Part shown: piece after piece, positions 1 to 64,000 of the stretch | Layout of the letters: every line of letters begins with the position of its first letter | How positions within the stretch are numbered: the stretch's first letter is position 1 | From: Eubacterium sp. | GTDB lineage: Bacteria > Bacillota > Clostridia > Lachnospirales > Lachnospiraceae | Length of the DNA stretch: 64,000 nt | Direction of reading: 5' to 3' | Assembly (NCBI GenBank): GCA_021769425.1 | Contig: JAETSX010000031.1 | Location: 1-64,000 of the forward strand | Notes under the pieces: model-generated | What the model was told of the DNA's origin: nothing | Database searches by the model: none | Seen by the model: only the letters and a program-made list of their open reading frames with translations | Made by a program: the position numbers and the translations under genes

Positions 1-113
1 ATTATAAGGGTTGTAGAGAAAACGATTTCCTTTTTGGTGGAATCGTGATTCCCACAAAAACGGATTAGTGATTTCCATACACCGGACAGGTGATGGATTT
101 CACCCCGGATTAT

Positions 114-506
114 TCATGAGAGAGGCGGTATGTCAGGATGGTAGCTGAAAGCATTTATGCCGAAATGCAGGTGGGGAGTTGTTCCCGGGCTGTAATCTAC
201 GCCCCATAAACTCTGATATTTTTCCCGGAATATGCCTGAAACCCATACCGCCATGGAAATTAGGTTGCAGCTGTCCCATTCTTTTTGGAAGGTGATGGTA
301 AAGTGCCATATTTTTCTTTTTTTGGTATTGGAATAGTTGGAATAAAATTCACTCAGCTGGAACCATTTCACTATGGAAAGCTCCGGCGTGCAGGAAAACC
401 CAAAACCTCCGATATATTTTTTCTGTGCAATATAACCCAGAACCCGGTTGTAAGCATCTTCGTTATTGTAATCCCCTTCGAAACTAATAATCTGGATATC
501 AGACAT
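114..506 (-). CDS. Short relaxase-like protein, possibly truncated
   Basis: 130 aa. The C-terminal half contains IWHFTITF and then PHLHFGINAFSYHPD. This resembles the HxH metal-binding motif and flanking strand of MOB-type relaxases, which nick at oriT to start conjugative DNA transfer. Typical relaxases are 300 aa or more, while this one stops about 10 residues after the HxH motif, so it may be a truncated or minimal form. The start overlaps the end of the MobC-like gene at 499-771, so the two are probably co-translated. Assignment rests on motif resemblance only; I see no downstream domain in the remaining 113 bases of the window. Confidence 0.5.
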   Translation of the reverse strand: MSDIQIISFEGDYNNEDAYNRVLGYIAQKKYIGGFGFSCTPELSIVKWFQLSEFYSNYSNTKKRKIWHFTITFQKEWDSCNLISMAVWVSGIFREKYQSLWGVDYSPGTTPHLHFGINAFSYHPDIPPLS

Positions 507-771
507 ATTTTTTCATCTCCTTTACAATGGTATCTTTTGTTTTGCCAGATAAATTGGGATTTTGCAGAAGGCTGTTAATAACGTAATTTTCTTTCATGGA
601 ACTTATGGCATTCTGTTCATGGGATTTGGAAAATATGATTTCGCAGTTGTTCATGCAATGTGTAGCCAGTCCGGAAAGTGTAAATCCATGTTTTTTTGCC
701 TGTTGCTCCCAGTTCTTTTTCTGTTCTGGGGTGACACGGACGTAAATTCGGTCTTTTTTGTTCATATTCAT
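499..771 (-). CDS. MobC-like / ribbon-helix-helix mobilization accessory protein
   Basis: 90 aa. The N-terminus RIYVRVTPEQKKNWEQQAKK followed by GFTLSGLATHCMNN has the layout of plasmid mobilization accessory proteins (MobC family): a basic strand that contacts DNA, then two helices. Such proteins help a relaxase bind oriT. It is immediately upstream of, and overlaps, the relaxase-like gene, which supports the assignment. A ribosome binding site (AAAGGAGC on the coding strand) precedes the ATG. Alternative: a generic ribbon-helix-helix repressor or antitoxin. Confidence 0.55.
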   Translation of the reverse strand: MNMNKKDRIYVRVTPEQKKNWEQQAKKHGFTLSGLATHCMNNCEIIFSKSHEQNAISSMKENYVINSLLQNPNLSGKTKDTIVKEMKKYV

Positions 772-860
772 TTGCTCCTTTATTGATTTTGTTACATTTA
801 TGTGGGGAATGATATATTTTTTAAATTCTGATAAATGATGGAAACATATGAATAAAGGAT

Positions 861-933
861 ATATTACTCCGAAGGTTGAATGTTGAAGGATTTAGACAAG
901 TGAAAACATCAATATTTAATCACCGGAGTAATA
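861..933. repeat. Inverted CGGAGTAATAT motif pair
   Basis: ATATTACTCCG at about 861 and CGGAGTAATAT at about 923 are exact reverse complements, spaced by about 50 bp. The sequence TATTTAA-C-CCGGAGTAATAT recurs at 28533-28552 after the kinase gene, a tighter palindrome occurs at 22514-22547, and another single copy is near 39926. It looks like a small dispersed motif of unknown role. Confidence 0.5.
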
Positions 934-1116
934 TAATCGGAGAAGAACAGAATACAGAACAGGAGATGGAAGATACAGATATAGCATATAGTATATAAGA
1001 TATATAAATATAGTACAATATATATAGAAAGTATATAATATAGAAAGACAAGAATGACAGTTACTGTACTTTATAACGGAGACAGCATTCCAGCAGGTAA
1101 CCGGCCTTTTGCGCGT

Positions 1117-1156
1117 ATCCCGGAGCCCCGTATTTTGGGCTTCCGGGATTTTTTTA
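1117..1156 (+). terminator. Rho-independent terminator
   Basis: ATCCCGGAGCCC pairs with GGGCTTCCGGGAT across an 8-nt loop and is followed by seven T. No plus-strand gene was found immediately upstream, so it may end an unannotated transcript or insulate the next operon. Confidence 0.75.
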
Positions 1157-1558
1157 GTTGAAATTTGTACGCACAAAAGATTTTCAGTGGTTACCAGCAG
1201 TAACAATTAAATGTTGTTACCAGATATAAAAAATAAAAAATGATTGTGGCGGTTGAAAGAAGGTGCCAAAAAACAGTATTTGAATTACATATTATAGCTG
1301 TGATACACAGCCAGGCGGCATGGAGACTCTTTTTCAGATGAAATGGAATATTGGAATTATGCTTAAATTCCATTTTCCAGACGACATAATGATTGTTCTG
1401 CGGGGGGGGCGGAGGTTTAGCTCTGCAGCAGGATATTCAGACTTTACAGAAATAAGGACAATAGGATAAAGGGAAAGGAAATCAACAGTAAAAACGGTAA
1501 TGGACATAAAGCAGCCTGGTTGGAGAAAAATCCAGGCAGTTTAACAGGAGGCAGGGTT

Positions 1559-1783
1559 ATGCAAAAAGAAAACCAAAAAGAAAAGAGACAATGGAATCAA
1601 CAGAAGTATGAAATACAGATTTGCCATGAAACAGAAAAACTACTTAGCCTTGTTCCGGAGCAGAACAGGGCAGAACTGAGACGGAAAATAGAAGAGTTGG
1701 CAGACAGGGCAGGAACAGCAGCTTTTATGGAGGGCTATCAGTATGCAGTTTCAATCCTACAGGACAGTATGCTGAGTGTGTAA
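1559..1783 (+). CDS. Small protein of unknown function (paralogue of 2410-2649)
   Basis: 74 aa. The ORF track starts at 1520, but ATG 1559 has an AGGAG ribosome binding site 8 nt upstream, so that start is chosen. The protein is charged and predicted helical; its C-terminus FMEGYQYAVSILQDSM parallels FTEGYIYAIATLEEG in the gene at 2410-2649, so the two belong to one small family. They flank the XRE regulator at 1874-2158. Small proteins of this build are frequent on Lachnospiraceae elements. I cannot assign a function; a partner or antirepressor for the regulator is only a guess from position. Confidence 0.65.
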   Translation: MQKENQKEKRQWNQQKYEIQICHETEKLLSLVPEQNRAELRRKIEELADRAGTAAFMEGYQYAVSILQDSMLSV

Positions 1784-1873
1784 TGATTTTTAATTCTTCA
1801 CGGGAGGGAAAGAATAGCATTTTTGGAAAATGGAAAGTGTAATATATAAGCCCCTCCATTTTCCAAAAACAGA

Positions 1874-2158
1874 CTACTCCGTCCTGTCAATAATATCACA
1901 GATAATCTGCTGTATATGCGCCAGCTGTGTATCAGTTAATCCGGTGACTTCAATGTAATGCCTGTCGTCCAGCTCCAGCAAATAATCCGTACTCACAGAA
2001 AAGAACCGTGAGATTTTAACCAGCATTTCAATAGAGGGGAGGATGTTATTGTTCTCCCAGTTGGAAACGGTTTGTTTGGAAACGTTCAGTTCATTTGCTA
2101 GTTGTACCTGGTTCAGATTGCGGGCTGTCCGCACTTTTTTAATTATTTCGCCAAACAT
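1874..2158 (-). CDS. XRE/Cro-CI family transcriptional regulator
   Basis: 94 aa. The N-terminal helix-turn-helix (residues about 5-60) has the standard pattern: VRTARNLNQVQLANELNVSK then TVSNWE and the LLELDD end of the domain. The short C-terminal helix probably serves dimerization. It is divergent from the gene at 2410 and the intergenic space holds a perfect 11-bp palindrome (2279-2305), a good operator candidate. Likely role: control of the small flanking gene or of element functions. High confidence for the fold, low for the target. Confidence 0.9.
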   Translation of the reverse strand: MFGEIIKKVRTARNLNQVQLANELNVSKQTVSNWENNNILPSIEMLVKISRFFSVSTDYLLELDDRHYIEVTGLTDTQLAHIQQIICDIIDRTE

Positions 2159-2278
2159 ATGAGAACCCTTTCTTTTTTATCAGCCTATCGAATTTGAAAT
2201 ATATTTACAAAATATTATAGTATTGATAAAATGGTCTTGTGCGAATCCATCTGGATAGGGAAAATTTTACAAAAAAGT

Positions 2279-2305
2279 TTACAATGACATAATCTGTCAT
2301 TGTAA
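2279..2305. promoter_or_regulatory. Perfect palindromic operator candidate
   Basis: TTACAATGACA-TAATC-TGTCATTGTAA: 11-bp arms that are exact reverse complements around a 5-bp centre. There is no trailing T-run, so it is not a terminator. It lies between the divergent XRE gene and the small gene at 2410, the classical position for an autoregulatory site. Confidence 0.65.
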
Positions 2306-2409
2306 GGGTGTATGATGAAGATAAATACGAGGGGAGAACTAGAAAATGCATCAGGAGGAAGAAATGCATAAAACTATGGTATGGAACAGAAAAAAGAGAG
2401 GAAAATGAT

Positions 2410-2649
2410 ATGAGAGAGAAAATACTGGAACAATTAAAAGAAGAAGAAAAGGAGCAGAGACAGGAGAAGTATGAAGAAAAGCTGGAGGATGCTGTGAAAG
2501 AAATATCTCAGCTTGTTTTCGGAGAGAGATGGAAAGAAATCGAAGGAAGAGTAGAGGATATAATGAATATGGTGCAGAAGATGGCTTTTACAGAAGGTTA
2601 CATTTATGCAATTGCAACACTGGAAGAAGGAATTGCACATATGGTATAA
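2410..2649 (+). CDS. Small charged coiled-coil protein of unknown function
   Basis: 79 aa from ATG 2410, which follows an AGAGAGG ribosome binding site; the track start at 2308 would run from inside the promoter region. The sequence is rich in E/K/R (EQLKEEEKEQRQEKYEEKLE), suggesting a helical coiled coil, then ends with MAFTEGYIYAIATLEEG. That C-terminal motif is shared with the 74-aa protein at 1559. Probably transcribed from the promoter carrying the 2279-2305 palindrome. Function unknown. Confidence 0.65.
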   Translation: MREKILEQLKEEEKEQRQEKYEEKLEDAVKEISQLVFGERWKEIEGRVEDIMNMVQKMAFTEGYIYAIATLEEGIAHMV

Positions 2650-2700
2650 TATCACCAGATATTATATCGCCCGAAGCGGAGCAAAGTGGCATCGGTGGCC

Positions 2701-2731
2701 ATACCATATCACGAAGTGATTATGGTATAAT
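2701..2731 (+). promoter_or_regulatory. Imperfect palindrome overlapping a -10 box, upstream of WYL gene
   Basis: ATACCATATCAC-GAA-GTGATTATGGTAT is a palindrome with one inserted base; its right arm runs into TATAAT at 2726-2731, 33 bp before the WYL start codon. No clear -35 was seen. Position and symmetry fit an operator for the WYL protein itself (autoregulation), as reported for WYL regulators of defence islands. This is inference. Confidence 0.5.
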
Positions 2732-2764
2732 ATATATCGGAAGAAAAGAGGTTTAAAGGTTATT

Positions 2765-3706
2765 ATGGATAGTGGAAAAACACAAAGAATTCTTTCCATT
2801 TACACCAAGTTGTTAAGAGGCTGTCTGATTAATAAGCCGGAGGAAGCGCAGAACTATGGTGTACATGAGAGAACAATCCAGAGGGATATTGATGATATCA
2901 GAGATTTCATGGGAGCTGAGATTGAGAATACTGGGATTATTAATTACGTGCCATATAATCGCACGGATAAGATATTCCATATGGAACAGGTTGCTCAGCC
3001 TAAGCTGACAAATGGAGAAATTCTTGCAATTTGTAAAATATTGCTTGACAGCAGGGCTTTCCCGAAAGGAGAAATATCAAACATCTTGGATAAGCTGATT
3101 TCCTGCTGCATTCCGGCACAGAATCAGAAGCTGGTAACAGAACTGATAAGAAACGAGGAATTCCATTATGTAGAGCCGAGGCATAAAACGGATTTTTTGG
3201 ATACCATGTGGGAAATTGGGCAGGCAATCAGACATTGCCAATACATAGAAATGGACTATTTCAGGATGAAAGATAAATCTGTAGTAAAGCGGAAGGTAAA
3301 ACCGGTTGCAATTATGTTTTCCGAATATTACTTTTATCTGACTGCATTTATTGATGATAAAGAGGTTTTGAAGGATTTTGATGTCCTGAATGACTCTTTT
3401 CCCACTATCTACCGGATAGACCGCATCAAGGGCTTGCGAGTTTTAAAGGAAAAATTCCATATCCCCTACAGCAGCCGGTTCGAAGAAGGAGAGTTCCGGA
3501 AAAGAATACAGTTTATGTATGGCGGAAGAATACAGAAGATAAAATTCAAATACTCTGGCAGCGATATTGATGCTGTTTTGGACAGGCTTCCCACAGCAAA
3601 AATTTTAAAAGAGGAGGATGGGGTTTATACGGTCAGCGCTGAGGTTTTTGGCAAAGGGATTGACATGTGGCTCAGAAGCCAGGGAGAGATGGTAGAACTT
3701 TTATGA
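2765..3706 (+). CDS. WYL-domain transcriptional regulator
   Basis: 313 aa. N-terminal winged helix (residues about 1-60) with an ERTIQRDIDDIRDFM recognition-helix pattern typical of YafY/DeoR-like proteins. A WYL domain follows (about 150-230: YIEMDYFRMKDKSVV, then VKPVAIMFSEYYFYLTAF and YRIDRIKGLRVL), then a C-terminal WCX-like region. WYL proteins sense ligands, often nucleic acids or nucleotides, and such regulators (BrxR, CapW) commonly repress defence operons. It is the first gene of the dynamin operon; the next gene starts 34 nt after its stop. Start ATG 2765 with AAAGG upstream. Probably controls the operon from the palindrome at 2701-2731. Confidence 0.9.
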   Translation: MDSGKTQRILSIYTKLLRGCLINKPEEAQNYGVHERTIQRDIDDIRDFMGAEIENTGIINYVPYNRTDKIFHMEQVAQPKLTNGEILAICKILLDSRAFPKGEISNILDKLISCCIPAQNQKLVTELIRNEEFHYVEPRHKTDFLDTMWEIGQAIRHCQYIEMDYFRMKDKSVVKRKVKPVAIMFSEYYFYLTAFIDDKEVLKDFDVLNDSFPTIYRIDRIKGLRVLKEKFHIPYSSRFEEGEFRKRIQFMYGGRIQKIKFKYSGSDIDAVLDRLPTAKILKEEDGVYTVSAEVFGKGIDMWLRSQGEMVELL

Positions 3707-3740
3707 CAAGCAGATAATAATGAAGAAACGGAGGAAAAAA

Positions 3741-5339
3741 GTGGAAAAAATAGTACAGGCTCTGGAAGAAATCCAGGGGATGAACAATGTGTATGGAATT
3801 TCAAATGATTTAGCCAGTAAGACATTGGATGAAATGAAATATGCGAAAGTATGCACGCCTGTCATCGGAAAGTTCAGTTCCGGTAAAAGTGCATTGGTAA
3901 ATACAATTTTAGGATACAACAGAAAACTGTTAAAGGAAAATATTACACCGGAAACTGCGGTGCCTGCGGAAATTGTTTATTCCGAAGCTGAGGAATCTAT
4001 CATTGTCTTGGGAAATGACGGACAAAGCAAGGAAGTATCCCTGGAAGAGTTCAGAGATTATGAGGCGGATGCTTCAAAAGTAAAGAGCGTGCGCCTCAAT
4101 TTGAGCAACAGTTTCCTGGAGGAAATTCCAGATGTGATGCTGGTAGATATGCCTGGTTTTGAGTCGGGGTATGAAGTTCACAATAAAGCGATTGATAATT
4201 ATCTTCCCCAAAGCCTGGCTTATATAATAGCATTTCCGGCAGACGATATGATTGTAAGAAGCAGCGTTGGGAATATATTGCGGGAATTGTGCCTGAATGA
4301 TATGCCGCTTTGCGTTGTAATTACGAAATATGACAAACGCAACGATGAATTTGAGATGACCTTCCAGAAAATGAAAGAAAGCCTGAAACGCTACGTGGGG
4401 GAACGTAGTATTCATTATTGCCGTACCAGCAGTTTTGACGGAGATGTTGAGGAGTTAGAGGAATTCCTGAAACAAATTCAGAAGGAATCACAGCAGATTC
4501 TGGCAGGGAAATTTACAGGCGCTGCCAAAACAATCATAGAAAATACAGAAAATTACCTGAAAACGCTTCTTGCAAACAGCCAGTTATCGGAATCGGAACT
4601 GGCAGAACAGGAAGAGAAGTTACAGAGACAATTACAGGGGATGGAAACAAAATTTTCCAGAGAACAGGGAGATTTTGAACTGGAAATTTCTTCCTGTGTA
4701 CAGGAAATTAAGGATGACGTGCAGCGCGCCATGGAAGCAGAAGAATCCACCCTGGTTACGATGGCCATGAATAACCAGAGCATAAACGAACGTTTGAACA
4801 ATGTTGTCCGCAGGGCAGTGACAGTAAGCGTCAAAAAAAGATTTCTTTCAAAAGTGGAAAAATATCTGAAAAGGGTTGCCAAATGCATGAACGAGGAATC
4901 TTTAGGGGATGTCCATATTTCTTTTCACTATGATACGGAAAAGCTGGGGAAAGGCATTACATCCTCCGTTGTGGCGGTGGCGGCAGGTATTTTGCTCGGG
5001 CTGCCGATTTTAGGGGTAGTGGCGGCAATTGCCATGAAGCTCTTTGGGAACAGGAAGCGGGAAGAGGCGAAGCAGGAAATCAGGAGGAAACTGCAAAGCG
5101 AAGTGTTTCCGGAAGTTCTGGCTGAAGTAGGAAGCGGGATAGAGGCGGCGATTACAGAACAGATGAAACTTGTCAATACGTCTATAGAAGAGGAGATTAA
5201 GACCCAGCGGGAAACTATAGAAAAAGCAATGTCAGATGTCCGGGAACAGATGGAACATGAGAATGCCAGAAAAGAAGGGCTTGCCACTGACATAGAAAGG
5301 GATTTAGAGAGGATAGGTGGACTCAAAGATGGCTTATGA
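3741..5339 (+). CDS. Dynamin-like GTPase 1, with C-terminal membrane hairpin
   Basis: 532 aa from GTG 3741, which has CGGAGG 6 nt upstream; the track ATG 3720 has no ribosome binding site. GTPase motifs: P-loop GKFSSGKS (residues 43-50), switch TPETAVP, G3 DMPG, G4 TKYD. A long helical region follows, with a hydrophobic hairpin (about 405-435, SSVVAVAAGILLGLPIL then VVAAIAMKLFG) that could insert into membrane, as in bacterial dynamin-like proteins that tubulate or fuse membranes. The end overlaps the next dynamin gene. Bacterial dynamins have been linked to membrane repair and to anti-phage defence (DynA, LeoBC/Eleos). Role here inferred. Confidence 0.88.
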   Translation: MEKIVQALEEIQGMNNVYGISNDLASKTLDEMKYAKVCTPVIGKFSSGKSALVNTILGYNRKLLKENITPETAVPAEIVYSEAEESIIVLGNDGQSKEVSLEEFRDYEADASKVKSVRLNLSNSFLEEIPDVMLVDMPGFESGYEVHNKAIDNYLPQSLAYIIAFPADDMIVRSSVGNILRELCLNDMPLCVVITKYDKRNDEFEMTFQKMKESLKRYVGERSIHYCRTSSFDGDVEELEEFLKQIQKESQQILAGKFTGAAKTIIENTENYLKTLLANSQLSESELAEQEEKLQRQLQGMETKFSREQGDFELEISSCVQEIKDDVQRAMEAEESTLVTMAMNNQSINERLNNVVRRAVTVSVKKRFLSKVEKYLKRVAKCMNEESLGDVHISFHYDTEKLGKGITSSVVAVAAGILLGLPILGVVAAIAMKLFGNRKREEAKQEIRRKLQSEVFPEVLAEVGSGIEAAITEQMKLVNTSIEEEIKTQRETIEKAMSDVREQMEHENARKEGLATDIERDLERIGGLKDGL

Positions 5340-6900
5340 TGAAGAAGTATATGAAAAACTGGCGGGCAATTTTCAGCTCTTATGTAATATTATCCGGCAG
5401 AAATCCGAGGGGGAGCAATTAAAGGTTGATTTATCCAGAATTGAGGAAATAATTCAGAAAAAAATACCAGACACATTGAAAGAAAATGCTCCGGAAGATT
5501 TTTATGAATTATACATAAACTTTAAATCGGAATACGAGAAATTCAGGGATTTTATTTTGTATGATAAGTTGATTGGCAAAAATATTGTTGCGCTGGGCGG
5601 CGGTTTTTCCAGCGGCAAGTCCAGTTTTTTAAACGCATTAATGGGAAAACGGGTGCTTCCTGCGGATATCGACCCTTCCACATCGGTTCCTACCTACATT
5701 GTGAGCGGGGAGAAGCACGAGGTGTTAGGAATCAATGTGTTTGATGCAAAAGTGCAGATGCAGCCGAAGGATATTCGGAAAATTGCCCATGGATTCGGGG
5801 AACTGGAGGATGAAGAGGAAGAAAAGGTGGCAGATGCAGTTACCCTTGGACATGTACTGGAGAACATCTTTTTTTCCACCCCATTACATAAATACGGCAG
5901 GATTGCATTTTTGGACACTCCGGGGTATTCCAAACCGGATTCCGAGAAATATTCGGCGAAAACGGATGAGCAGATTGCAAGAGGACAGTTAAATGCGAGC
6001 AATTACATTCTCTGGTTTGTACAGGCGGATGCTGGGACGATTACAGAGGAAGACATAAAGTTTATTAAGACTCTCCGGGAAGATACGCCGAAGCTGGTGA
6101 TTGTGAATAAGGCAGACAAGAAGAACCTGAAGGATTTGAAAGAAATCATTGCCAAAGTAAAAGCCAGCCTGGATATCAAAGGGGTGCGGTATGTGGATGT
6201 GTTTGCCTTTACCAGCAAGATAAATCAGGTGGAGGATGAAGAACTCTGTTCGTTTATAGAGGCGGATACGGAAAAGATTAAAAAGCAGATAGAGTCCTGG
6301 AACCGGCAGGTGTATGAATCAAATTTTGCAAGGAATTTTAAGATTCTGTTTGTCCGGTGCAGGGAATTCTATGAGGATGAAATTGACGAGGAAAGCCGGA
6401 AACTGGCAAGGCTCAATACTTCCATCACAAAGCTGTCGGTAGAGGATATTGACTCAGAAATCCTGGAGCCCCTGCAGTCTATGGTGCGTGATGCACAGAA
6501 AACGGTCAATGAATTAAAGGACATCAGAAAGAAGCTGAAAGAATTGCAGGATGAGTTTTTTACAGAAATTAAGTTTATTTCAGATGTGGTGGGGATTGCT
6601 ATGCCGGAGCCGTCAGAAATAGATTTGCTGCAGGATAAGGTGCAGAATCCTATGGAACTGATTGCGGAATATAAGAAAGAGAAAAACATCCAGACGGATC
6701 CTTCCATTGCGGATATGCTGCAGAGCGTATTTGAAGGAATTGAGCCAGTGATCAATAAGCGGCCGGGAGGCAGTGAATACCGGGATGAACTTCTGGATGT
6801 TATTCTTGCTGCCTGTAACGTGGAGAAAGAGGAGATCCATATTCATGATTGCGTAAAAAATACAGAAGAGTATGCAAAGATTTGCAAGTTGGAACAATGA
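5329..6900 (+). CDS. Dynamin-like GTPase 2
   Basis: 523 aa from ATG 5329 (AGGTGG upstream, overlapping the previous stop by 11 nt); GTG 5317 is an alternative. Motifs: P-loop GGGFSSGKSS (about residue 91), switch DPSTSVPTY, G3 LDTPGYSKPD, G4 VNKADKKN. It is divergent from dynamins 1 and 3, lacks an obvious transmembrane hairpin, and has a long helical stalk-like C-terminal half. Overlap with dynamin 1 implies translational coupling and probably a hetero-oligomer, as with paired bacterial dynamins. It ends in TEEYAKICKLEQ, and a decayed copy of this tail follows in the downstream gap. Confidence 0.88.
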   Translation: MAYDEEVYEKLAGNFQLLCNIIRQKSEGEQLKVDLSRIEEIIQKKIPDTLKENAPEDFYELYINFKSEYEKFRDFILYDKLIGKNIVALGGGFSSGKSSFLNALMGKRVLPADIDPSTSVPTYIVSGEKHEVLGINVFDAKVQMQPKDIRKIAHGFGELEDEEEEKVADAVTLGHVLENIFFSTPLHKYGRIAFLDTPGYSKPDSEKYSAKTDEQIARGQLNASNYILWFVQADAGTITEEDIKFIKTLREDTPKLVIVNKADKKNLKDLKEIIAKVKASLDIKGVRYVDVFAFTSKINQVEDEELCSFIEADTEKIKKQIESWNRQVYESNFARNFKILFVRCREFYEDEIDEESRKLARLNTSITKLSVEDIDSEILEPLQSMVRDAQKTVNELKDIRKKLKELQDEFFTEIKFISDVVGIAMPEPSEIDLLQDKVQNPMELIAEYKKEKNIQTDPSIADMLQSVFEGIEPVINKRPGGSEYRDELLDVILAACNVEKEEIHIHDCVKNTEEYAKICKLEQ

Positions 6901-6955
6901 ATCTGTTAAAATTGGCAATATCTGCGGGCGGACAGAAGAATACGCAGGAATTGTA
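6901..6955 (+). pseudogene. Remnant duplicate of the dynamin-2 C-terminal tail
   Basis: Right after the dynamin-2 stop, another frame reads NICGRTEEYAGIVKLQ and then stops. This matches the gene's own end, CVKNTEEYAKICKLEQ. It has no start codon or ribosome binding site. Most simply it is a leftover of a tandem duplication or of recombination between related operons. A frameshift near the gene end would append it, so a sequencing check is worthwhile. Confidence 0.5.
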
Positions 6956-6982
6956 AAATTACAGTAGGAGGATAAGAAAAAG

Positions 6983-8242
6983 ATGGGCAACATAGAGGAA
7001 AATATTTCAGAAATTCGGAAACATTTTATGGAATTGCAAAATGAGAAATACACGATCCGCAATGGCAGGCTGCAAGAAAAGGAGGAATATCTGAAATCCT
7101 TGTATGTTCAGATGCTGTCTACCGTTGTGCAGTATGAGAATGATGTCACAGAAATGCAGTTATTGTTTCTGAAACGGATTGTGAAAGGGCTGTGCTGTGA
7201 ACTGCAGACAGAGGATTATATGAGGAAGGCACTGGATATTTCTATGGTGGAAGTGAAGGAATTTGCAGATGCTTACCAGTCAGAGGAAGGCCGGTATTAT
7301 TTCGCGCTGAATGGTATGATTCTGTCGGCCCTCGGTGGGAGAGATGACAGTAATTATGAATATCTGGCGGAACTGATCCAGGTACTTGGGATTCACACTA
7401 CAGAACTGAGGTACCTTTCGAAAGTGGCGGAGTCTGTGCTGATGCAAAGTTCTGAAATTTTTGATGAAGCAAAAAAAATGATGACGGAGGAACTGGGCTT
7501 TTTAGATGTTACAGATTATATCAGGAATTTCTATGCAGGGGCTGTAGTTGACAGTAAGAGCGCAGTGGTTTATTCTGCGCCGGAGAAGCAGGTGGTTCAT
7601 AGCCTGGAGACAGGGGGTATGGAGTTTTATCAGCGGAAAGTGGTTTTTGCTAACATAGAAATCAATGTGGCTGGTGAATGGCAGTTTCATGGTTGCGAAG
7701 AAGTAAGGTTTGAGAACTGTACCATAAATGGGAAGGGAGGATATTTATACTTGCAGGGAGTGGGAAGTTTTCAAATGAAAGAGTGTAAAGTACGTGATTT
7801 TACCAATGCTTTTGCACATTTGGAATCCGTTGGAAAGGTATTGATTGTGTCCAGCGAATTCAATGAATGTGAACGAAAAGAAAAAGCAACTGGGATAGTA
7901 GGTGGAGGAGTGTTTTGCTATAAGGGGGAAGGGGAATCTGTAGTTTTTGATGGGAATTATGTACAGAATGTCTATATAGAAAATACTAATGGCTATGGAG
8001 CAGCTAGTGGAGCCTTTTTTGGTTTAAAAAACGATGAGAGTAATATGTGCTTAAAGAAGATTGAGGTAAAGAATAATATATTTGTAGGAGGAAATTGTAT
8101 AGCTAAGAATTATAATGCACATAGAGTCGAAAAGCAATTAATATATTATAAAAATGTACAAAAAGTGTCTGAAGAAAACAATACCGTAAAGGGTGGAATT
8201 ACAACCATTATTGATGCAAAAGGATTTAAAACATTATGGTAA
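6983..8242 (+). CDS. TerB-like plus beta-helix protein
   Basis: 419 aa, ATG after AGGAGG. The N-terminal part is helical; residues about 95-165 (EEGRYYFALNGMILSALGGR, then YEYLAELIQVLGI) resemble the TerB/TerB-like helical domain of tellurite-resistance and defence clusters. From about 215 to 410 the sequence turns into short beta repeats (VRFENCTING, FQMKECKVRDF, VLIVSSEFNECE, VVFDGNYVQNVYIENTNGYG), the pattern of a right-handed parallel beta-helix. This resembles polysaccharide-binding or lyase folds, but no catalytic set is visible. The last third is more AT-rich than the rest, suggesting a recombined tip. Possible sensor or scaffold in the dynamin operon; function unknown. Confidence 0.7.
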   Translation: MGNIEENISEIRKHFMELQNEKYTIRNGRLQEKEEYLKSLYVQMLSTVVQYENDVTEMQLLFLKRIVKGLCCELQTEDYMRKALDISMVEVKEFADAYQSEEGRYYFALNGMILSALGGRDDSNYEYLAELIQVLGIHTTELRYLSKVAESVLMQSSEIFDEAKKMMTEELGFLDVTDYIRNFYAGAVVDSKSAVVYSAPEKQVVHSLETGGMEFYQRKVVFANIEINVAGEWQFHGCEEVRFENCTINGKGGYLYLQGVGSFQMKECKVRDFTNAFAHLESVGKVLIVSSEFNECERKEKATGIVGGGVFCYKGEGESVVFDGNYVQNVYIENTNGYGAASGAFFGLKNDESNMCLKKIEVKNNIFVGGNCIAKNYNAHRVEKQLIYYKNVQKVSEENNTVKGGITTIIDAKGFKTLW

Positions 8243-8299
8243 TCAGTTTTGTAATACGGGGATTTTTATATTTAGAAAATGGGAGGAAGGAAGCAAACT

Positions 8300-9328
8300 A
8301 TGAATTTAACAGACCTTCAGATGGAACTCCGCTCTATGGAAAAACATATTTCTGAACTGCAGAAAGCCATAGAAGGGATGAAGCCCAAAACAGAGGAAGA
8401 AGAGAAAGAGGATTTTGCCAGAATTACAAGACTGGCATTGGAATATCCCATAAAGGACACAAATGTTTCCAGAGTTTCCCCTGTGCTCCAAAAGGAATAC
8501 ATGCAGGCTCTTTCCTGGCTGATGTTGTCTTTTGGAAGTAAGAAATGGGACAGATTACTATATTTATGTAGGATAGCATCAGGATGCGGGATGGAGCTAC
8601 ATGCGGAAGAATTGTATCGGGCAGGCTTGGAATTTCAGCCGGAGGATATGGAAAAAATCTGCATGGACTTTCAGAAACTGAAATATGCATTCCTGGCAGA
8701 TGCACTGGTGATTGCCAATATTTCCGGGGAGGCGTCAGAAAAGGAGATTTCATTGATAGCGGATATTGCCAGGGTATTTGGGTGTGAAAAATGGGAGGTA
8801 CAGGTGACAGCTCTGATTGCTAAGGGGATTTTAATCGGAAATTGGGATGTTTTGGAAGAAGTATCAGTTTTTTCAAAAGACAGATGGAAAATGCAAGAGA
8901 ATTTCAGGCAGTTAATTCCTGAGGAATGGATAGTATCCCACCGTAGGGAATGTGGGAGATTATGTGTAGAGGAATATAACGAAGCGCAAATTAAAAAATA
9001 TGTAGAGAATTCTTTTAGAAATTTTTTTGAGGAAAAAAGTCAGGGGAGTTTGCCTAAATATCCATGCATAATCAAAAGCCGCCTTCAGACGGGGGAATTG
9101 GTAACAAAGGGGGATGCGCTTGTTACATATGAGAAAGAAATCAAACAGGAAGAAAAAATATACGCCCCTTGCGACGGAGTCGTTTTCTTCCTGGAAGACA
9201 GAGAAAAAGATGCAGAAACCGGCAAGAAGATGAAATATATTGCAGCCTATGTAGTATCATATTTTGATGATTACCAGAAGTTTTCAATATGGTACTGGAA
9301 AAATAAGAAAAGGAAGGAGAAACAGTAA
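8300..9328 (+). CDS. TerB-like protein with C-terminal lipoyl/biotinyl-like domain
   Basis: 342 aa from ATG 8300 (GGAGGAAGG upstream; track start 8279 lies before it). N-terminal coiled coil (MNLTDLQMELRSMEKHISEL), a TerB-like helical domain around residues 120-185 (FLADALVIANISGEASEKEI), and a C-terminal stretch around 265-310 (SRLQTGELVTKGDALVTYE, then KIYAPCDGVVFFL) with the turn pattern of a barrel-sandwich hybrid (lipoyl/HlyD-like) domain. The usual lysine of a true carrier is not evident, so it may be structural. The stop overlaps the start of dynamin 3 (TAATG), implying coupling. Likely an adaptor in the complex. Confidence 0.65.
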   Translation: MNLTDLQMELRSMEKHISELQKAIEGMKPKTEEEEKEDFARITRLALEYPIKDTNVSRVSPVLQKEYMQALSWLMLSFGSKKWDRLLYLCRIASGCGMELHAEELYRAGLEFQPEDMEKICMDFQKLKYAFLADALVIANISGEASEKEISLIADIARVFGCEKWEVQVTALIAKGILIGNWDVLEEVSVFSKDRWKMQENFRQLIPEEWIVSHRRECGRLCVEEYNEAQIKKYVENSFRNFFEEKSQGSLPKYPCIIKSRLQTGELVTKGDALVTYEKEIKQEEKIYAPCDGVVFFLEDREKDAETGKKMKYIAAYVVSYFDDYQKFSIWYWKNKKRKEKQ

Positions 9329-11466
9329 TGGCGTTATTTACAGCAGATAATCCCCAGTTTGAGGCTTTTACAGCCAACATAGGCGGAATGATTGCAGAAC
9401 TTACAGAGGTAGCCCGGAAGGAGGATATCAGGAGGCTGGAAAAATTTGCCGCGGATTTTAAGTTAAAGACGGAAGATTTCTACCGGGAGAACCGTAAGCT
9501 GAATATAGGCGTGGTAGGGCAGGTGAAGGCAGGAAAATCATCCTTCCTGAACACATTGCTCTTTGAGGGCAAAGAGATTTTGCCCAAAGCCTCCACTCCG
9601 AAAACTGCCACACTAACAAAAATGGAATATTCCAGGGACAACATCATCCAGGTTGAGTATTATTCCCAGGAAGAATGGGAAGTGTTAGAAGAAAATGCGG
9701 TGGTGGATCTGGATGATGAAATCTATACTTCCGCCCGGGAAATCGTTGATATGGTAGAAAGGAACGGAGTGGATCCCCATCCATATCTGGAAAAAGGCAT
9801 GGAAAAAATTGAATTTGGGACATATGAAGATTTGATTTCCCATCTCAATGAATACGTGGGTGAAGACGGAAAATATACGCCTATTGTAAAAGCGGTGACC
9901 CTTTTCCTGAATAAAGAAGAATTTCAGGGGCTTTCCATTGTGGATACGCCGGGACTGAATGACCCAATCGCTTCCCGGACCATCCGCACCAAGGAATTTA
10001 TGGAGGTCTGCGATGTGGTGTTCTTTTTGAGCCAGTCCGGCAGTTTTCTGGACAAAAGCGACTGGACTCTGTTATCCAGCCAGCTTCCCCAGAAAGGAGT
10101 AAAGCGGCTTGTTTTGATTGCAAGCAAGTATGACAGCGGAATCCGTGATGTTTTAAGGGTTCAGGAAGAGGACGACATTTTCGGCGAGGATGAAAATACA
10201 GCCGATAATATTCCAAAGGCGTGTAAGCTCATCCGGCGGAAACTAAAAAAACGCGCAAAAAGCAAAGTTCAGGAATTTGTGAAAGATTTGGAAGCAAGGG
10301 GCAGTTCTTCGGAATTGATAGAAGTGATAAAACAATGTGCAGACCCTTTGATGGTTTCCTCCCTTGCTTATAATATGTCAGGCAAACAGCAGCAGGATTA
10401 CAGTCCGGAAGAAAAGAATATCTACTCCGCCCTGAAAATGTTTTCCGGGGATATAGAAGCTGATTTGAAATTATTGGGAAATTTCGATGAGGTGAAACAT
10501 CTGTTTTCAGAGGTAGTGGAGGAAAAAGAAAAAATCCTGGAAAGCAAGTCCAGAAGCTTTATCCCAAATGCCACAGAGGAAGCGGGAAACCTGCTTGCTT
10601 CTTTCCAGGAGAAGGCACAGAAGAGGATTCAGGCATTGGAGAAAAATGACAGGGAGCAGCTTCTGGAGCAGAAGAAATCTATGGAAGGGCAGATGGGAAA
10701 CATCCGGGCAGACATTTCTAACGTTTTCGGGGAATTTAACGCCAGGCTGGAATCGGAAAAGGCAGAGGGAATCCGACAACTGCGGGGAGCCGGGAAGGAC
10801 TATCTGGAGATAAAGGAGAGGACAGGGACAACTACCCATACCGGTTATTACACCACAGGGCATTTGTGGTGGAAGAAAACCCATTCCTATCAGTATGAGG
10901 AACATTATTCCTACTGCATTGCTGCAGATGCCATAGAGAATCTGAGAAAATATGGGATTGATGCAACCAATCAGGTAGAAGAGGTATTTTCCCAGGCGCT
11001 GCAGTTAAAAGAGATGAAACGGAAGATACTGAATGTGGTAGTAAATAATTTTGACCTTGGAAGTGAAACCTATGATTCCTCACTGTTTCGGATTATGGTG
11101 GAAGAAACGGTAAGCGCCATAGAATTTCCAGTGTTCCAGATAGATATATCAGATGCAATGGATAAAATTGCAGGGAAATTTACCGGGGAGATTACTTCCG
11201 CAGAACAGAAAACAGAATTGACCGCTGCCCTTCAGCGGGCAGTTTCACGCATTTATAACGAGCTGTGCGAAAAATTATCCCTTACTGTCAGGGAGTTTAA
11301 AGAATCTATGACAGGGATACAAGAAAAAATAGAAGATTCGCTTCTTAAAAATATTATAGAGGAATTTGATGCCCTGGCATTGCAGTGCCAGGATAAGGAA
11401 GCGGAGATTGCCGGATATCAGGAATATGTTTCCAGGCTGGAAAATTGCAGGAAAAGGCTGCATTAG
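9328..11466 (+). CDS. Dynamin-like GTPase 3 (large)
   Basis: 712 aa. Motifs: P-loop GQVKAGKSSF (about residues 64-73), switch LPKASTPKTATLT, G3 VDTPGLNDP, and G4 as ASKYD, where most relatives have TKxD or NKxD. A long helical stalk follows, interrupted around residue 500 by a Trp/His/Tyr-rich insert (TTHTGYYTTGHLWWKKTHSY) of unclear function. It most resembles LeoA-type bacterial dynamins in layout. No transmembrane hairpin is obvious. The start overlaps the preceding stop; the next gene begins 11 nt after its stop, so it is firmly in the operon. Confidence 0.88.
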   Translation: MALFTADNPQFEAFTANIGGMIAELTEVARKEDIRRLEKFAADFKLKTEDFYRENRKLNIGVVGQVKAGKSSFLNTLLFEGKEILPKASTPKTATLTKMEYSRDNIIQVEYYSQEEWEVLEENAVVDLDDEIYTSAREIVDMVERNGVDPHPYLEKGMEKIEFGTYEDLISHLNEYVGEDGKYTPIVKAVTLFLNKEEFQGLSIVDTPGLNDPIASRTIRTKEFMEVCDVVFFLSQSGSFLDKSDWTLLSSQLPQKGVKRLVLIASKYDSGIRDVLRVQEEDDIFGEDENTADNIPKACKLIRRKLKKRAKSKVQEFVKDLEARGSSSELIEVIKQCADPLMVSSLAYNMSGKQQQDYSPEEKNIYSALKMFSGDIEADLKLLGNFDEVKHLFSEVVEEKEKILESKSRSFIPNATEEAGNLLASFQEKAQKRIQALEKNDREQLLEQKKSMEGQMGNIRADISNVFGEFNARLESEKAEGIRQLRGAGKDYLEIKERTGTTTHTGYYTTGHLWWKKTHSYQYEEHYSYCIAADAIENLRKYGIDATNQVEEVFSQALQLKEMKRKILNVVVNNFDLGSETYDSSLFRIMVEETVSAIEFPVFQIDISDAMDKIAGKFTGEITSAEQKTELTAALQRAVSRIYNELCEKLSLTVREFKESMTGIQEKIEDSLLKNIIEEFDALALQCQDKEAEIAGYQEYVSRLENCRKRLH

Positions 11467-11477
11467 AGGATAAAACT

Positions 11478-14400
11478 ATGTCAAATGAAATTGAGAAAAA
11501 CACAAAAAAGTTAAGTGATGAACTGGATGCTTCCTTAAACCATGCTATGACAATCATTACAAAGGATTATCTGGGGATGCTGGAATCTTATGAGATTATG
11601 GAACCCACAGAGGAAGATAAGGATACCAGAATTTCGGAATGCGGAAAATTTTATAAATTGTCCCGGCTTGTTTTGAACAAAGAAGAAAATTTTCTGGACA
11701 AACTGACTACCATTGTAAATGTGGTATCTTCTATTGGATGCAGCCTGGCGACGGTGGTACATAGCGATGGACGCCGCATGGATTATTATCTGGGCATTGT
11801 ATCCAAACAGGCGCGTACAGAAACCGACCTAAAAAGGCGGGAGGCAAATGCAGCCGCTTTTCGCGGCGCTCTGGCAGGGAACCTGATGGGTTCTGATTTG
11901 GAAGAATTGCCAGGCAGTGAGGTGGAAAATCTTCAGAGCGCCGTGCTGGCGGGAAAAGGGAACTGTTACTCGTCCGTATCAGGCATTGTTGCGCTGCGGG
12001 ACAAAGAAAATAAGGGCATCGCAGGTTATGTGCAGGGAATTGAGAATCTGGTGGATTCCCTGAAAGGGCAGGAATATACGGTTGTCATGCTGGCGGATCC
12101 GGTAGATACCGCAGAACTGAAGGTGATCCGGCAGGGATATGAACTGCTGTACACCCAGTTGTCCGCATTTGCCCATCATGCGGTGACATTTAATGAAAGC
12201 GATACGGTATCTTTGTCCAAGGCAAGGTCAGAGGGCATATCCAAGGGAATCTCTACAGGCATTTCCATGACCCAGAGCAGATCCCGGTCGAAGGGAAGGT
12301 CTTTTGGGATGAGCGCAGGAATAGGGCTTGGAGTTCCACATGTGGCAAATGCAAATTTGGGGCTGAATGCTGGATTTAACAGCGGAACCTCTGATACCAT
12401 GGGAAGGTCGGATACCAGGAGCAGGAACTTACAGCAGAGTAAGTCTGTGACGGATACTGTTTCCACATCCAAGGCAGCAGGGAAGAGCATACAGTTCAAT
12501 TATGAAAACCGAAGTGTAAAATCTTTGTTGGATAAAATAGACAAACATTTGGAACGGCTGGATGAATGTGAAAGTTTTGGAGCCTTTGACTGTGCAGCTT
12601 ATGTGATTGCAAAAGACAGGGAAACAGTTCTGGCAGCTGCCAGCAACTATAATGCCCTGATGCGGGGAAAAGATTCCAGCGTGCAGGCATCCCATATCAA
12701 TTCCTGGTATAAGGAAGAAGAAACAAAGGTTTTGGGGCAGTACATAGGGTCTTTGGTGCATCCCCGCTTTGCATTGAGGAAAAGGCAGGGGGAATACCAG
12801 GAAGAAAAAATTATTGTGACTCCGGCATCCATTGTCAGCGGCGATGAGCTTGCCATACAAATCGGGCTGCCGAAAAAATCAATTTCAGGCATTACAGTCA
12901 TTCCAATGACGCCGTTTGGGCGAAACATAGCAGAAAGCGGTGAAGAACGGCTGTTTCTGGGAAATCTTTATCATATGGGCCATGAAGAAGGCGGGAATGG
13001 AAAACAGCAGGAAGTATGTGTGGATATTGAAAGTTTGGCTATGCATACGTTTATCACAGGTTCCACCGGTTCCGGGAAATCGACGACGATTTATTCCATG
13101 TTGGACAAATTGATGGTACATCCGGTAAAGGGACGGAAAGAAAACATAAAATTTATGGTAATTGAGCCTGCCAAAGGAGAATATAAAAATCGGTTTGGAG
13201 GCTATCCCAATGTAAAGGTTTATGGGACGAATGATAAGAAAATGCCTCTGCTGCGGATGAACCCATTCAGCTTCCCGGAGGATGTCCATGTCCTGGAGCA
13301 TATTGACCGCCTGATTGAAATATTCAATGTCTGCTGGCCTATGTATGCGGCAATGCCTGCAGTGCTGAAAGATGCCATCGAACGGGCATATATCTTGTCA
13401 GGATGGAATCTGACAACTTCAGAATGCAGCTATATGAAGGAAACGCCCCTGTATCCTTCTTTTATTGATGTGCTGCAGCAGATTAATGTAGTTATGGAAG
13501 AGTCCGCTTATTCTTCCGATACCAGGGGAGATTACAAAGGAGCATTGTGCACCAGGCTGAGATCACTGACCAATGGTTTGTACCGGCAAATTTTCACCAG
13601 TGATGAACTGTCCCAAGAAGAACTGTTTGAGAGCAATGTTATTATAGATTTAAGCAGGACAGGATCCAGTGAAACGAAAGCGCTGATTATGGGATTGCTG
13701 GTGATGAAACTGCAGGAATACCGCATGGCAAATGCAGGCAGAGGAAATGAACCCCTGAAACATGTTACCGTGTTGGAGGAAGCCCATAATATACTGAAAA
13801 GGACATCAACGGAGCAATCCGGGGAAAGCGCGAACTTGCTTGGAAAATCTGTGGAAATGCTGGCAAATTCCATTGCAGAGATGCGGACCTTTGGAGAAGG
13901 ATTTGTGATTGCGGATCAGGCTCCTGGCCTGATGGATATGTCTGTCATTCGGAATACCAACACGAAAATTGTACTGCGCCTGCCGGATTTGCAGGATCGG
14001 GAACTGGTTGGAAGAGCTGCGGGACTGAATGAGGACCAAATATTGGAATTATCTAGGATAAAGACATTTGTTGCAGCAGTGTACCAAAATGACTGGCTGG
14101 AGCCTGTGCTCTGTAAGATTGATACAAATTTCAGGGAAGTTCCACAGTTCCGTTATGAAAAGCGAAAAGCAGATGACAGAGAGAAATACAGGATTTTGGA
14201 ATATGTGCTGCTGCCCATTGACAAAAGAAAAAAATTAGATGGCAGGTATGTTGCCGGCCTGATTAATGAGGTACAAAAACTGCAGATACCGGCTGAAGTA
14301 AAAATTGCATTTCTGGAATATGCCAAAACAGCGGATGATAGTGCAATTCAAAAGTTACGGGAAAAAATAGTGTACCATATTTTTGATTCAGAAGAGGCGT

Positions 14401-14621
14401 TTTGTTTTGCAAAAGGGAAAGAGGATGATATTGCATTCTGGCGGAACTGCCTGTTAAAACGGCTGGAACCTGATGTCACAATCTTGCCTGAATATGTTCA
14501 AAATCAGATTCTTGCACTTCTTGCAAAAGAAAAGGCGCAGTTTGACGGGAAGGAAGAATCGGTGTCTTCCTTTAACAGGTTGATGGACTATATAGAGGAG
14601 AACAAGGCATGGCATTATTAG
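11478..14621 (+). CDS. HerA/VirB4-like P-loop ATPase (DUF87-type)
   Basis: 1047 aa from ATG 11478 (AGAGGA upstream; the track start 11445 lies inside the previous gene). Residues about 250-345 form a Ser/Gly-rich low-complexity linker (SKARSEGISKGISTGI). The motor domain begins near 520 with Walker A GSTGSGKST (about 528-536) and Walker B VTVLEEAHNI (about 763-772), followed by a sensor-like EMRTFGEGFVIADQAP, the pattern of hexameric HerA/FtsK/VirB4 DNA or protein pumps. A MIEPAKGEYK-like segment follows Walker A, as in DUF87 proteins. HerA-like ATPases pair with nucleases in several defence systems; here the HNH gene overlaps its 3' end by 13 nt. Confidence 0.88.
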   Translation: MSNEIEKNTKKLSDELDASLNHAMTIITKDYLGMLESYEIMEPTEEDKDTRISECGKFYKLSRLVLNKEENFLDKLTTIVNVVSSIGCSLATVVHSDGRRMDYYLGIVSKQARTETDLKRREANAAAFRGALAGNLMGSDLEELPGSEVENLQSAVLAGKGNCYSSVSGIVALRDKENKGIAGYVQGIENLVDSLKGQEYTVVMLADPVDTAELKVIRQGYELLYTQLSAFAHHAVTFNESDTVSLSKARSEGISKGISTGISMTQSRSRSKGRSFGMSAGIGLGVPHVANANLGLNAGFNSGTSDTMGRSDTRSRNLQQSKSVTDTVSTSKAAGKSIQFNYENRSVKSLLDKIDKHLERLDECESFGAFDCAAYVIAKDRETVLAAASNYNALMRGKDSSVQASHINSWYKEEETKVLGQYIGSLVHPRFALRKRQGEYQEEKIIVTPASIVSGDELAIQIGLPKKSISGITVIPMTPFGRNIAESGEERLFLGNLYHMGHEEGGNGKQQEVCVDIESLAMHTFITGSTGSGKSTTIYSMLDKLMVHPVKGRKENIKFMVIEPAKGEYKNRFGGYPNVKVYGTNDKKMPLLRMNPFSFPEDVHVLEHIDRLIEIFNVCWPMYAAMPAVLKDAIERAYILSGWNLTTSECSYMKETPLYPSFIDVLQQINVVMEESAYSSDTRGDYKGALCTRLRSLTNGLYRQIFTSDELSQEELFESNVIIDLSRTGSSETKALIMGLLVMKLQEYRMANAGRGNEPLKHVTVLEEAHNILKRTSTEQSGESANLLGKSVEMLANSIAEMRTFGEGFVIADQAPGLMDMSVIRNTNTKIVLRLPDLQDRELVGRAAGLNEDQILELSRIKTFVAAVYQNDWLEPVLCKIDTNFREVPQFRYEKRKADDREKYRILEYVLLPIDKRKKLDGRYVAGLINEVQKLQIPAEVKIAFLEYAKTADDSAIQKLREKIVYHIFDSEEAFCFAKGKEDDIAFWRNCLLKRLEPDVTILPEYVQNQILALLAKEKAQFDGKEESVSSFNRLMDYIEENKAWHY

Positions 14622-15313
14622 ATAATATGAAGGACATAACGGAAATATCGGAAAAGAAAGGAAAGATAGAGCCAGGGTTCAGTGAAGATGCGCTGAAAAC
14701 TTATGAAAAGCTGTTTGAAAGAGGGGATTTTTTTGAAAATGTGAGGGAAGAGGATACAGAGGGCAGATGGGATGATATCCCTGAATCAAAGGAATCTTCC
14801 GAATCAGACCGAATACCTCAGCCGGAGAAAATTCCCGAATCAGAAGAACTGCCCAGAATGGATGTAAGGGGATGCCCCATTGATGGAAATGGAGGAAACT
14901 GGGAAGGGGAAAGAGGAAATTCCACCTGGGTTCCGGACAGAAATGACGTTCCCAGAAATCCGTTGACAAATCCAGATAAGCTCACATGGGAGGAACTTCT
15001 GGATAAATATGGGATAGACGGAATACCCTTTAAGGATGGCGAGGCAGATTTTTCAGAAGTGTCAAAGGGGGAAGTTGAAATTGATGACTTTACAGATGAC
15101 AGAGCTGCAAATTTTGACCAGGCAGATGAAAAATTAGCAGAGCAGAATGGATGTACCCCAGAAGAGGTTGCGAAGTGGAGAGAAGGGCATAAGTATACCT
15201 GGCATGAATGTAAGGATTGCAGGACAATGCAGAAGGTTCCAACAGAGATTCACGGCAATGTCCCTCACTCCGGCGGTGTGTCAGAATACAGGATGCGGGA
15301 AGCAGAAGAATAA
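14609..15313 (+). CDS. HNH/Endo VII-type nuclease toxin
   Basis: 234 aa. Residues about 1-90 are acidic and disordered (many E, S, P). The C-terminal half has the layout of polymorphic-toxin HNH nucleases: TWEELLDKYGIDGIPFKDGE, then VEIDDFTDDRAANFDQAD, then YTWHECKDCRTMQKVPTEIH and NVPHSGGVSEYR. The conserved W-H and IHxxVPHxGG histidines are present, though the common WHH reads WHE. No signal peptide, LXG or PAAR domain is seen. The ATG overlaps the end of the ATPase gene, so the two are co-translated. Predicted DNA- or RNA-cleaving effector of the operon, neutralized by the next gene's product. Confidence 0.85.
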   Translation: MALLDNMKDITEISEKKGKIEPGFSEDALKTYEKLFERGDFFENVREEDTEGRWDDIPESKESSESDRIPQPEKIPESEELPRMDVRGCPIDGNGGNWEGERGNSTWVPDRNDVPRNPLTNPDKLTWEELLDKYGIDGIPFKDGEADFSEVSKGEVEIDDFTDDRAANFDQADEKLAEQNGCTPEEVAKWREGHKYTWHECKDCRTMQKVPTEIHGNVPHSGGVSEYRMREAEE

Positions 15314-15394
15314 AGGTAACAGTTTGGCCCAGAACGTTGCATTGGCTGAAGCCAAAGACTGAACGATTACGAATAAAGAAAGGAAAGAGGTAAA

Positions 15395-15838
15395 ATGGAA
15401 ACGATCTGTAAAGACAGGGTGTTTGGAGAAATGACATATAAACATAGGTGGTATAAGCAGCAGTCTGTGGCAATGTTTGGAAAATCCTGGAATATAAAAG
15501 TTGTTGCCAAGGCATATTCGGGAAAGCACATAACAGAAGAACAGAGAAGAGCTTACAGAACCTTTTCTGAAAAGGAAGCAGAAGTGTTAAAACTGGCGGG
15601 AGAAAAATTGAAATCTTATGTGAATGATAGTTTAGAAGGAGGATTAATCGGAGGGAATAAGATAAAAAAGGTAGAACAGGTTTGTGAACTTGAACAGATG
15701 ATAACGCCGACATCATTATTGTTTAAACAGGATGGAACGGCAATCCTATTATTCGATTGCCTGTGGGATGTGGAGAATGGAGTAGCGGTAAAATTGTTTC
15801 CGGAAATGGCTGTCGGCCCGCAGGATATATTTTTATAA
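15395..15838 (+). CDS. Probable immunity protein for the HNH toxin
   Basis: 147 aa, GAAAGGAAAGAGG ribosome binding site. The ending (ILLFDCLWDVENGVAVKL, then VGPQDIFL) resembles immunity proteins of the DUF6985/DUF2004 type, which end in a Trp-containing FDCxWDxExG strand and commonly sit behind HNH or other polymorphic nuclease toxins. The gene is 81 nt after the nuclease stop with no terminator between. Expected role: binding and inhibiting the nuclease in the producing cell. Family assignment is from memory of motifs, so moderate. Confidence 0.65.
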   Translation: METICKDRVFGEMTYKHRWYKQQSVAMFGKSWNIKVVAKAYSGKHITEEQRRAYRTFSEKEAEVLKLAGEKLKSYVNDSLEGGLIGGNKIKKVEQVCELEQMITPTSLLFKQDGTAILLFDCLWDVENGVAVKLFPEMAVGPQDIFL

Positions 15839-15886
15839 GATATAGAATGAAGCTGATACCGTTGTAATATGTAATGAATTGCAAGA

Positions 15887-15978
15887 TATACTCCAGAGCA
15901 TACTTATTTGCCAAATGATTTGCTGTCTCCCTTAAAATAATGCAGGTCTGTTGGCAAATCATTTGGCTCACGGGTATA
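15887..15978 (+). repeat. Dispersed ~92-bp imperfect palindrome, copy 1
   Basis: Runs from TATACTCCAGAGCATACTTA through TTTGCCAAATGATTTGCT to GGCAAATCATTTGGCTCACG and GGGTATA. Ends and inner arms are inverted to each other. Other copies: 50857-50946 (same orientation), 59968-60060 and 61391-61482 (opposite), half copy 40348-40382. No coding content. Presence inside the mobile element as well as the chromosome suggests a genome-wide repeat. Confidence 0.8.
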
Positions 15979-16033
15979 GCTTGGAAGTCAGGCTTCCATC
16001 TTTGTAACATAAAAGCATATGGTAATAAAAAGG

Positions 16034-16076
16034 AAATCAGGAGTATCTGAGTATAGCAGGATACTTCTGATTTTTT
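16034..16076 (+). terminator. Rho-independent terminator
   Basis: AAATCAGGAGTATC pairs with GATACTTCTGATTT (one G-T) and is followed by TTTTTTG. It ends the long operon after the immunity gene, and suggests the zinc-ribbon gene at 16375 is transcribed separately. Confidence 0.85.
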
Positions 16077-16374
16077 GTCATAAGAAATGCGGTGAGGATA
16101 TTTTTGGGTATATTTTTGAAAAAAGGTTTGAAGAATTTTTTATAACTGTTTGCCATCAATTTCTATAAATTGTCTTTTTGTCTCGTTCTGCAAAATAAAA
16201 ATATATGAAAAATAAAATGGGAAAGACAGAACGTGTCATGCTTGTTTGCTAAAATAGAATTGTTAAAAGGGAGGTGATAGGGTTCATGTTTTAAATATAG
16301 AAGGCAGCAGGGAAATGTTTGGAAAATGAAAAGTTGAAAACAGCAAATGTAGTGCAGACAAGGAGGAAAATACA

Positions 16375-17808
16375 GTGACATGTAAACATTGTGGAACAGA
16401 GATAAAGGAAGGTTGGAAAGTATGCCCTTCCTGCGGAAGTGAAATTTTGCCGGGAACGGAAGGCACAGGAGAGGAATCCAGGGAATATAAGCTGAGAGGG
16501 ATGCGCCGAACCGGAAGGTTTTCTTTCCAGGAAATTTTAACAGATATAAAAGTGAAAGAAGGGTGCGTACATGTAATTATGCAGGGAGCCAGGAAAGCGG
16601 AGTATCAGTTCCGTAAGCAAGAAGTGCAAAGCATAGACCTTCCGTTGTTACCCATTTGGAAGATTGCAGATATTCTGCGGTTATTGGTATTTGGGACGTT
16701 GGCAGTATTCACGTATGGGCTGGGCATATTTGCAGTGCTGTTTAGCATTAAAATTATGGTTTCGAGACATGTGAGGATAAAATTAACTTCTGGACAGACG
16801 GTGAAAATTCCAATCTGCCAGAAAGCGGATGCCTCTGAATTTTTGAGAGAACTCCAGTATCCATTGTCTGAGATTGAAAAAAATAATTCAGGCAGAATAG
16901 ATGATAAAAAATGGGCACAGAGGGAATGGCTGACTTCTGCAGCATTGCTGGCAGTTGCGGCAACAGCTATAACATTGGGCGTGACACTGAAATCGGAGAA
17001 TATGAAAAATAGCAAAACGGAAGATGCGCTGGGTGAGAATGCGGAGACATTTAACGAAATAGAAGATATATCATCGGATGGGGAGACAGAGGAACAGGAA
17101 CGGCAGGAAGAACCAGAAAGCATGACTATAGAAGAATATATCAGCCATTGTGAAAAAATCACAGGGGAAGAACTGGCCAGAAATCCGGAAAAATATATTG
17201 GAAAAGACATTTTATTGGAGGGAAAATTCAATATTTTGTCTGGCTCCATTGTGATAGATTGGTTTGCTGACAGTGGGATTATAAGGGTTGATTACGATGG
17301 AAAAGCGATTGATGCCCAAGGAAATGCTGTGGGAAATGTAATGTCAGGGGATTATGGGTATGTGGCAGGAAGATATGGCGGGGAGGATGAATGGGGAACC
17401 AGGTATATTGATGCTGAGATTATCATTTTAGACAATGGAACAAAGGAAGATGCAGAGGTAAATGTGACAGAACAGCCAGGGAAATTTGCCATCCCTGCAG
17501 GCATATATGTGAATGACCAGTTATTTCAAGGCTATCAGGCTTTATTAACCCTTACTTATTTTGAGGATGATCAAGTTGGAGTAGAGTTTTCAACAGAGCC
17601 ACAGTCAAATAGTATTGCCCTCTATGGGTTCAGGATTGATGACAGAACCATACAGGTGGCAGAAGAATATACGGGTATCATAGCCACCCTGACTTGGGAT
17701 AGTGAAAATGAGGTAACAGTGACATGTTCTGATGAATTTACAGGTATGGACAGCGCCCTGTTTAATGAAATGGTGAATACACATTATTCATTGGCATCAG
17801 AAAATTAA
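16375..17808 (+). CDS. Zinc-ribbon membrane protein of unknown function
   Basis: 477 aa; GTG start with AGGAGG 8 nt upstream. The N-terminal zinc ribbon (CKHCGTEIKEGWKVCPSCGS) has two CxxC knuckles. A PH-like beta region and two hydrophobic segments follow (about 100-125, LLVFGTLAVFTYGLGIFAVL; about 185-205, LTSAALLAVAATAITLGV), then an acidic linker and a beta-rich C-terminal half (about 260-470) that would lie outside the membrane. Zinc-ribbon membrane proteins of this sort are common in Firmicutes and usually uncharacterised. It follows the dynamin operon but lies behind a terminator, so association is only by proximity. Confidence 0.7.
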   Translation: MTCKHCGTEIKEGWKVCPSCGSEILPGTEGTGEESREYKLRGMRRTGRFSFQEILTDIKVKEGCVHVIMQGARKAEYQFRKQEVQSIDLPLLPIWKIADILRLLVFGTLAVFTYGLGIFAVLFSIKIMVSRHVRIKLTSGQTVKIPICQKADASEFLRELQYPLSEIEKNNSGRIDDKKWAQREWLTSAALLAVAATAITLGVTLKSENMKNSKTEDALGENAETFNEIEDISSDGETEEQERQEEPESMTIEEYISHCEKITGEELARNPEKYIGKDILLEGKFNILSGSIVIDWFADSGIIRVDYDGKAIDAQGNAVGNVMSGDYGYVAGRYGGEDEWGTRYIDAEIIILDNGTKEDAEVNVTEQPGKFAIPAGIYVNDQLFQGYQALLTLTYFEDDQVGVEFSTEPQSNSIALYGFRIDDRTIQVAEEYTGIIATLTWDSENEVTVTCSDEFTGMDSALFNEMVNTHYSLASEN

Positions 17809-17980
17809 TTACGCTGTCCAGGAGGATGCAATAGAAATATTATGGTAATGGGAAACTATAAGAAACAGTGGCTGAAAGTTATGTAAAGAATATGAGAAAC
17901 AGATGAGCGGGTTAATGGTTAATATAGGTAAAACTCCCGCAATTCAATTACATATTATAACAGTGAAACCACTGATTCAG

Positions 17981-18010
17981 GCAGGAGGGAAAAACCTCCT
18001 GCTTTTTTTC
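17981..18010 (+). terminator. Rho-independent terminator
   Basis: GCAGGAGG-GAAAAA-CCTCCTGC followed by seven T: a perfect 8-bp stem. It ends the zinc-ribbon gene transcript and precedes the recombination block. Confidence 0.85.
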
Positions 18011-18033
18011 GTGCAGGAAGGAGGAACAAGAGG

Positions 18034-18108
18034 ATGAAAGAGCTTGAAATCGCATTGATTATATTAAGCTGCGGAGCCCGTCTGCTGGAAGCCTTAGACG
18101 AGGACTAA
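18034..18108 (+). CDS. 24-aa small protein or leader peptide
   Basis: ATG preceded by GGAAGGAGGAACAAGAGG, a strong ribosome binding site. It encodes MKELEIALIILSCGARLLEA and a short acidic end. One short amphipathic or hydrophobic helix is possible. It is too short for the ORF track. It may be a genuine small protein of the element or a leader peptide for the DUF932 operon; nothing in the sequence decides this. Confidence 0.4.
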   Translation: MKELEIALIILSCGARLLEALDED

Positions 18109-18270
18109 GGAAGGGCTGGGCTGCAAACCGCTTGGGCATGTTAGGGGAGTTTCCCCCACATCTACGGTGGCATGTCTGCCTGCCGGCCCGGCGCACTGCA
18201 GGAGAATTACAAAAATGAGAAATGCACTGGAAAAGAAAGGACTATAATATCAAAAAGGAGGAGAAGGATT

Positions 18271-19203
18271 ATGGCAGCGGAAGTGGAAAGCATGTTTTAT
18301 GTAAGGGAAACTCCCTGGCACGGATTGGGGACAGAGGTGCAGGAAGCCCCGGATTCCAGGGAGGCCCTGCGGCTGGCCGGGCTTGACTGGAGCGTGGTGC
18401 AGGAGCCCATCTACACAGGGCGGAAAGAATTGGTGGAAGGGTATAAAGCCAATGTCCGGGATTTGGACCGGAAGCCCCTTGGTGTGGTGACGGACCGCTA
18501 CCGGGTCATCCAGAACCGGGAAGCGTTTGCGTTCACCGACAGCCTGTTAGGGGAGGGCGTGCGCTATGAGACGGCTGGGAGCCTTCTGGGCGGCCGGAAA
18601 GTGTGGCTCCTGGCGCGGATGCCCCATGAATATATCATTTCCGGGGAACGCATCAGCCCCTACCTGCTGTTCTCCAACACCCATGACGGATCCGGGGCGG
18701 TAAGGGTGGCCTTAACCCCAATCCGGGTGGTATGCAGCAACACCTTGAACCTTGCCTTAGCCACCGCAAAGCGTTCCTGGTCCATGATACACACCGGGGA
18801 CGTCAGGAGCCGGATGCAGGAAGCGGAGGATACGCTGTTTTTGGCTGGGCAGTACATGGACAGCCTGGGGAAAGAGTTTGAGCTGCTCCGCAAAAAGAGA
18901 CTGTCAGATAAGCAGGCAATGGAATACATAGAGATTCTGCTGCCCATGGAGGACGGCTCAACGCCCCAGCAGGAGAAGAACACCCGGCGGCTGCGGGAGG
19001 ACATGGGAATGCGGTATTTTGACGCGCCGGATTTGCAGGATGTTGGGAAGAACGCTTACCGCTTCGTGAATGCAGTGTCAGATTTCGCCACCCATGCGCA
19101 GCCTTTGCGGAAAACGGCGAATTATAAGGAAAACCTGTTCTTAAAGACCGTGGAAGGCAACCCGCTGATTGACCGGGCTTACCAGATGGTGAAAGCTGCG
19201 TAA
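18271..19203 (+). CDS. DUF932 phage/plasmid-like protein
   Basis: 310 aa from ATG 18271 (AAGGAGGAG upstream; the track start 18172 lies in the leader). Starts MAAEVESMFYVRETPWHGLG, the hallmark of DUF932 (TIGR03299 phage/plasmid-like protein), with the central SNTHDGSGAVRVALTPIRVV core and CSNTLNLAL. Function is unproven; members occur beside recombination and single-strand-annealing genes of phages, plasmids and integrative elements. Here it heads such a block, with YqaJ exonuclease and Rad52/22-type genes downstream. Length is normal for the family. Confidence 0.92.
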   Translation: MAAEVESMFYVRETPWHGLGTEVQEAPDSREALRLAGLDWSVVQEPIYTGRKELVEGYKANVRDLDRKPLGVVTDRYRVIQNREAFAFTDSLLGEGVRYETAGSLLGGRKVWLLARMPHEYIISGERISPYLLFSNTHDGSGAVRVALTPIRVVCSNTLNLALATAKRSWSMIHTGDVRSRMQEAEDTLFLAGQYMDSLGKEFELLRKKRLSDKQAMEYIEILLPMEDGSTPQQEKNTRRLREDMGMRYFDAPDLQDVGKNAYRFVNAVSDFATHAQPLRKTANYKENLFLKTVEGNPLIDRAYQMVKAA

Positions 19204-19228
19204 GATAACAAAAAGAAAGGAGACAACA

Positions 19229-19693
19229 ATGCAGAAAGAAACCTATCCGACAGCAATATCTATAGGAGAAACAAAAAATGGCGCATCCGGGGAAACGGAA
19301 GCCATGGCGGAAGGGCAGGAGAAGAAAACGGATGCAGAAAGGGAACAGTTGGAGGAAGCGTTCCGCCAGAAAATCAGCAGGGAATTGGAACATAGTGTAT
19401 GGTCCGGGATAAAGGAAACCTGCCGGGATGCAGGCGGGGAAGCCTTGAAAGTGGGATGCAGGACAGAAGAAAAGAAACAGAGGTTTTTGGAACTTAAAGA
19501 GGGGACAGGCAAGAAAACCCCAAAAATCCTGGAAACCCAGAAACAACAAAAAGCCAAAAGAAGGAAAGAAATCAAGAGGAAACAAGTAACCCAAACAAAA
19601 CAAGAAATTCAGATAAAATCGGAAAAGAATGGAACCCAGGGAAAGGAGAACGTTTATGGAAAAGCTGACAGCGACCAAAAACCTGCCGCATGA
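19229..19693 (+). CDS. Basic charged protein of unknown function
   Basis: 154 aa, AAAGGAGA ribosome binding site. Highly charged, Lys/Glu/Gln-rich (KQQKAKRRKEIKRKQVTQTK), predicted helical or disordered, no recognisable domain. Its last 38 nt overlap the start of the YqaJ-like exonuclease in another frame. Located between DUF932 and the exonuclease, it may be an accessory DNA-binding protein of the recombination block, but that is only position-based. Confidence 0.55.
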   Translation: MQKETYPTAISIGETKNGASGETEAMAEGQEKKTDAEREQLEEAFRQKISRELEHSVWSGIKETCRDAGGEALKVGCRTEEKKQRFLELKEGTGKKTPKILETQKQQKAKRRKEIKRKQVTQTKQEIQIKSEKNGTQGKENVYGKADSDQKPAA

Positions 19694-20582
19694 GGAATGG
19701 CTGAAGTGGAGGAAGATGGGGATTGGCGGCTCGGATGCCGGGGCGGTCTGCGGCCTGAACCCTTACCGGACAGCCTTGGAAGTCTATTTAGACAAGACCA
19801 CGGACAGCCTGGACCTGTCCGACAATGAAGCCATGCGCCAGGGAAGGGAGTTTGAGGATTACGTGGCGAAAAGGTTCATGGAAGCCACCGGGAAGAAGGC
19901 GCGCAGGGCAAACTTCATGTACTATGATGAAAAGAACCCGTTCATGCTGGCGGATGTAGACCGGATGGTAGTGGGCGAGAACGCCGGGCTGGAATGCAAG
20001 ACTGCAAGCCCCTACCTGGCGGAACGGTGGAAAGACGGGAGGATCCCCATGCACTACCAGATACAGTGCCACCATTATATGTCTGTCTGCAATGCGGATG
20101 CCTGGTACATAGCAGTCTTAATTTATGGAAAGGAGTTCAAATACCAAAAGATAGAGCGTGACGAAAAGATACAGTCCGACTTAATCCAGATTGAAAAGGA
20201 CTTCTGGGAGGGCCATGTGCTGGAACACAAAATGCCAGACCCGGACGGCTCCAAACTGGCGGACAGTGTGCTGGCGGAATATTTCAAAGATTCCCTGGAG
20301 GTTTCCATCCGACTTTCCGGGTTTGACGGGAAGCTGGCAAGAAGGCAGGAGCTTGCCGGGGAGATAGAGAGGCTGGAATCCGAGAAACGCCTGATAGAGC
20401 AGGAGCTGAAACTATACTTAGGGGAAGCGGAGCTTGCCGAGAATGAGCGTTACCGGGTGTCCTGGAAACCTGTCAGCAGCAGCCGTTTGGATGAGAAGCG
20501 GCTGAAAGAGGAACGGCCGGAAGTGTATGAGCAGTACAAAAAGACCATCAAAAGCAGGAGGTTCACAGTGAAGGCGGCATAA
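19656..20582 (+). CDS. YqaJ-family viral recombinase (exonuclease)
   Basis: 308 aa from ATG 19656 (AAAGGAG upstream; track start 19629 is earlier). The N-terminus WLKWRKMGIGGSDAGAVCGL matches the YqaJ start. The nuclease core has E in GREFEDYVAKRF, then MLADVDRMV and LECKTAS, the D-x(n)-ExK triad of lambda-exonuclease-like enzymes; HYQIQCHHYM follows. Degrades one strand of double-stranded DNA to give ends for annealing. Pairs with the Rad52/22-type protein downstream as a two-component recombination system, probably used in element circularization or repair. Confidence 0.92.
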   Translation: MEKLTATKNLPHEEWLKWRKMGIGGSDAGAVCGLNPYRTALEVYLDKTTDSLDLSDNEAMRQGREFEDYVAKRFMEATGKKARRANFMYYDEKNPFMLADVDRMVVGENAGLECKTASPYLAERWKDGRIPMHYQIQCHHYMSVCNADAWYIAVLIYGKEFKYQKIERDEKIQSDLIQIEKDFWEGHVLEHKMPDPDGSKLADSVLAEYFKDSLEVSIRLSGFDGKLARRQELAGEIERLESEKRLIEQELKLYLGEAELAENERYRVSWKPVSSSRLDEKRLKEERPEVYEQYKKTIKSRRFTVKAA

Positions 20583-20592
20583 AAATGGAAAA

Positions 20593-20622
20593 GGGGACGG
20601 GACCGCACGTCCCCTGCTATTT
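20593..20622 (+). terminator. Hairpin terminator
   Basis: GGGGACG-GGACCGCA-CGTCCCC followed by TGCTATTTTT directly after the exonuclease stop. It also argues against the track start (20585) of the following gene, which would be translated through this hairpin. Confidence 0.6.
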
Positions 20623-20656
20623 TTGGATGGAAAAATGGAAAAGGAAGCGAAAGGAT

Positions 20657-21484
20657 ATGCAACAAAATGAAGAAGTGAAGGAAGAGCTGGCAAAAAAGGC
20701 TGGCAGCATCAAAGCCATTGAAGGACGGAAACAACGAACGCCGGACAAGGATGAAAAGGGGCCAGCGGAAGGGAAGGGCGGCAAAGAGGCAGCCCAGCTT
20801 ATCCGCCTTTTGCGGGTGGATGAAATTAAATGCAGGGTGGCCGCCATCAATGGAAAAGGGCTAAGCCTGCTGCTGTTTAAGGACGCCCGCGTAGACCAGA
20901 GGATTTTAGACGAAGCGTTCACGCCCTTTGGGTGGAAGCGCAGCTACCAGAGCATTGACGGGAACCTGTACTGCACCGTGGAAATTTGGGATGAACGCAA
21001 AGGCCAATGGATTGCAAAACAGGACGTGGGGACGGAGAGCCGTTCCGAGAAGGAAAAAGGCCAAGCGTCCGATTCCTTCAAACGCGCCTGCTTCAACTGG
21101 GGAGTGGGCAGGGAATTATACACAGCCCCATTCATCTGGATCCCGGCTGGGACAGCCAACATCCGCCAGGAAGGGGAGCGTTACGTCACAAGCGACCGCT
21201 TTTATGTACAGTATATTGCCTATAATGAAAACCGGGAGATTGCGGGGCTGCGGATTGTAAACGATAAAGGGCATCTTGTCTACGAATTGAAGCAGCAGCC
21301 AGAGATAACGTCCATCACAAAGCTGCAGATGGAAGCATTGGAACAGGAGCTTGCCCGCACAGGGGTCACCATGGAAGCGGTATTGGAGCGGTATGGCTTA
21401 AAAGAGCCGGGGCAGATGACAGCGGAAACCTATGCGAGGGCATTGGGCAGCCTGAAGAAGACAAAGACAAAAGGAGCGGCGTAA
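20657..21484 (+). CDS. Rad52/22-type single-strand annealing protein
   Basis: 275 aa from ATG 20657 (AAGGAAG 9 nt upstream); starts at 20585 or 20627 have no ribosome binding site. After a charged N-terminus, the core (LAPIL-like start DEIKCRVAAINGKGLSLLLF, then FTPFGWKRSYQSIDGNLYC, DVGTESRSEKEKGQASDSFK, RACFNWGVGRELYTAPFIWI) is the Rad52_Rad22 fold with its conserved SDSFKRA and WGIGRxLY signatures. Anneals complementary single strands produced by the neighbouring YqaJ exonuclease. A C-terminal helical tail follows. Part of the DUF932-to-DUF5688 cluster. Confidence 0.9.
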   Translation: MQQNEEVKEELAKKAGSIKAIEGRKQRTPDKDEKGPAEGKGGKEAAQLIRLLRVDEIKCRVAAINGKGLSLLLFKDARVDQRILDEAFTPFGWKRSYQSIDGNLYCTVEIWDERKGQWIAKQDVGTESRSEKEKGQASDSFKRACFNWGVGRELYTAPFIWIPAGTANIRQEGERYVTSDRFYVQYIAYNENREIAGLRIVNDKGHLVYELKQQPEITSITKLQMEALEQELARTGVTMEAVLERYGLKEPGQMTAETYARALGSLKKTKTKGAA

Positions 21485-21561
21485 AGGGGTGGGAACAGCA
21501 AGGCCGGAAGGGAATAAAAAAGGGGAAAAGATACATTTATTGGAAAGGAGAAGTCAGCCAT

Positions 21562-22440
21562 ATGTGGATGGAATATGAAGAATTCGCGGAAGCGGTCAAA
21601 AAACGGATGGAAGAGGAAATGGGGGAAGAGGGAAGCGTGTCTATTAATAGCATGGAGAAAAACAACCAGACCCATTGGGATGGGCTGGAAATCAAAGATA
21701 AAGAAAGCCGGGTGGGTGCGGCATTCCGGCTGAGGGGGCTGTATGCAGCCTACCGGAAAAGCGGAATGGAGCACACGGTAAGCTATATCCTGGAAATGCT
21801 GGAAAAGAAGCCGGACCTTGCCTCCTGGGACATCCCAGGGGAGTGGGAAGCGGTGAAAGGGCGCATCCGGCTGGCATTGCTGAACGCCGGATGGAACCGG
21901 GAACTGCTGGAAGGGCATCCCAGCCGGGAACTCCTGGATTTGGCGGCGGCATACCGCATGGAACTGGAAGGTGCGGACTACAGTGCAGCCACCCTTGTGA
22001 AAAGGCATTATTTAGAAAGCTGGGGCATTACAGAAGGGGAATTATGGGAAGCGGCCCTGGAAAACCTGCAGGGGGAAGAATATAGCATAAAGCCCCTGCC
22101 AGAGATACTGGAATCCATGCTGGGTCCGGGGATGGGCGGCTTCCATGGTTTCCCGCTGCTGTATGTGCTGACAAACCAAAGGGTGAGCCATGGGGCGGCC
22201 GGAATCCTCAGGAAAGACCTGCTGGAAGGATTTTCAAAACAGATAGGCGGAAACTTCTACATCCTGCCCAGTTCCGTGCATGAAACATTGCTCTTAGCGG
22301 ACGGGCCAGATATAAAAGCAGGAGAGCTGAGGGAGATGGTGCAGTCCATCAACCGGGAGGAAGTGAGTCGGGAAGAATGGCTGTCAGACAACGTCTATTA
22401 TTATGACAGGGAAAAAGGAAAGCTTGAGATTGCTCTGTAA
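21562..22440 (+). CDS. DUF5688 family protein
   Basis: 292 aa. YEEFAEAVKKRMEEEMGE at the start and VLTNQRVSHGAAGILRKDLL, then GGNFYILPSSVHETLLL and YYYDREKGKLEIAL at the end match the DUF5688 family. It is very frequent on Lachnospiraceae mobile elements and has no known function. Compared with typical members this one has an additional central segment (about residues 50-160) of helical character. It is last in the recombination block, 77 nt after the annealing gene. No catalytic motif visible. Confidence 0.8.
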   Translation: MWMEYEEFAEAVKKRMEEEMGEEGSVSINSMEKNNQTHWDGLEIKDKESRVGAAFRLRGLYAAYRKSGMEHTVSYILEMLEKKPDLASWDIPGEWEAVKGRIRLALLNAGWNRELLEGHPSRELLDLAAAYRMELEGADYSAATLVKRHYLESWGITEGELWEAALENLQGEEYSIKPLPEILESMLGPGMGGFHGFPLLYVLTNQRVSHGAAGILRKDLLEGFSKQIGGNFYILPSSVHETLLLADGPDIKAGELREMVQSINREEVSREEWLSDNVYYYDREKGKLEIAL

Positions 22441-22513
22441 TATTATGGGATATTCATCATTTTAATTTTCAATGATAAGGAATGTCTGGTTTTTGTCTGA
22501 AAGGAATTTACAG

Positions 22514-22547
22514 TTATTACTCCGGTGGATGAATGCCGGAGTAATAA
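22514..22547. repeat. Perfect 12-bp hairpin with CGGAGTAATAA motif
   Basis: TTATTACTCCGG-TGGATGAATG-CCGGAGTAATAA. No T-run follows, so it is not a standard terminator. It shares the CCGGAGTAATA core with the motifs near 861-933, 28540 and 39926. Confidence 0.6.
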
Positions 22548-22694
22548 TCTCCCGAAAAAAATTAAAAAAGGCCAGAATTTTGATGAAGTATGAATCAAAG
22601 ATAATTTTTATTGTCAGGGGCAGAATTTGCCGATATAATAAACATAGAAATATTTTCTTTAAAAGTAAGATAATATTTATAGAAGGGAGAAGGA

Positions 22695-23642
22695 ATGCAG
22701 AAGAAAACGCCCGATTATGATAATGTGTTTAAAACCATGAAAAGCAAGCACAAAAGGCTGTTTATTTCAGTCATTAACGATATTTTTGGAAAAGATTATC
22801 CAATGGATGCAAAAGTGGATGTGCTGCCCCCGGAAGGGTATCTGACAGAAAGCAAAACACCGGATGGAAACAGGGAGATAGAAGAACAGATTTCGGATTT
22901 TCTGATGAAAATCGGAAGTGAAATTTATCTGTTGGAATGCCAGAGCTACGACGACGGTTCCATGGCAATCAGAATTGCCGAATATGCATTTATTGTTGCA
23001 AGGCAGTTTGCCGTATGGGATATCGGCCATGCTATGATTCCCATGCCCCGGTTTTCCGTTATTTATGTAAAAAAGACAGATAAAACACCGAAATCAACAA
23101 TCATTACCTTTACATTTCCCGACGGGCAGCGTGTGGATTATAAGTCAGAGAATGTAATTTTGGCGGAATTTACAAAAGAATATATTGTGGAAAAACGCCT
23201 GTTTCCATATATTCCTTTTTATGTTGCAAGATATGAGAAGGAAATTGCATATGGGAAAAGGATAGAAGAAGCTGTAAGGGATTTGAAATATTTCAGGAAT
23301 GAAATGCTCCGACTGCATAAAGCCGGAGAACTGTCAGATGATGAAATCATAGACCTGATGGGATTTGTAAATATTATCATTACACATATTACAAATGGGA
23401 ATGAAAACGAGGAAAGGCTGGTGAATATTATGGGAGGAACTGTAATTGAAACAGAATCGGAGAAACTGATACAGCGTGGAGTAAAACAAGGAATACGGCA
23501 GGGCAAAGTGCAGACTATTATTGAACTGGGCAAGGAGGATGGGCTTGAAGATACAGCCATTTTAGCCAGACTACAGAATAAGGTGGGAGTGACCCTGGAA
23601 CAGGCCATGTCCTATCTGCGTAAATACGGGGAACAATCGTAA
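22695..23642 (+). CDS. PD-(D/E)XK nuclease family transposase / Rpn-like protein
   Basis: 315 aa, ATG after AAGGGAGAAGG. The N-terminal DNVFKTMKSKHKRLFISVIN and the EIYLLECQSYDDGSMAIRI motif (E-x-Q-x of the nuclease core) fit the PDDEXK_2 family, often annotated as a transposase and related to Rpn recombination-promoting nucleases. A C-terminal helix carries GVKQGIRQGKVQTIIELGK, also typical. These proteins are multi-copy and likely act in DNA cleavage during recombination or as phage-responsive toxins. The last codons (SYLRKYGEQS) are duplicated downstream at 24442. Confidence 0.85.
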   Translation: MQKKTPDYDNVFKTMKSKHKRLFISVINDIFGKDYPMDAKVDVLPPEGYLTESKTPDGNREIEEQISDFLMKIGSEIYLLECQSYDDGSMAIRIAEYAFIVARQFAVWDIGHAMIPMPRFSVIYVKKTDKTPKSTIITFTFPDGQRVDYKSENVILAEFTKEYIVEKRLFPYIPFYVARYEKEIAYGKRIEEAVRDLKYFRNEMLRLHKAGELSDDEIIDLMGFVNIIITHITNGNENEERLVNIMGGTVIETESEKLIQRGVKQGIRQGKVQTIIELGKEDGLEDTAILARLQNKVGVTLEQAMSYLRKYGEQS

Positions 23643-23685
23643 AGGATGGAAAGAAATAATGGTTATTTTCTCTACAGCAGGAAAT
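23603..23685 (+). repeat. Direct repeat, left copy, flanking PIN toxin-antitoxin insert
   Basis: 83 bp covering the end of the PD-(D/E)XK gene, its stop, and the first codons of a recombinase start. It matches 24442-24525 except for a small change in the TTATTTT(T)A tract (one base shorter plus one substitution). As a result the left copy's ATGGTTATTTT start is out of frame relative to the functional recombinase. Confidence 0.9.
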
Positions 23686-23748
23686 GAAAAGAAATGTGCT
23701 GTAGGTACACAGCAGATTGCAGAAATTAAAAAAAGAGGAGTGGAATCC

Positions 23749-24015
23749 ATGTCAGAGTTACAACAGAAAGCGGTGCAGTTAATCAGCGGGTTGTCAGATG
23801 ATAATATAAGTTTCCTGATAGAAGTAATTCAAAGGCTGATGCCACAGGAAACAGACACAACGGCTCTCTATCCGGAGCAGGAGAGTACAGCAATACAGGC
23901 TTTTCAAAGGCTGGATGCAGCAAGGCCGGAGGTGAAACGGTATTTACCAGATGATTTTGACCCGGAAAAAGAATTGGAGGAGGCAAGGGCTGAGAGATAT
24001 GGCAGTTTTGATTGA
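23749..24015 (+). CDS. Antitoxin of PIN-domain toxin-antitoxin pair
   Basis: 88 aa from ATG 23749 with AGAGGAG 8 nt upstream; the track start 23659 belongs to the duplicated fragment. A predicted helical N-terminus is followed by an acidic tail (PDDFDPEKELEEARAERYGS) of the kind that docks into the toxin active site. It overlaps the PIN gene by 17 nt, the normal layout of VapBC-like modules. The fold of the DNA-binding part was not identified. Neutralizes the toxin and probably represses the pair. Confidence 0.75.
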   Translation: MSELQQKAVQLISGLSDDNISFLIEVIQRLMPQETDTTALYPEQESTAIQAFQRLDAARPEVKRYLPDDFDPEKELEEARAERYGSFD

Positions 24016-24424
24016 CACAAATGTGATTATTGATTTTCTTACCACAAGGGAGCCATTTTTTGAAGCATCTAAAAAAGTGCTTACAAAATGTTCGGATGGG
24101 GAAGTGGAGGGGTATCTTGCATTTCATTCAGTTCCAAATTTGTGGTATATACTGAGGAGAGCACCGGAAGAGGAACGGAGAAAGTGGCTTTTGGATTTAT
24201 GCAGCTTTTTGAAAGTGGCGGGTGCAAATCATGAAGAAGTGATAAAGGCAGTCAGGATGACAGAATTTAAAGATTTTGAGGATTGTCTGCAGGATAGGTG
24301 CGCAAAAAGCGTAGGCGCAGAATATATTATTACGCGAAATGCTGCAGATTTCAATGTGTCAGAAGTTCCGGCAATATCGCCTGAGGAATTCTTGGCTGTG
24401 ATTTCAGGAAAAACGCAGCGGTGA
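23999..24424 (+). CDS. PIN-domain toxin (VapC-like ribonuclease)
   Basis: 141 aa from ATG 23999 within the antitoxin end. MAVLIDTNVIIDFL supplies the first acidic residue, the middle acidic residues are in KDFEDCLQDRCAKSVGAEYI, and IITRNAADFN provides the last part of the PIN core (D, D/E, TRN.DF). These coordinate metal in RNA-cleaving toxins. Family members usually cut tRNA or rRNA. Works with the antitoxin as an addiction or defence module on the element. Confidence 0.88.
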   Translation: MAVLIDTNVIIDFLTTREPFFEASKKVLTKCSDGEVEGYLAFHSVPNLWYILRRAPEEERRKWLLDLCSFLKVAGANHEEVIKAVRMTEFKDFEDCLQDRCAKSVGAEYIITRNAADFNVSEVPAISPEEFLAVISGKTQR

Positions 24425-24441
24425 AACCCCGGCCAGGAATT

Positions 24442-24525
24442 GGCCATGTCCTATCTGCGTAAATACGGGGAACAATCGTAAAGGATGGAAAGAAATAATG
24501 GTTATTTTTATCTACAGCAGGAAAT
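24442..24525 (+). repeat. Direct repeat, right copy
   Basis: 84 bp, the counterpart of 23603-23685. Here the sequence leads in frame into the full recombinase gene, while the portion encoding the PD-(D/E)XK C-terminus is only a fragment. The 756 bp between the repeats carry exactly the toxin-antitoxin pair. Confidence 0.9.
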
Positions 24526-26138
24526 CTAAATGGACCGGCCGGGGAGAAAGCGTGGAAAACCAGCTTGCCATGTGCCGGGATTACATACAGTATAACATTG
24601 AAGGCGCCGGGGAAGCTGAAATCGTCACATACGAAGATGAAGGTTACTCCGGCAAAAATACCAACCGTCCCCAATTCCAGAAAATGATGCAGGAAATCAA
24701 AAAAGGAAACTGCAATTACCTGGTATGCTACAAATTGGATCGGCTGGGCCGCAACATTGCAGACCTGGCCAATCTGGTAGAAATGCTGAACAAGCTGAAT
24801 GTTTCTTTTATCAGCATTAAGGAACGGTTTGACACTTCCACTCCTATCGGAAAAGCTATGCTTTATTTTGCAGGGGTTCTTGCCCAAATGGAGCGGGAGC
24901 AGATTGCAGAGCGGGTGCGGGATAATATGGTGATGCTTGCAAGAAAGGGCAGGTGGCTGGGAGGGAACACACCCCTTGGATTTGCGGCAGAAGCGGAAGA
25001 AAAGGTATCTGTCAATGGAAAAAGCAGGAAGTCTTTCCGGCTGGCTGTGGATGAACAGGAAATGCAGACCGTCCGGTTTATTTTTCAGGAATATCTCGAC
25101 CATCAGTCCTTAATGGGAATTGTCAAATATTTTCTGGGCCATGGCATACAGACGAAACGGGGCAATGAATATACCACAACTGCCATCCGGGACATTCTGA
25201 CAAATCCCGTATACTGTACAGCAGACAAGGAGGCGTATGATTATTTCTGGAATTTGGGCTGTCAGGTATGTATGGAAAAAGAGGAAGCAGACGGCACATA
25301 CGGGTTGATTGCCTATGCGAAGACTTCTTCCAGCCAGTACAAGAATAAGAATAATTCACCGGAAAAATGGATTGTAGCAAAAGGAAAGCATCCGGGAATT
25401 ATATCCGGGCAGGACTTTTCCAAAATCCAGAACCTGCTGGCAAAAAACAGCTCCAGGGGAGAAGGATGGCACAAGCCTCAGAACCCGGTGGCTTTGCTCT
25501 CAGGAATTTTGTATTGTTCCTGCGGGCATCTGATGCGCCCAAAATATTATTCAGCCAAACAGGTAACAGAAGCAGGAGAACGGAAATTTTCCTATCTCTG
25601 TCCTTATAAAGACATGACCCACGGGGAGAAATGCTCTGTATCAAATGTGCAGGGAAATACGCTGGATGAACTGGTGTGCAGGGAAGTGCTGCGGTATACA
25701 GAGGAAAATTCTGACATTCACCATATGCTTAAGGAAGCTATGGCAAGGATTGATGACACAAAAGAAGAAACAGTGACTGCAGCAGACCTGTTGGGGCAGG
25801 AGATACAGAAACGGAAAAAAGAAGTGCAGAACCTTATTTCTGTCCTGGCAAAATCCGGCGGTGATGAAGACTTTATCCGTCAGATAGAAAAGGAAATCCG
25901 AAAGCTGAATGAAGAATGTGCAACCTTGGAAAAAGAGCGCACAGAATCAGGGGAAGAAGGAAAGAATATTCAGGGCGACAGACAGCAGATGGAGTTTCTC
26001 TTAGAACAGCTTTCCAGTTTCCGTAGTCTCTTTGGCACCTTAACGGTGCCGGAAAAACGGGAATATCTGCGGATGATTCTGGACAAAGTTGTCTGGGATG
26101 GAGAAGAAGCCCATATTTTTATCTATGGCAGCCATTGA
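24498..26138 (+). CDS. Large serine recombinase (integrase)
   Basis: 546 aa. N-terminal resolvase domain: IYSRKS with the catalytic Ser (about residue 7), GESVENQLAMC, YEDEGYSGKNTNRP, CYKLDRLGRN, and MEREQIAERV. Then a recombinase domain (about 160-290), a zinc-ribbon with CSCGHLMRPKYY and a Cys pair at CPYKDMTHGEKCSV (about 335-385), and a C-terminal coiled coil (about 430-490). Complete in length for the family. Catalyses site-specific integration and excision between attP and attB. The probable attachment junction lies about 130 bp downstream, in an ABC ATPase gene. Confidence 0.95.
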   Translation: MVIFIYSRKSKWTGRGESVENQLAMCRDYIQYNIEGAGEAEIVTYEDEGYSGKNTNRPQFQKMMQEIKKGNCNYLVCYKLDRLGRNIADLANLVEMLNKLNVSFISIKERFDTSTPIGKAMLYFAGVLAQMEREQIAERVRDNMVMLARKGRWLGGNTPLGFAAEAEEKVSVNGKSRKSFRLAVDEQEMQTVRFIFQEYLDHQSLMGIVKYFLGHGIQTKRGNEYTTTAIRDILTNPVYCTADKEAYDYFWNLGCQVCMEKEEADGTYGLIAYAKTSSSQYKNKNNSPEKWIVAKGKHPGIISGQDFSKIQNLLAKNSSRGEGWHKPQNPVALLSGILYCSCGHLMRPKYYSAKQVTEAGERKFSYLCPYKDMTHGEKCSVSNVQGNTLDELVCREVLRYTEENSDIHHMLKEAMARIDDTKEETVTAADLLGQEIQKRKKEVQNLISVLAKSGGDEDFIRQIEKEIRKLNEECATLEKERTESGEEGKNIQGDRQQMEFLLEQLSSFRSLFGTLTVPEKREYLRMILDKVVWDGEEAHIFIYGSH

Positions 26139-26257
26139 TGGAGCAAGAATCAGTAAATACCAGTGGCTGCCAGATGTGCGTTTACAGAAAGAAACAGATG
26201 CAGCAGGACAGCCAGCAGTTTTCGGCGGCAGGCCGTCCGCGTTGTTTCCGCAGCAGA

Positions 26258-26275
26258 ACCATTGCATTGCCGCAC
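26258..26275. other. Predicted right attachment junction
   Basis: On the minus strand the ABC ATPase reads GGACCCAGC-GGGTGCGGCAA and then diverges exactly where AAATCC(ACC) for Lys-Ser-Thr of Walker A would be expected. The breakpoint is therefore near 26265-26267. Serine recombinase crossover sites are short, which fits a clean junction in coding sequence next to the recombinase gene. Exact core cannot be fixed without the left junction. Confidence 0.6.
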
Positions 26276-26406
26276 CCGCTGGGCCCCACAATCGCCAGGA
26301 AATCACCTTTATGAACCGTAAAATTTATATTGGATAAAGCAGGCGTTTCCCCCTGCATCGTATGATAGGAATAACCCACATGGCTGATTTCCATTAGTTT
26401 TTCCAT
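26266..26406 (-). pseudogene. ABC transporter ATPase, N-terminal fragment cut by insertion
   Basis: 47 native codons: EKLMEISHVGYSYHTMQGET then NFTVHKGDFLAIVGPSGCG, the A-loop and Walker A of an ABC ATPase of the nitrate/sulfonate/taurine type. The reading continues about 27 further codons into element sequence before stopping. A ribosome binding site (AAGGAG on the coding strand) precedes ATG 26406. The gene is destroyed unless the element excises. The remaining ~200 codons should be beyond the left end of the window. Confidence 0.75.
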
Positions 26407-26593
26407 AAAGTTCTCCTTATTGTTACTTATTGATATTGTATGACCGTAAGATAGAAAGGGTGCTTTTTAAAGAAGAAGAACTGTGAGAAATAATGACGGA
26501 TGTTTCCGGAAAGAGACTTTTGAAAAGAGGCTGCAGAAGTTGACAGATTGCCGGCGGTTCCATATAATTTATACCGTAAACTTCGTTCTTGCG

Positions 26594-26638
26594 CAGCCTG
26601 CCGTTCGGCGGGCCGCATGGCCATCCATACTATGAAAG
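26594..26638 (+). repeat. Partial copy of the 78-bp structured repeat
   Basis: CAGCCTGCCGTTCGGCGGGC then CGCATGGCCATCCATACTAT-GAAAG matches the 3' two-thirds of the array unit, with the CCTGCCG/CGGCGGG stem kept. The end of the repeat supplies the GAAAGGAG ribosome binding site of the response regulator. Confidence 0.75.
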
Positions 26639-26645
26639 GAGTCCC

Positions 26646-27326
26646 ATGAAATACCATTGTTTAATTATAGATGATGAAAAATTACTTGCAGACAGCACAG
26701 CAGAATATTTTAATTTATTTGGAGTAAAAACAGCGGCGGTTTACAGTGCAGAAGAAAGCCGCTGTTTTTTTGAGGAACATACAGCAGAACTTTTGCTTTT
26801 GGACATCAATTTAGGAGACGGAAGCGGGTTTGCGCTGTGCAGAGAACTGCGGGAGAGGACAGATATTCCCATTCTCTTTATTTCAGCCAGGACAAGCGAT
26901 GACGATAAAATTGCCGCATTGAATATCGGCGGCGATGACTATATCCAAAAGCCCTGCTCCCTTGGCGTTTTGCTGGCCAAGGTTCAGGCAGTCTTAAAAC
27001 GTTACGGGAAAGGCAGGGAGGAAAATTATTCGGATCACAGGCTGAAAATTGATGTTCCGGGGCAGAGCCTCTTGGTGGACGGAAAAAAGGTGAAATTGAC
27101 AATGATGGAGTTCCGGCTTTTGGCCTATCTGGTTAGGAATCAGGATAAAGTGGTGTCCAAACAGGAAATCTTTGAACATGTCTGGGCAGATAAATTCACC
27201 GGAGACGGAACTTTAAATGTCCATATCCGCAGAATCCGCGAAGCCATAGAGGTAAATCCCAACCAACCGGAGTATATTGTCACTTACTGGGGCAAAGGCT
27301 ATCGGTTTGAGGGAGGCGGCAAATGA
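26646..27326 (+). CDS. OmpR-family response regulator
   Basis: 226 aa from ATG 26646 (AAAGGAG upstream). Receiver domain: IIDDEK acidic pair, LLLDINLGDGSG phosphoacceptor Asp (about residue 53), FISARTSDDD Thr/Ser, and DDYIQKPCS Lys. C-terminal winged helix (about 130-225) with VKLTMMEFRLLAYLVRNQ and TLNVHIRRIREAIE. Overlaps the kinase gene by 4 nt (ATGA). Next to a MacB/Bce-like ABC exporter it probably controls that transporter in response to a cell-envelope stress; TTTAAGGA-like direct repeats upstream of the exporter are candidate sites. Confidence 0.95.
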   Translation: MKYHCLIIDDEKLLADSTAEYFNLFGVKTAAVYSAEESRCFFEEHTAELLLLDINLGDGSGFALCRELRERTDIPILFISARTSDDDKIAALNIGGDDYIQKPCSLGVLLAKVQAVLKRYGKGREENYSDHRLKIDVPGQSLLVDGKKVKLTMMEFRLLAYLVRNQDKVVSKQEIFEHVWADKFTGDGTLNVHIRRIREAIEVNPNQPEYIVTYWGKGYRFEGGGK

Positions 27327-28513
27327 AAAAGCGCAGGTTTGTGATGGTGATACTGCTGATTTTTCTGCTGGAAGCGGCGGTGGCAGTTATTTTTGCAGCA
27401 GGAGAAAAGGAAGCGTCTTGGGATGTGACGGCAGTCAATAAGATTGTGAAAACGCTGGAGCGTGACTGGGAGCGTCTTGCAGCGCATCAAAATCCTGCGG
27501 AAATTGATTCTGCAGAGGAAAACGCTGACACTGGAAAGAAGGAGAATGACAAGAACGATCAGGCGTCCGATGAAACACTTGATTATGTTGTGCTCGACAC
27601 CGAAGGAACCGTATTGTTCAAAACCAGAGAGCATTTAAGTGAAACCGTAAGCCAGGCAATTTCTCACAGAGACACCATACTTGATGTGGAGCAATCCGGA
27701 GCCGTGGTGGGAAAAGTTATCTTCTATCATTCATGGGCAGAAGAGTTGGCAGTCCGAAAACGCAGCGCCGTCCTGTGTCTGCTTCTGCTGCTGGCGCTCC
27801 AGGCCGCGCTTCTTGCAGGGTATGCGGCAGGACTTTATGGAACGCTGGTAAAGCCGTTTTGCAAGCTGGAGGGCTTTGCGGAGCGGATTGCCGGAGGAAA
27901 TCTGGATATTCCGCTGGAAATGGACAGGAAGAACCTGTTCGGCGCGTTTACGGAAAGCTTTGACATTATGCGGGCGGAACTGAAAAAAGCAAGGCTTGCC
28001 GAAGCGGAAGCGAATGCGGGGAAAAAAGAGCTGGTGGCCAAGCTGTCCCACGACATTAAAACTCCTGTGGCAAGCATAAAAGCCGCAGCCGAAGTGGGAT
28101 TTGCCCTTGCAGAAAGCGGCAGGATCCAGGAAAATTATCGTCAGATTATACAAAAAACAGATCAGATTAACAGTCTGGTCAACAACTTGTTTACGGCAAC
28201 GCTGGAGGAACTGCAGGAGCTTACGGTAACGGCTGGGGATATGGTAAGCAGTGAGGTTAAGATCTTGCTTGAAAATGCGGATTATCTCCACCGGGCTGAA
28301 ATCCCGGCCATTCCTCCCTGTCTGATCTGGGCAGACAGGCTCAGACTTCAGCAGGTATTTGACAATATTTTTGCAAATTCCTATAAATATGCAGACACAG
28401 TCATTCAGGTGCAGGCAGAGAAAACCGGCGGCTGGCTGGCAGTGGAAATAGAAGACGGAGAGCAGGGACTTAAGGTAAGGGTGTTTATACCGTTAAGCGG
28501 CGGGATTTGGTAG
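27323..28513 (+). CDS. Sensor histidine kinase with deleted ATP-binding region
   Basis: 396 aa. TM1 about 5-28, extracytoplasmic region of about 110 aa, TM2 about 150-178 (AVLCLLLLLALQAALLAGYA), HAMP-like linker, HisKA with LSHDIKTPVASIKA (phosphoacceptor His near 248), N-box QQVFDNIFANSYKYA. Then AVEIEDGEQGLKVRVFIPL: the text goes straight from the EIED that should begin the G1 box to the final strand IPL. The G1, F and G2 boxes, roughly 55-65 residues, are absent with the frame kept. ATP binding and autophosphorylation should therefore fail; it might still act as phosphatase or be a decaying gene. Confidence 0.85.
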   Translation: MKKRRFVMVILLIFLLEAAVAVIFAAGEKEASWDVTAVNKIVKTLERDWERLAAHQNPAEIDSAEENADTGKKENDKNDQASDETLDYVVLDTEGTVLFKTREHLSETVSQAISHRDTILDVEQSGAVVGKVIFYHSWAEELAVRKRSAVLCLLLLLALQAALLAGYAAGLYGTLVKPFCKLEGFAERIAGGNLDIPLEMDRKNLFGAFTESFDIMRAELKKARLAEAEANAGKKELVAKLSHDIKTPVASIKAAAEVGFALAESGRIQENYRQIIQKTDQINSLVNNLFTATLEELQELTVTAGDMVSSEVKILLENADYLHRAEIPAIPPCLIWADRLRLQQVFDNIFANSYKYADTVIQVQAEKTGGWLAVEIEDGEQGLKVRVFIPLSGGIW

Positions 28514-28605
28514 AGCAAAGCTGTTGAATGTATTTAACCGCCGGAGTAATATTGAGGAGGCAGAGGGAAGGCAGAGCAGGAAAGAGAACAGGCAGACGGA
28601 GAATT

Positions 28606-28632
28606 AGAGCGGAAGGTTTCACCGCTCTTTTA
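28606..28632 (+). terminator. Rho-independent terminator
   Basis: AGAGCGG-AAGGTTTCA-CCGCTCT followed by a TTATTAT stretch, ending the two-component operon before the ABC exporter genes. Confidence 0.65.
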
Positions 28633-28674
28633 TTATATCATACAGTAGTGTCAGAAGAGTGTTCGGATCGTTTA

Positions 28675-28714
28675 TTTAAGGAACCGTTAAGGATTCCCTA
28701 AAGACATTTAAGAA
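28675..28714 (+). promoter_or_regulatory. Direct repeats, candidate response-regulator sites
   Basis: TTTAAGGA (28675), GTTAAGGA (28686) and TTTAAGAA (28707) recur at 11 and 21 bp spacing, close to one and two helical turns, the arrangement bound by OmpR-type dimers. They lie 55-95 bp upstream of the exporter ATPase. Inference from spacing only. Confidence 0.4.
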
Positions 28715-28768
28715 TCGGGAAGATAAAATGAAGTATGTTAAATCAAGTTCTATGAAAGGAGTTTTTAA

Positions 28769-29527
28769 ATGAAAAAAATAATTTATAAAACAGAAAATCT
28801 GAGCAAGTCCTTCTCCAGCGGAGGAGTCCTTCAGCATGTGCTCAAAAACATTGACTTAGAGCTTTACCAGGGGGATTTTACCGTGATTATGGGCGCCAGC
28901 GGAGCCGGAAAATCCACGCTCCTGTACGCTCTTTCCGGCATGGATACCCCAACTCTCGGCGCCATTGCCTTCGGCGGGCAGGTGATTTCTGATTTGAGTC
29001 AGGACGGGCTTGCTGTATTTCGAAGAGAACACTGCGGATTTGTGTTTCAGCAGATTTATCTGATTGACAGTATGAGCGTATTGGACAATGTGCTTTGCGC
29101 AGGGCTTTTGGTTAGCAGGGACAAAAAGGAGCTGCTTGGGCGGGCCAGGAAATTATTTCAGGCAGTAGGCATTTCGGAAGAGACGCAGAGAAAATTTCCA
29201 ACGCAGATTTCCGGCGGAGAAGCTCAGCGTGTGGGAATTGTCCGGGCTTTAATCAATTCTCCGGACATTTTATTTGCAGATGAGCCCACCGGGGCCTTAA
29301 ATTCCAAAACAGGGCTGGATGTTCTGGATACTTTAACCAGATTTAACGAGCAGGGGCAGAGTGTGGTGATGGTGACCCATGACATGCGTTCCGCCCGCAG
29401 GGGCAGCCGTATCTTATATTTAAAAGACGGCGCGGTTTTAGGAGAATGCAATCTGGGCAGATATGTACACGGTGATGAACAAAGGCACAATAAGCTGTCT
29501 GCCTTTCTTGGGGAAATGGGGTGGTAA
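28769..29527 (+). CDS. ABC transporter ATPase (MacB/LolD/BceA type)
   Basis: 252 aa, AAAGGAG ribosome binding site. Walker A GASGAGKST (about residues 43-51), Q-loop VFQQIYLI, signature ISGGEAQRVGI, Walker B ILFADEPTGALNS, H-loop VMVTHDMRSA. The LNSKTG ending of Walker B is typical of the MacB/Bce family that works with FtsX-type permeases. Overlaps or abuts the permease gene and follows a two-component system, the classical layout of antimicrobial-peptide sensing and resistance modules. Confidence 0.95.
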   Translation: MKKIIYKTENLSKSFSSGGVLQHVLKNIDLELYQGDFTVIMGASGAGKSTLLYALSGMDTPTLGAIAFGGQVISDLSQDGLAVFRREHCGFVFQQIYLIDSMSVLDNVLCAGLLVSRDKKELLGRARKLFQAVGISEETQRKFPTQISGGEAQRVGIVRALINSPDILFADEPTGALNSKTGLDVLDTLTRFNEQGQSVVMVTHDMRSARRGSRILYLKDGAVLGECNLGRYVHGDEQRHNKLSAFLGEMGW

Positions 29528-29529
29528 GC

Positions 29530-31971
29530 ATGAGAAAAAGTTTCTTTCTGATCCGTTCTAACCTGCGCAGGGCAAAGGGGCAGACCCTGGCGGAAATTGT
29601 GCTGATTCTTCTGGCAGCGGGAATGATGAACCTGTGGCTGATGTTAAGCCTGGATTATAAGCAGAACTTCGACCGATGGCATCATCGTTTGAATGCGGAA
29701 CATGTGACAGTCTGTGTGAACAGTATTCCTGCGGCGGATGAATCTGCATCCGGCAGAAAAGCGGGGACGGATAATGTTCCTGAAATGGGTGAATCTGCAT
29801 CCGGTAAGAGTGCAGAGATGGGCAATGCCGGTGAAATGAAACAGTATATTACCCAAATATTAGGCCAGGATACACGCACTTTGGAATTTGGCATAGATGA
29901 TGTGATGTGTTCGGAGGGAAGGATCACGTACAACGGCGGGGAGACGGCCACCAATTTTATTATGATGAAAAAAGAAGATGCCCTGAACCGTCCGGTTGGA
30001 AAAGCGGAACTTGTGGAGGACAGTGAATTTACAGAGGGCGTCTATCTTCCCATGCTCTATAAAACAGGGGATATTGCAGTCGGAACACTCACAGAGCTGA
30101 CCATTGGAAATCATAAAGTAAGCTGCCGGGTATGCGGTTTTTTTAACAGCGTGATGGCAGGCTCCCACAACTGCGGAATGTGTGAAATTCTGCTGACGGA
30201 ACAGGTATATCAGGAATGGAAAGCAAAAGGGTATGCGCCGGATTCCCTTCTGGTTTCTGTGCGGATTTCAAACAAAGGGGAAAGCGAAGCGTTTGAAACC
30301 ATGCTGAACCATGCCGTATCCGCCAGATATCCGGGGGTATTTTCCACCAGCAATTCCTATGCGCTGGTTTCTCAGTCACGCTATATTTCCCAGATGATTT
30401 GTTCCTCCGTTGTCAGCGCCATGGCCTTTTTTGTGCTGCTGATTGTGCTGGCAGTGATATCTTCCAACATTATCAATTATATCCAGGAAAATATGAAGAA
30501 CCTGGGCGTATGGAAAGCAATGGGTTATCAAAGCAGGCAATTGATTGGCATGCTGCTGCTGCAATTTCTGGGAAGTGCAGGTTTTGCCGCATTGCTTGGC
30601 GTGATGCTTTCCTATTTCCTGTTTCCGGGGGTGAATGCCATGATGGTTTCCCAGACGGGCATTCCCTATGAGGTTCATATTCTGCCGGAGCCTTTGCTCC
30701 TCACACTGGTGGTTGTATGCTTTGCCGTTGCGCTGACCGTATGGCTGTTTTCCCGCAGAATCCGGAAAATTCCGCCTATTGACGCACTTCGCCAGGGGAT
30801 ACAGACCCACAGTTTTCAACGCAATCACATTCCCCTGGAACGGACCGGAATTCCCTTAAACGCAGCGCTTTCTCTGAAAACTACACTGTCGGGAATCAAA
30901 TATAACCTTACCATTTGCGTTACCATGCTGCTGCTGTCTCTGATTCTCGTATTTTCCGGACTGATGCTGGAAAATGTCATTGTGGACATTACGCCTTTTC
31001 TCAATCTTGTGGTAGGGGAAACGGCAGATGCCTGCATCAATATTAATGCAGATGCAGAAGAGGAATTTTTACAGGAAATGAAAAAAGACAGACGGGTGGA
31101 AAAGGTTTATCTGTACCATACCGGGAAAGTGGAGCATGTGGGAGGCGCGGAACTGTTGGCCAATATCTGCGGCGATTTTTCCCAGATAAACAATCAGGAG
31201 ATTGTGATAGAGGGCCGGTTTCCGGAATTTGATAATGAAATGGCTCTTGCAGTGAAATACGCCAGAGAACAGGGCTATGAGATCGGTGATGAAATCAGGC
31301 TGAATCTGGGGGAGGGAGAAGAAGAGTATATTATTTCCGGTTTCACGCAGATTTCCAATAATCTGGGGAAAGACTGCCTTTTAACCCGGAAAGGGTATGA
31401 GCGGATAGGGAAACTTTCCACTTTGAGTTACTGCATGAATCTTTCTGAAAACACAGATGTGGATGATTTTAATAAAGAAGTGAGCGGGCGGCTGGGCAAA
31501 AAGGTCAACCGGACACAGAATATTTCTGAGGTTGTCTATGGAACCTCGGCGGTATATATTTCTTTGATGACGGTGATTGTGGCTGCGATCCTCTTGCTTA
31601 GCATTCTGATTATCGTATTTGTCATGTATCTGCTGGTACGGGCTATGTTGAACCATAAGAAAAGAGAATACGGCATTTTAAAATCATTAGGCTTTACGAC
31701 TTCTCAGCTTATGGTTCAGACAGCCCTGAGTTTTATGCCTGCGGTAATTATTTCTGCCGTTTTTGGCCTTATCGCAAGCAGTTTTGTGATAAATCCGCTG
31801 ATGGCAGTGTTTTTAAGGGAGCTTGGGATAGTCACCTGCACATTCCGGATACCTGTGGGATTTATCGCGGCTGCGGGACTGGGATTGGCGGCCTTTGCCT
31901 TTGCAGCCGCCTGTCTGATGTCTCTGCGCATTAAAAAAATTGTGCCGAGAACCCTGCTGATGGATGAGTAA
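29530..31971 (+). CDS. FtsX-like ABC transporter permease
   Basis: 813 aa from ATG 29530 (GGGGTGG upstream; track GTG 29521 overlaps the ATPase stop). TM1 near residue 20, a large extracytoplasmic domain (about 45-285), an FtsX domain with three TMs (about 290-410), a middle TM near 460, a second extracytoplasmic domain (about 490-680) and a final FtsX domain with three TMs. A short degenerate repeat in the first outer domain (ADESASGRKAG and GESASGKSAE) is visible. Moves peptides or lipids out of, or within, the membrane with the ATPase. Confidence 0.93.
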   Translation: MRKSFFLIRSNLRRAKGQTLAEIVLILLAAGMMNLWLMLSLDYKQNFDRWHHRLNAEHVTVCVNSIPAADESASGRKAGTDNVPEMGESASGKSAEMGNAGEMKQYITQILGQDTRTLEFGIDDVMCSEGRITYNGGETATNFIMMKKEDALNRPVGKAELVEDSEFTEGVYLPMLYKTGDIAVGTLTELTIGNHKVSCRVCGFFNSVMAGSHNCGMCEILLTEQVYQEWKAKGYAPDSLLVSVRISNKGESEAFETMLNHAVSARYPGVFSTSNSYALVSQSRYISQMICSSVVSAMAFFVLLIVLAVISSNIINYIQENMKNLGVWKAMGYQSRQLIGMLLLQFLGSAGFAALLGVMLSYFLFPGVNAMMVSQTGIPYEVHILPEPLLLTLVVVCFAVALTVWLFSRRIRKIPPIDALRQGIQTHSFQRNHIPLERTGIPLNAALSLKTTLSGIKYNLTICVTMLLLSLILVFSGLMLENVIVDITPFLNLVVGETADACININADAEEEFLQEMKKDRRVEKVYLYHTGKVEHVGGAELLANICGDFSQINNQEIVIEGRFPEFDNEMALAVKYAREQGYEIGDEIRLNLGEGEEEYIISGFTQISNNLGKDCLLTRKGYERIGKLSTLSYCMNLSENTDVDDFNKEVSGRLGKKVNRTQNISEVVYGTSAVYISLMTVIVAAILLLSILIIVFVMYLLVRAMLNHKKREYGILKSLGFTTSQLMVQTALSFMPAVIISAVFGLIASSFVINPLMAVFLRELGIVTCTFRIPVGFIAAAGLGLAAFAFAAACLMSLRIKKIVPRTLLMDE

Positions 31972-32063
31972 AAAGTTGTGCCGGAAGTGAAGTGCCATGG
32001 ATATTTCGCCTTTGAGGCAATCATTGGCAATTATAAAGAAATTATTAAATCGGAAAAATACTA

Positions 32064-32092
32064 TTGACAATAAAAATCGTTAGTGCTATTTT
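32064..32092 (+). promoter_or_regulatory. Sigma-A promoter of the hrcA operon
   Basis: TTGACA (32064-32069), 17-bp spacer, TATTTT (32087-32092). The CIRCE element begins 13 bp downstream, so HrcA would block early transcription. Confidence 0.85.
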
Positions 32093-32105
32093 AAGTACAT
32101 AGATG

Positions 32106-32132
32106 TTAGCACTCCTACAAGCTGAGTGCTAA
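32106..32132. promoter_or_regulatory. CIRCE operator
   Basis: TTAGCACTC-N9-GAGTGCTAA, the exact consensus inverted repeat bound by HrcA. It controls the hrcA-grpE-dnaK-dnaJ operon, giving release at heat shock when HrcA becomes inactive. Confidence 0.98.
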
Positions 32133-32167
32133 CAAAAGAAAAAGAACAGGAACACAGGAGGCCGGAA

Positions 32168-33208
32168 ATGCAGGAACTGGATGAAAGAAAAAGAAAAATT
32201 TTACATGCAATCATCCAGAATTATCTGGATACCGGGGAGCCGGTAGGTTCCAGGACCATTTCCAAATATTCGGATCTGAACTTAAGTTCCGCCACCATCC
32301 GCAATGAGATGTCGGATTTGGAAGAACTGGGATATATTTTGCAGCCCCATACTTCCGCAGGACGGATACCTTCCGACCAGGGCTATCGGTTTTATGTGGA
32401 TAACCTGATGAAGGAAAAGGATCAGGAAGTCACTGAGATGAAAGAGTTCATGATTGAGCACACGGAGCGGATGGAGCAGGTATTGCAGCAGATGGCGAAA
32501 ATGCTTGCGGCAAATACCAATTACACCGCCATGATTACTTCTCCTTCTTATCATAAGAATAAGGTGAAGTTCCTGCAGCTGTCCCAGGTAGACGAAGAGC
32601 AGCTTCTGGCTGTGATTGTGATGGAAGGCAATCTGGTGAAGAATAAGATGATTTCCACCAGGGAAGCCTTAGATAATGAAACCTTATTGAAGCTGAACAT
32701 CCTGTTAAATACCAGTTTAAACGGCCTTTCGGCAGAGGAAATCAACCTGGGCACCATTGCGAAGCTAAAAGAGCAGGCAGGCATCCACAGCAATATCGTC
32801 AGCGATGTGCTGGACGCACTGGCAGACGCCATTCAGGAGGATGAAGAACTGGAGGTTTATACCAGCGGAACCACGAATATTTTAAAATATCCTGAATTAA
32901 GCGATTCTCAGAAGGCAAGGGAACTCTTAGATGCTTTTGAAGAAAAGAAACAGTTGATCAGCCTGGTCAATGAAAGCCTGTCGTCACAGGAGGAAACCGG
33001 GATTCAGGTATACATCGGTTCAGAATCCCCCATCCAGAACATGAAAGACTGCAGTGTGGTAACTGCAACGTACCAGTTAGGGGAAGGAATGACAGGCACG
33101 ATTGGAATTATCGGGCCCAAGCGAATGGATTATGAAAATGTTATGGATAACCTGAAAACGCTGAAAGTCCAGCTTGACGCTGTATTCCGAAAGCCCCGGA
33201 AAACATAG
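32168..33208 (+). CDS. hrcA: Heat-inducible transcription repressor HrcA
   Basis: 346 aa from ATG 32168 (AGGAG upstream); the track start 32126 lies inside CIRCE. N-terminal winged helix: LDERKRKILHAIIQNYLDTG, VGSRTISKYSDLNLSSATIR, NEMSDLEELGYI and PHTSAGRIPSDQGYRFYVD are diagnostic. A GAF-like sensory/dimerization domain follows. It binds CIRCE and is kept active by GroE. First gene of the class I heat-shock operon. Confidence 0.98.
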   Translation: MQELDERKRKILHAIIQNYLDTGEPVGSRTISKYSDLNLSSATIRNEMSDLEELGYILQPHTSAGRIPSDQGYRFYVDNLMKEKDQEVTEMKEFMIEHTERMEQVLQQMAKMLAANTNYTAMITSPSYHKNKVKFLQLSQVDEEQLLAVIVMEGNLVKNKMISTREALDNETLLKLNILLNTSLNGLSAEEINLGTIAKLKEQAGIHSNIVSDVLDALADAIQEDEELEVYTSGTTNILKYPELSDSQKARELLDAFEEKKQLISLVNESLSSQEETGIQVYIGSESPIQNMKDCSVVTATYQLGEGMTGTIGIIGPKRMDYENVMDNLKTLKVQLDAVFRKPRKT

Positions 33209-33261
33209 ACAAAGACACATACCATATTCGAAAATTCTGAATAATAGAAAGGTGAAAAGAT

Positions 33262-33954
33262 ATGGCAGAGCAGAAAGAAATGGAAACAATGGAAAGCCAG
33301 GAGACAGAAAATATGGAACAGGAAGAAGCAAAAGATACTCCTGAGAATTCTGAGGAAGGGTGCGGGACGGACAGCCCGCCGGAAACAGAAGGAACAGAGA
33401 AAGCAGAAGAATCCTCTGAAGACACTTCCCAGGAAGAGGAATCCGGGGAAGAACAGCCTTCCGGAGAGAATCAGGGAGAAGAGAAAAAAGGATTTTTCAA
33501 GAAGAAAGAAAAGAAGAATAAACAGGAAGAGAAAATTGCCGAGCTGACCGACCGGGTACAGCGTCAGATGGCAGAATTTGACAATTTCCGCAAACGGACG
33601 GAGAAGGAAAAAACCCAGATGTTTGAAGTAGGGGCAAAAAGCGTGATTGAGAAAATCCTTCCAGTGGTGGACAATTTTGAACGGGGATTATCCGCTGTTC
33701 CTGAAGAAGCAAAGGAAGATCCCTTTGTACAGGGAATGGATAAGATATATAAGCAGTTAATGACAGAATTAGAAAGCCTGGAGGTAAAACCCATCGAAGC
33801 GGTGGGGGCAGAATTTAATCCGGAATTCCACAATGCGGTAATGCAGGTGGAAAGCGAAGAATATGAATCCGGGATTGTTGCCCAGGAGCTGCAGAAAGGG
33901 TATATGTACCGGGAAAGCGTGGTAAGGCACAGCATGGTGGCTGTGGTTCAGTAA
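33262..33954 (+). CDS. grpE: Nucleotide exchange factor GrpE
   Basis: 230 aa. A long acidic N-terminal tail (about 1-75, rich in E, S, T), a short Lys-rich patch (GFFKKKEKKNKQEEK), the long dimer helix and the conserved core FDNFRKRTEKEK, VDNFERGL, PFVQGMDKIYKQL, and EFNPEFHNAV ... EVLQKGY-type ending (QELQKGYMYRESVVRHSMV). Promotes ADP release from DnaK. AAAGGTG ribosome binding site; sits between hrcA and dnaK as usual in Firmicutes. Confidence 0.97.
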   Translation: MAEQKEMETMESQETENMEQEEAKDTPENSEEGCGTDSPPETEGTEKAEESSEDTSQEEESGEEQPSGENQGEEKKGFFKKKEKKNKQEEKIAELTDRVQRQMAEFDNFRKRTEKEKTQMFEVGAKSVIEKILPVVDNFERGLSAVPEEAKEDPFVQGMDKIYKQLMTELESLEVKPIEAVGAEFNPEFHNAVMQVESEEYESGIVAQELQKGYMYRESVVRHSMVAVVQ

Positions 33955-34035
33955 CAGATAGGGTGCAGACCATGCATAGTTTTTATGATACGGCATAGCC
34001 GTTTACAATTATAAAGCAGCAGATAATGGTAATAG

Positions 34036-35931
<1,896 letters not shown>

Positions 35932-35933
35932 TC

Positions 35934-37004
35934 ATGGCAGAACAGAAAAGAGATTATTATGAAGTCCTTGGAGTGGACAAAAATGCAGATGATGCTGCAA
36001 TTAAGAAAGCATACCGTCAGCTTGCCAAAAAATATCACCCGGATATGAATCCGGGTGATGCTGAGGCAGAGAAAAAATTTAAAGAAGCTTCCGAGGCTTA
36101 TGCCGTCTTAAGCGATCCGGATAAAAAACGCCAGTATGACCAGTTCGGACACGCAGCCTTTGACGGCGGCATGGGCGGCGGAGGCGGCTTTGATTTCTCA
36201 GGTATGGATATGGGGGATATTTTCGGCGATATTTTCGGCGATTTATTCGGCGGCGGTTCCAGACGTCGTTCCGCCAATAACGGCCCCATGAAAGGCGCAA
36301 ACCTTCGGGCGGCGGTGCGGATTACATTTGAAGAAGCGGCGTTTGGCTGCGAGAAAGAAATAGAGATTACCTTAAAAGACGAATGCCAGACCTGCCACAC
36401 CACAGGAGCTAAGCCGGGAACTTCACCGGAGACCTGTACCAAGTGCGGCGGGAAAGGAAAAGTGGTATACACCCAGCAGTCGTTCCTTGGAATGGTTCAG
36501 AATGTGCAGACCTGTCCGGACTGCCACGGAACCGGTAAAATTATCAAAGAGAAATGCCCGGACTGTCGGGGAACCAGAGGCGATTTGCTGGTAGAGGTAA
36601 ATGTAAGCAGGCATCCGATTTTCCAGCGGCAGGATATGAATATTTATTCCACTGCCCCTATTTCCTTTGCACAGGCGGCATTGGGCGGTGAAGTGCGCAT
36701 CAGCACCATTGACGGGGATATCCTCTATGATGTGAAGCCGGGAACTCAGACAGACACCAGAATCCGCTTGAAAGGCAAAGGCATTCCTTCCCTCAGGAAT
36801 TCCTCTATCCGGGGCGATCATTATGTGACCCTGGTAGTTCAGGTGCCCACAGGCTTAAGTGAGGAGGCGAAGGAAGCGCTGCGCAGGTTTGACGAAGCCA
36901 GCGGCCAGTCCTTGAAGAAACAGAATGGGGCTGCCCATACAGAGAAGCATGGAAAGAAAAAAGGATTTATGGGGAAGATTAAGGAGTCCCTGGAAGATAT
37001 GTAA
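35934..37004 (+). CDS. dnaJ: Chaperone DnaJ (Hsp40)
   Basis: 356 aa. J domain with [20 protein letters not shown] and the HPD motif ([11 protein letters not shown]), a Gly/Phe region ([15 protein letters not shown]), four zinc-binding repeats CQTC, CTKC, CPDC and CPDC, then two beta-sandwich substrate domains. Starts 2 nt after the dnaK stop. Delivers substrates to DnaK and stimulates its ATPase. Slightly shorter than the usual ~380 aa, with the C-terminal tail being the variable part. Confidence 0.98.
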
Positions 37005-37080
37005 TATTGAGAAAATATGAGATATAAGGGCTTTTGTACTGAAAGTCAGTACATAGCTCTTAGTGTGTATAATACTGCTG

Positions 37081-37137
37081 AACTCAGGTGAATTAATTTG
37101 TGCATAACTCACAAAAATTCCCTGAGTTCTTTTTTTA
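37081..37137 (+). terminator. Rho-independent terminator of the heat-shock operon
   Basis: AACTCAGG pairs with CCTGAGTT; inside, AATTTGTG pairs roughly with CACAAAAATT; CTTTTTTTAT follows. A second weaker hairpin (TTTTGTACTG ... CAGTACATAG) lies at 37030-37056. Confidence 0.8.
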
Positions 37138-37226
37138 TATTGACAAATATGACAGAAGAGATATAATTAGTTTAACAGATAAACTGTTTAAAAATAAAAC
37201 TATAAGAGAAGGAGAAGGTGGAGACT

Positions 37227-38417
37227 ATGAAGTATGATTTTGACCGGGTTGTAGATCGGAAGCAGACCAATGATATGAAGTGGCATGCAAAGGCAGTGGG
37301 TTCTTATCTGCACAGGGAGATTCCGGAGGATATGATTCCCATGTGGCTTGCAGATACAGAATTTCCCTGTGCTCCGGTGATCGTGGAGGCGCTGAAAAAA
37401 CGGGTGGATAAGGAGATATTCGGGTATTGTGCACCGATGGAAAGCTTTTATGGGGCGGTATGTTACTGGCAGAAGCTGCGTTTTGGCTGGGAGGTTAGGC
37501 CGGAATGGATGACATATACTCCTACCGTTGTGGCAGGAATTAATATTGCAATCCGCGCTTTCAGCAAAGAGGGGGATGGGGTGATTATTCAACAGCCGGT
37601 ATACGATCCCTTTGCAACGATTGTGAAAAATGATAACCGTAAAGTTGTAAATAACGGGCTGATGATAAGGGACGGGCATTTTGAGATGAATCTGGAAGAA
37701 TTGGAAGAACTGGCTTCCAAACCGGAAAATACCATGATGATTCTGTGCAGTCCCCACAATCCTACCGGCCGGGTCTGGAGAAAAGAGGAGCTGATACAAG
37801 TTGCGGACATCTGCTTAAAGCATCATGTGATGCTGGTATCAGATGAGATCCATGGAGATATTATTTATCAGGGACATACCCATTATCCGCTGCTGAATCT
37901 GGATGAACGTTATGCAGAACATTTTATCCATCTCACTGCGCCGGGCAAGACTTTTAATGTGGCGGGCCTGAAATCAAGCGTGTCGATTATTCCCAATCAG
38001 AAAGTACGGGAAGCGTTTGTAAGAATGCAGGCTGCCATGTCTTTGGATGTGAAAAATACCTTCGGCATTGAGAGCGTGATTGCAGCTTATACCCCGGAGG
38101 GCGCAGAATGGGCAGATCAGGAAGTGGCCTACATGGAGGCAAATGTAGATTATGTGGAAGAATATCTGAGAGAGCAGATGCCCGGAGTGACGATGATAAG
38201 GCCGGAAGGAACGTTTCTGTGCTGGCTTGATTTTTCCGGATTGCATCTGGGGGATCAGGAATTGTTTCAGAGAATAGTAATGGATGCAGCAGTCATTTGC
38301 GTTCCGGGCCCCTGGTTCGGGCCGGGCGGGGAAGAGCATTTCCGCCTGAATGTGGGATGTCCCAGAAGTATTCTGAAGGAAGCGTTAGATCGTATGAAAA
38401 AAGAATTGTATCGATAA
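37227..38417 (+). CDS. PatB/MalY-like PLP-dependent aminotransferase (C-S lyase)
   Basis: 396 aa from ATG 37227; GTG 37218 is a possible earlier start. MKYDFDRVVDRKQTNDMKWH and MIPMWLADTEFPCAPVI at the N-terminus and CSPHNPTGRVW, VSDEIHGDII, LTAPGKTFNVAGLKSS (PLP lysine in PGKTFN) are characteristic of the MalY/PatB class I fold. Members cleave cystathionine or cysteine conjugates to pyruvate, ammonia and thiol. It is followed by an amino-acid permease, suggesting uptake and breakdown of a sulfur amino acid, but the two are separated by about 150 bp. Confidence 0.92.
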   Translation: MKYDFDRVVDRKQTNDMKWHAKAVGSYLHREIPEDMIPMWLADTEFPCAPVIVEALKKRVDKEIFGYCAPMESFYGAVCYWQKLRFGWEVRPEWMTYTPTVVAGINIAIRAFSKEGDGVIIQQPVYDPFATIVKNDNRKVVNNGLMIRDGHFEMNLEELEELASKPENTMMILCSPHNPTGRVWRKEELIQVADICLKHHVMLVSDEIHGDIIYQGHTHYPLLNLDERYAEHFIHLTAPGKTFNVAGLKSSVSIIPNQKVREAFVRMQAAMSLDVKNTFGIESVIAAYTPEGAEWADQEVAYMEANVDYVEEYLREQMPGVTMIRPEGTFLCWLDFSGLHLGDQELFQRIVMDAAVICVPGPWFGPGGEEHFRLNVGCPRSILKEALDRMKKELYR

Positions 38418-38568
38418 CAATTATAGTTACGGAAATTGTGCAAATTGCTGTATGGCGGAAGAAGAAAGAATGCAGAAATTGTCCGCGGGTTTTCATACGG
38501 CATGTATTGCGCAGGTTTTCCGGTAGGCGGCATAAGGACTGCAATTAATTGAAAAAAGGAGTTAAGGT

Positions 38569-39891
38569 ATGGAAGTTCAAAAGAATAAACTGTTAAGCAG
38601 GGGGGATTTATTTTCCATGGCGGTAGGCCAGATTATCGGCGTGGGAATTATGACTATGACGGGCATTGCAATTGGATTTACCGGAAGGAGCGTAAATATT
38701 ACCTACATAATTGCCGGAATTATTACGATCATTGGGGCAATTCCGCAGATTTATATTGGAGGGACCGCAAACTTTGTAGGCGGTCAGTATTCCCAGATTG
38801 CAGTGTTAAGCGGGAAGAAAATGGCCGGCATTTATCTGTATATTCAGTTGTTCAGCGCATTGGCCATCAGTATGTACACATTGTCTTTTGCGGATTATTT
38901 CCTGTCTTTGATGCCGGGGGTACCCGTAAAACTGATTTGCACTGTTGTGCTGACAGCGTTGTTCGGCATGCATCTTTTGGGAGTGAAACAAGCGGCAAGG
39001 CTGCAGAATATTCTGTGTGCGGTGCTTGCTGTCGCCATTGCATCTTACATTGTATTGGGAGTGGGGCATATTCAGCCGGATTATTTTACCAACGGATTTA
39101 TGGCCGGGGGCCCGGGAGGATTTGTGCTGGCGTCCATATATCTGACCTTTGCAGCCGGAGGCACCCAGTATGTGGTGAATTACAGTTCCGCTGCTAAGAA
39201 TCCTACCAAAGATATTCCTTTTGTCATCATTGCCTCCACCGGAATTGTAGTGCTGATTTATGCAGTGATGGCAACGGTTGCAGCAGGGGCGCTTCCGGTG
39301 GAGCAGGTGGCGAATCAGCCTTTGAGCGTGTCGGCGGCAGCTTTTATGCCTAAGGCGGTGTATACGTTTTTTGTAGTAGGCGGCGCAATGTTTGCTTTGC
39401 TGACTACATTGAATTTTAACATCGGCATGATTGTATATCCTGTGCTGCGGGCCTGTGAAGACGGCTGGCTTCCCAAAAAGCTGGCTGTGAAAAATGAAAA
39501 ATACGGTTCGGCCCATTATATTTTGCTGGTTTTTTACCTCATTGGAACAGTGCCGATTTTAATCGGACTGGATCTGAACACAGTGGCAAACAGCACAGTT
39601 ATTTTATTTACGATAATCCGTGGCGTAATTGCGTTTTCCGCCATGCAGCTTCCGAAGAAACTGCCGGAACTTTGGAACAAATCTTCCTTCTATGTAAACA
39701 AAGGCAAATTGAACGCTGTATGCATATTTTCCATGGCGCTGGCTGCCTTGTCCGTAGCAGTGCTGCTGATTTCCACCTCCATGGTTCAGATAATCGGGAA
39801 TATTGCGATTCTTGCATTTTCCATTGTGGTGGCGCTTCTGGTCAATAAGCGGGTGACGCTGAATCCAAGCTTTACGGAGAATTCTCGGTAA
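38569..39891 (+). CDS. APC-family amino acid permease
   Basis: 440 aa with about 12 hydrophobic segments. The N-terminus LLSRGDLFSMAVGQIIGVGI has the GxG-containing TM1 of APC transporters; later YVVNYSSAAKNPTKDIPFVI matches the loop before TM6. AAAAAGGAG ribosome binding site. Substrate cannot be told from sequence; amino acid or amine uptake by cation or solute exchange is the family norm. Monocistronic by appearance, followed by a large inverted repeat. Confidence 0.88.
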   Translation: MEVQKNKLLSRGDLFSMAVGQIIGVGIMTMTGIAIGFTGRSVNITYIIAGIITIIGAIPQIYIGGTANFVGGQYSQIAVLSGKKMAGIYLYIQLFSALAISMYTLSFADYFLSLMPGVPVKLICTVVLTALFGMHLLGVKQAARLQNILCAVLAVAIASYIVLGVGHIQPDYFTNGFMAGGPGGFVLASIYLTFAAGGTQYVVNYSSAAKNPTKDIPFVIIASTGIVVLIYAVMATVAAGALPVEQVANQPLSVSAAAFMPKAVYTFFVVGGAMFALLTTLNFNIGMIVYPVLRACEDGWLPKKLAVKNEKYGSAHYILLVFYLIGTVPILIGLDLNTVANSTVILFTIIRGVIAFSAMQLPKKLPELWNKSSFYVNKGKLNAVCIFSMALAALSVAVLLISTSMVQIIGNIAILAFSIVVALLVNKRVTLNPSFTENSR

Positions 39892-39973
39892 AATTGCCGG
39901 TGCATATTGACATTTCTTTTCACTCCCGGAGTAATATGTGAGCGCTGCGGTATGTATCATATGAAGCAATGCG

Positions 39974-40061
39974 CTGCCGTATGAAGGCGATTTGATGCAA
40001 AATATGGAACTATCTGTGATTAAAATTCCATATTTTGCAGCTTTCGTCTTTCATACGGCAG
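39974..40061. repeat. Nested large inverted repeat
   Basis: Outer arms CTGCCGTATGAA / TTCATACGGCAG and inner arms TGCAAAATATGGAA / TTCCATATTTTGCA are all perfect. The inner hairpin could end the permease transcript, although no T-run follows. Size and symmetry resemble a miniature inverted-repeat element. Confidence 0.75.
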
Positions 40062-40100
40062 TTTTTCGTATATAATAACATTACAGTGAACTTTTGCGTC

Positions 40101-40340
40101 AGTAAACTCCCATCATGCTTAGCCTGTCGTGCGACGGGCCGCATGGCCATCCATACTATGGAAGTCGAAGACTTTCATAGTAAACTCCCATCATGCTTAG
40201 CCTGTCGTGCGACGGGCCGCATGGCCATCCATACTATGGAAGTCGAGGACTTTCATAGTAAACTCCCATCATGCTTAGCCTGTCGTGCGACGGGCCGCAT
40301 GGCCATCCATACTATGGAAGCCAAGGGCTTTCATAGTAAC
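40101..40340 (+). repeat. Array A: three 78-bp structured repeats
   Basis: Units start at 40101, 40179 and 40257. Each reads AGTAAACTCCCATCATGCTT then AGCCTGTCGTGCGACGGGCC, GCATGGCCATCCATACTATG, GAAGTCGAAGACTTTCAT. Predicted stems: CCTGTCG/CGACGGG and ACTATGGAAGTC-GAA-GACTTTCATAGT. In unit 3 the second stem is GAAGCC-AAG-GGCTTT, a T-A to C-G compensatory swap. Orientation plus. No spacers, so not CRISPR. Confidence 0.9.
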
Positions 40341-40347
40341 AGACAAT

Positions 40348-40382
40348 AAATCATTTAGCAAATAAGTATGCTCTTGAGTATA
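40348..40382 (-). repeat. Half copy of the ~92-bp palindrome
   Basis: AATAAATCATTTAGCAAATA then AGTATGCTCTTGAGTATA corresponds to the second half of the copies at 59968 and 61391. It lies just upstream of the amidohydrolase ribosome binding site. Confidence 0.75.
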
Positions 40383-40416
40383 ACATGTTTCAGAGCAGAA
40401 AGGAAAGTGAAAGTTT

Positions 40417-42024
40417 ATGCAGACATTATATTATAACGGGGATATCATTACCATGCGAAAGGAAGAAGATGCGCCTGAGGCAGTTCTTGTGTCCGAAGGC
40501 CGGATTGCCTGTGTGGGAACCCTGAAAGAAGCAGAACAGTTATGCACGCCGGAAACAGAACGGGTGGATTTGCAGGGGAGGACCCTGATGCCTTCGTTTA
40601 TTGACGCCCACGGGCACATCACTATGCTGGCTCAGTACACGGATTTTGCAAATCTTGGCAAATGTACCGATTTTCAGCAGGTGACGGAAACGCTTCAGGC
40701 ATATAAGAAGGAAAAGGACATCCGGGACGGCGTTTTGATGGCCTATGGCTATGATCATAATTTTCTGGCAGAGCAGGAGCATCCCACAAAAGCAGTTCTT
40801 GATCGGGTATCCAATGAGATTCCAATCTGCATTCTCCATACGTCCGGGCACATGTGCGTGGCAAACAGCACGCTTTTGGGGGAATGCGGCATTACGAAAG
40901 ACACTCCTGACCCGGAAGGCGGGAAATTCGGCAGGGATGAAAATGGGGAACCCAACGGATATATCGAAGAGGTTCCGGCTATGACAAAGGTTCTGCTGTT
41001 TATGTTTTCCAGGGTAAAAGCAGATTTTGGGAAACAGATGGAACTTGCGCAGGAAACTTATTTAAAATATGGAATTACAACGGTTCAGGATGGCGCAGCC
41101 AACCAATCAGCCTTTCAAAGACTTGCAGAAGTTGCAAAAGAGGGAGGATTTTGCCTGGATGTGATTGCCTATCTGCTGGCGGATGAGGCAGAACAGACGG
41201 CTCAAGCCTATCCGGCATATGGGAACCGCTATTGCAATCATTTGAAAATAGGCGGTGAGAAAATCATTCTGGATGGATCTCCTCAGGGCCGCTCTGCCTG
41301 GCTGTCAAAGCCCTATGAAGGGGAAGAGACTTACTGCGGATATCCGGCCTGCACCGATGAACAGGTAAAACAGTGGGTGAAAAATTCCATCAAAGCCGGA
41401 CGGCAGCTATTGGCCCATTGCAACGGTGATGCGGCGTCCCAGCAATATTTAGACGCATTTTCCGAAGCAGCTTCAGAATCGCCGGAAAATCCGGAACGGA
41501 TACGTGCCCTTCGTCCGGTGATGATTCACTGCCAGACTCTTCGGGAGGATCAGATGGGAGAGATGGCTCGTCTGGGCATGATTCCTTCTATTTTTGTGGC
41601 TCATACATGGTACTGGGGAGATGTGCACCTGAAAAATCTCGGTCCGGTGCGGGGAAATCATATCAGCCCTGTGAAATCGGCTTTGGATCATGGGCTTTTT
41701 TATAATTTTCATCAGGATCCCCCGGTGGTGGAACCGGATATGCTTCACACGGTTTGGTGTGCGGTGAACCGGATTACAAGAGGCGGACAGCCCATCGGTC
41801 AGGAGCAGTGCGTCAGTGTATTTGAGGCATTGAAAGGCATTACCATTCACGGCGCCTATGCTTATCATGAAGAAGATCAGAAAGGAACCTTAGAAGTTGG
41901 AAAACTTGCGGATCTTGTGGTACTTGACCAGAATCCGCTGAAAATAGATAAGATGCAGATTCGGGACATTCAGGTGTTGGAGACAGTGAAGGAAGGGAAG
42001 ACCCTTTATCGGAAAGCGGAATAG
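40417..42024 (+). CDS. YtcJ-like amidohydrolase
   Basis: 535 aa, GAAAGGAAAG ribosome binding site. N-terminal beta-sandwich (LYYNGDIITM), first metal motif FIDAHGHITML, then LHTSGHMCVANS, GYIEEVPAM, the HC/QTL region MIHCQTLREDQ, a FVAHTWYWGD segment and the C-terminal LEVGKLADLVVLDQNP typical of amidohydrolase family 3. Probably a cytosolic metal-dependent hydrolase of a cyclic amide or N-acyl compound; substrate unknown. It is bracketed by repeat arrays A and B. Confidence 0.9.
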   Translation: MQTLYYNGDIITMRKEEDAPEAVLVSEGRIACVGTLKEAEQLCTPETERVDLQGRTLMPSFIDAHGHITMLAQYTDFANLGKCTDFQQVTETLQAYKKEKDIRDGVLMAYGYDHNFLAEQEHPTKAVLDRVSNEIPICILHTSGHMCVANSTLLGECGITKDTPDPEGGKFGRDENGEPNGYIEEVPAMTKVLLFMFSRVKADFGKQMELAQETYLKYGITTVQDGAANQSAFQRLAEVAKEGGFCLDVIAYLLADEAEQTAQAYPAYGNRYCNHLKIGGEKIILDGSPQGRSAWLSKPYEGEETYCGYPACTDEQVKQWVKNSIKAGRQLLAHCNGDAASQQYLDAFSEAASESPENPERIRALRPVMIHCQTLREDQMGEMARLGMIPSIFVAHTWYWGDVHLKNLGPVRGNHISPVKSALDHGLFYNFHQDPPVVEPDMLHTVWCAVNRITRGGQPIGQEQCVSVFEALKGITIHGAYAYHEEDQKGTLEVGKLADLVVLDQNPLKIDKMQIRDIQVLETVKEGKTLYRKAE

Positions 42025-42476
42025 CTGAGTGCTGCAAATTATGGTATCTTAACGGTTCAACCTTCGGCTTCACTGTTACGGAATCTGTCCATTCCAAATG
42101 CTTACGTTCCGCTCCGGTGGACGCTGGACAAGATTGACAAAGAGATGAGATAAGGGGTATAGTAAACTCCCATCATGCTCAGCCTGCCGTCCGGCGGGCC
42201 GCATGGTCATCCATGCTGTGAAAGTCGAAGACTTTCATAGTAAACGCCCATCATGCTCAGCCTGCCGTGCGGCGGGCCGCATGGCCATCCATGCTGTGAA
42301 AGTCGAAGACTTTCATAGTAAACGCCCATCATGCTCAGCCTGCCGTGCGGCGGGCCGCATGGCCATCCATGCTGTGAAAGTCGAAGATTTTCATAGTAAA
42401 ATCAAGTCAGGCTGGAGGAGCGAAAAGTGGTGCAGCGTTTTTGTGACATATTACAACAGAAGAAAGAGGGAGACTC
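42025..42476. other. Intergenic region with repeat array B
   Basis: About 135 bp without obvious signals, then three 78-bp units (42161-42400) and a short leader to the marR ribosome binding site. The 131-aa ORF at 42203 is the translated repeat. Confidence 0.7.
42161..42400 (+). repeat. Array B: three 78-bp structured repeats
   Basis: Units start at 42161, 42239 and 42317. Compared with array A the first stem is CCTGCCG/CGGCGGG (T-A replaced by C-G) and the second is GCTGTGAAAGTC-GAA-GACTTTCATAGT, whose differences remain G-T pairable. The last unit has GATTTTC for GACTTTC, again pairable. Same orientation as A. Confidence 0.9.
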
Positions 42477-42950
42477 ATGGAAGATATGAAAGAAGCAATC
42501 CGATTAATGGAAAATCTGTATTCCGTGGAACGGATGGTATCAGTGATGGAAAAGGAGCCCAAGCATTACGGGACAGAAGAATTGCTCTATGCCAATGAAG
42601 TGCATACGCTGAAGACGGTTGCCCAGCAGGAGGGAATCACTCAAAAAGAGCTGACAGATAAGATGTTCCGCACAAAAGGCGCAACTTCTGTCATGATTAG
42701 GAAACTGGAAAAAAAGGGCTTAATTATCAGGAAAGAAGATGAAAAAGATGCCAGGGTATTTCGTCTGTATCTGACGGAAAAGGGAAAACGGGTACATAAA
42801 TGCCATTTGGAATATGATGAAAAAATAATTGGCCGGTGGATGGAGGAACTGGATTTTTCCCGGGAAGAGATAGAGGGAACCAATCAGGTTCTGGAGAAAT
42901 ATATCAGTTATGTTGAAAAATGGCTGGAACGAAAGCCGGGCAGGATGTGA
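42477..42950 (+). CDS. MarR-family transcriptional regulator
   Basis: 157 aa, AGAGGGAG ribosome binding site. Winged helix: EVHTLKTVAQQEGITQKELT, FRTKGATSVMIRKLEKKGLI and RKEDEKDARVFRLYLTEKGK give the recognition helix and wing of MarR proteins. Helical dimerization segments at both ends. The likely target is unknown; the amidohydrolase upstream is in a separate unit. Flanked on both sides by the 78-bp repeat arrays, B in plus and C in minus orientation. Confidence 0.92.
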   Translation: MEDMKEAIRLMENLYSVERMVSVMEKEPKHYGTEELLYANEVHTLKTVAQQEGITQKELTDKMFRTKGATSVMIRKLEKKGLIIRKEDEKDARVFRLYLTEKGKRVHKCHLEYDEKIIGRWMEELDFSREEIEGTNQVLEKYISYVEKWLERKPGRM

Positions 42951-42984
42951 ATATTTTATTGCGCTCATTCAGAGAGATGGTTTT

Positions 42985-43222
42985 TTTACTATGAAAGTCT
43001 TCGACTTCCATAGCATGGATGGCCATGCGGCCCGTCAAACGGCAGGCTGAGCATGATGAGAGTTTACTATGAAAGCCCTTGGCTTCCATAGTAGGATGGC
43101 CATGCGGCCCGTCAAACGGCAGGCTGAGCATGATGTGAGTTTACTATGAAAGCCCTTGGCTTCCATAGTAGGATGGCCATGCGGCCCGTCGCACGACAGG
43201 CTAAGCATGATGGGAGTTTACT
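42985..43222 (-). repeat. Array C: three structured repeats, minus orientation
   Basis: Units begin near 42985, 43063 and 43140 (period 78, 77, 77). Read on the minus strand they match arrays A and B: two units carry the AAGCC-AAG-GGCTT version of the hairpin and one the AAGTC-GAA-GACTT version. Array B and C together make an inverted pair around marR. Confidence 0.88.
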
Positions 43223-43282
43223 GTAAAAATGCATTATGGAATGGGAAAGATTTTCATAATCATGCCAGAGAGTCCATAAAAA

Positions 43283-43329
43283 GACAGTAAAATGCAACAC
43301 TTTGTAATAAAGTGTTGCATTTTACTGTC
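43283..43329. terminator. Perfect 21-bp hairpin, probable bidirectional terminator
   Basis: GACAGTAAAATGCAACACTTT-GTAAT-AAAGTGTTGCATTTTACTGTC. Arms are exact reverse complements. A and T runs are within the stem, so it could work in both directions. Its core is repeated, inverted, at 43611-43637. Confidence 0.65.
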
Positions 43330-43637
43330 ACATAATATATCGAACCAAACGGAAATTACTTAATAGGGAAAATAAAATTTTTGAAAAGATTTTTTCTGAT
43401 ATTCTTTGAGTATACGATACAGATAGCGAAAGATGAAGGGCTGTTGGATGACCGTATTGTGGCGGAGGTAAGAAAAATCAAGAATGGGAGACAGTGCAGA
43501 TGAATCTGTTGGGATTTGGCATAGAACAAGGAGCATGAAATATATTTTGAGGCAAAGGCCCCGGAAATTGATAAAAGAGCAATTTCCGGGGCTTTTTGTA
43601 TGCGTTTTCATGCAACACTTTATTACAAACTGTTGCA
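43293..43637. repeat. 345-bp segment bounded by inverted 27-bp palindromes
   Basis: Left end TGCAACACTTTGTAATAAAG-TGTTGCA and right end TGCAACACTTTATTACAAAC-TGTTGCA are inverted copies differing at one base, and each is itself a hairpin. This resembles a miniature inverted-repeat element. No target-site duplication was obvious. Confidence 0.5.
43559..43597 (+). terminator. Strong rho-independent terminator
   Basis: CCCCGGAAATTG-ATAAAAGAG-CAATTTCCGGGG then CTTTTTG. The gene it terminates is not visible; it insulates csrA from upstream transcription. Confidence 0.85.
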
Positions 43638-43729
43638 TGTTCCAGATCATAGGAAAAGCAGAACGAAACGGCTCCCTGTGTCAGGGAACTGCCGCAGCAG
43701 AGAAATTGCAGGAAACATGGAGGTTTGGA

Positions 43730-44008
43730 ATGCTAAAGCTGACCATTAAGGCAGGAGAATACCTGCTAATCGGAGATGAAGTCAAGGTAGTCTATACAGG
43801 AGGAAGCGGGGAAAACGCCCATATTCTGGTTGATGCGCCCAGGTCGATGAACATCGCAAGAAGCAGCGCATTGGAAAAGTATGGAAGGGCTGCAGATCCG
43901 GGGAATGAAGTGAAACATTACAGGGACAGGGAACTGTCACCGGAAGCCAAAGAGAAGATCAAGGCGATCCTGATGGAGGAGCGAAAGAAAGCAAGAAAAG
44001 TAAAGTAA
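43730..44008 (+). CDS. csrA: CsrA-family translational regulator with C-terminal extension
   Basis: 92 aa from ATG 43730 (GGAGG 6 nt upstream); the 174-aa track ORF starts in non-coding DNA. MLKLTIKAGEYLLIGDEVKV and a VYTGGSGENAHILVDAPRSM core match CsrA (MLxLTRKxGExIxIGDxI ... VxxGIxAP), a dimeric RNA-binding protein recognising GGA in hairpin loops. A Lys/Glu-rich tail of about 35 residues is longer than in typical 60-75-aa CsrA. It lies 183 bp before flagellin, whose leader has two candidate sites, matching the CsrA repression of hag known in Bacillus. The usual FliW antagonist gene is not in the window. Confidence 0.82.
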   Translation: MLKLTIKAGEYLLIGDEVKVVYTGGSGENAHILVDAPRSMNIARSSALEKYGRAADPGNEVKHYRDRELSPEAKEKIKAILMEERKKARKVK

Positions 44009-44081
44009 ACGTTCAGTACGCGTAACCTATCGCACAACAGGTATGGCCATCCTACTATGGAAGTCGGAGGCTTTTATAAGG
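44007..44081 (+). repeat. Degenerate copy of the 78-bp structured repeat
   Basis: AGTAAACG ... CGTAACCTATCGCACAACAG, GTATGGCCATCCTACTATGG and AAGTCGGAGGCTTTTATA align with the array unit, with the first stem partly lost. It sits in the csrA-flagellin gap. Confidence 0.6.
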
Positions 44082-44144
44082 AAATAGGGTAATTCGCCTG
44101 CCTAACCTAGGGGGCTGGCTTATTATAAAATATTAAATCAAACA

Positions 44145-44183
44145 GGCGGGAATGGATTCCTGCCAAAATCAAACACACGGAGG
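44145..44183 (+). promoter_or_regulatory. Two candidate CsrA-binding sites in the flagellin leader
   Basis: GGCGGGAA-TGGA-TTCCTGCC (44145-44164) forms an 8-bp hairpin with GGA in the tetraloop, the known CsrA recognition geometry. Fifteen bases later ACACGGAGG contains a second GGA within the ribosome binding site. A CsrA dimer could bridge both and block translation, as in the Bacillus subtilis hag leader. Confidence 0.7.
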
Positions 44184-44191
44184 TAAATATT

Positions 44192-45265
44192 ATGGCAATG
44201 GTAGTACAACACAATATTACAGCAATGAATTCCAACAGAATGTTGGGCGTAACCACAAGTTCACAGGCAAAATCTTCTGAAAAGCTTTCTTCCGGTTATC
44301 AGATTAACCGTGCGGCAGACGATGCTGCAGGACTTACCATTTCAGAGAAAATGAGAAGCCAGGTCCGCGGCCTAAAACGCGCTTCCACAAATGCGCAGGA
44401 CGGCGTTTCTTTAATTCAGACAGCTGAAGGCGCGCTGAATGAAGCTCATTCTATTTTACAGAGAATGAATGAACTGGCAGTGCAGGGTGCGAACGATACC
44501 AATCAGACGATTGATCGTGACGCAATCAATCAGGAGCTTGCTGCGTTGACAGAAGAGTTAGACAGAATTTCTGAGACAACTCAATTCAATAAGCAGGAAC
44601 TGCTGGATGGTTCCTTCCAGGGCAAGAAACTGCATGTTGGCGCAAACACCAATCAGAATATTTCTATTACGATTGGTTCCATGAATGCTACTGCTATTGG
44701 GGTGAAAGATTCTGTTAAAGTACAAAGCGGAGTGACTATTTCAGCTACCAGAACGAGTACAGGCACCAGTGTAACAAGCACTCATATTGCAGTATCTGCT
44801 GGTTGGGCAAACGGAGCGGCATCATTATATTTAGGCGCTGGCACAGCTGGAACGATAGGCGTGGGCAGCATAGGCGCTAGCAGAACATCTTTGTATAGAG
44901 CCAGCGGCGTAAATCTGACTGTAAAAAGTTTAGTAAGTAACCAGAAAGTTTCTATCGGCGGCGCACTGAAAGTAGACAGCTACAGCATTGCAAATGCATC
45001 CCTCAGCAGAATCCAGAACGCAATCAACGAAGTTTCCAAACAGCGTTCCGCACTTGGAGCAATCCAGAACAGATTAGAGCATACCATTGCAAACCTTGAC
45101 AACGTACAGGAAAACACACAGGCTGCAGAATCCCGTATCCGTGATACAGATATGGCTTCTGAAATGGTTGAGTACAGCAAGAATAATATCCTTGCTCAGG
45201 CAGGACAGTCTATGCTTGCTCAGGCAAATCAGTCTACGCAGGGCGTATTGTCTCTCTTACAGTAG
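44192..45265 (+). CDS. hag: Flagellin
   Basis: 357 aa, ribosome binding site GGAGG. The conserved N-terminal D0/D1 (VVQHNITAMNSNRMLGVTTS, LSSGYQINRAADDAAGLTIS) and C-terminal D1/D0 (EVSKQRSALGAIQNRLEHTI, ENTQAAESRIRDTDMASEMV, QAGQSMLAQANQSTQGVLSL) frame a Ser/Thr-rich variable part (about residues 165-260), suited to surface O-glycosylation. Polymerises into the filament after export. The following Maf and nonulosonate genes are presumably its glycosylation machinery. Confidence 0.97.
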   Translation: MAMVVQHNITAMNSNRMLGVTTSSQAKSSEKLSSGYQINRAADDAAGLTISEKMRSQVRGLKRASTNAQDGVSLIQTAEGALNEAHSILQRMNELAVQGANDTNQTIDRDAINQELAALTEELDRISETTQFNKQELLDGSFQGKKLHVGANTNQNISITIGSMNATAIGVKDSVKVQSGVTISATRTSTGTSVTSTHIAVSAGWANGAASLYLGAGTAGTIGVGSIGASRTSLYRASGVNLTVKSLVSNQKVSIGGALKVDSYSIANASLSRIQNAINEVSKQRSALGAIQNRLEHTIANLDNVQENTQAAESRIRDTDMASEMVEYSKNNILAQAGQSMLAQANQSTQGVLSLLQ

Positions 45266-45315
45266 TTAAATAGCTGATGTATCAGAAATAGTTTGGGTGA
45301 AACCCGGTCCGGGAG

Positions 45316-45348
45316 GGGGCAGGTGAGTGAATCATCTGCCCCTTACTT
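45316..45348 (+). terminator. Hairpin terminator after flagellin
   Basis: GGGGCAGGTGA-GTGAA-TCATCTGCCCC (one G-T pair) then TTACTTCATT. The weak T-run suggests partial read-through to the maf gene, which would explain strong flagellin and weaker glycosylation expression. Confidence 0.65.
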
Positions 45349-45376
45349 CATTAAAAAACAGGGAGTGCGCAGGAAA

Positions 45377-47239
45377 ATGAACAGAGAGATTTATAAGAAA
45401 AACATGTCTGCATTTCATGCAAGGTATGATTATGTGGCAAAGCAGATAGAGGAAGAAGATTATGAGCTTACGGAAGGATTGTCGGTTTCACTGGAAGACG
45501 GGGATCTGATCAAAGCGGAAAAAAATAAAACGAGTGCTGTGCTGGGCGCCCATTATGATGAGGCAGAACGGGCAGAAAACTGGATCAAAGATATCAAATC
45601 ACTTCCGGAATATTCCACCGTGCTGATTGTGGGATTTGGAAATGCTTTTTATTTGCAAAAACTGCTGCGCGCCACATCGAAGAATTTGAATATTCTGGTT
45701 TATGAGCCTTGTGTGGAAACGCTGCTGAAGACGTTAGAGGAAATTGACATTACAGAGGTATTTGAAAATCGGCCGGTGGCACTGCTTGTAAAAGGCGTCA
45801 ACGATGAGGAATTGATTCCTGTTATGTACAAATGGCTGACCAATGAGACGCTGCCTTTTTTCCGGACGAAAATTTTACCGGGCTATGACAAAATTTTTTT
45901 GCCTGAGATCAAAGAATTTTTAGGTATTGTAAGAAGAACGATAGTAAAGATGAAGACCGATCAGAATACGCTTGCTTTTTTTGGGAATTTTTATGCCCGG
46001 AATGTTATCGGCAATGCAAAACAGATATTGAAAAGCCATACCATTAACCAGCTTTCAGGAATGATTCCCAACGATCGTCCTGCTATCATCATTGCAGCGG
46101 GGCCCTCATTGAAGAAAAATATCAATGACTTGAAGGAAGCGAAAGCCCGTGCGCTTTTGATTGCCGTGGATACTGCGCTGAAACCTCTGATTGCAGCAGG
46201 GATTGTTCCAGATCTGTTTGTAACTGTAGACGGGAATAAGCCGGTGGAACTTTTTGACCAGGAGGAAATATGGGAGATTCCGATGGTGCTGTCGGCGGAT
46301 GTTAACAATGAAGTGGTGCGCAGGCACACCGGGAAAAAAATATTTTATTACAACGGAGAAGAGTTTATCCAGAACTTATATCTGGCCCATAACATTCCCT
46401 GCAGCGGACTTCCTTCCGGCGGTTCTGTCTCTAATTCTGCTTTTACTCTGGCAGAAAAATTAGGGTTTCAGACTATCATATTGGTGGGCCAGGATTTGGC
46501 CTATACCGGTAACCGCTCCCATATGGAAGGCACGTTTTCTGAGGAAGATATTCAGAGAAAACGCATCAATGCCACAGCCATGGTGGAGGACTTGGATGGA
46601 AATATGGTGCCGACACAGCCCAATATGCTGATGTTTCTCCAGTGGTTTGAGGATCAGATGAAAGAAAAGCCGGATCTTAAAGTCATTGACGCCACAGAAG
46701 GCGGGGCCAAGAAAAAGGGAGCTGTGAATATGACGCTGAAAGACGCAGTTCAAAAGGAGTGCCCAAAGGAGAGAGTAGATTATCAGACAATCATTGACGG
46801 GCTTCCCTATGTTTTTGATGAAGAGATGGATCAGAAGAACCGGGAATACCTGTTTGGAACCATGGATGTGATGCAGGAAGGCATGAAGAAAGCAAATCAG
46901 GGGCTGAAACTGTACAGACAGTTGGAACGGCTGTTTCAAAAAGAACAGTTGGATGCAAAAAAGGTGAAAAAACTCGGCAAAAAGCTGGAAAAATTGACGC
47001 ATTATTTTGAACAGAATCCGGTTATGACAGTAGTGATGCGCTCCCTGGCTTCCATCAGCCTTGCGATTTCCCAGGGGATGTATGACTATGAGGAGGATAT
47101 ACATGAGGAGGGAATTATGATTGCACGCCAGGGAATTGTTATGATGACCTGTATCAAAATATCTTTGCGGAATGTAATGCCCATGTTGGAGGATATGCTG
47201 GAAGAACTGCGGGAAGAAACCGGGCAGGAATCAGGATAA
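45377..47239 (+). CDS. Maf (MAF_flag10) motility-associated glycosyltransferase
   Basis: 620 aa from ATG 45377 (the track start 45293 includes the terminator). The core around residues 205-400 (DRPAIIIAAGPSLKKNINDL, ALLIAVDTALKPLIAAGIVP, DLFVTVDGNKPVELFDQEEI and LVGQDLAYTGNRSHMEGT) is the MptE-like/DUF115 domain of Maf proteins. Maf enzymes transfer nonulosonic acid to Ser/Thr of flagellin before export. A Rossmann-like N-terminal domain and helical C-terminus complete it. Directly after flagellin, before the sugar synthesis genes. Confidence 0.93.
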   Translation: MNREIYKKNMSAFHARYDYVAKQIEEEDYELTEGLSVSLEDGDLIKAEKNKTSAVLGAHYDEAERAENWIKDIKSLPEYSTVLIVGFGNAFYLQKLLRATSKNLNILVYEPCVETLLKTLEEIDITEVFENRPVALLVKGVNDEELIPVMYKWLTNETLPFFRTKILPGYDKIFLPEIKEFLGIVRRTIVKMKTDQNTLAFFGNFYARNVIGNAKQILKSHTINQLSGMIPNDRPAIIIAAGPSLKKNINDLKEAKARALLIAVDTALKPLIAAGIVPDLFVTVDGNKPVELFDQEEIWEIPMVLSADVNNEVVRRHTGKKIFYYNGEEFIQNLYLAHNIPCSGLPSGGSVSNSAFTLAEKLGFQTIILVGQDLAYTGNRSHMEGTFSEEDIQRKRINATAMVEDLDGNMVPTQPNMLMFLQWFEDQMKEKPDLKVIDATEGGAKKKGAVNMTLKDAVQKECPKERVDYQTIIDGLPYVFDEEMDQKNREYLFGTMDVMQEGMKKANQGLKLYRQLERLFQKEQLDAKKVKKLGKKLEKLTHYFEQNPVMTVVMRSLASISLAISQGMYDYEEDIHEEGIMIARQGIVMMTCIKISLRNVMPMLEDMLEELREETGQESG

Positions 47240-47273
47240 AGAAACAGAACATTGACAGGCAAAAGGAGAAAAA

Positions 47274-48752
47274 ATGGACTGGGAAGAAATAGAACAGGCG
47301 GCAGCGGTTATGATTGAAGACCTGGACTTGCTGCTGAAGAGGAAAGAAATTGATCGTGCATACCTGATGCTTTTGCAGGATGTATACCGCAAATATGCCG
47401 AAATCGGTCAGATTTTGCTGTCCTGGAACCATCCGGATATCACAGAGATTTTTTTATCCGGGCAGGATGCATTTGAAAAAGTAATGGACGGCGTGGAGCG
47501 TCAAGAGCCGGTTTCGGAGGTTTCGGATCGTCTTTATGAATTTGGGCAGCGGTTGCTGATGCTGCGGCGTTGTCTGTCTATGGAAGAAAAATATTTTATC
47601 ATAATTTATGGCATTAACCGGAAAACGCCCAATTATCTGCATTGCCTTGATTTGACAAAAACCTTTGTTATGGCCTTTGCCGTGAAGGATAAGGCGCCGG
47701 AACTGACAGAATATATGGGAATTCCAGTGATCGATATTGAGCAGGTGCAGAATCTGGAATATGATTACCTGCTTTGCACAGAGGAGCCGGAGGAAGCGGA
47801 TCGATATCCATATGAAAAAATATTAAATCTCCATTCCCATATTGGGACTTTTGTGACCGGCGGATATGAGGTTGCTTATGAGAGGATGAATTTTTACCGG
47901 GACAGGGGACCCTATGACGGCATTGTCACAGGTTTGTCCTATATCCGTCAGGGAATAGATTTAGATTCCATCCATGGTCATTTTTTGAATTTTGCTATCG
48001 GCGGACAGGATATTTTTTACAGTTATCAGATGTTCCGTTACGCCTATGAACATGCAAAAGAACCCGAACGCATCCGGTATGCCATTGTAGGGCTGTCGCC
48101 TTATATTTTTCAGTATGACATGTCAATGACAGACTATAACGCTGTCGTAGCAGAACGTTATTATTCTTTTCTCAGGCGGATGAATCATTTTGCCGGGGCC
48201 TGGCTTTATAAGGGAGCTTACCATTATGCCAAAGACCGCCTGGATCAGATTATGAAAGAAGATTTCGAGGAAATTTACACTACTACGGAGGAAGAGAATT
48301 TCCTGAATTATGAAAGAAATCTGCGCAGCGTCGTTTATGACAGCAGCAGTTTGGATGAAAAGGGCATCCAGGCGGAAAAGATAAGCATTGAGAAAGAATA
48401 TCATAAGAATTACCCGGAAACAGAAGCATTCAATATCCGTACGATGAGAGAATATCTGGATGAACTGAAACAGCGTCAGGTGAAAGCGATTCTTGTAATG
48501 CCTCCTATGACGAAGCTGTATCGGAAATATATGTCATGGGATATGTATCAGGATACCATGAGGATTCTGGCAAAGCTTCAGGAGGAATATGCATTTACTT
48601 TTGTAAATCTTCTGACGGATTTGGAATTAGAAGATAAATATTTCCGTAATTCCTCTCATCTGAACGGTGCAGGGGCGGTGAAGGTGACGGAATACTTGAA
48701 TCAATATATTTCCTTGCATGAGCGCTCTGGATCAGCAGATATGGGCAGGTGA
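47274..48752 (+). CDS. SGNH-hydrolase-like protein of the flagellar glycan locus
   Basis: 492 aa, GGAGAAAAA ribosome binding site 35 nt after maf. Helical N-terminal third; the middle has SYIRQGIDLDSIHGHFLNFA and IGGQDIFYSYQMFRYAYEHA with RYAIVGLSPYIFQYD; the end has AILVMPPMTKLYRKYMS, then a SSHLNGAGAVKVTEYLN motif like the D-x-x-H(LN) block of DltD/AlgX-type SGNH acyl-transferring or hydrolysing proteins. No signal peptide or TM, so it would act in the cytoplasm, perhaps O-acylating the sugar. Catalytic residues not proven. Confidence 0.6.
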   Translation: MDWEEIEQAAAVMIEDLDLLLKRKEIDRAYLMLLQDVYRKYAEIGQILLSWNHPDITEIFLSGQDAFEKVMDGVERQEPVSEVSDRLYEFGQRLLMLRRCLSMEEKYFIIIYGINRKTPNYLHCLDLTKTFVMAFAVKDKAPELTEYMGIPVIDIEQVQNLEYDYLLCTEEPEEADRYPYEKILNLHSHIGTFVTGGYEVAYERMNFYRDRGPYDGIVTGLSYIRQGIDLDSIHGHFLNFAIGGQDIFYSYQMFRYAYEHAKEPERIRYAIVGLSPYIFQYDMSMTDYNAVVAERYYSFLRRMNHFAGAWLYKGAYHYAKDRLDQIMKEDFEEIYTTTEEENFLNYERNLRSVVYDSSSLDEKGIQAEKISIEKEYHKNYPETEAFNIRTMREYLDELKQRQVKAILVMPPMTKLYRKYMSWDMYQDTMRILAKLQEEYAFTFVNLLTDLELEDKYFRNSSHLNGAGAVKVTEYLNQYISLHERSGSADMGR

Positions 48753-48756
48753 AAAC

Positions 48757-49716
48757 ATGAATCAGAAAACAGTGGCAATTATCGGAGCAGGCTTTATGGC
48801 AAAAGAATATTATAGGGTTTTGCATGCCATGGGGCATTCTGTTCTGGTGTTGGGCCGGGGAGAGCAGAAGGCAAAAGAGTTTGAAGAGGAATTGGGGGCT
48901 AGAGTGTTTACCGGAGATTATCGGGCTGTACTAAAGGAACAGGAGACAATGCCGGAATATGCCGTTGCGGCTGTCAATATCGGCGGGCTCTGTACGGTGA
49001 CGCAGGAGTTGATGCGGCTTGGCATTCCAAATATCCTGGTGGAAAAACCGGTTGCTTACCGCTGGGAAGATCTTGTGCCGCTGCTTCAGGAACAGAAGAA
49101 AGCGGGAGCAAAGGTCTATGTCGCATATAACCGCCGTTTTTTTGCTTCGGTACAGGAGGCGAGGAAAAGAATCCGGGAAGACGGGGGCGTTACTTCTTTT
49201 CATTTTGAATTCACAGAATGGGCCCATAAAGTTGGTCCTGTAAAACGGCCGGAGGGTGAGAAGGAAGGATGGATTTTTGCCAATTCCACCCATGTGATGG
49301 ATCTGGCGTTTTTCCTGGGAGGGTTCCCAAAGGAAATGAAATCTTATACGGCTGGCGGCCTGGACTGGCATCCAGGCGGAAGCAATTATGCCGGAGCAGG
49401 AATTTCGGAAAGAGATGCATTATTTTCTTATCAGGCAAACTGGCAGGCGCCGGGAAGATGGGCCATAGAAGTTCTCACAACAAAGCGCCGCTATTATTTG
49501 AAGCCTATGGAGACTCTTCAGATACAGGAACTGGGCTCTGTAAAGGCAGAGCCGGCAGAGCTTGCGGCTCCCTGGGAGGAAAGGTATAAACCGGGGCTGT
49601 ATGAAATGGTTAATGCCTTTTTGAATCATCCCCAGGATGACAGGCTGCTGACCTTAGAGGAGCATGCAGGGCATTTTCCGGTATATGAGCAGATTGCCGG
49701 AGCAAGGAAGCGCTGA
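48757..49716 (+). CDS. Gfo/Idh/MocA-family oxidoreductase 1 (PtmF-like)
   Basis: 319 aa from ATG 48757 (GCAGGTGAAAAC upstream). Rossmann motif VAIIGAGFMAKEYYRVL, the EKP motif (ILVEKPVAYRWEDL), VAYNRRFFASVQEA and a C-terminal substrate domain with THVMDLAFFLGGFP. NAD(P)-dependent sugar dehydrogenase fold. In flagellar legionaminic-type loci a member of this family (PtmF) works on sugar or amino-sugar precursors. Four bases after the previous stop, so co-transcribed. Confidence 0.88.
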   Translation: MNQKTVAIIGAGFMAKEYYRVLHAMGHSVLVLGRGEQKAKEFEEELGARVFTGDYRAVLKEQETMPEYAVAAVNIGGLCTVTQELMRLGIPNILVEKPVAYRWEDLVPLLQEQKKAGAKVYVAYNRRFFASVQEARKRIREDGGVTSFHFEFTEWAHKVGPVKRPEGEKEGWIFANSTHVMDLAFFLGGFPKEMKSYTAGGLDWHPGGSNYAGAGISERDALFSYQANWQAPGRWAIEVLTTKRRYYLKPMETLQIQELGSVKAEPAELAAPWEERYKPGLYEMVNAFLNHPQDDRLLTLEEHAGHFPVYEQIAGARKR

Positions 49717-49781
49717 GCCGGGATACCTGTAATGTTCTGGAATCAGTGGGAGTTCCGATTGTTTAGATATTACAGAATCCG

Positions 49782-49893
49782 GGAGCAGACAGATGAGAAA
49801 AAGGCAGATTGGAATCCAGGAACAGACAAATGAAAAAAAGGCAGATTGGAATCAGGGAGCAGACAAATGAAAAAAAGGCAGATTGGAATCATA
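49782..49893 (+). repeat. Three 37-bp tandem copies of a gene start
   Basis: GGGAGCAGACARATGARAAA and AAGGCAGATTGGAATC are repeated three times, ATGs at 49793, 49830 and 49867. Because 37 is not a multiple of three, each copy starts in a different frame. Only the last leads into the oxidoreductase; the first two open short overlapping ORFs. Confidence 0.9.
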
Positions 49894-50844
49894 GGAGCAG
49901 GGAATCTTGGAATCAGGCATTTGCAGGCAATCGCATTGCTGGAAGAATCCTGCCGGATCACGGTAATGGACATCAGGGAAGAAGCGCTGCAGAAAGCAGA
50001 AACAGCTTTCAGAGAAACCGGAGGTGCAGACAGGCATAACGTTTGTTTTGTGAGGGAGATGGCTTCCATGCCAAAAGAGATGGATGCTGTGGTTGTGGCG
50101 ACAGCTTCCGATGTGAGGAGAAAAGTAATCGAAGAACTGCTGGCAAATGCCAGGGCTCCGTACCTGATTCTGGAGAAGGTACTGTTCCAAAGGCTTGAGG
50201 ATTACAGTGCAATCGGGGAATTGATGGAGAAAAAGCAGATTCGGGCCTTTGTCAACTGCCCCAGAAGAATGTATCCGGTGTATGGGCGGATTAAGAAGAA
50301 GCTGGAAGACGCCCATACAATGGAAATTATGGCTTCCGGTTCCGACTGGCATCTGGGCTGCAATGGAATCCACATGCTGGATTTGATTGCATATCTGGCC
50401 GGCTCAGAACAGATAACCTTAAACATCTCCGGATTAGAGCCGGAATGTCTGCCCAGCAGGCGGAAAGGCTTTTTAGAGATTGCGGGAACGATTAGCGGAA
50501 CAATGGGACGGTGCCGCGCGTTTTCTCTCGCATCTTATCCCAGAGAGGGAATTTTGGCCTCAACGGTGATTTTAAGCGATGTCTGCTGGTACCGCATTCT
50601 GGAAGGAAAAAGGGAGCTGGAATTTGCAGATGCGTCTACAGGGTGGGAATGGAAGAAGGAGACATTTGAAATGCCTTATCAGAGCAGACTTACCAACCTT
50701 GCCCTGGAGGAACTTTTTTCAGGCGGAACCTGCCGGCTGACTGCTTTTGAAGAGTCCTGCCGGCTGCATATGGCCTTGGAGGAACAGCTCATTCCATGGT
50801 TTGAAAAACAGGGAGGGAAAAAAGGGCTGTGCCCCATTACCTGA
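49867..50844 (+). CDS. Gfo/Idh/MocA-family oxidoreductase 2
   Basis: 325 aa from ATG 49867, the third duplicated start, with GGGAGCAG upstream. KKRQIGIIGAGNLGIRHLQA Rossmann start, ILEKVLFQRLEDY in place of the usual EKP block, FVNCPRRMYPVYGR, and SDWHLGCNGIHMLDLIAYLA in the substrate domain. It is related to, but clearly diverged from, the preceding oxidoreductase. Probably another dehydrogenase or reductase in nonulosonate or linked sugar biosynthesis. Two upstream ATG ORFs could reduce its translation. Confidence 0.82.
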   Translation: MKKRQIGIIGAGNLGIRHLQAIALLEESCRITVMDIREEALQKAETAFRETGGADRHNVCFVREMASMPKEMDAVVVATASDVRRKVIEELLANARAPYLILEKVLFQRLEDYSAIGELMEKKQIRAFVNCPRRMYPVYGRIKKKLEDAHTMEIMASGSDWHLGCNGIHMLDLIAYLAGSEQITLNISGLEPECLPSRRKGFLEIAGTISGTMGRCRAFSLASYPREGILASTVILSDVCWYRILEGKRELEFADASTGWEWKKETFEMPYQSRLTNLALEELFSGGTCRLTAFEESCRLHMALEEQLIPWFEKQGGKKGLCPIT

Positions 50845-50856
50845 TCCCGGTCGGTT

Positions 50857-50946
50857 ATTCTCAAGAGCATACTTATTTGCCAAATGATTTGCTGGCTTTC
50901 TTAAAATAGTGAACACTTGCTGGCAAATCATTTCGCTCACGGGTAT
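50857..50946 (+). repeat. Dispersed ~92-bp imperfect palindrome, copy 2
   Basis: TTATTCTCAAGAGCATACTT-ATTTGCC ... GGCAAATCATTTCGCTCACG-GGTATA. Same orientation as copy 1. It is directly followed by the AAAGGAGG ribosome binding site of the GNAT gene and separates that gene from the oxidoreductase. Confidence 0.82.
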
Positions 50947-50967
50947 AAAAAGGAGGCGGAATTACAA

Positions 50968-51471
50968 ATGTATTTGGAAAAAGCGAAATTAGAGGAATTT
51001 GAGTCTTATTACCAGATAAAGTGTGAGAAGTTTGTTGCTTTTTGGAGCTGGGGAGATTATGAAATCCCGCCCCGGGAAAATCTTTACCGTTTTTACAAAG
51101 GCTGCCTGCAGCCGGCCGGAGGGGAAAAACATAAGGAGATTTATCTGATTAAAACGGATGAAGGAGAAGCGGCCGGCTATTTGTATCTGGATTATTCGGG
51201 AAACAGCGTGGATATTCCCATTGCAGTTCGGGAGCGTTTTACGAAGAAGGGGATTGCAAAACAGGCAATCTCAGAAGGGCTTCGGCTGGCGAAGGCACAG
51301 GGCTGCAGCCGGTCGGAAGTGGAAATCAGGGAGGATAATACGGCTTCGATCCGCCTGTATACCTCCTGCGGCTATCGGCGGGGAAAGAAAACCCGGGAAA
51401 TTTATTCTTCTGCGCTGGACCAAACCATCGGCATGTATGCGTATCGCAGACAAATTGAGGATGTGGGGTAA
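50968..51471 (+). CDS. GNAT-family N-acetyltransferase
   Basis: 167 aa from ATG 50968 (AAAGGAGG upstream; the track start 50917 is inside the repeat). Acetyl-CoA motif region VDIPIAVRERFTKKGIAKQA with R/Q-x-x-G-x-A pattern, EIREDNTASIRLYTSCGYRR near the end, both standard GNAT. In nonulosonate loci a GNAT (LegH/PseH) acetylates an amino sugar intermediate, a likely role here. The stop overlaps the next start (TAATG). Confidence 0.85.
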   Translation: MYLEKAKLEEFESYYQIKCEKFVAFWSWGDYEIPPRENLYRFYKGCLQPAGGEKHKEIYLIKTDEGEAAGYLYLDYSGNSVDIPIAVRERFTKKGIAKQAISEGLRLAKAQGCSRSEVEIREDNTASIRLYTSCGYRRGKKTREIYSSALDQTIGMYAYRRQIEDVG

Positions 51472-52649
51472 TGGAACTGGGAAGTGAATTTGATCTGGAT
51501 TTTTCACAGCTTACGAAGACTGCAGATACCGTTTTTGCATATCTGAAAGAGTTTTGTTCCGTTTATACAGACAGCGGGCGCAGCGCTCTGCGTCTCTTGT
51601 CCGAACATCTGGCCGGGGAAAAGATTCTGGTTCCGGATTATATTTGCAGAAGCGTCACAGATGCGCTGTCGGAGAAATGCACGGTCATATATTATCCCAT
51701 AGACCGCAGATTTGGGGCGGATCTGGGACAATTGGAAGAATGGATTCAAAAGCAGTCGGTGCGTGTTTTGTATTTGATGCATTATTTCGGCGTACTGCAG
51801 TCAGAGAATACGCTGAAACGCATTACAGAATGGAAGGAAACATATGGCCTGACTGTGATTGAGGACGCGACACATTCTCTTTTTACAGCAAAGAAGACGG
51901 TTGGGGATTATTGTATTGCCAGTCTGCGTAAATGGTTTCCAATCCCGGACGGAGGCGTACTGTACACGGACAGAGAACAGACCTATTTTAAAGACTTTTG
52001 GGGGCAAAAGCCGGAAGAATGGCTGGGGCAAAAGCCGGAAGAATGGCTGAGGCAAAAGCCGGAAGAATGGCTGGGGCAAAAGTCAGAAGATTGGTTGGAA
52101 CAAAAGCCCGTTTCCCGGAAAATTAAGGCAATGATGTTGAAAAATCTGTTTTTAACAGAAGGTTTTGACTGCAATGCGAAATACCGGGAGATCTTTGCAG
52201 AGGAGGAAGAAGCATTGGATTGTCAGAAAGGCGTTTATGGAATGTCTGCATTGTCCCGGTTTCTGCTTTCTCATGTTCCGGTTAAGCCCATGTGCAGGCG
52301 GCGCAGGGAAAATGCTGCGCTGCTGCGGGAGGGACTAAAGGGCCTTGGGTTTGACGCCGCTGTGAAAGGGGTATCTTCGGAGGTATTGCTGGCTTTGCCG
52401 GTTTATGCTGCAAAGCGCAATTGTCTCAGGGAACGGCTGATGGAACAGAATGTGTACTGCGCTGTGCACTGGCCCCTGGAACATTCGGCAGTTTCTGAGG
52501 AGGCCAGATGGATGGAAAACCATATAATTTCTCTTCCTCTGGATCAAAGATACGGGGAAGAAGAGATGGAATATTTATTAAAATGCCTGGAAATCGGTAA
52601 AAAGGAGGACTGTTATGAAGCTTGTAAGGGACAGGGAGGAATGGAATAG
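51471..52649 (+). CDS. DegT/DnrJ-like aminotransferase with internal tandem repeat
   Basis: 392 aa. GRSALRLLSEHLAGEKILVP, YPIDRRFGADLGQL, LYLMHYFGVLQ, VIEDATHSLF and IASLRKWFPIPDGGVLYT, whose Lys is at the PLP position of DegT enzymes (S-x-x-K...GG). Between about residues 178 and 213 the sequence WGQKPEEWL repeats four to five times (24-bp units), an insertion in a loop after the PLP lysine. C-terminal half normal. Probably transaminates a keto-sugar, but the insertion and divergence leave activity open. Confidence 0.78.
   Translation: MELGSEFDLDFSQLTKTADTVFAYLKEFCSVYTDSGRSALRLLSEHLAGEKILVPDYICRSVTDALSEKCTVIYYPIDRRFGADLGQLEEWIQKQSVRVLYLMHYFGVLQSENTLKRITEWKETYGLTVIEDATHSLFTAKKTVGDYCIASLRKWFPIPDGGVLYTDREQTYFKDFWGQKPEEWLGQKPEEWLRQKPEEWLGQKSEDWLEQKPVSRKIKAMMLKNLFLTEGFDCNAKYREIFAEEEEALDCQKGVYGMSALSRFLLSHVPVKPMCRRRRENAALLREGLKGLGFDAAVKGVSSEVLLALPVYAAKRNCLRERLMEQNVYCAVHWPLEHSAVSEEARWMENHIISLPLDQRYGEEEMEYLLKCLEIGKKEDCYEACKGQGGME
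52002..52108 (+). repeat. 24-bp tandem repeat within the aminotransferase gene
   Basis: GGGCAAAAGCCGGAAGAATG-GCTG occurs with CAAAAGYC at 52005, 52029, 52053, 52077 and 52101. The period is exactly 24, so copy-number change keeps the frame and adds or removes 8 residues. Last copies are diverged. Confidence 0.92.
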
Positions 52650-53661
52650 TCTGGTAAAGAGTTTTCCGGAATGGGATATTTATTACCTGTATGAATATGC
52701 CCGTTCACTGGAACTGCACGGGGACGGCAGCCCGGCGCTTCTTTACTGGAAAGGGGAAAAGATGGAGATCTGCTATGCAGTGATGCTTCAGGATATTGCC
52801 GCTTTCGGCGGATTTTACGGCAGTCTGAAAAAAGGCAGCTTCTTTGATATGACAACGCCTTACGGTTACGGCGGCCCTCTGGTAAAAGGGGAGGTGACCC
52901 CAAAAGATGTAGGGCAGTTTACCAGAGATTTGGAAGAGGAATGCAGAAGGCAGAACATTGTATCCCAGTTCTTCCGTTTTGATCCTCTGGTGGAAGGACA
53001 GGAAGCTTTTTTCAAACTGTTTGAAGCCAGGAGTTTTAAAGATACGGTGTATATGGATCTGGAAAGCGAAGAAGTAATTGTGAAAAATATGGATCCCAAA
53101 AACCGTAATATGGTGCGCAAGGCGAGAAAAAACAATGTGCAGATTTTTTCTGATTCCGGAGAGCATCTGGAAGATTTTATCCGGATCTACCACGCGACCA
53201 TGGAGCGGAATCAGGCGGAGGATTATTATTATTTTAAGCGGGACTATTTTGAATATCTTCAGCGAGAATTAAAGGATAACATGGTTTATTTTTATGCGGT
53301 CTGGGAACAGAAGATTATCAGTGCGGCCATGTTTTTTTACAATGAGCATTTTATGCATTATCATCTCTCCGGGACGCTGTGGGAGTATCGGAAACTGGCT
53401 TCCGTTAACCTGCTGCTGTATGAGGCTGCTCTCTGGGGGAGCCGCAGAGGAATAGAGAAGCTGCATTTAGGCGGCGGCATGGAGAAGGATGACAGTCTGT
53501 ATGGATTTAAAAAGCAGTTTAACCGAAACGGGGCAGTGCCTTTTACCATCGGAAGATATATATTCGACCAGGATACATTTCGGGAGCTGGTGAAAAAGCG
53601 GGCCCAGGCAGACCGCAGTTTTGATGCGGCAAAACCCTTTTTGATTCAGTACCGGGGATAG
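52615..53661 (+). CDS. FemAB-like GNAT acyltransferase
   Basis: 348 aa, AAAGGAGG ribosome binding site, overlapping the previous gene by 35 nt. Layout of the FemA/FemB or Acetyltransf_6 superfamily: DIYYLYEYARSLELHGDGSP, TPYGYGGPLVKGEV, KNRNMVRKARKNNVQI, IYHATMERNQAEDYYYFKRD, and MHYHLSGTLWEYRKLASVNL with LYEAALWGSRRGIEKLHLGG. These transfer amino acids from aminoacyl-tRNA or acyl groups to amino sugars. Here it may decorate the flagellar sugar. No membrane segment. Confidence 0.82.
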   Translation: MKLVRDREEWNSLVKSFPEWDIYYLYEYARSLELHGDGSPALLYWKGEKMEICYAVMLQDIAAFGGFYGSLKKGSFFDMTTPYGYGGPLVKGEVTPKDVGQFTRDLEEECRRQNIVSQFFRFDPLVEGQEAFFKLFEARSFKDTVYMDLESEEVIVKNMDPKNRNMVRKARKNNVQIFSDSGEHLEDFIRIYHATMERNQAEDYYYFKRDYFEYLQRELKDNMVYFYAVWEQKIISAAMFFYNEHFMHYHLSGTLWEYRKLASVNLLLYEAALWGSRRGIEKLHLGGGMEKDDSLYGFKKQFNRNGAVPFTIGRYIFDQDTFRELVKKRAQADRSFDAAKPFLIQYRG

Positions 53662-53729
53662 AAGAACCTATATTTCGATATACAGGAACTGGAGAAAAAG
53701 TTCGATCTGGCAAAGAACTGGAGAAATGT

Positions 53730-54899
53730 ATGAAAAAAATCTGTGTTGTAACGGCCACCCGTGCGGAATTTGGGCTGCTTTTGAATGTGATGAAACGGAT
53801 AGAAGAAGATCCGGAACTAAAGCTTTGCCTTGTAGTGACAGGAACCCACCTTTTGGCCTCCCATGGAAGCACTGTCAGGGAAATTGAAGCAAGCGGCGTC
53901 CCCATTGCAGAGAAAATCCCGATTCTTAAGGAGGATGACAGCCCGGAGGAGATCTGTCAGGCTATGGGCAGGGCATGCGCAAGGTTTGGCGAAATGTATG
54001 TCAGACAGAAGCCGGATTTGTTAGTTGTTTTGGGAGATCGCTACGAGTTGATTCCGGTTTGCAGCTGCGCCCTGCAGTTTCGGATTCCCATTGCCCATAT
54101 TTCAGGAGGAGAAGTGACAGCCGGAGCTTTGGATGAATTGTACCGGCATGCCATTACTAAAATGAGCCATCTGCATTTCCCAGGCTGTGAGGCATACAGG
54201 AAACGTATTATCCAGATGGGGGAGGAGCCCGGCCGGGTGTTTTCTTACGGCGACGTAGGAGTGGAAAATATTCGCACAATGGATGTTATGGGAAAGAAGG
54301 AACTGGAAGAAAGCATTGTTTTTTCCCTTGACCGCCCCTATGCCTGCGTGACGTTTCATCCTCCTACCATGGAAGGGGAAGAGGCAGTTTTTCAAATTCG
54401 GGAATTGCTGGAGGCTTTGGAAGCTTTTCCTGATATGAAGTTTATCCTGACCAGGGCCAATGCGGACGCCGGAGGCCGGAAAATCAATGAAATTATGGAA
54501 AGTTATGCTGGAAAGCATGAAAACTGGAAATGTTTTCCCTCTCTGGGAATCCGCAGGTATCTAAGTGCGCTGAAATACTGTGAGATGGTGATTGGAAATT
54601 CTTCCAGCGGGATTGTGGAAGCTCCCTGTTTCCATATTCCAACGGTTAATATTGGGAACCGTCAAAAGGGGCGGCTGCAGGCAGAAAGCATTATAAACTG
54701 CCCGCCGGTTAGAAAAGAGATTATTTCTGCTATAAAACGGGCGAAAAGCCGGGAATTTCAGGAAATTGCACAAAAAGCGGCCAATCCCTATGGGAACGGG
54801 GATACATCTTTTCATATTGTGGAGGAAATTAAGAAATACTTAAAATCGCCCGATGTGCAGAAAATCTTTTATGATGTGGAATGGAGGGAAAGAAGTTGA
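53730..54899 (+). CDS. UDP/GDP-GlcNAc 2-epimerase, hydrolysing (NeuC/LegG-like)
   Basis: 389 aa. KKICVVTATRAEFGLLLNVM, VTGTHLLASHGSTVREIEA, LVVLGDRYELIPVCSCALQF, IAHISGGEVTAGALDELYRH, VTFHPPTMEGEE and VIGNSSSGIVEAPCF are the signature blocks of hydrolysing 2-epimerases, with the GDRYE and SSSGI-EAP motifs intact. Releases nucleotide and yields an N-acetylmannosamine-type sugar for NeuB. In legionaminic synthesis the equivalent is LegG/PtmD. Followed closely by neuA-like and neuB-like genes. Confidence 0.93.
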   Translation: MKKICVVTATRAEFGLLLNVMKRIEEDPELKLCLVVTGTHLLASHGSTVREIEASGVPIAEKIPILKEDDSPEEICQAMGRACARFGEMYVRQKPDLLVVLGDRYELIPVCSCALQFRIPIAHISGGEVTAGALDELYRHAITKMSHLHFPGCEAYRKRIIQMGEEPGRVFSYGDVGVENIRTMDVMGKKELEESIVFSLDRPYACVTFHPPTMEGEEAVFQIRELLEALEAFPDMKFILTRANADAGGRKINEIMESYAGKHENWKCFPSLGIRRYLSALKYCEMVIGNSSSGIVEAPCFHIPTVNIGNRQKGRLQAESIINCPPVRKEIISAIKRAKSREFQEIAQKAANPYGNGDTSFHIVEEIKKYLKSPDVQKIFYDVEWRERS

Positions 54900-55762
54900 A
54901 GGACCAGGAAACCAACGCTGCCTGCAGCGTACCGGAGGGATTCAAGAATCCGGCAGTCAATCCCGCCTGCAGTAATTCAGGGGAATTCAAGAATCCGGCA
55001 GTCAATCCCGCCCGCAGTCATTCGGGGGAATTCAAGAATCTGACAGCCATTCCCGCCCGCAGTCATTCAGGGAAATTCAAGAATCTGGCAGTCATTCCCG
55101 CCCGCAGCGGTTCTAAGGGATTGAAACATAAGAATATTAAAAAGCTGGGCGGCATTCCTCTGATAGGGCATACAATTACAGCCGCAAAGGAATCCGGTCT
55201 GTTTACCTGTGTGCATCTGTCCACAGATTCACAGGAATATGCCGAGATAGGCAGGGAGTTCGGGGCGGATGTTTCCTTTCTCAGAGAAACAGGATTGGCT
55301 TCGGATCATGCAGGAAGCTGGGATGTGGTGCGGTGGGTGTTAAGACAATTTAAAGAGAGGGGAATGTACTTTGATACCGCCGCACTGCTGCAGCCCACAT
55401 CTCCGCTGCGCACCGCCGGAGATATCACGGCGGCATACCGTCTGTTTCAGGAGAAAGATGCGAACATAGTAGTTTCAGTATGTGAGATGGAGCACTCGCC
55501 TCTCTGGAGCAATACTCTGCCGATGGATCTCTCCATGGAGAATTTTGAGGATCCGGCGCTGTCGGATACGCCGAGGCAGGAGCTTCCGGCATATTACCGG
55601 ATGAACGGAGCGATTTATATAGTAAACACGGAATTTTTGTTTTCTGAAAAGCCCATATACGGAGAACGTTCCTTTGCGTATATTATGGATCAGAAGCGTT
55701 CTATGGACATTGACAATGAACTGGATTTTCTGGTGGCAGAGACAATTCTGCGTGCGCGGTAA
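54896..55762 (+). CDS. CMP-nonulosonate synthetase (NeuA/LegF-like) with repeated N-terminus
   Basis: 288 aa if TTG 54896 is used (GGAGGG 7 nt upstream); ATG 54881 is the alternative and lies within the previous gene's end. The catalytic start VIPARSGSKGLKHKNIKKLG is normal for cytidylyltransferases, but it is preceded by three degraded in-frame copies of the same 15-residue block (FKNPAVNPARSHSGE and similar). Later motifs: STDSQEYAEIGREFGADV, LLQPTSPLRTAGDI, YRMNGAIYIVN, and MDIDNELDF. Activates the sugar as CMP donor for Maf. The extra N-terminal copies would form a flexible tail. Confidence 0.9.
   Translation: MKDQETNAACSVPEGFKNPAVNPACSNSGEFKNPAVNPARSHSGEFKNLTAIPARSHSGKFKNLAVIPARSGSKGLKHKNIKKLGGIPLIGHTITAAKESGLFTCVHLSTDSQEYAEIGREFGADVSFLRETGLASDHAGSWDVVRWVLRQFKERGMYFDTAALLQPTSPLRTAGDITAAYRLFQEKDANIVVSVCEMEHSPLWSNTLPMDLSMENFEDPALSDTPRQELPAYYRMNGAIYIVNTEFLFSEKPIYGERSFAYIMDQKRSMDIDNELDFLVAETILRAR
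54941..55120 (+). repeat. 45-bp tandem repeat duplicating the NeuA catalytic motif
   Basis: TTCAAGAATCYGRCAGTCAT-style units begin at 54941, 54986, 55031 and 55076; the period is exactly 45 (15 codons). The fourth copy is the functional IPARSGSKG motif, the other three have lost key residues. Frame is preserved throughout. Confidence 0.93.
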
Positions 55763-55799
55763 AGGTTGAAACAATGGGAATAGAAAGGAAAGGCAGCTT

Positions 55800-56798
55800 A
55801 TGGGACATATTTTTATTATTGCGGAGGCAGGTGACAATCATAACGGGAACTTAGACAATGCGCTTAGGTTGGTGGACAAAGCGGCAGAAGCGGGCGCCGA
55901 CTGTGTGAAATTTCAGACATTTGTGACAGAAGAGGTAATCTCCCGGTATGCTGAAATGGCCGAGTATCAGAAGCGGAACACAGGAACAGAGGAATCTCAG
56001 TTTGATATGGTGAAAAAACTGGAATTGTCCTTTGAAGCGTTCAGGCAGATCCAGGCATACTGCCAAAAAAAGGGGATTCTGTTTCTTTCCACTCCCTTTG
56101 ACCTGCCCAGCATTGCATTTTTAGATGAAATCGGAGTTCCTTTTTTCAAAATTCCCTCTGGCGAGATTACCAATTATCCTTACCTTGCGGCAATCGGCAG
56201 GACACACAAAGATGCAGTTCTTTCTACCGGAATGTGCACCATGGAGGAGATTCGGGAGGCAATAGCGGTTCTGGAAGAAAACGGCGCAGGGCTTATTACG
56301 CTTCTGCACTGCAATACGGAATATCCCACTCCTTATGAGGACGTAAATCTGAAAGCTATGAGGACCATGCGCACTGTCTTTGACAAAGAGGTGGGGTATT
56401 CAGATCACACTTTGGGGATTGAAGTTCCGATTGCGGCGGCAGCCATGGGGGCCGTGGTGATTGAGAAGCATTTTACCCTGGATCGGAATATGGAGGGGCC
56501 GGATCATAAGGCCAGCCTGGAGCCCCGGGAACTTGCGGCCATGGTAAAAGCAGTGCGTAACATTGAGGCGGCTCTGGGCTCCGGGGAGAAGAAGCCAAGT
56601 TCTTCGGAGCAGAAGAATCGGGCAGTTGCCCGCAAAAGCATAGTTGCCCGCAGGCATATCCGGCAGGGGGAATTGCTGACAGAGGAAAATCTGGCGGTAA
56701 AACGTCCGGGCACAGGCATCAGCCCCATGCGTTATCCGGAAATCCTGGGTACACGGGCAGTCAGGGACTTTCAAGAGGATCAATTAATTGAAATATAA
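55800..56798 (+). CDS. neuB: N-acetylneuraminate/legionaminate synthase (NeuB/LegI-like)
   Basis: 332 aa. FIIAEAGDNHNGNLDNALRL, AGADCVKFQTFVTEEVISRY, STPFDLPSIAFLDEIGVPFF, KIPSGEITNYPYL, LLHCNTEYPTPYEDVNLKAM, GYSDHTLGIEVPIAAAAMGA and EKHFTLDRNMEGPDHKASLE are the complete NeuB set, followed by a C-terminal SAF antifreeze-like domain (about 270-330). Condenses phosphoenolpyruvate with a 6-carbon amino sugar into a nonulosonic acid. Whether the product is sialic, legionaminic or other acid cannot be told; the PtmE-like gene next door favours legionaminic type. Confidence 0.95.
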   Translation: MGHIFIIAEAGDNHNGNLDNALRLVDKAAEAGADCVKFQTFVTEEVISRYAEMAEYQKRNTGTEESQFDMVKKLELSFEAFRQIQAYCQKKGILFLSTPFDLPSIAFLDEIGVPFFKIPSGEITNYPYLAAIGRTHKDAVLSTGMCTMEEIREAIAVLEENGAGLITLLHCNTEYPTPYEDVNLKAMRTMRTVFDKEVGYSDHTLGIEVPIAAAAMGAVVIEKHFTLDRNMEGPDHKASLEPRELAAMVKAVRNIEAALGSGEKKPSSSEQKNRAVARKSIVARRHIRQGELLTEENLAVKRPGTGISPMRYPEILGTRAVRDFQEDQLIEI

Positions 56799-56864
56799 TG
56801 GCAGGGCTTTGGTGCGGAGAAAAGTTTTTATGGTATTTGTGCATGAACCAACGGAAAGGAATAA

Positions 56865-57947
56865 GTGATTTTCATGAAAACCGAGAAATTGATACCGTTT
56901 TTGATTTCGCCGGACAGTACAGTGGCAGATGCGCTGCAGAGAATTGACGGCAATGGGAAGGGCATACTTTTTGTGGCGGATTCATGCCGGAAACTTCTTG
57001 GCGTGGTAACTGACGGGGATATTCGCCGCTGGCTGTTAAAGAACGGGGAACTTGAAGGCGCGGTAAAACGGGTGATGAACCAGAAACCCAAGGTGGCCTA
57101 CAGGAAAGAGCTTCCCCAGGGTATGGAGCTGATGCGCCAGTACAGGATTGCAGCGCTGCCGGTGGTGAATGCAAAAGGGGTGATTCTGGATATTGTATTC
57201 CGGGAAGAGCCAGAGAGCGCCTATTCAGATCAGAACTGTTTTTTAAGGGATATTCCGGTGGTTATTATGGCCGGCGGAAAAGGAACCCGGCTGTATCCCT
57301 ATACGAAAATATTGCCGAAGCCGCTGATCCCAATCGGTGATATTCCGATTATGGAACGCATCATTGCCCGGTTTAGGGATTTCGGCGTTCGGAATTTCTT
57401 TGTGACTGTCAATTACCGGAAAAGCATGATTAAGGCATATTTTACGGAAAATGCTTCTGATTATGAGTTATCTTATGTGGAAGAGGAAAAGCCTCTGGGC
57501 ACAGCCGGAAGCCTGGGACTGATTCCTGTGGAATTTACCCAACCGTTGATTGTGACAAACTGCGACATTCTTATCCATGCGGATTACGGCGATATCCTGC
57601 AATGCCACAAAGATTCTGGAAATGAGATGACCATTGTAACTGCCCTGAAAAATATTGTGGTGCCTTACGGCGTCATACATTCCAGTGAAAACGGCGTCAT
57701 ATGTTCCATGGAAGAAAAGCCCAGATTATCTTATTTTGTGAATACCGGCATGTATATTTTAAATCCGGGGCTTCTGAAAGAAATTCCTAAAGACACGTTT
57801 TTCCATATGACGGATTTGGCGGCGAAGCTGATGGCGGAGAAACGGAAGGTGGGGATGTATCCCATCAGTGAAGACTCTTTTCTGGATATGGGGGAATTTG
57901 AAGAGATGCGCCGTATGGAGCAGAAATTGAATTTGCAATCGGAATGA
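56865..57947 (+). CDS. CBS-domain sugar nucleotidyltransferase (PtmE-like)
   Basis: 360 aa from GTG 56865 (GGAAAGGA upstream at good distance); ATG three codons later is possible. Two CBS motifs (about 10-115: PDSTVADALQRIDGNGKGIL, LGVVTDGDIRRWLLKNGELE) precede a nucleotidyltransferase domain with PVVIMAGGKGTRLYPYTKIL, PKPLIPIGDIPIMERII, and VTNCDILIHADYGDIL. This fusion is that of PtmE, which makes GDP-glucosamine in Campylobacter legionaminic acid synthesis. CBS domains may bind nucleotide for feedback. Last gene of the glycan operon. Confidence 0.9.
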   Translation: MIFMKTEKLIPFLISPDSTVADALQRIDGNGKGILFVADSCRKLLGVVTDGDIRRWLLKNGELEGAVKRVMNQKPKVAYRKELPQGMELMRQYRIAALPVVNAKGVILDIVFREEPESAYSDQNCFLRDIPVVIMAGGKGTRLYPYTKILPKPLIPIGDIPIMERIIARFRDFGVRNFFVTVNYRKSMIKAYFTENASDYELSYVEEEKPLGTAGSLGLIPVEFTQPLIVTNCDILIHADYGDILQCHKDSGNEMTIVTALKNIVVPYGVIHSSENGVICSMEEKPRLSYFVNTGMYILNPGLLKEIPKDTFFHMTDLAAKLMAEKRKVGMYPISEDSFLDMGEFEEMRRMEQKLNLQSE

Positions 57948-57970
57948 GTTCAATCCCATTCCGAAGGCTT
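57939..57970. terminator. Bidirectional terminator between convergent genes
   Basis: TCGGAATG-AGTTCAATCC-CATTCCGA, then AGGCTTTTTCTTTTTG on the plus strand. It includes the ends of both convergent genes, so it serves the glycan operon and perhaps the minus-strand gene. Confidence 0.75.
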
Positions 57971-58612
57971 TTTCTTTTTGTTTGTCAAAAATGGCGGGAA
58001 TATCCCAAACTTTGCTCCAAGCGCATGAAACAAAGGAAAGAAAATGAGTACGGTCAATACCCGCGCCAGCATGACTGCGGGTCCTTTGTAATCCTCCTGG
58101 CTGATTTTTTCCCCATTTCCCATCATGTCAACATAGAAATCTTTGCGGCTTAAGGGCTCATTGTATTCTATCTGATGGATAAATTCTTTTTCTTCCGTCA
58201 AATCCTCCCGGACAATCCGCCCCACCGGCAGCGTAGCCTCCCCGGAATAATAGTCTCCTTCTGTGCGTACATTTTCCATATTGATGGCAGCGGCCACCCG
58301 TTCGCCGGAAGGGAGAGTAAGGGCATAGAGGTAATGGTTCTTATAATATCCTGCGCCGTGGTTGCGGTATTCAATTCCGGGGGAGAGTACGGTGAACTTT
58401 TCCTGAGTTTCCAGGTCTTTCACAGACTGGGCACGGAAGATTTCATCTCCTGCAATGCCGCCGATTTCTCCTTCTGCCACGGTATGTTCTTCGGTATAGC
58501 TTTTGTATTTCTCTTTCATCATGCGTTCTGCAATGCCGGCAGGGAAAATACTGACAAACAATGCCAAAAGCAGGCACAGCCAAATGTCAAAGCGCAGATG
58601 ATGATAGCGCAT
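57950..58612 (-). CDS. Membrane protein of unknown function
   Basis: 220 aa from the ATG at 58612 (GGAGG on the coding strand 8 nt upstream; the track start is a TTG before that site). N-terminal TM about 8-28 (LRFDIWLCLLLALFVSIFPA), an outer domain of about 150 residues, and a C-terminal TM about 180-205 (VMLARVLTVLIFFPLFHALG) followed by a Lys-rich tail. No family recognised. It lies upstream-to-downstream with two other minus-strand genes, probably one operon, with the order 59096-59683, 58654-59094, then this gene. Confidence 0.7.
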   Translation of the reverse strand: MRYHHLRFDIWLCLLLALFVSIFPAGIAERMMKEKYKSYTEEHTVAEGEIGGIAGDEIFRAQSVKDLETQEKFTVLSPGIEYRNHGAGYYKNHYLYALTLPSGERVAAAINMENVRTEGDYYSGEATLPVGRIVREDLTEEKEFIHQIEYNEPLSRKDFYVDMMGNGEKISQEDYKGPAVMLARVLTVLIFFPLFHALGAKFGIFPPFLTNKKKKPSEWD

Positions 58613-58653
58613 GAAAATCACCTCCAAAGCTGCGGCAGTATAGAACTGCCTGT

Positions 58654-59094
58654 TTATTCATAATCATAAAACCCGCCCTGTCTGCTTTCATAAGAATTCT
58701 GCCGGCGGCGGTTTTTCTGTTTCACATCAGAGCCTGCAAAGTCCTGCCTATAAATCAGATCATCCAGTTCCCCATGGTCAAAAAATAAAATTTCTTCTGT
58801 TTTCTCTTCCTCCCTCACTGGAAGGAAAACGGTAAGCTGCACCCGGCGGTGGCCGCACTGGGGACATCGGTAGGCATGCAGCCCGCAGGCATAGATTCCG
58901 GCGGGAATTTCAGCTTTTTTCGCTACCGGAACCAGATGTTTCCGATAGTATTCAGGGCTTTCATGGGAACTGTAATGCCCAACTGTCACATCCGGCAGGG
59001 CATATAATTGTTTATGCATAACGTCCATCTCGCTCTGGCAGAGATTGCACCAGTTTTCGTGGAAGATAGAACGGATTTTTCGTAGAAATCCCAT
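58654..59094 (-). CDS. Small zinc-binding protein of unknown function
   Basis: 146 aa. NWCNLCQSEMDVM and YRCPQCGHRRVQL give two separated CxxC knuckles, which could bind zinc together. Between them PDVTVGHYSSHESPEYYRKH has no known match. Arg/Lys/Gln-rich C-terminus. Start 1 nt after the stop of the upstream membrane protein gene (59096-59683), so translationally linked. Function unknown; no catalytic motif. Confidence 0.65.
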   Translation of the reverse strand: MGFLRKIRSIFHENWCNLCQSEMDVMHKQLYALPDVTVGHYSSHESPEYYRKHLVPVAKKAEIPAGIYACGLHAYRCPQCGHRRVQLTVFLPVREEEKTEEILFFDHGELDDLIYRQDFAGSDVKQKNRRRQNSYESRQGGFYDYE

Positions 59095-59095
59095 A

Positions 59096-59683
59096 TTAAA
59101 CCGACCTTTCTTTTGCTTCCGTCAGCGCCTCGGCCATCATGTCTGCCTTGGAGATTCCGGTGAGGATGTAGTCGCTGTCCATTCGCCAGCGTTTATTGGA
59201 GGTAAAAGTGTTGGCCCGGATGCGGATGCCGTCTATGGTAAATAAAAAGCTGACTCTGCTGCTTCCGGTTAAAGGCCCCATGCCGGTTTTCCCGTCGTCT
59301 GTCCAGATTTTGGTGATCCGGCTGGCGGGAAGCACGTAATTCTGGAAAGGATTCCAGAAAAAGATCAGGGCAATTTTCCCATGTTCAATATCTACAATCA
59401 CCGTACAGATATCGCTGTCAAAGGTGTGGTTGGGCAGAAAACCGCTGCGTTCCAGTTCTTTTATCAGTTTTTTCCGTTTTCCTTTAAAAATTATCTTGCC
59501 GCCGAAAATCCACCACAGAATGGACAGGGCAGGCGGGACCAGAAACAGGATAACGGCTCCGGTGCCTCTGTCGCGGAAAAAGGTATAGCCCAGAAAGAAG
59601 CAGAGGGCAGTTATTGCAGCGGGAGCCAGTATGTAGGATAAGAGGTACGGCATATTAATTTTCTTTACAGGTTCAGCGTTCAT
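59096..59683 (-). CDS. Membrane protein of unknown function (PH-like domain)
   Basis: 195 aa. Two N-terminal TM segments (about 12-33, YLLSYILAPAAITALCFFLG; about 42-62, TGAVILFLVPPALSILWWIF), then a basic linker and a beta-rich cytoplasmic domain (GKIALIFFWNPFQNYVLPAS, RITKIWTD) with the feel of a bacterial PH-like domain. First gene of a three-gene minus-strand operon. No specific family name recognised. Confidence 0.65.
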   Translation of the reverse strand: MNAEPVKKINMPYLLSYILAPAAITALCFFLGYTFFRDRGTGAVILFLVPPALSILWWIFGGKIIFKGKRKKLIKELERSGFLPNHTFDSDICTVIVDIEHGKIALIFFWNPFQNYVLPASRITKIWTDDGKTGMGPLTGSSRVSFLFTIDGIRIRANTFTSNKRWRMDSDYILTGISKADMMAEALTEAKERSV

Positions 59684-59793
59684 TATGGATGCATTCCTTT
59701 CTTTTGTGATATTCTGATTTAGTGTGGGAGTAATAAGGAACGGGTAAGAAATAGTTTGTGAATCGTAAGTAGGATGTTTCTTAACCGTCCCTA

Positions 59794-59848
59794 AGTGACT
59801 TCAGGCTTCCATGCACGGAAACCAGAGGATGCGCGTAGAAAAGTCACT
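59794..59848. other. Hairpin-closed structured segment
   Basis: AGTGACTT pairs with AAGTCACT, enclosing GGCTTCCATGCACGGAAACC (GGTTTCC/GGAAGCC-type inner pairing) and GGATGCGCG. About 55 nt in total. It may be a small structured RNA or a repeat; not matched to any riboswitch I know. Confidence 0.4.
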
Positions 59849-59967
59849 GCTGAATCAATGATAGCACATCGGAGCTCATTGGTCTATAGAAGAAATTTGA
59901 CAGACCTCAAAATCTCTGTTATGTTTATTTTATAAAAGAATACAATGTTATACTCACGAGTAGATTA

Positions 59968-60060
59968 TATACCCGTGAGCGAAATCATTTGCCAGAAGAT
60001 TGTTCATAGCTTTGAGGAAAAAAGCAAATGATTTGGCAAATAAGTATGCTCGTGAGTATA
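59968..60060 (-). repeat. Dispersed ~92-bp imperfect palindrome, copy 3
   Basis: TATACCCGTGAGCGAAATCA-TTTGCC ... GCAAATGATTTGGCAAATAA-GTATGCTCGTGAGTATA. Opposite orientation to copies 1 and 2. Ends 17 bp before the AGGAGG of deoB. Confidence 0.85.
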
Positions 60061-60090
60061 AATAACAAATTTTCCAGGAGGCGTGATGAC

Positions 60091-61287
60091 ATGGCAGGAA
60101 AAAAATACCGCAGGATATTTACAATCGTGATTGATTCACTGGGAGTGGGAGCATTGAGCGATGCATCCGCTTATGGGGATGAAGGGACGGATACCCTTGG
60201 CCATATTTCCCAGAGGGTCAAAGAGTTCCATATCCCCAATCTTCAGAAATTGGGCCTGGCAAACCTGCATCCATTAAAGCAGGTTCCGGCCGTGAAACAG
60301 CCCATGGCCTATTTTATGAAAATGCAGGAAGCCAGCGTGGGAAAGGATACCATGACAGGCCATTGGGAAATGATGGGGCTCCATATTACAAAGCCTTTCC
60401 GGACTTTTACCGAAACAGGATTTCCCCGTGAATTGATAGAGGAATTGTCCAGGCGGACCGGCCGGGTGATTATCGGAAATAAAAGCGCCAGCGGCACAGA
60501 GATTCTGGAAGAACTGGGGGAAGAGGAAATTGCCACAGGTCATATGATTGTCTATACTTCTGCGGATTCTGTCCTGCAGATATGCGGAAATGAGGAGACT
60601 TTCGGTTTGGAAGAATTATACCGCTGCTGTGAAATTGCCAGGGAACTTACCATGAAAGACGAGTGGAAAGTGGGCCGGGTGATTGCCAGGCCTTATGTGG
60701 GAAAGAAAAAGGGGGAATTCAAACGAACCAGCAACCGCCACGATTATGCTTTAAAACCCTACGGGCGCACAGTTTTAAACGCCTTGAAGGATGCAGGGCT
60801 GGATGTGATTTCCGTTGGCAAGATTTTTGATATTTTTGACGGAGAGGGCCTGACGGAATCCAATAAATCCAAAAGCTCCGTGCATGGCATGGAGCAGACC
60901 ATTGAGATTGCAGGCAGGGACTTTGAGGGGCTGTGTTTTGTGAATCTGGTGGATTTTGACGCTCTGTGGGGGCACCGCCGGGATGTACAGGGATATGCCA
61001 AAGAGCTGGAAAAATTTGACGTTAAGCTGGGGGAATTGCTGCCCCTTCTGAAAGAAGATGATTTGCTGATTCTTACGGCAGACCATGGAAATGACCCGAC
61101 CCACACAGGCACAGACCACACAAGGGAAAAAGTTCCGTTTCTTGCCTATTCTCCCTCTATGCAGGGCAGCGGAAAACTGGAGGACGCCATGACATTTGCG
61201 GCAGTGGGGGCCACCATTGCAGAGAATTTCGGCGTAAATATGCCGGAGGGCGCCATTGGAAGTTCCATATTGTCAGAATTAAAATAA
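60091..61287 (+). CDS. deoB: Phosphopentomutase
   Basis: 398 aa from ATG 60091 (AGGAGG upstream; track start 60028 is inside the repeat). [20 protein letters not shown] supplies the metal Asp and the phosphorylated-residue region (GTDTLGHIS), [57 protein letters not shown] complete the alkaline-phosphatase-like mutase. Interconverts (deoxy)ribose 1- and 5-phosphates in nucleoside salvage. Followed by deoC and cdd. Confidence 0.97.
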
Positions 61288-61298
61288 TGCTTGTGGAA

Positions 61299-61336
61299 CA
61301 GTCTGGATGGAGCGCCAGCCTGAAAACTCCAGACTG
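61299..61336 (+). terminator. Hairpin after deoB
   Basis: CAGTCTGGA and TCCAGACTG form a 9-bp stem over a 20-nt loop that contains GCGCCAGC. The flanks GTCAGAATTAAAATA (61272) and GCCAGAATTAAAATA (61337) form a short direct repeat around it. Poor T-run, so termination is uncertain. Confidence 0.45.
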
Positions 61337-61390
61337 CCAGAATTAAAATAGCAGAATGTTTAGAAATGGGCGGCAGCCTGGAACGTGTTT

Positions 61391-61482
61391 TATACCCGTG
61401 AGCGAAATCATTTGCCGACAGATCTTTCACAGATTTGAGGAAAAAGCAAATGATTTGGCAAATAAGTATGCTCGTGAGTATA
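61391..61482 (-). repeat. Dispersed ~92-bp imperfect palindrome, copy 4
   Basis: TATACCCGTGAGCGAAATCA-TTTGCCGAC ... GCAAATGATTTGGCAAATAA-GTATGCTCGTGAGTATA, nearly identical to copy 3 in its arms while the middle differs. Sits between deoB and deoC. Confidence 0.85.
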
Positions 61483-61583
61483 AATACCTTGCCGTTTCGC
61501 TGAGAATGATGATTGCTATGCGCTGTCGGAAGATCGCACCAACAAAACGGTAAGGGACTGCCGCGGCCCGGAAAGGAATAGGT

Positions 61584-62246
61584 ATGAATATAACAGAGAT
61601 TTTAAAAACAGTAGATCATACGTTACTTACTCAGACAGCCACATGGGAAGAAATCCAGAAAATTTTGGACGAGGGAATCAAATACCATACGGCGTCTGCC
61701 TGTATACCGGCGGCATATGTGAAACAGGCGGCGGAGTATGTCAAAGGAAAACTGCCCATCTGCACGGTAATTGGGTTTCCAAACGGATACAGCGCCACAG
61801 CAGTGAAAGTTTTTGAGACAAAGGACGCCATTGCAAACGGCGCTGATGAAATTGACATGGTAATTAACCTGGGATGGCTGAAAGACAGGAAATATCAGGA
61901 GGTGGAAGAAGAAATCCGCCTGGTTCATGAAGCCTGCGGCGGGAAAATCTTAAAGGTGATTATAGAGACCTGCCTGCTTACCCGGGAAGAAAAAATAAAA
62001 ATGTGTGAGATTGTCACAAAGGCAGGGGCGGAATATATCAAGACTTCCACAGGATTTTCCTCTTCCGGCGCTGTGTTTGAGGATGTGGAGCTGATGAAAA
62101 AGCACATTGGAAAGGGAGTAAAAGTGAAGGCTGCAGGGGGCATCGCCTCCCTGGAGGATGCCGAAAGATTTCTCTGCCTGGGGGCTGACAGGCTGGGAAC
62201 CAGCAGAATTGTTAAACTGATAGAGGGGAAAGAAAATGACCAATGA
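61584..62246 (+). CDS. deoC: Deoxyribose-phosphate aldolase
   Basis: 220 aa, GGAAAGGAATAGG upstream. [69 protein letters not shown] (Schiff-base region), [20 protein letters not shown] with the catalytic Lys, and [17 protein letters not shown]. Cleaves deoxyribose 5-phosphate to glyceraldehyde 3-phosphate and acetaldehyde. Overlaps cdd by 11 nt. Confidence 0.97.
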
Positions 62247-62655
62247 ACAATTAATGATGGAAGCGAAAAAGGCCAGGGAACGTGCCTACGCACCCTATTC
62301 CCATTTTCAGGTGGGGGCTGCACTTATGACGAAGAGCGGAAAAGTATACCATGGCTGCAATATTGAAAATGCGGCTTATTCGCCTGGAAATTGTGCGGAA
62401 CGGACGGCGTTTTTCCGGGCTGTTTACGAGGGAGAGCGGGAATTTGAGAAAATCGCCGTTGCAGGAGGCCCCCAGGGAAGGGAGGCAGACGGGCTCTGCG
62501 CTCCCTGCGGAGTCTGCCGCCAGGTGATGATGGAATTCTGCGATCCCCAAACCTTTCAGATTATTCTGGCAGACGGAAAAGGAGGCTGCCTGCAGCGTTC
62601 CTTAAAGGAGCTTATGCCCCTTGGATTTGGGCCGGAGAGCCTGGGCGGGGGCTGA
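62236..62655 (+). CDS. cdd: Cytidine deaminase
   Basis: 139 aa. [20 protein letters not shown], the [20 protein letters not shown] zinc/catalytic block (C and E), and [15 protein letters not shown] with the second zinc Cys pair. As in Gram-positive tetrameric enzymes three Cys bind zinc. Deaminates cytidine or deoxycytidine to uridine, feeding the salvage genes deoB and deoC. The coding start overlaps deoC. Confidence 0.97.
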
Positions 62656-62697
62656 AACAAAAAGTTATTTTTGAACAGTTCCTTACTGGATAGCTAT

Positions 62698-63483
62698 TTA
62701 ATGGATATCCTTCCTGGAGTATTTCAGATAGGCGGCAGTGACGCCGGCAATGCCCATAGCCGTACCAACGGCGATCATGGTTTTGTCCAAGCTGCCGTCA
62801 GTGATGAGTTTGGCGCCGTCACAGTATCCGAACGGCGTAATATATTTCAGGAACTCTGCCGTTTCTGTTATGTTTGCAATCAGATTCAGAAAATACATGA
62901 CAGCAGCCAGTCCAAGGCCGGCGCCGATGCTTCCTTTTCTCATAAAGGCTGAGACGCCGAAGCAGATGGCTGCAAGTTCTGTCTGAAGGATACCGTACGC
63001 CAGGTGGATCAGGTTCAGTTCTTTCCAGGGAATGTCTTCCCCGATAGCCGCCATGGAGCCTATGGAGAGAGCGTAGAGGAGCAGATTCATTGCTCCGATC
63101 TGAACCAGTACAGCAATCAGTTTTTCTGTGATAATGCGGGTCCGGCTGACAGGGTGCGCCAGCAAAAATTCGGCTGTTTTGTCCCGCTCTTCTTTGCTGA
63201 GGATGTTCACCGCGCACAGAGCCGCAAAAAATGCTCCGCCAAGACCCAGTACATTGCCGCATTCAACGCTGTAAAATCCCACCAGTGTGCCGAAATTCAA
63301 TTTGTCCATGCCGAATGCGGCGGAAAAAGATCCCATAGAAGAGAACATATCGTTCATGCCTTCCATTTCTCCTTTCATTTCCGGAAACAGAAAAATGCAG
63401 ACCGCCAGGAGAAATCCAATGGCCGCTGTCCAGATGAAGAAAGAAGTCCTGCCCTGCCGAAGTTCGTGTTTTACGATTGTCAT
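62698..63483 (-). CDS. ABC-2 type transporter permease
   Basis: 261 aa with six hydrophobic segments: about 18-35 (FFIWTAAIGFLLAVCIFLF), 70-105, 120-145 (NLLLYALSIGSMAAIG), 150-175, 190-215 and 235-255. KHELRQGRTSFFIWT and the LSKEERDKTAEFLLAHPVSR region (inner loop) are typical of ABC-2 permeases of the bacteriocin/multidrug exporter kind. The start overlaps the end of the ATPase gene by 4 nt. Confidence 0.88.
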   Translation of the reverse strand: MTIVKHELRQGRTSFFIWTAAIGFLLAVCIFLFPEMKGEMEGMNDMFSSMGSFSAAFGMDKLNFGTLVGFYSVECGNVLGLGGAFFAALCAVNILSKEERDKTAEFLLAHPVSRTRIITEKLIAVLVQIGAMNLLLYALSIGSMAAIGEDIPWKELNLIHLAYGILQTELAAICFGVSAFMRKGSIGAGLGLAAVMYFLNLIANITETAEFLKYITPFGYCDGAKLITDGSLDKTMIAVGTAMGIAGVTAAYLKYSRKDIH

Positions 63484-64000
63484 GCTCTGCCACCATCCTT
63501 TTCATAATAATGCAGGAATATTTCTTCCAGGTCTGGTTCCGAAACGGAAAGGTCTGTAAGATTTCCTGCTGCAAGTGTCTGTAAGAGAAGGTTCATATCG
63601 CCGTTGTAAAGAAAGCTTACGAATCCGTCCCCCTCTTGTTTATTGCGGATTCCGTCAAGTCCCTCCAGCATTACGCTGCCATGTACAGTGACGCGCCTGG
63701 CATTGGTCTTCGAGAGCGCAGCCACTCTGTCGCAGGCAATGATTCTGCCTTCCCTGATAATTGCCGCCCGGCTGCAGTTTCTCTGGATTTCAGACAATAT
63801 ATGGCTGGACAGAAATATGGTTGTGCCTTTGCGGTTTTGCTCCCTGAGAATATCAAAAAATTCCCGCTGTATCAGAGGATCAAGCCCTCCGGTGGGTTCA
63901 TCCAGAATCAAAAGCTTTGGGCTGCTTTGAAGTGCGCAGACAATGGCGGTTTTTTTGCGGTTGCCGAAAGAAAGTTCATCCACTTTGCGGGATACATCCA
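63480..64000 (-). CDS. ABC transporter ATPase, partial (5' end beyond window)
   Basis: At least 173 codons visible. FGNRKKTAIVCALQSSPKLL (end of the signature region), Walker B LILDEPTGGLDP, H-loop TIFLSSHILSEIQRNCSRAA, and a C-terminal regulatory part VEEIFLHYYEKDG-like (DLEEIFLHYYE) of CcmA/drug-exporter ATPases. Walker A is off the edge. Reading is open to base 64000. Works with the permease at 62698. Confidence 0.92.
   Translation of the reverse strand, partial: DVSRKVDELSFGNRKKTAIVCALQSSPKLLILDEPTGGLDPLIQREFFDILREQNRKGTTIFLSSHILSEIQRNCSRAAIIREGRIIACDRVAALSKTNARRVTVHGSVMLEGLDGIRNKQEGDGFVSFLYNGDMNLLLQTLAAGNLTDLSVSEPDLEEIFLHYYEKDGGRA

Follow-up and report, generated by a model that had tools for sequence, protein, structure and literature searches.

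A 78-bp palindromic repeat of one Lachnospiraceae genus as a probable non-autonomous mobile element with a self-regenerating target

Short palindromic units that recur between the genes of a bacterial genome raise the question of whether they are kept for a function of their fold or have been spread by a mobilising system. This question is posed by three arrays of such units around an amidohydrolase gene and a marR gene in the window analysed here, a stretch of 64,000 nucleotides from a Lachnospiraceae genome. Interspersed bacterial palindromes for which no mover is known have long been puzzling, and the CGTC-tagged REPs have none either (PMC3733652). The original prediction read paired changes among the units as evidence of selection for the fold, and named REP/BIME-like elements moved by a RAYT-type transposase, a repeated regulatory RNA, and nucleoid or gyrase sites as candidates.

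The repeat unit and its range

The window holds nine units in three arrays of three each with a period of 77-78 bp, two arrays on the plus and one on the minus strand as predicted, and a 38-nt core pattern matched ten times in the window compared with no match in 100 shuffles. Array 1 (40101..40339, plus strand) consists of three 78-bp units and a terminal AGTAA and lies between an amino-acid permease gene and the amidohydrolase gene. Array 2 (42160..42400, plus strand; three units) occupies the intergenic region between the amidohydrolase gene and marR, while array 3 (42985..43223, minus strand; units of 77, 77 and 78 bp) follows downstream of marR, which encodes a MarR regulator, in the inverse orientation; csrA and a flagellin gene are the further neighbours. 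The unit, which contains two unlike palindromes, measures 78 bp and shortens to 77 bp if a base before TACTATG is missing. In the first unit, folding and pair counts predict for palindrome 1 (40114..40145, plus strand) a core hairpin CATGC..GCCTGTC-GTGC-GACGGGC..GCATG and for palindrome 2 (40154..40182, plus strand) a hairpin TACTATGGAAGTC-GAA-GACTTTCATAGTA. The 3' arm of palindrome 2 equals the preferred insertion target.

The window contains only a small part of the family, which has about 169 core matches in the 4.9 Mb genome (core pattern, up to three mismatches), with none for the reversed control. The repeat is abundant in this genome and two sister species and sparse in twelve more congeners: a covariance model (R1) matched at least 150 copies in this genome (G000), 107 in G021, at least 64 in G023 and 2-16 in each of twelve other species of the genus, and found no copies in 14 of 29 congeners. 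In a sample of 200 Lachnospiraceae genomes, only one of the 199 genera has the family and the other 198 are without it. A strict pattern run over GTDB representatives gave matches in Lachnospiraceae records only, one of them in a contig whose name contains MGBC, which we take to refer to the mouse gut catalogue. The exact core pattern had no match in IMG/VR and array 1 had none among phage and plasmid records, and a literature search on palindromic repeats of Lachnospiraceae returned chiefly genome-editing papers.

Insertion sites and array growth

Orthologous DNA of G000 and G023 is roughly 80-90% identical, and occupied and empty sites can be compared directly. At locus L131, G000 carries four units between ...CCGTAATCATAGTAA and CTTACC (...TCATAGTAA, units, CTTACC), and the site is empty in G023 (...TCATAATAA followed by CTTACT; ...CCGTAATCATAATAACTTACT) and in G015 (...TCATAGTAA followed by CTTACT; ...CCGTAATCATAGTAACTTACT), as well as in G018, G028, G009, G025 and G021, where the target is less similar. 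At L178 it is G023 that is occupied, with three units after AAAAAAATAGTAA, and in G000 and G015 AAAAAAATAATAA is directly followed by AAGCGG. By parsimony with these outgroups both arrays are most simply gains, and both lie 3' of sequence close to the unit right end CATAGTAA. Strict target-site duplication was considered and rejected at L178, where this right end does not repeat the target AATAATAA, though some sharing of deviations exists.

The same preference is visible across the family. In the left flanks of 105 arrays, TTTCAT was matched at 48-73% per position compared with 22-31% in the background, and its over-representation upstream of AGTAA reached P values of 7.6e-8 to 4.9e-20; the alignment anchor covers ATAGTAAAC, and the unbiased part of this test is the outer TTTC (P 7.6e-8 to 5.4e-16). 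In the window, the left target of array 1 (40093..40105, plus strand) is TTTGCGTCAGTAA, which agrees in part with the 3' end of the unit, and that of array 3 (43216..43229) reads CATTTTTACAGTAA on the minus strand. Judged from these alignments, units appear to go in directly 3' of a target that was already there and is like their own 3' end TTTCATAGTAA, which is a new result.

Other sites are less simple. G023 is without array 2 and array 3 at the orthologous places, and in the first case almost the entire amidohydrolase-marR intergenic region (42025-42451) is absent rather than the array alone, so that array 2 may have come in together with, or close to, other DNA. The junctions at L136 and at the single unit of L191 are not clean, as their flanks are rearranged, and this counts against the explanation proposed here.

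That explanation, which we consider probable, is a lineage-restricted mobile repeat in intergenic DNA, non-autonomous and confined to one Lachnospiraceae genus, which regenerates its own target. A unit comprises a GC-rich palindrome and then a second one, the 3' arm of which (CTTTCATAGTAA) would form the right end. The unit, or a block of units, would insert immediately 3' of a host sequence resembling this right end, whereby the host copy would become the left boundary and the element would bring a fresh copy at the right, regenerating the target and leaving each inserted unit flanked by direct repeats of 8-12 bp. Because an inserted unit would end in target sequence, re-insertion or recombination between direct repeats would give head-to-tail arrays without spacers, and further units could be added through new insertions, through slippage or unequal recombination, or through both routes.

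Array statistics were drawn from stretches around listed copies, with 79 arrays and 160 units in G000 and 38 arrays in G021 and G023. Among the 79 sampled arrays of G000, 34 contain a single unit, and 22, 14, 6, 2 and 1 contain two, three, four, five and six units, respectively. These sizes are near the geometric expectation with the same mean (39, 20, 10, 5, 3 and 1 arrays for one to six units), which removes the supposed regularity of three units per array. Arrays run head-to-tail with a spacing of 77-78 bp, and inverted pieces occur only as short fragments at a few right ends. At the right ends at L142:4049, L200:4046 and L258 (about 5996), an extended palindrome continues (CATAGTATGGATGGCC and similar), as if it had been copied back from the 5' side or were the remnant of a truncated inverted unit.

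Units resemble each other more within an array (0.909) than between arrays (0.857), and the first units of arrays show no clear excess of divergence over the last (25:17). Deviations of the left target recur in the 3' arm of the first unit in 14 cases compared with 6.1 in shuffles (P = 0.002), which counts against the proposed explanation and indicates that some target copying or recombination between direct repeats occurs. Together with the likeness within arrays, these recurring deviations point to a part for recombination or slippage, and we infer a mix of re-insertion and slippage in array growth. As its polarised insertions are recent, their targets can be identified and a simple rule can be given for the growth of arrays, the family opens the movement and pile-up of such repeats to direct testing.

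Candidate mobilising systems

By analogy with IS200/IS605 ends, the units would be mobilised in trans as single strands through recognition of their hairpins. The most specific form of the proposed explanation, possible but tentative, assigns this step to an ordinary IS200/IS605-type Y1/HUH enzyme that acts in trans by single-strand transposition and may have been lost in some species. The unit would then be a fusion of left-end and right-end hairpins, a minimal PATE-like element, and TTACTATG would guide cleavage at AGTAA on either side. The presence of two unlike hairpins in each unit, apparent insertion 3' of sequence that equals the right end of the element, and a second possible pairing in the unit fold, between the left AGTA and TACT, are all consistent with such an enzyme, and base-pairing target recognition is known for IS608 (PMC5934647, PMC6006769). 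The likeness to IS200/IS605 ends and their palindrome-associated derivatives (PMC6006769, PMC5934647) lies in the hairpins near both ends and, at the two polarised gains, in apparent insertion 3' of a short sequence that becomes the left boundary. The repeat differs from them by a target of about 11 nt that is like the right end and by the lack of strand bias, whereas IS608-type transposition targets the lagging-strand template (PMC6006769). A guide test of the left target against the reverse complement of the 5' arm, in which covariation between the two would be expected, was not significant (P = 0.06). Both the strand pattern and the guide test also weigh against the proposed explanation as a whole.

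The search for the enzyme itself adds to these difficulties. Y1_Tnp (PF01797) has five matches in this genome, and two of these loci, read over their full length, resemble common IS200 genes. G023, with its many copies, yielded no Y1_Tnp match, and G021 yielded only a weak sub-threshold fragment. None of the 24 Y1 loci examined in the genus has an intact unit within about 1.5 kb, an outcome that goes against the linked transposase suggested originally; the flanks of the Y1 transposase genes gave only weak, chance-level core matches when searched for unit ends, and no parent IS combining the same ends with a Y1 transposase was found among the 24 loci. Partial matches in low-copy species were rejected as the ends of a larger autonomous element, since the units found there are single and diverged, mostly keep both hairpins or their remnants, and have no gene between the hairpins. 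That these searches identified no mobilising gene and no autonomous element bounded by unit ends stands against the proposed explanation also in its general form. The repeat would work like IS200/IS605 ends, to which its relation is putative. Alternatively, a minimal 78-bp element moved by an enzyme other than a Y1 transposase could choose a target that resembles, or pairs with, the hairpin at its own end and could re-create that target each time it inserts, giving ordered head-to-tail arrays; we regard this as rather unlikely.

A GTAG-type REP/BIME (REPIN) moved by a RAYT (TnpA_REP) transposase is largely refuted and improbable. Known GTAG REPs are marked by a GTAG tag, an inverted arrangement of doublets and an adjacent RAYT (PMC2817692, PMC3116915, PMC6006769). 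With GTAG REPs, REPINs and BIMEs (PMC2817692, PMC3116915) the repeat shares a high copy number, intergenic position, palindromic structure, non-autonomy and lineage specificity, and the five Y1_Tnp matches in the genome would agree with a RAYT. The unit consensus from 82 aligned copies, however, contains neither GTAG nor GTGG, and neither is present at the foot of the hairpin; the 78-bp unit has two unlike palindromes, doublets are head-to-tail and not inverted, no Y1 gene among the 24 loci is linked to the repeat, and Y1_Tnp is absent from one copy-rich species. The REP/BIME-like part of the original prediction is retained in that the repeat is high-copy, intergenic, palindromic and apparently mobile, but the RAYT is not.

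CGTC-tagged REPs, including the neisserial dRS3 (PMC3733652), are likewise short palindromes in high copy number for which no dedicated transposase is known, but they have single stems of 8-9 bp and occur mostly as inverted dimers with negligible head-to-tail arrangement, in contrast to the 78-bp unit with its target-like right end. Similar to MITEs, the repeat is short, gene-less and dispersed in trans. Unlike MITEs, it is not enclosed as a whole by terminal inverted repeats; its ends are direct-repeat-like with AGTAA at both, and the L178 right end in G023 departs from what target-site duplication would leave.

Covariation, gene context and function

A regulatory RNA with a fold under selection would be expected to show compensated changes, and such changes exist. 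The paired variants on which the original prediction was built are present, but its statement that other changes stay G-T pairable does not hold, as the sequence CCTGCCG-TTT-GACGGG in two units of array 3 leaves a C opposite an A, which is the case in about 25 units of the family. Covariation was tested on 212 unique units from high- and low-copy species with a Fitch-based null on a FastTree tree. Two of 25 stem pairs reached p <= 0.01 compared with 0 of 300 unpaired control column pairs, and a third pair, in outer hairpin 2 and 26 nt apart, was marginal (p = 0.02). For these two pairs covariation is in this sense significant, although narrow. Both strong pairs are polymorphic between two states, TA and CG, and are only weakly linked to each other (47, 25, 35, 42; odds ratio 2.3), while each is tightly linked to its own loop and moves with it as a block, and unpaired neighbours at similar distance show comparable association. 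Further compensated changes are scattered at outer positions in several loci and several species, e.g. TTCCTATG/CATAGGAA, ACAATG/CATTGT and CTTTG/CAAAG. Since the pairs are linked to their loops and their neighbours are comparably associated, exchange of hairpin modules, or template switching or recombination between arms, could produce this covariation without selection on RNA. The claim that covariation implies selection for the fold has only partial support, from the two pairs that exceed the tree-based null, and the family illustrates that compensated changes within a repeat are no proof that an RNA is under selection.

Stable folding of the tested intact units, 3.3-4.9 standard deviations below shuffles (z -3.3 to -4.9), and an excess of G-T over A-C mismatches in hairpin 2 (90:27 array-level departures) would agree with an RNA. 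The core stem shows the opposite asymmetry (G-T 28, A-C 61), and no single strand is thus consistently favoured. Arrays are nearly all apparently intergenic, with overlapping open frames that are mostly short and largely the repeat itself. Every gene context occurs, with arrays in either orientation: the gene pairs around the 104 arrays whose neighbours could be called are co-directional in 59 cases, convergent in 24 and divergent in 21, individual assignments being approximate as gene calling was mechanical. Array orientation shows no bias relative to the local coding strand (52:45, P = 0.54) or to GC skew (62:56, P = 0.65), which argues against a gene-linked RNA. In addition, an Rfam scan of the window gave no match. 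The absence of orientation bias and the opposite asymmetry of the two stems disfavour a regulatory RNA, which we hold to be improbable.

Slippage between chance direct repeats alone, with ancient dispersal and no active mobility, would account for the likeness within arrays and for array sizes near geometric. It is quite improbable, as the target is non-random and the polarised gains are recent, lying at unrelated sites in species with about 90% local identity. A role as binding sites that are maintained for gyrase, for a nucleoid protein or for some other architectural factor would suit intergenic palindromes in both orientations but is very improbable given few or no copies in most congeners and species-specific gains at the compared sites.

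The two single copies that the original prediction placed near 26.6 and 44.0 kb are present but degenerate, with 52 and 35 bits, respectively, compared with 106-111 bits for the intact window units listed, and their folding is no better than that of shuffles. The first (26574..26663, plus strand; match at 26589) precedes a response-regulator gene. At 26625-26650 its TATGAAAG continues into AAAGGAG just upstream of the start codon, and the remnant may supply part of the ribosome-binding site of this gene. The second (44003..44084, plus strand) lies in the csrA-flagellin intergenic region upstream of the flagellin gene, and its start coincides with the csrA stop codon (AAAGTAAAGTAA). Other palindromic sequences lie close to the arrays. 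A long inverted repeat at 39974-40061, just upstream of array 1, has a diverged relative at G023:C5:18016 and no second copy was found in its own genome. A 32-nt palindrome, ATGCAACACTTTGTAATAAAGTGTTGCAT, is present in two copies (43289-43323 and 43610-43641) that flank the stretch from array 3 to csrA; its first copy is conserved in G023, and it is possibly an operator or a terminator.
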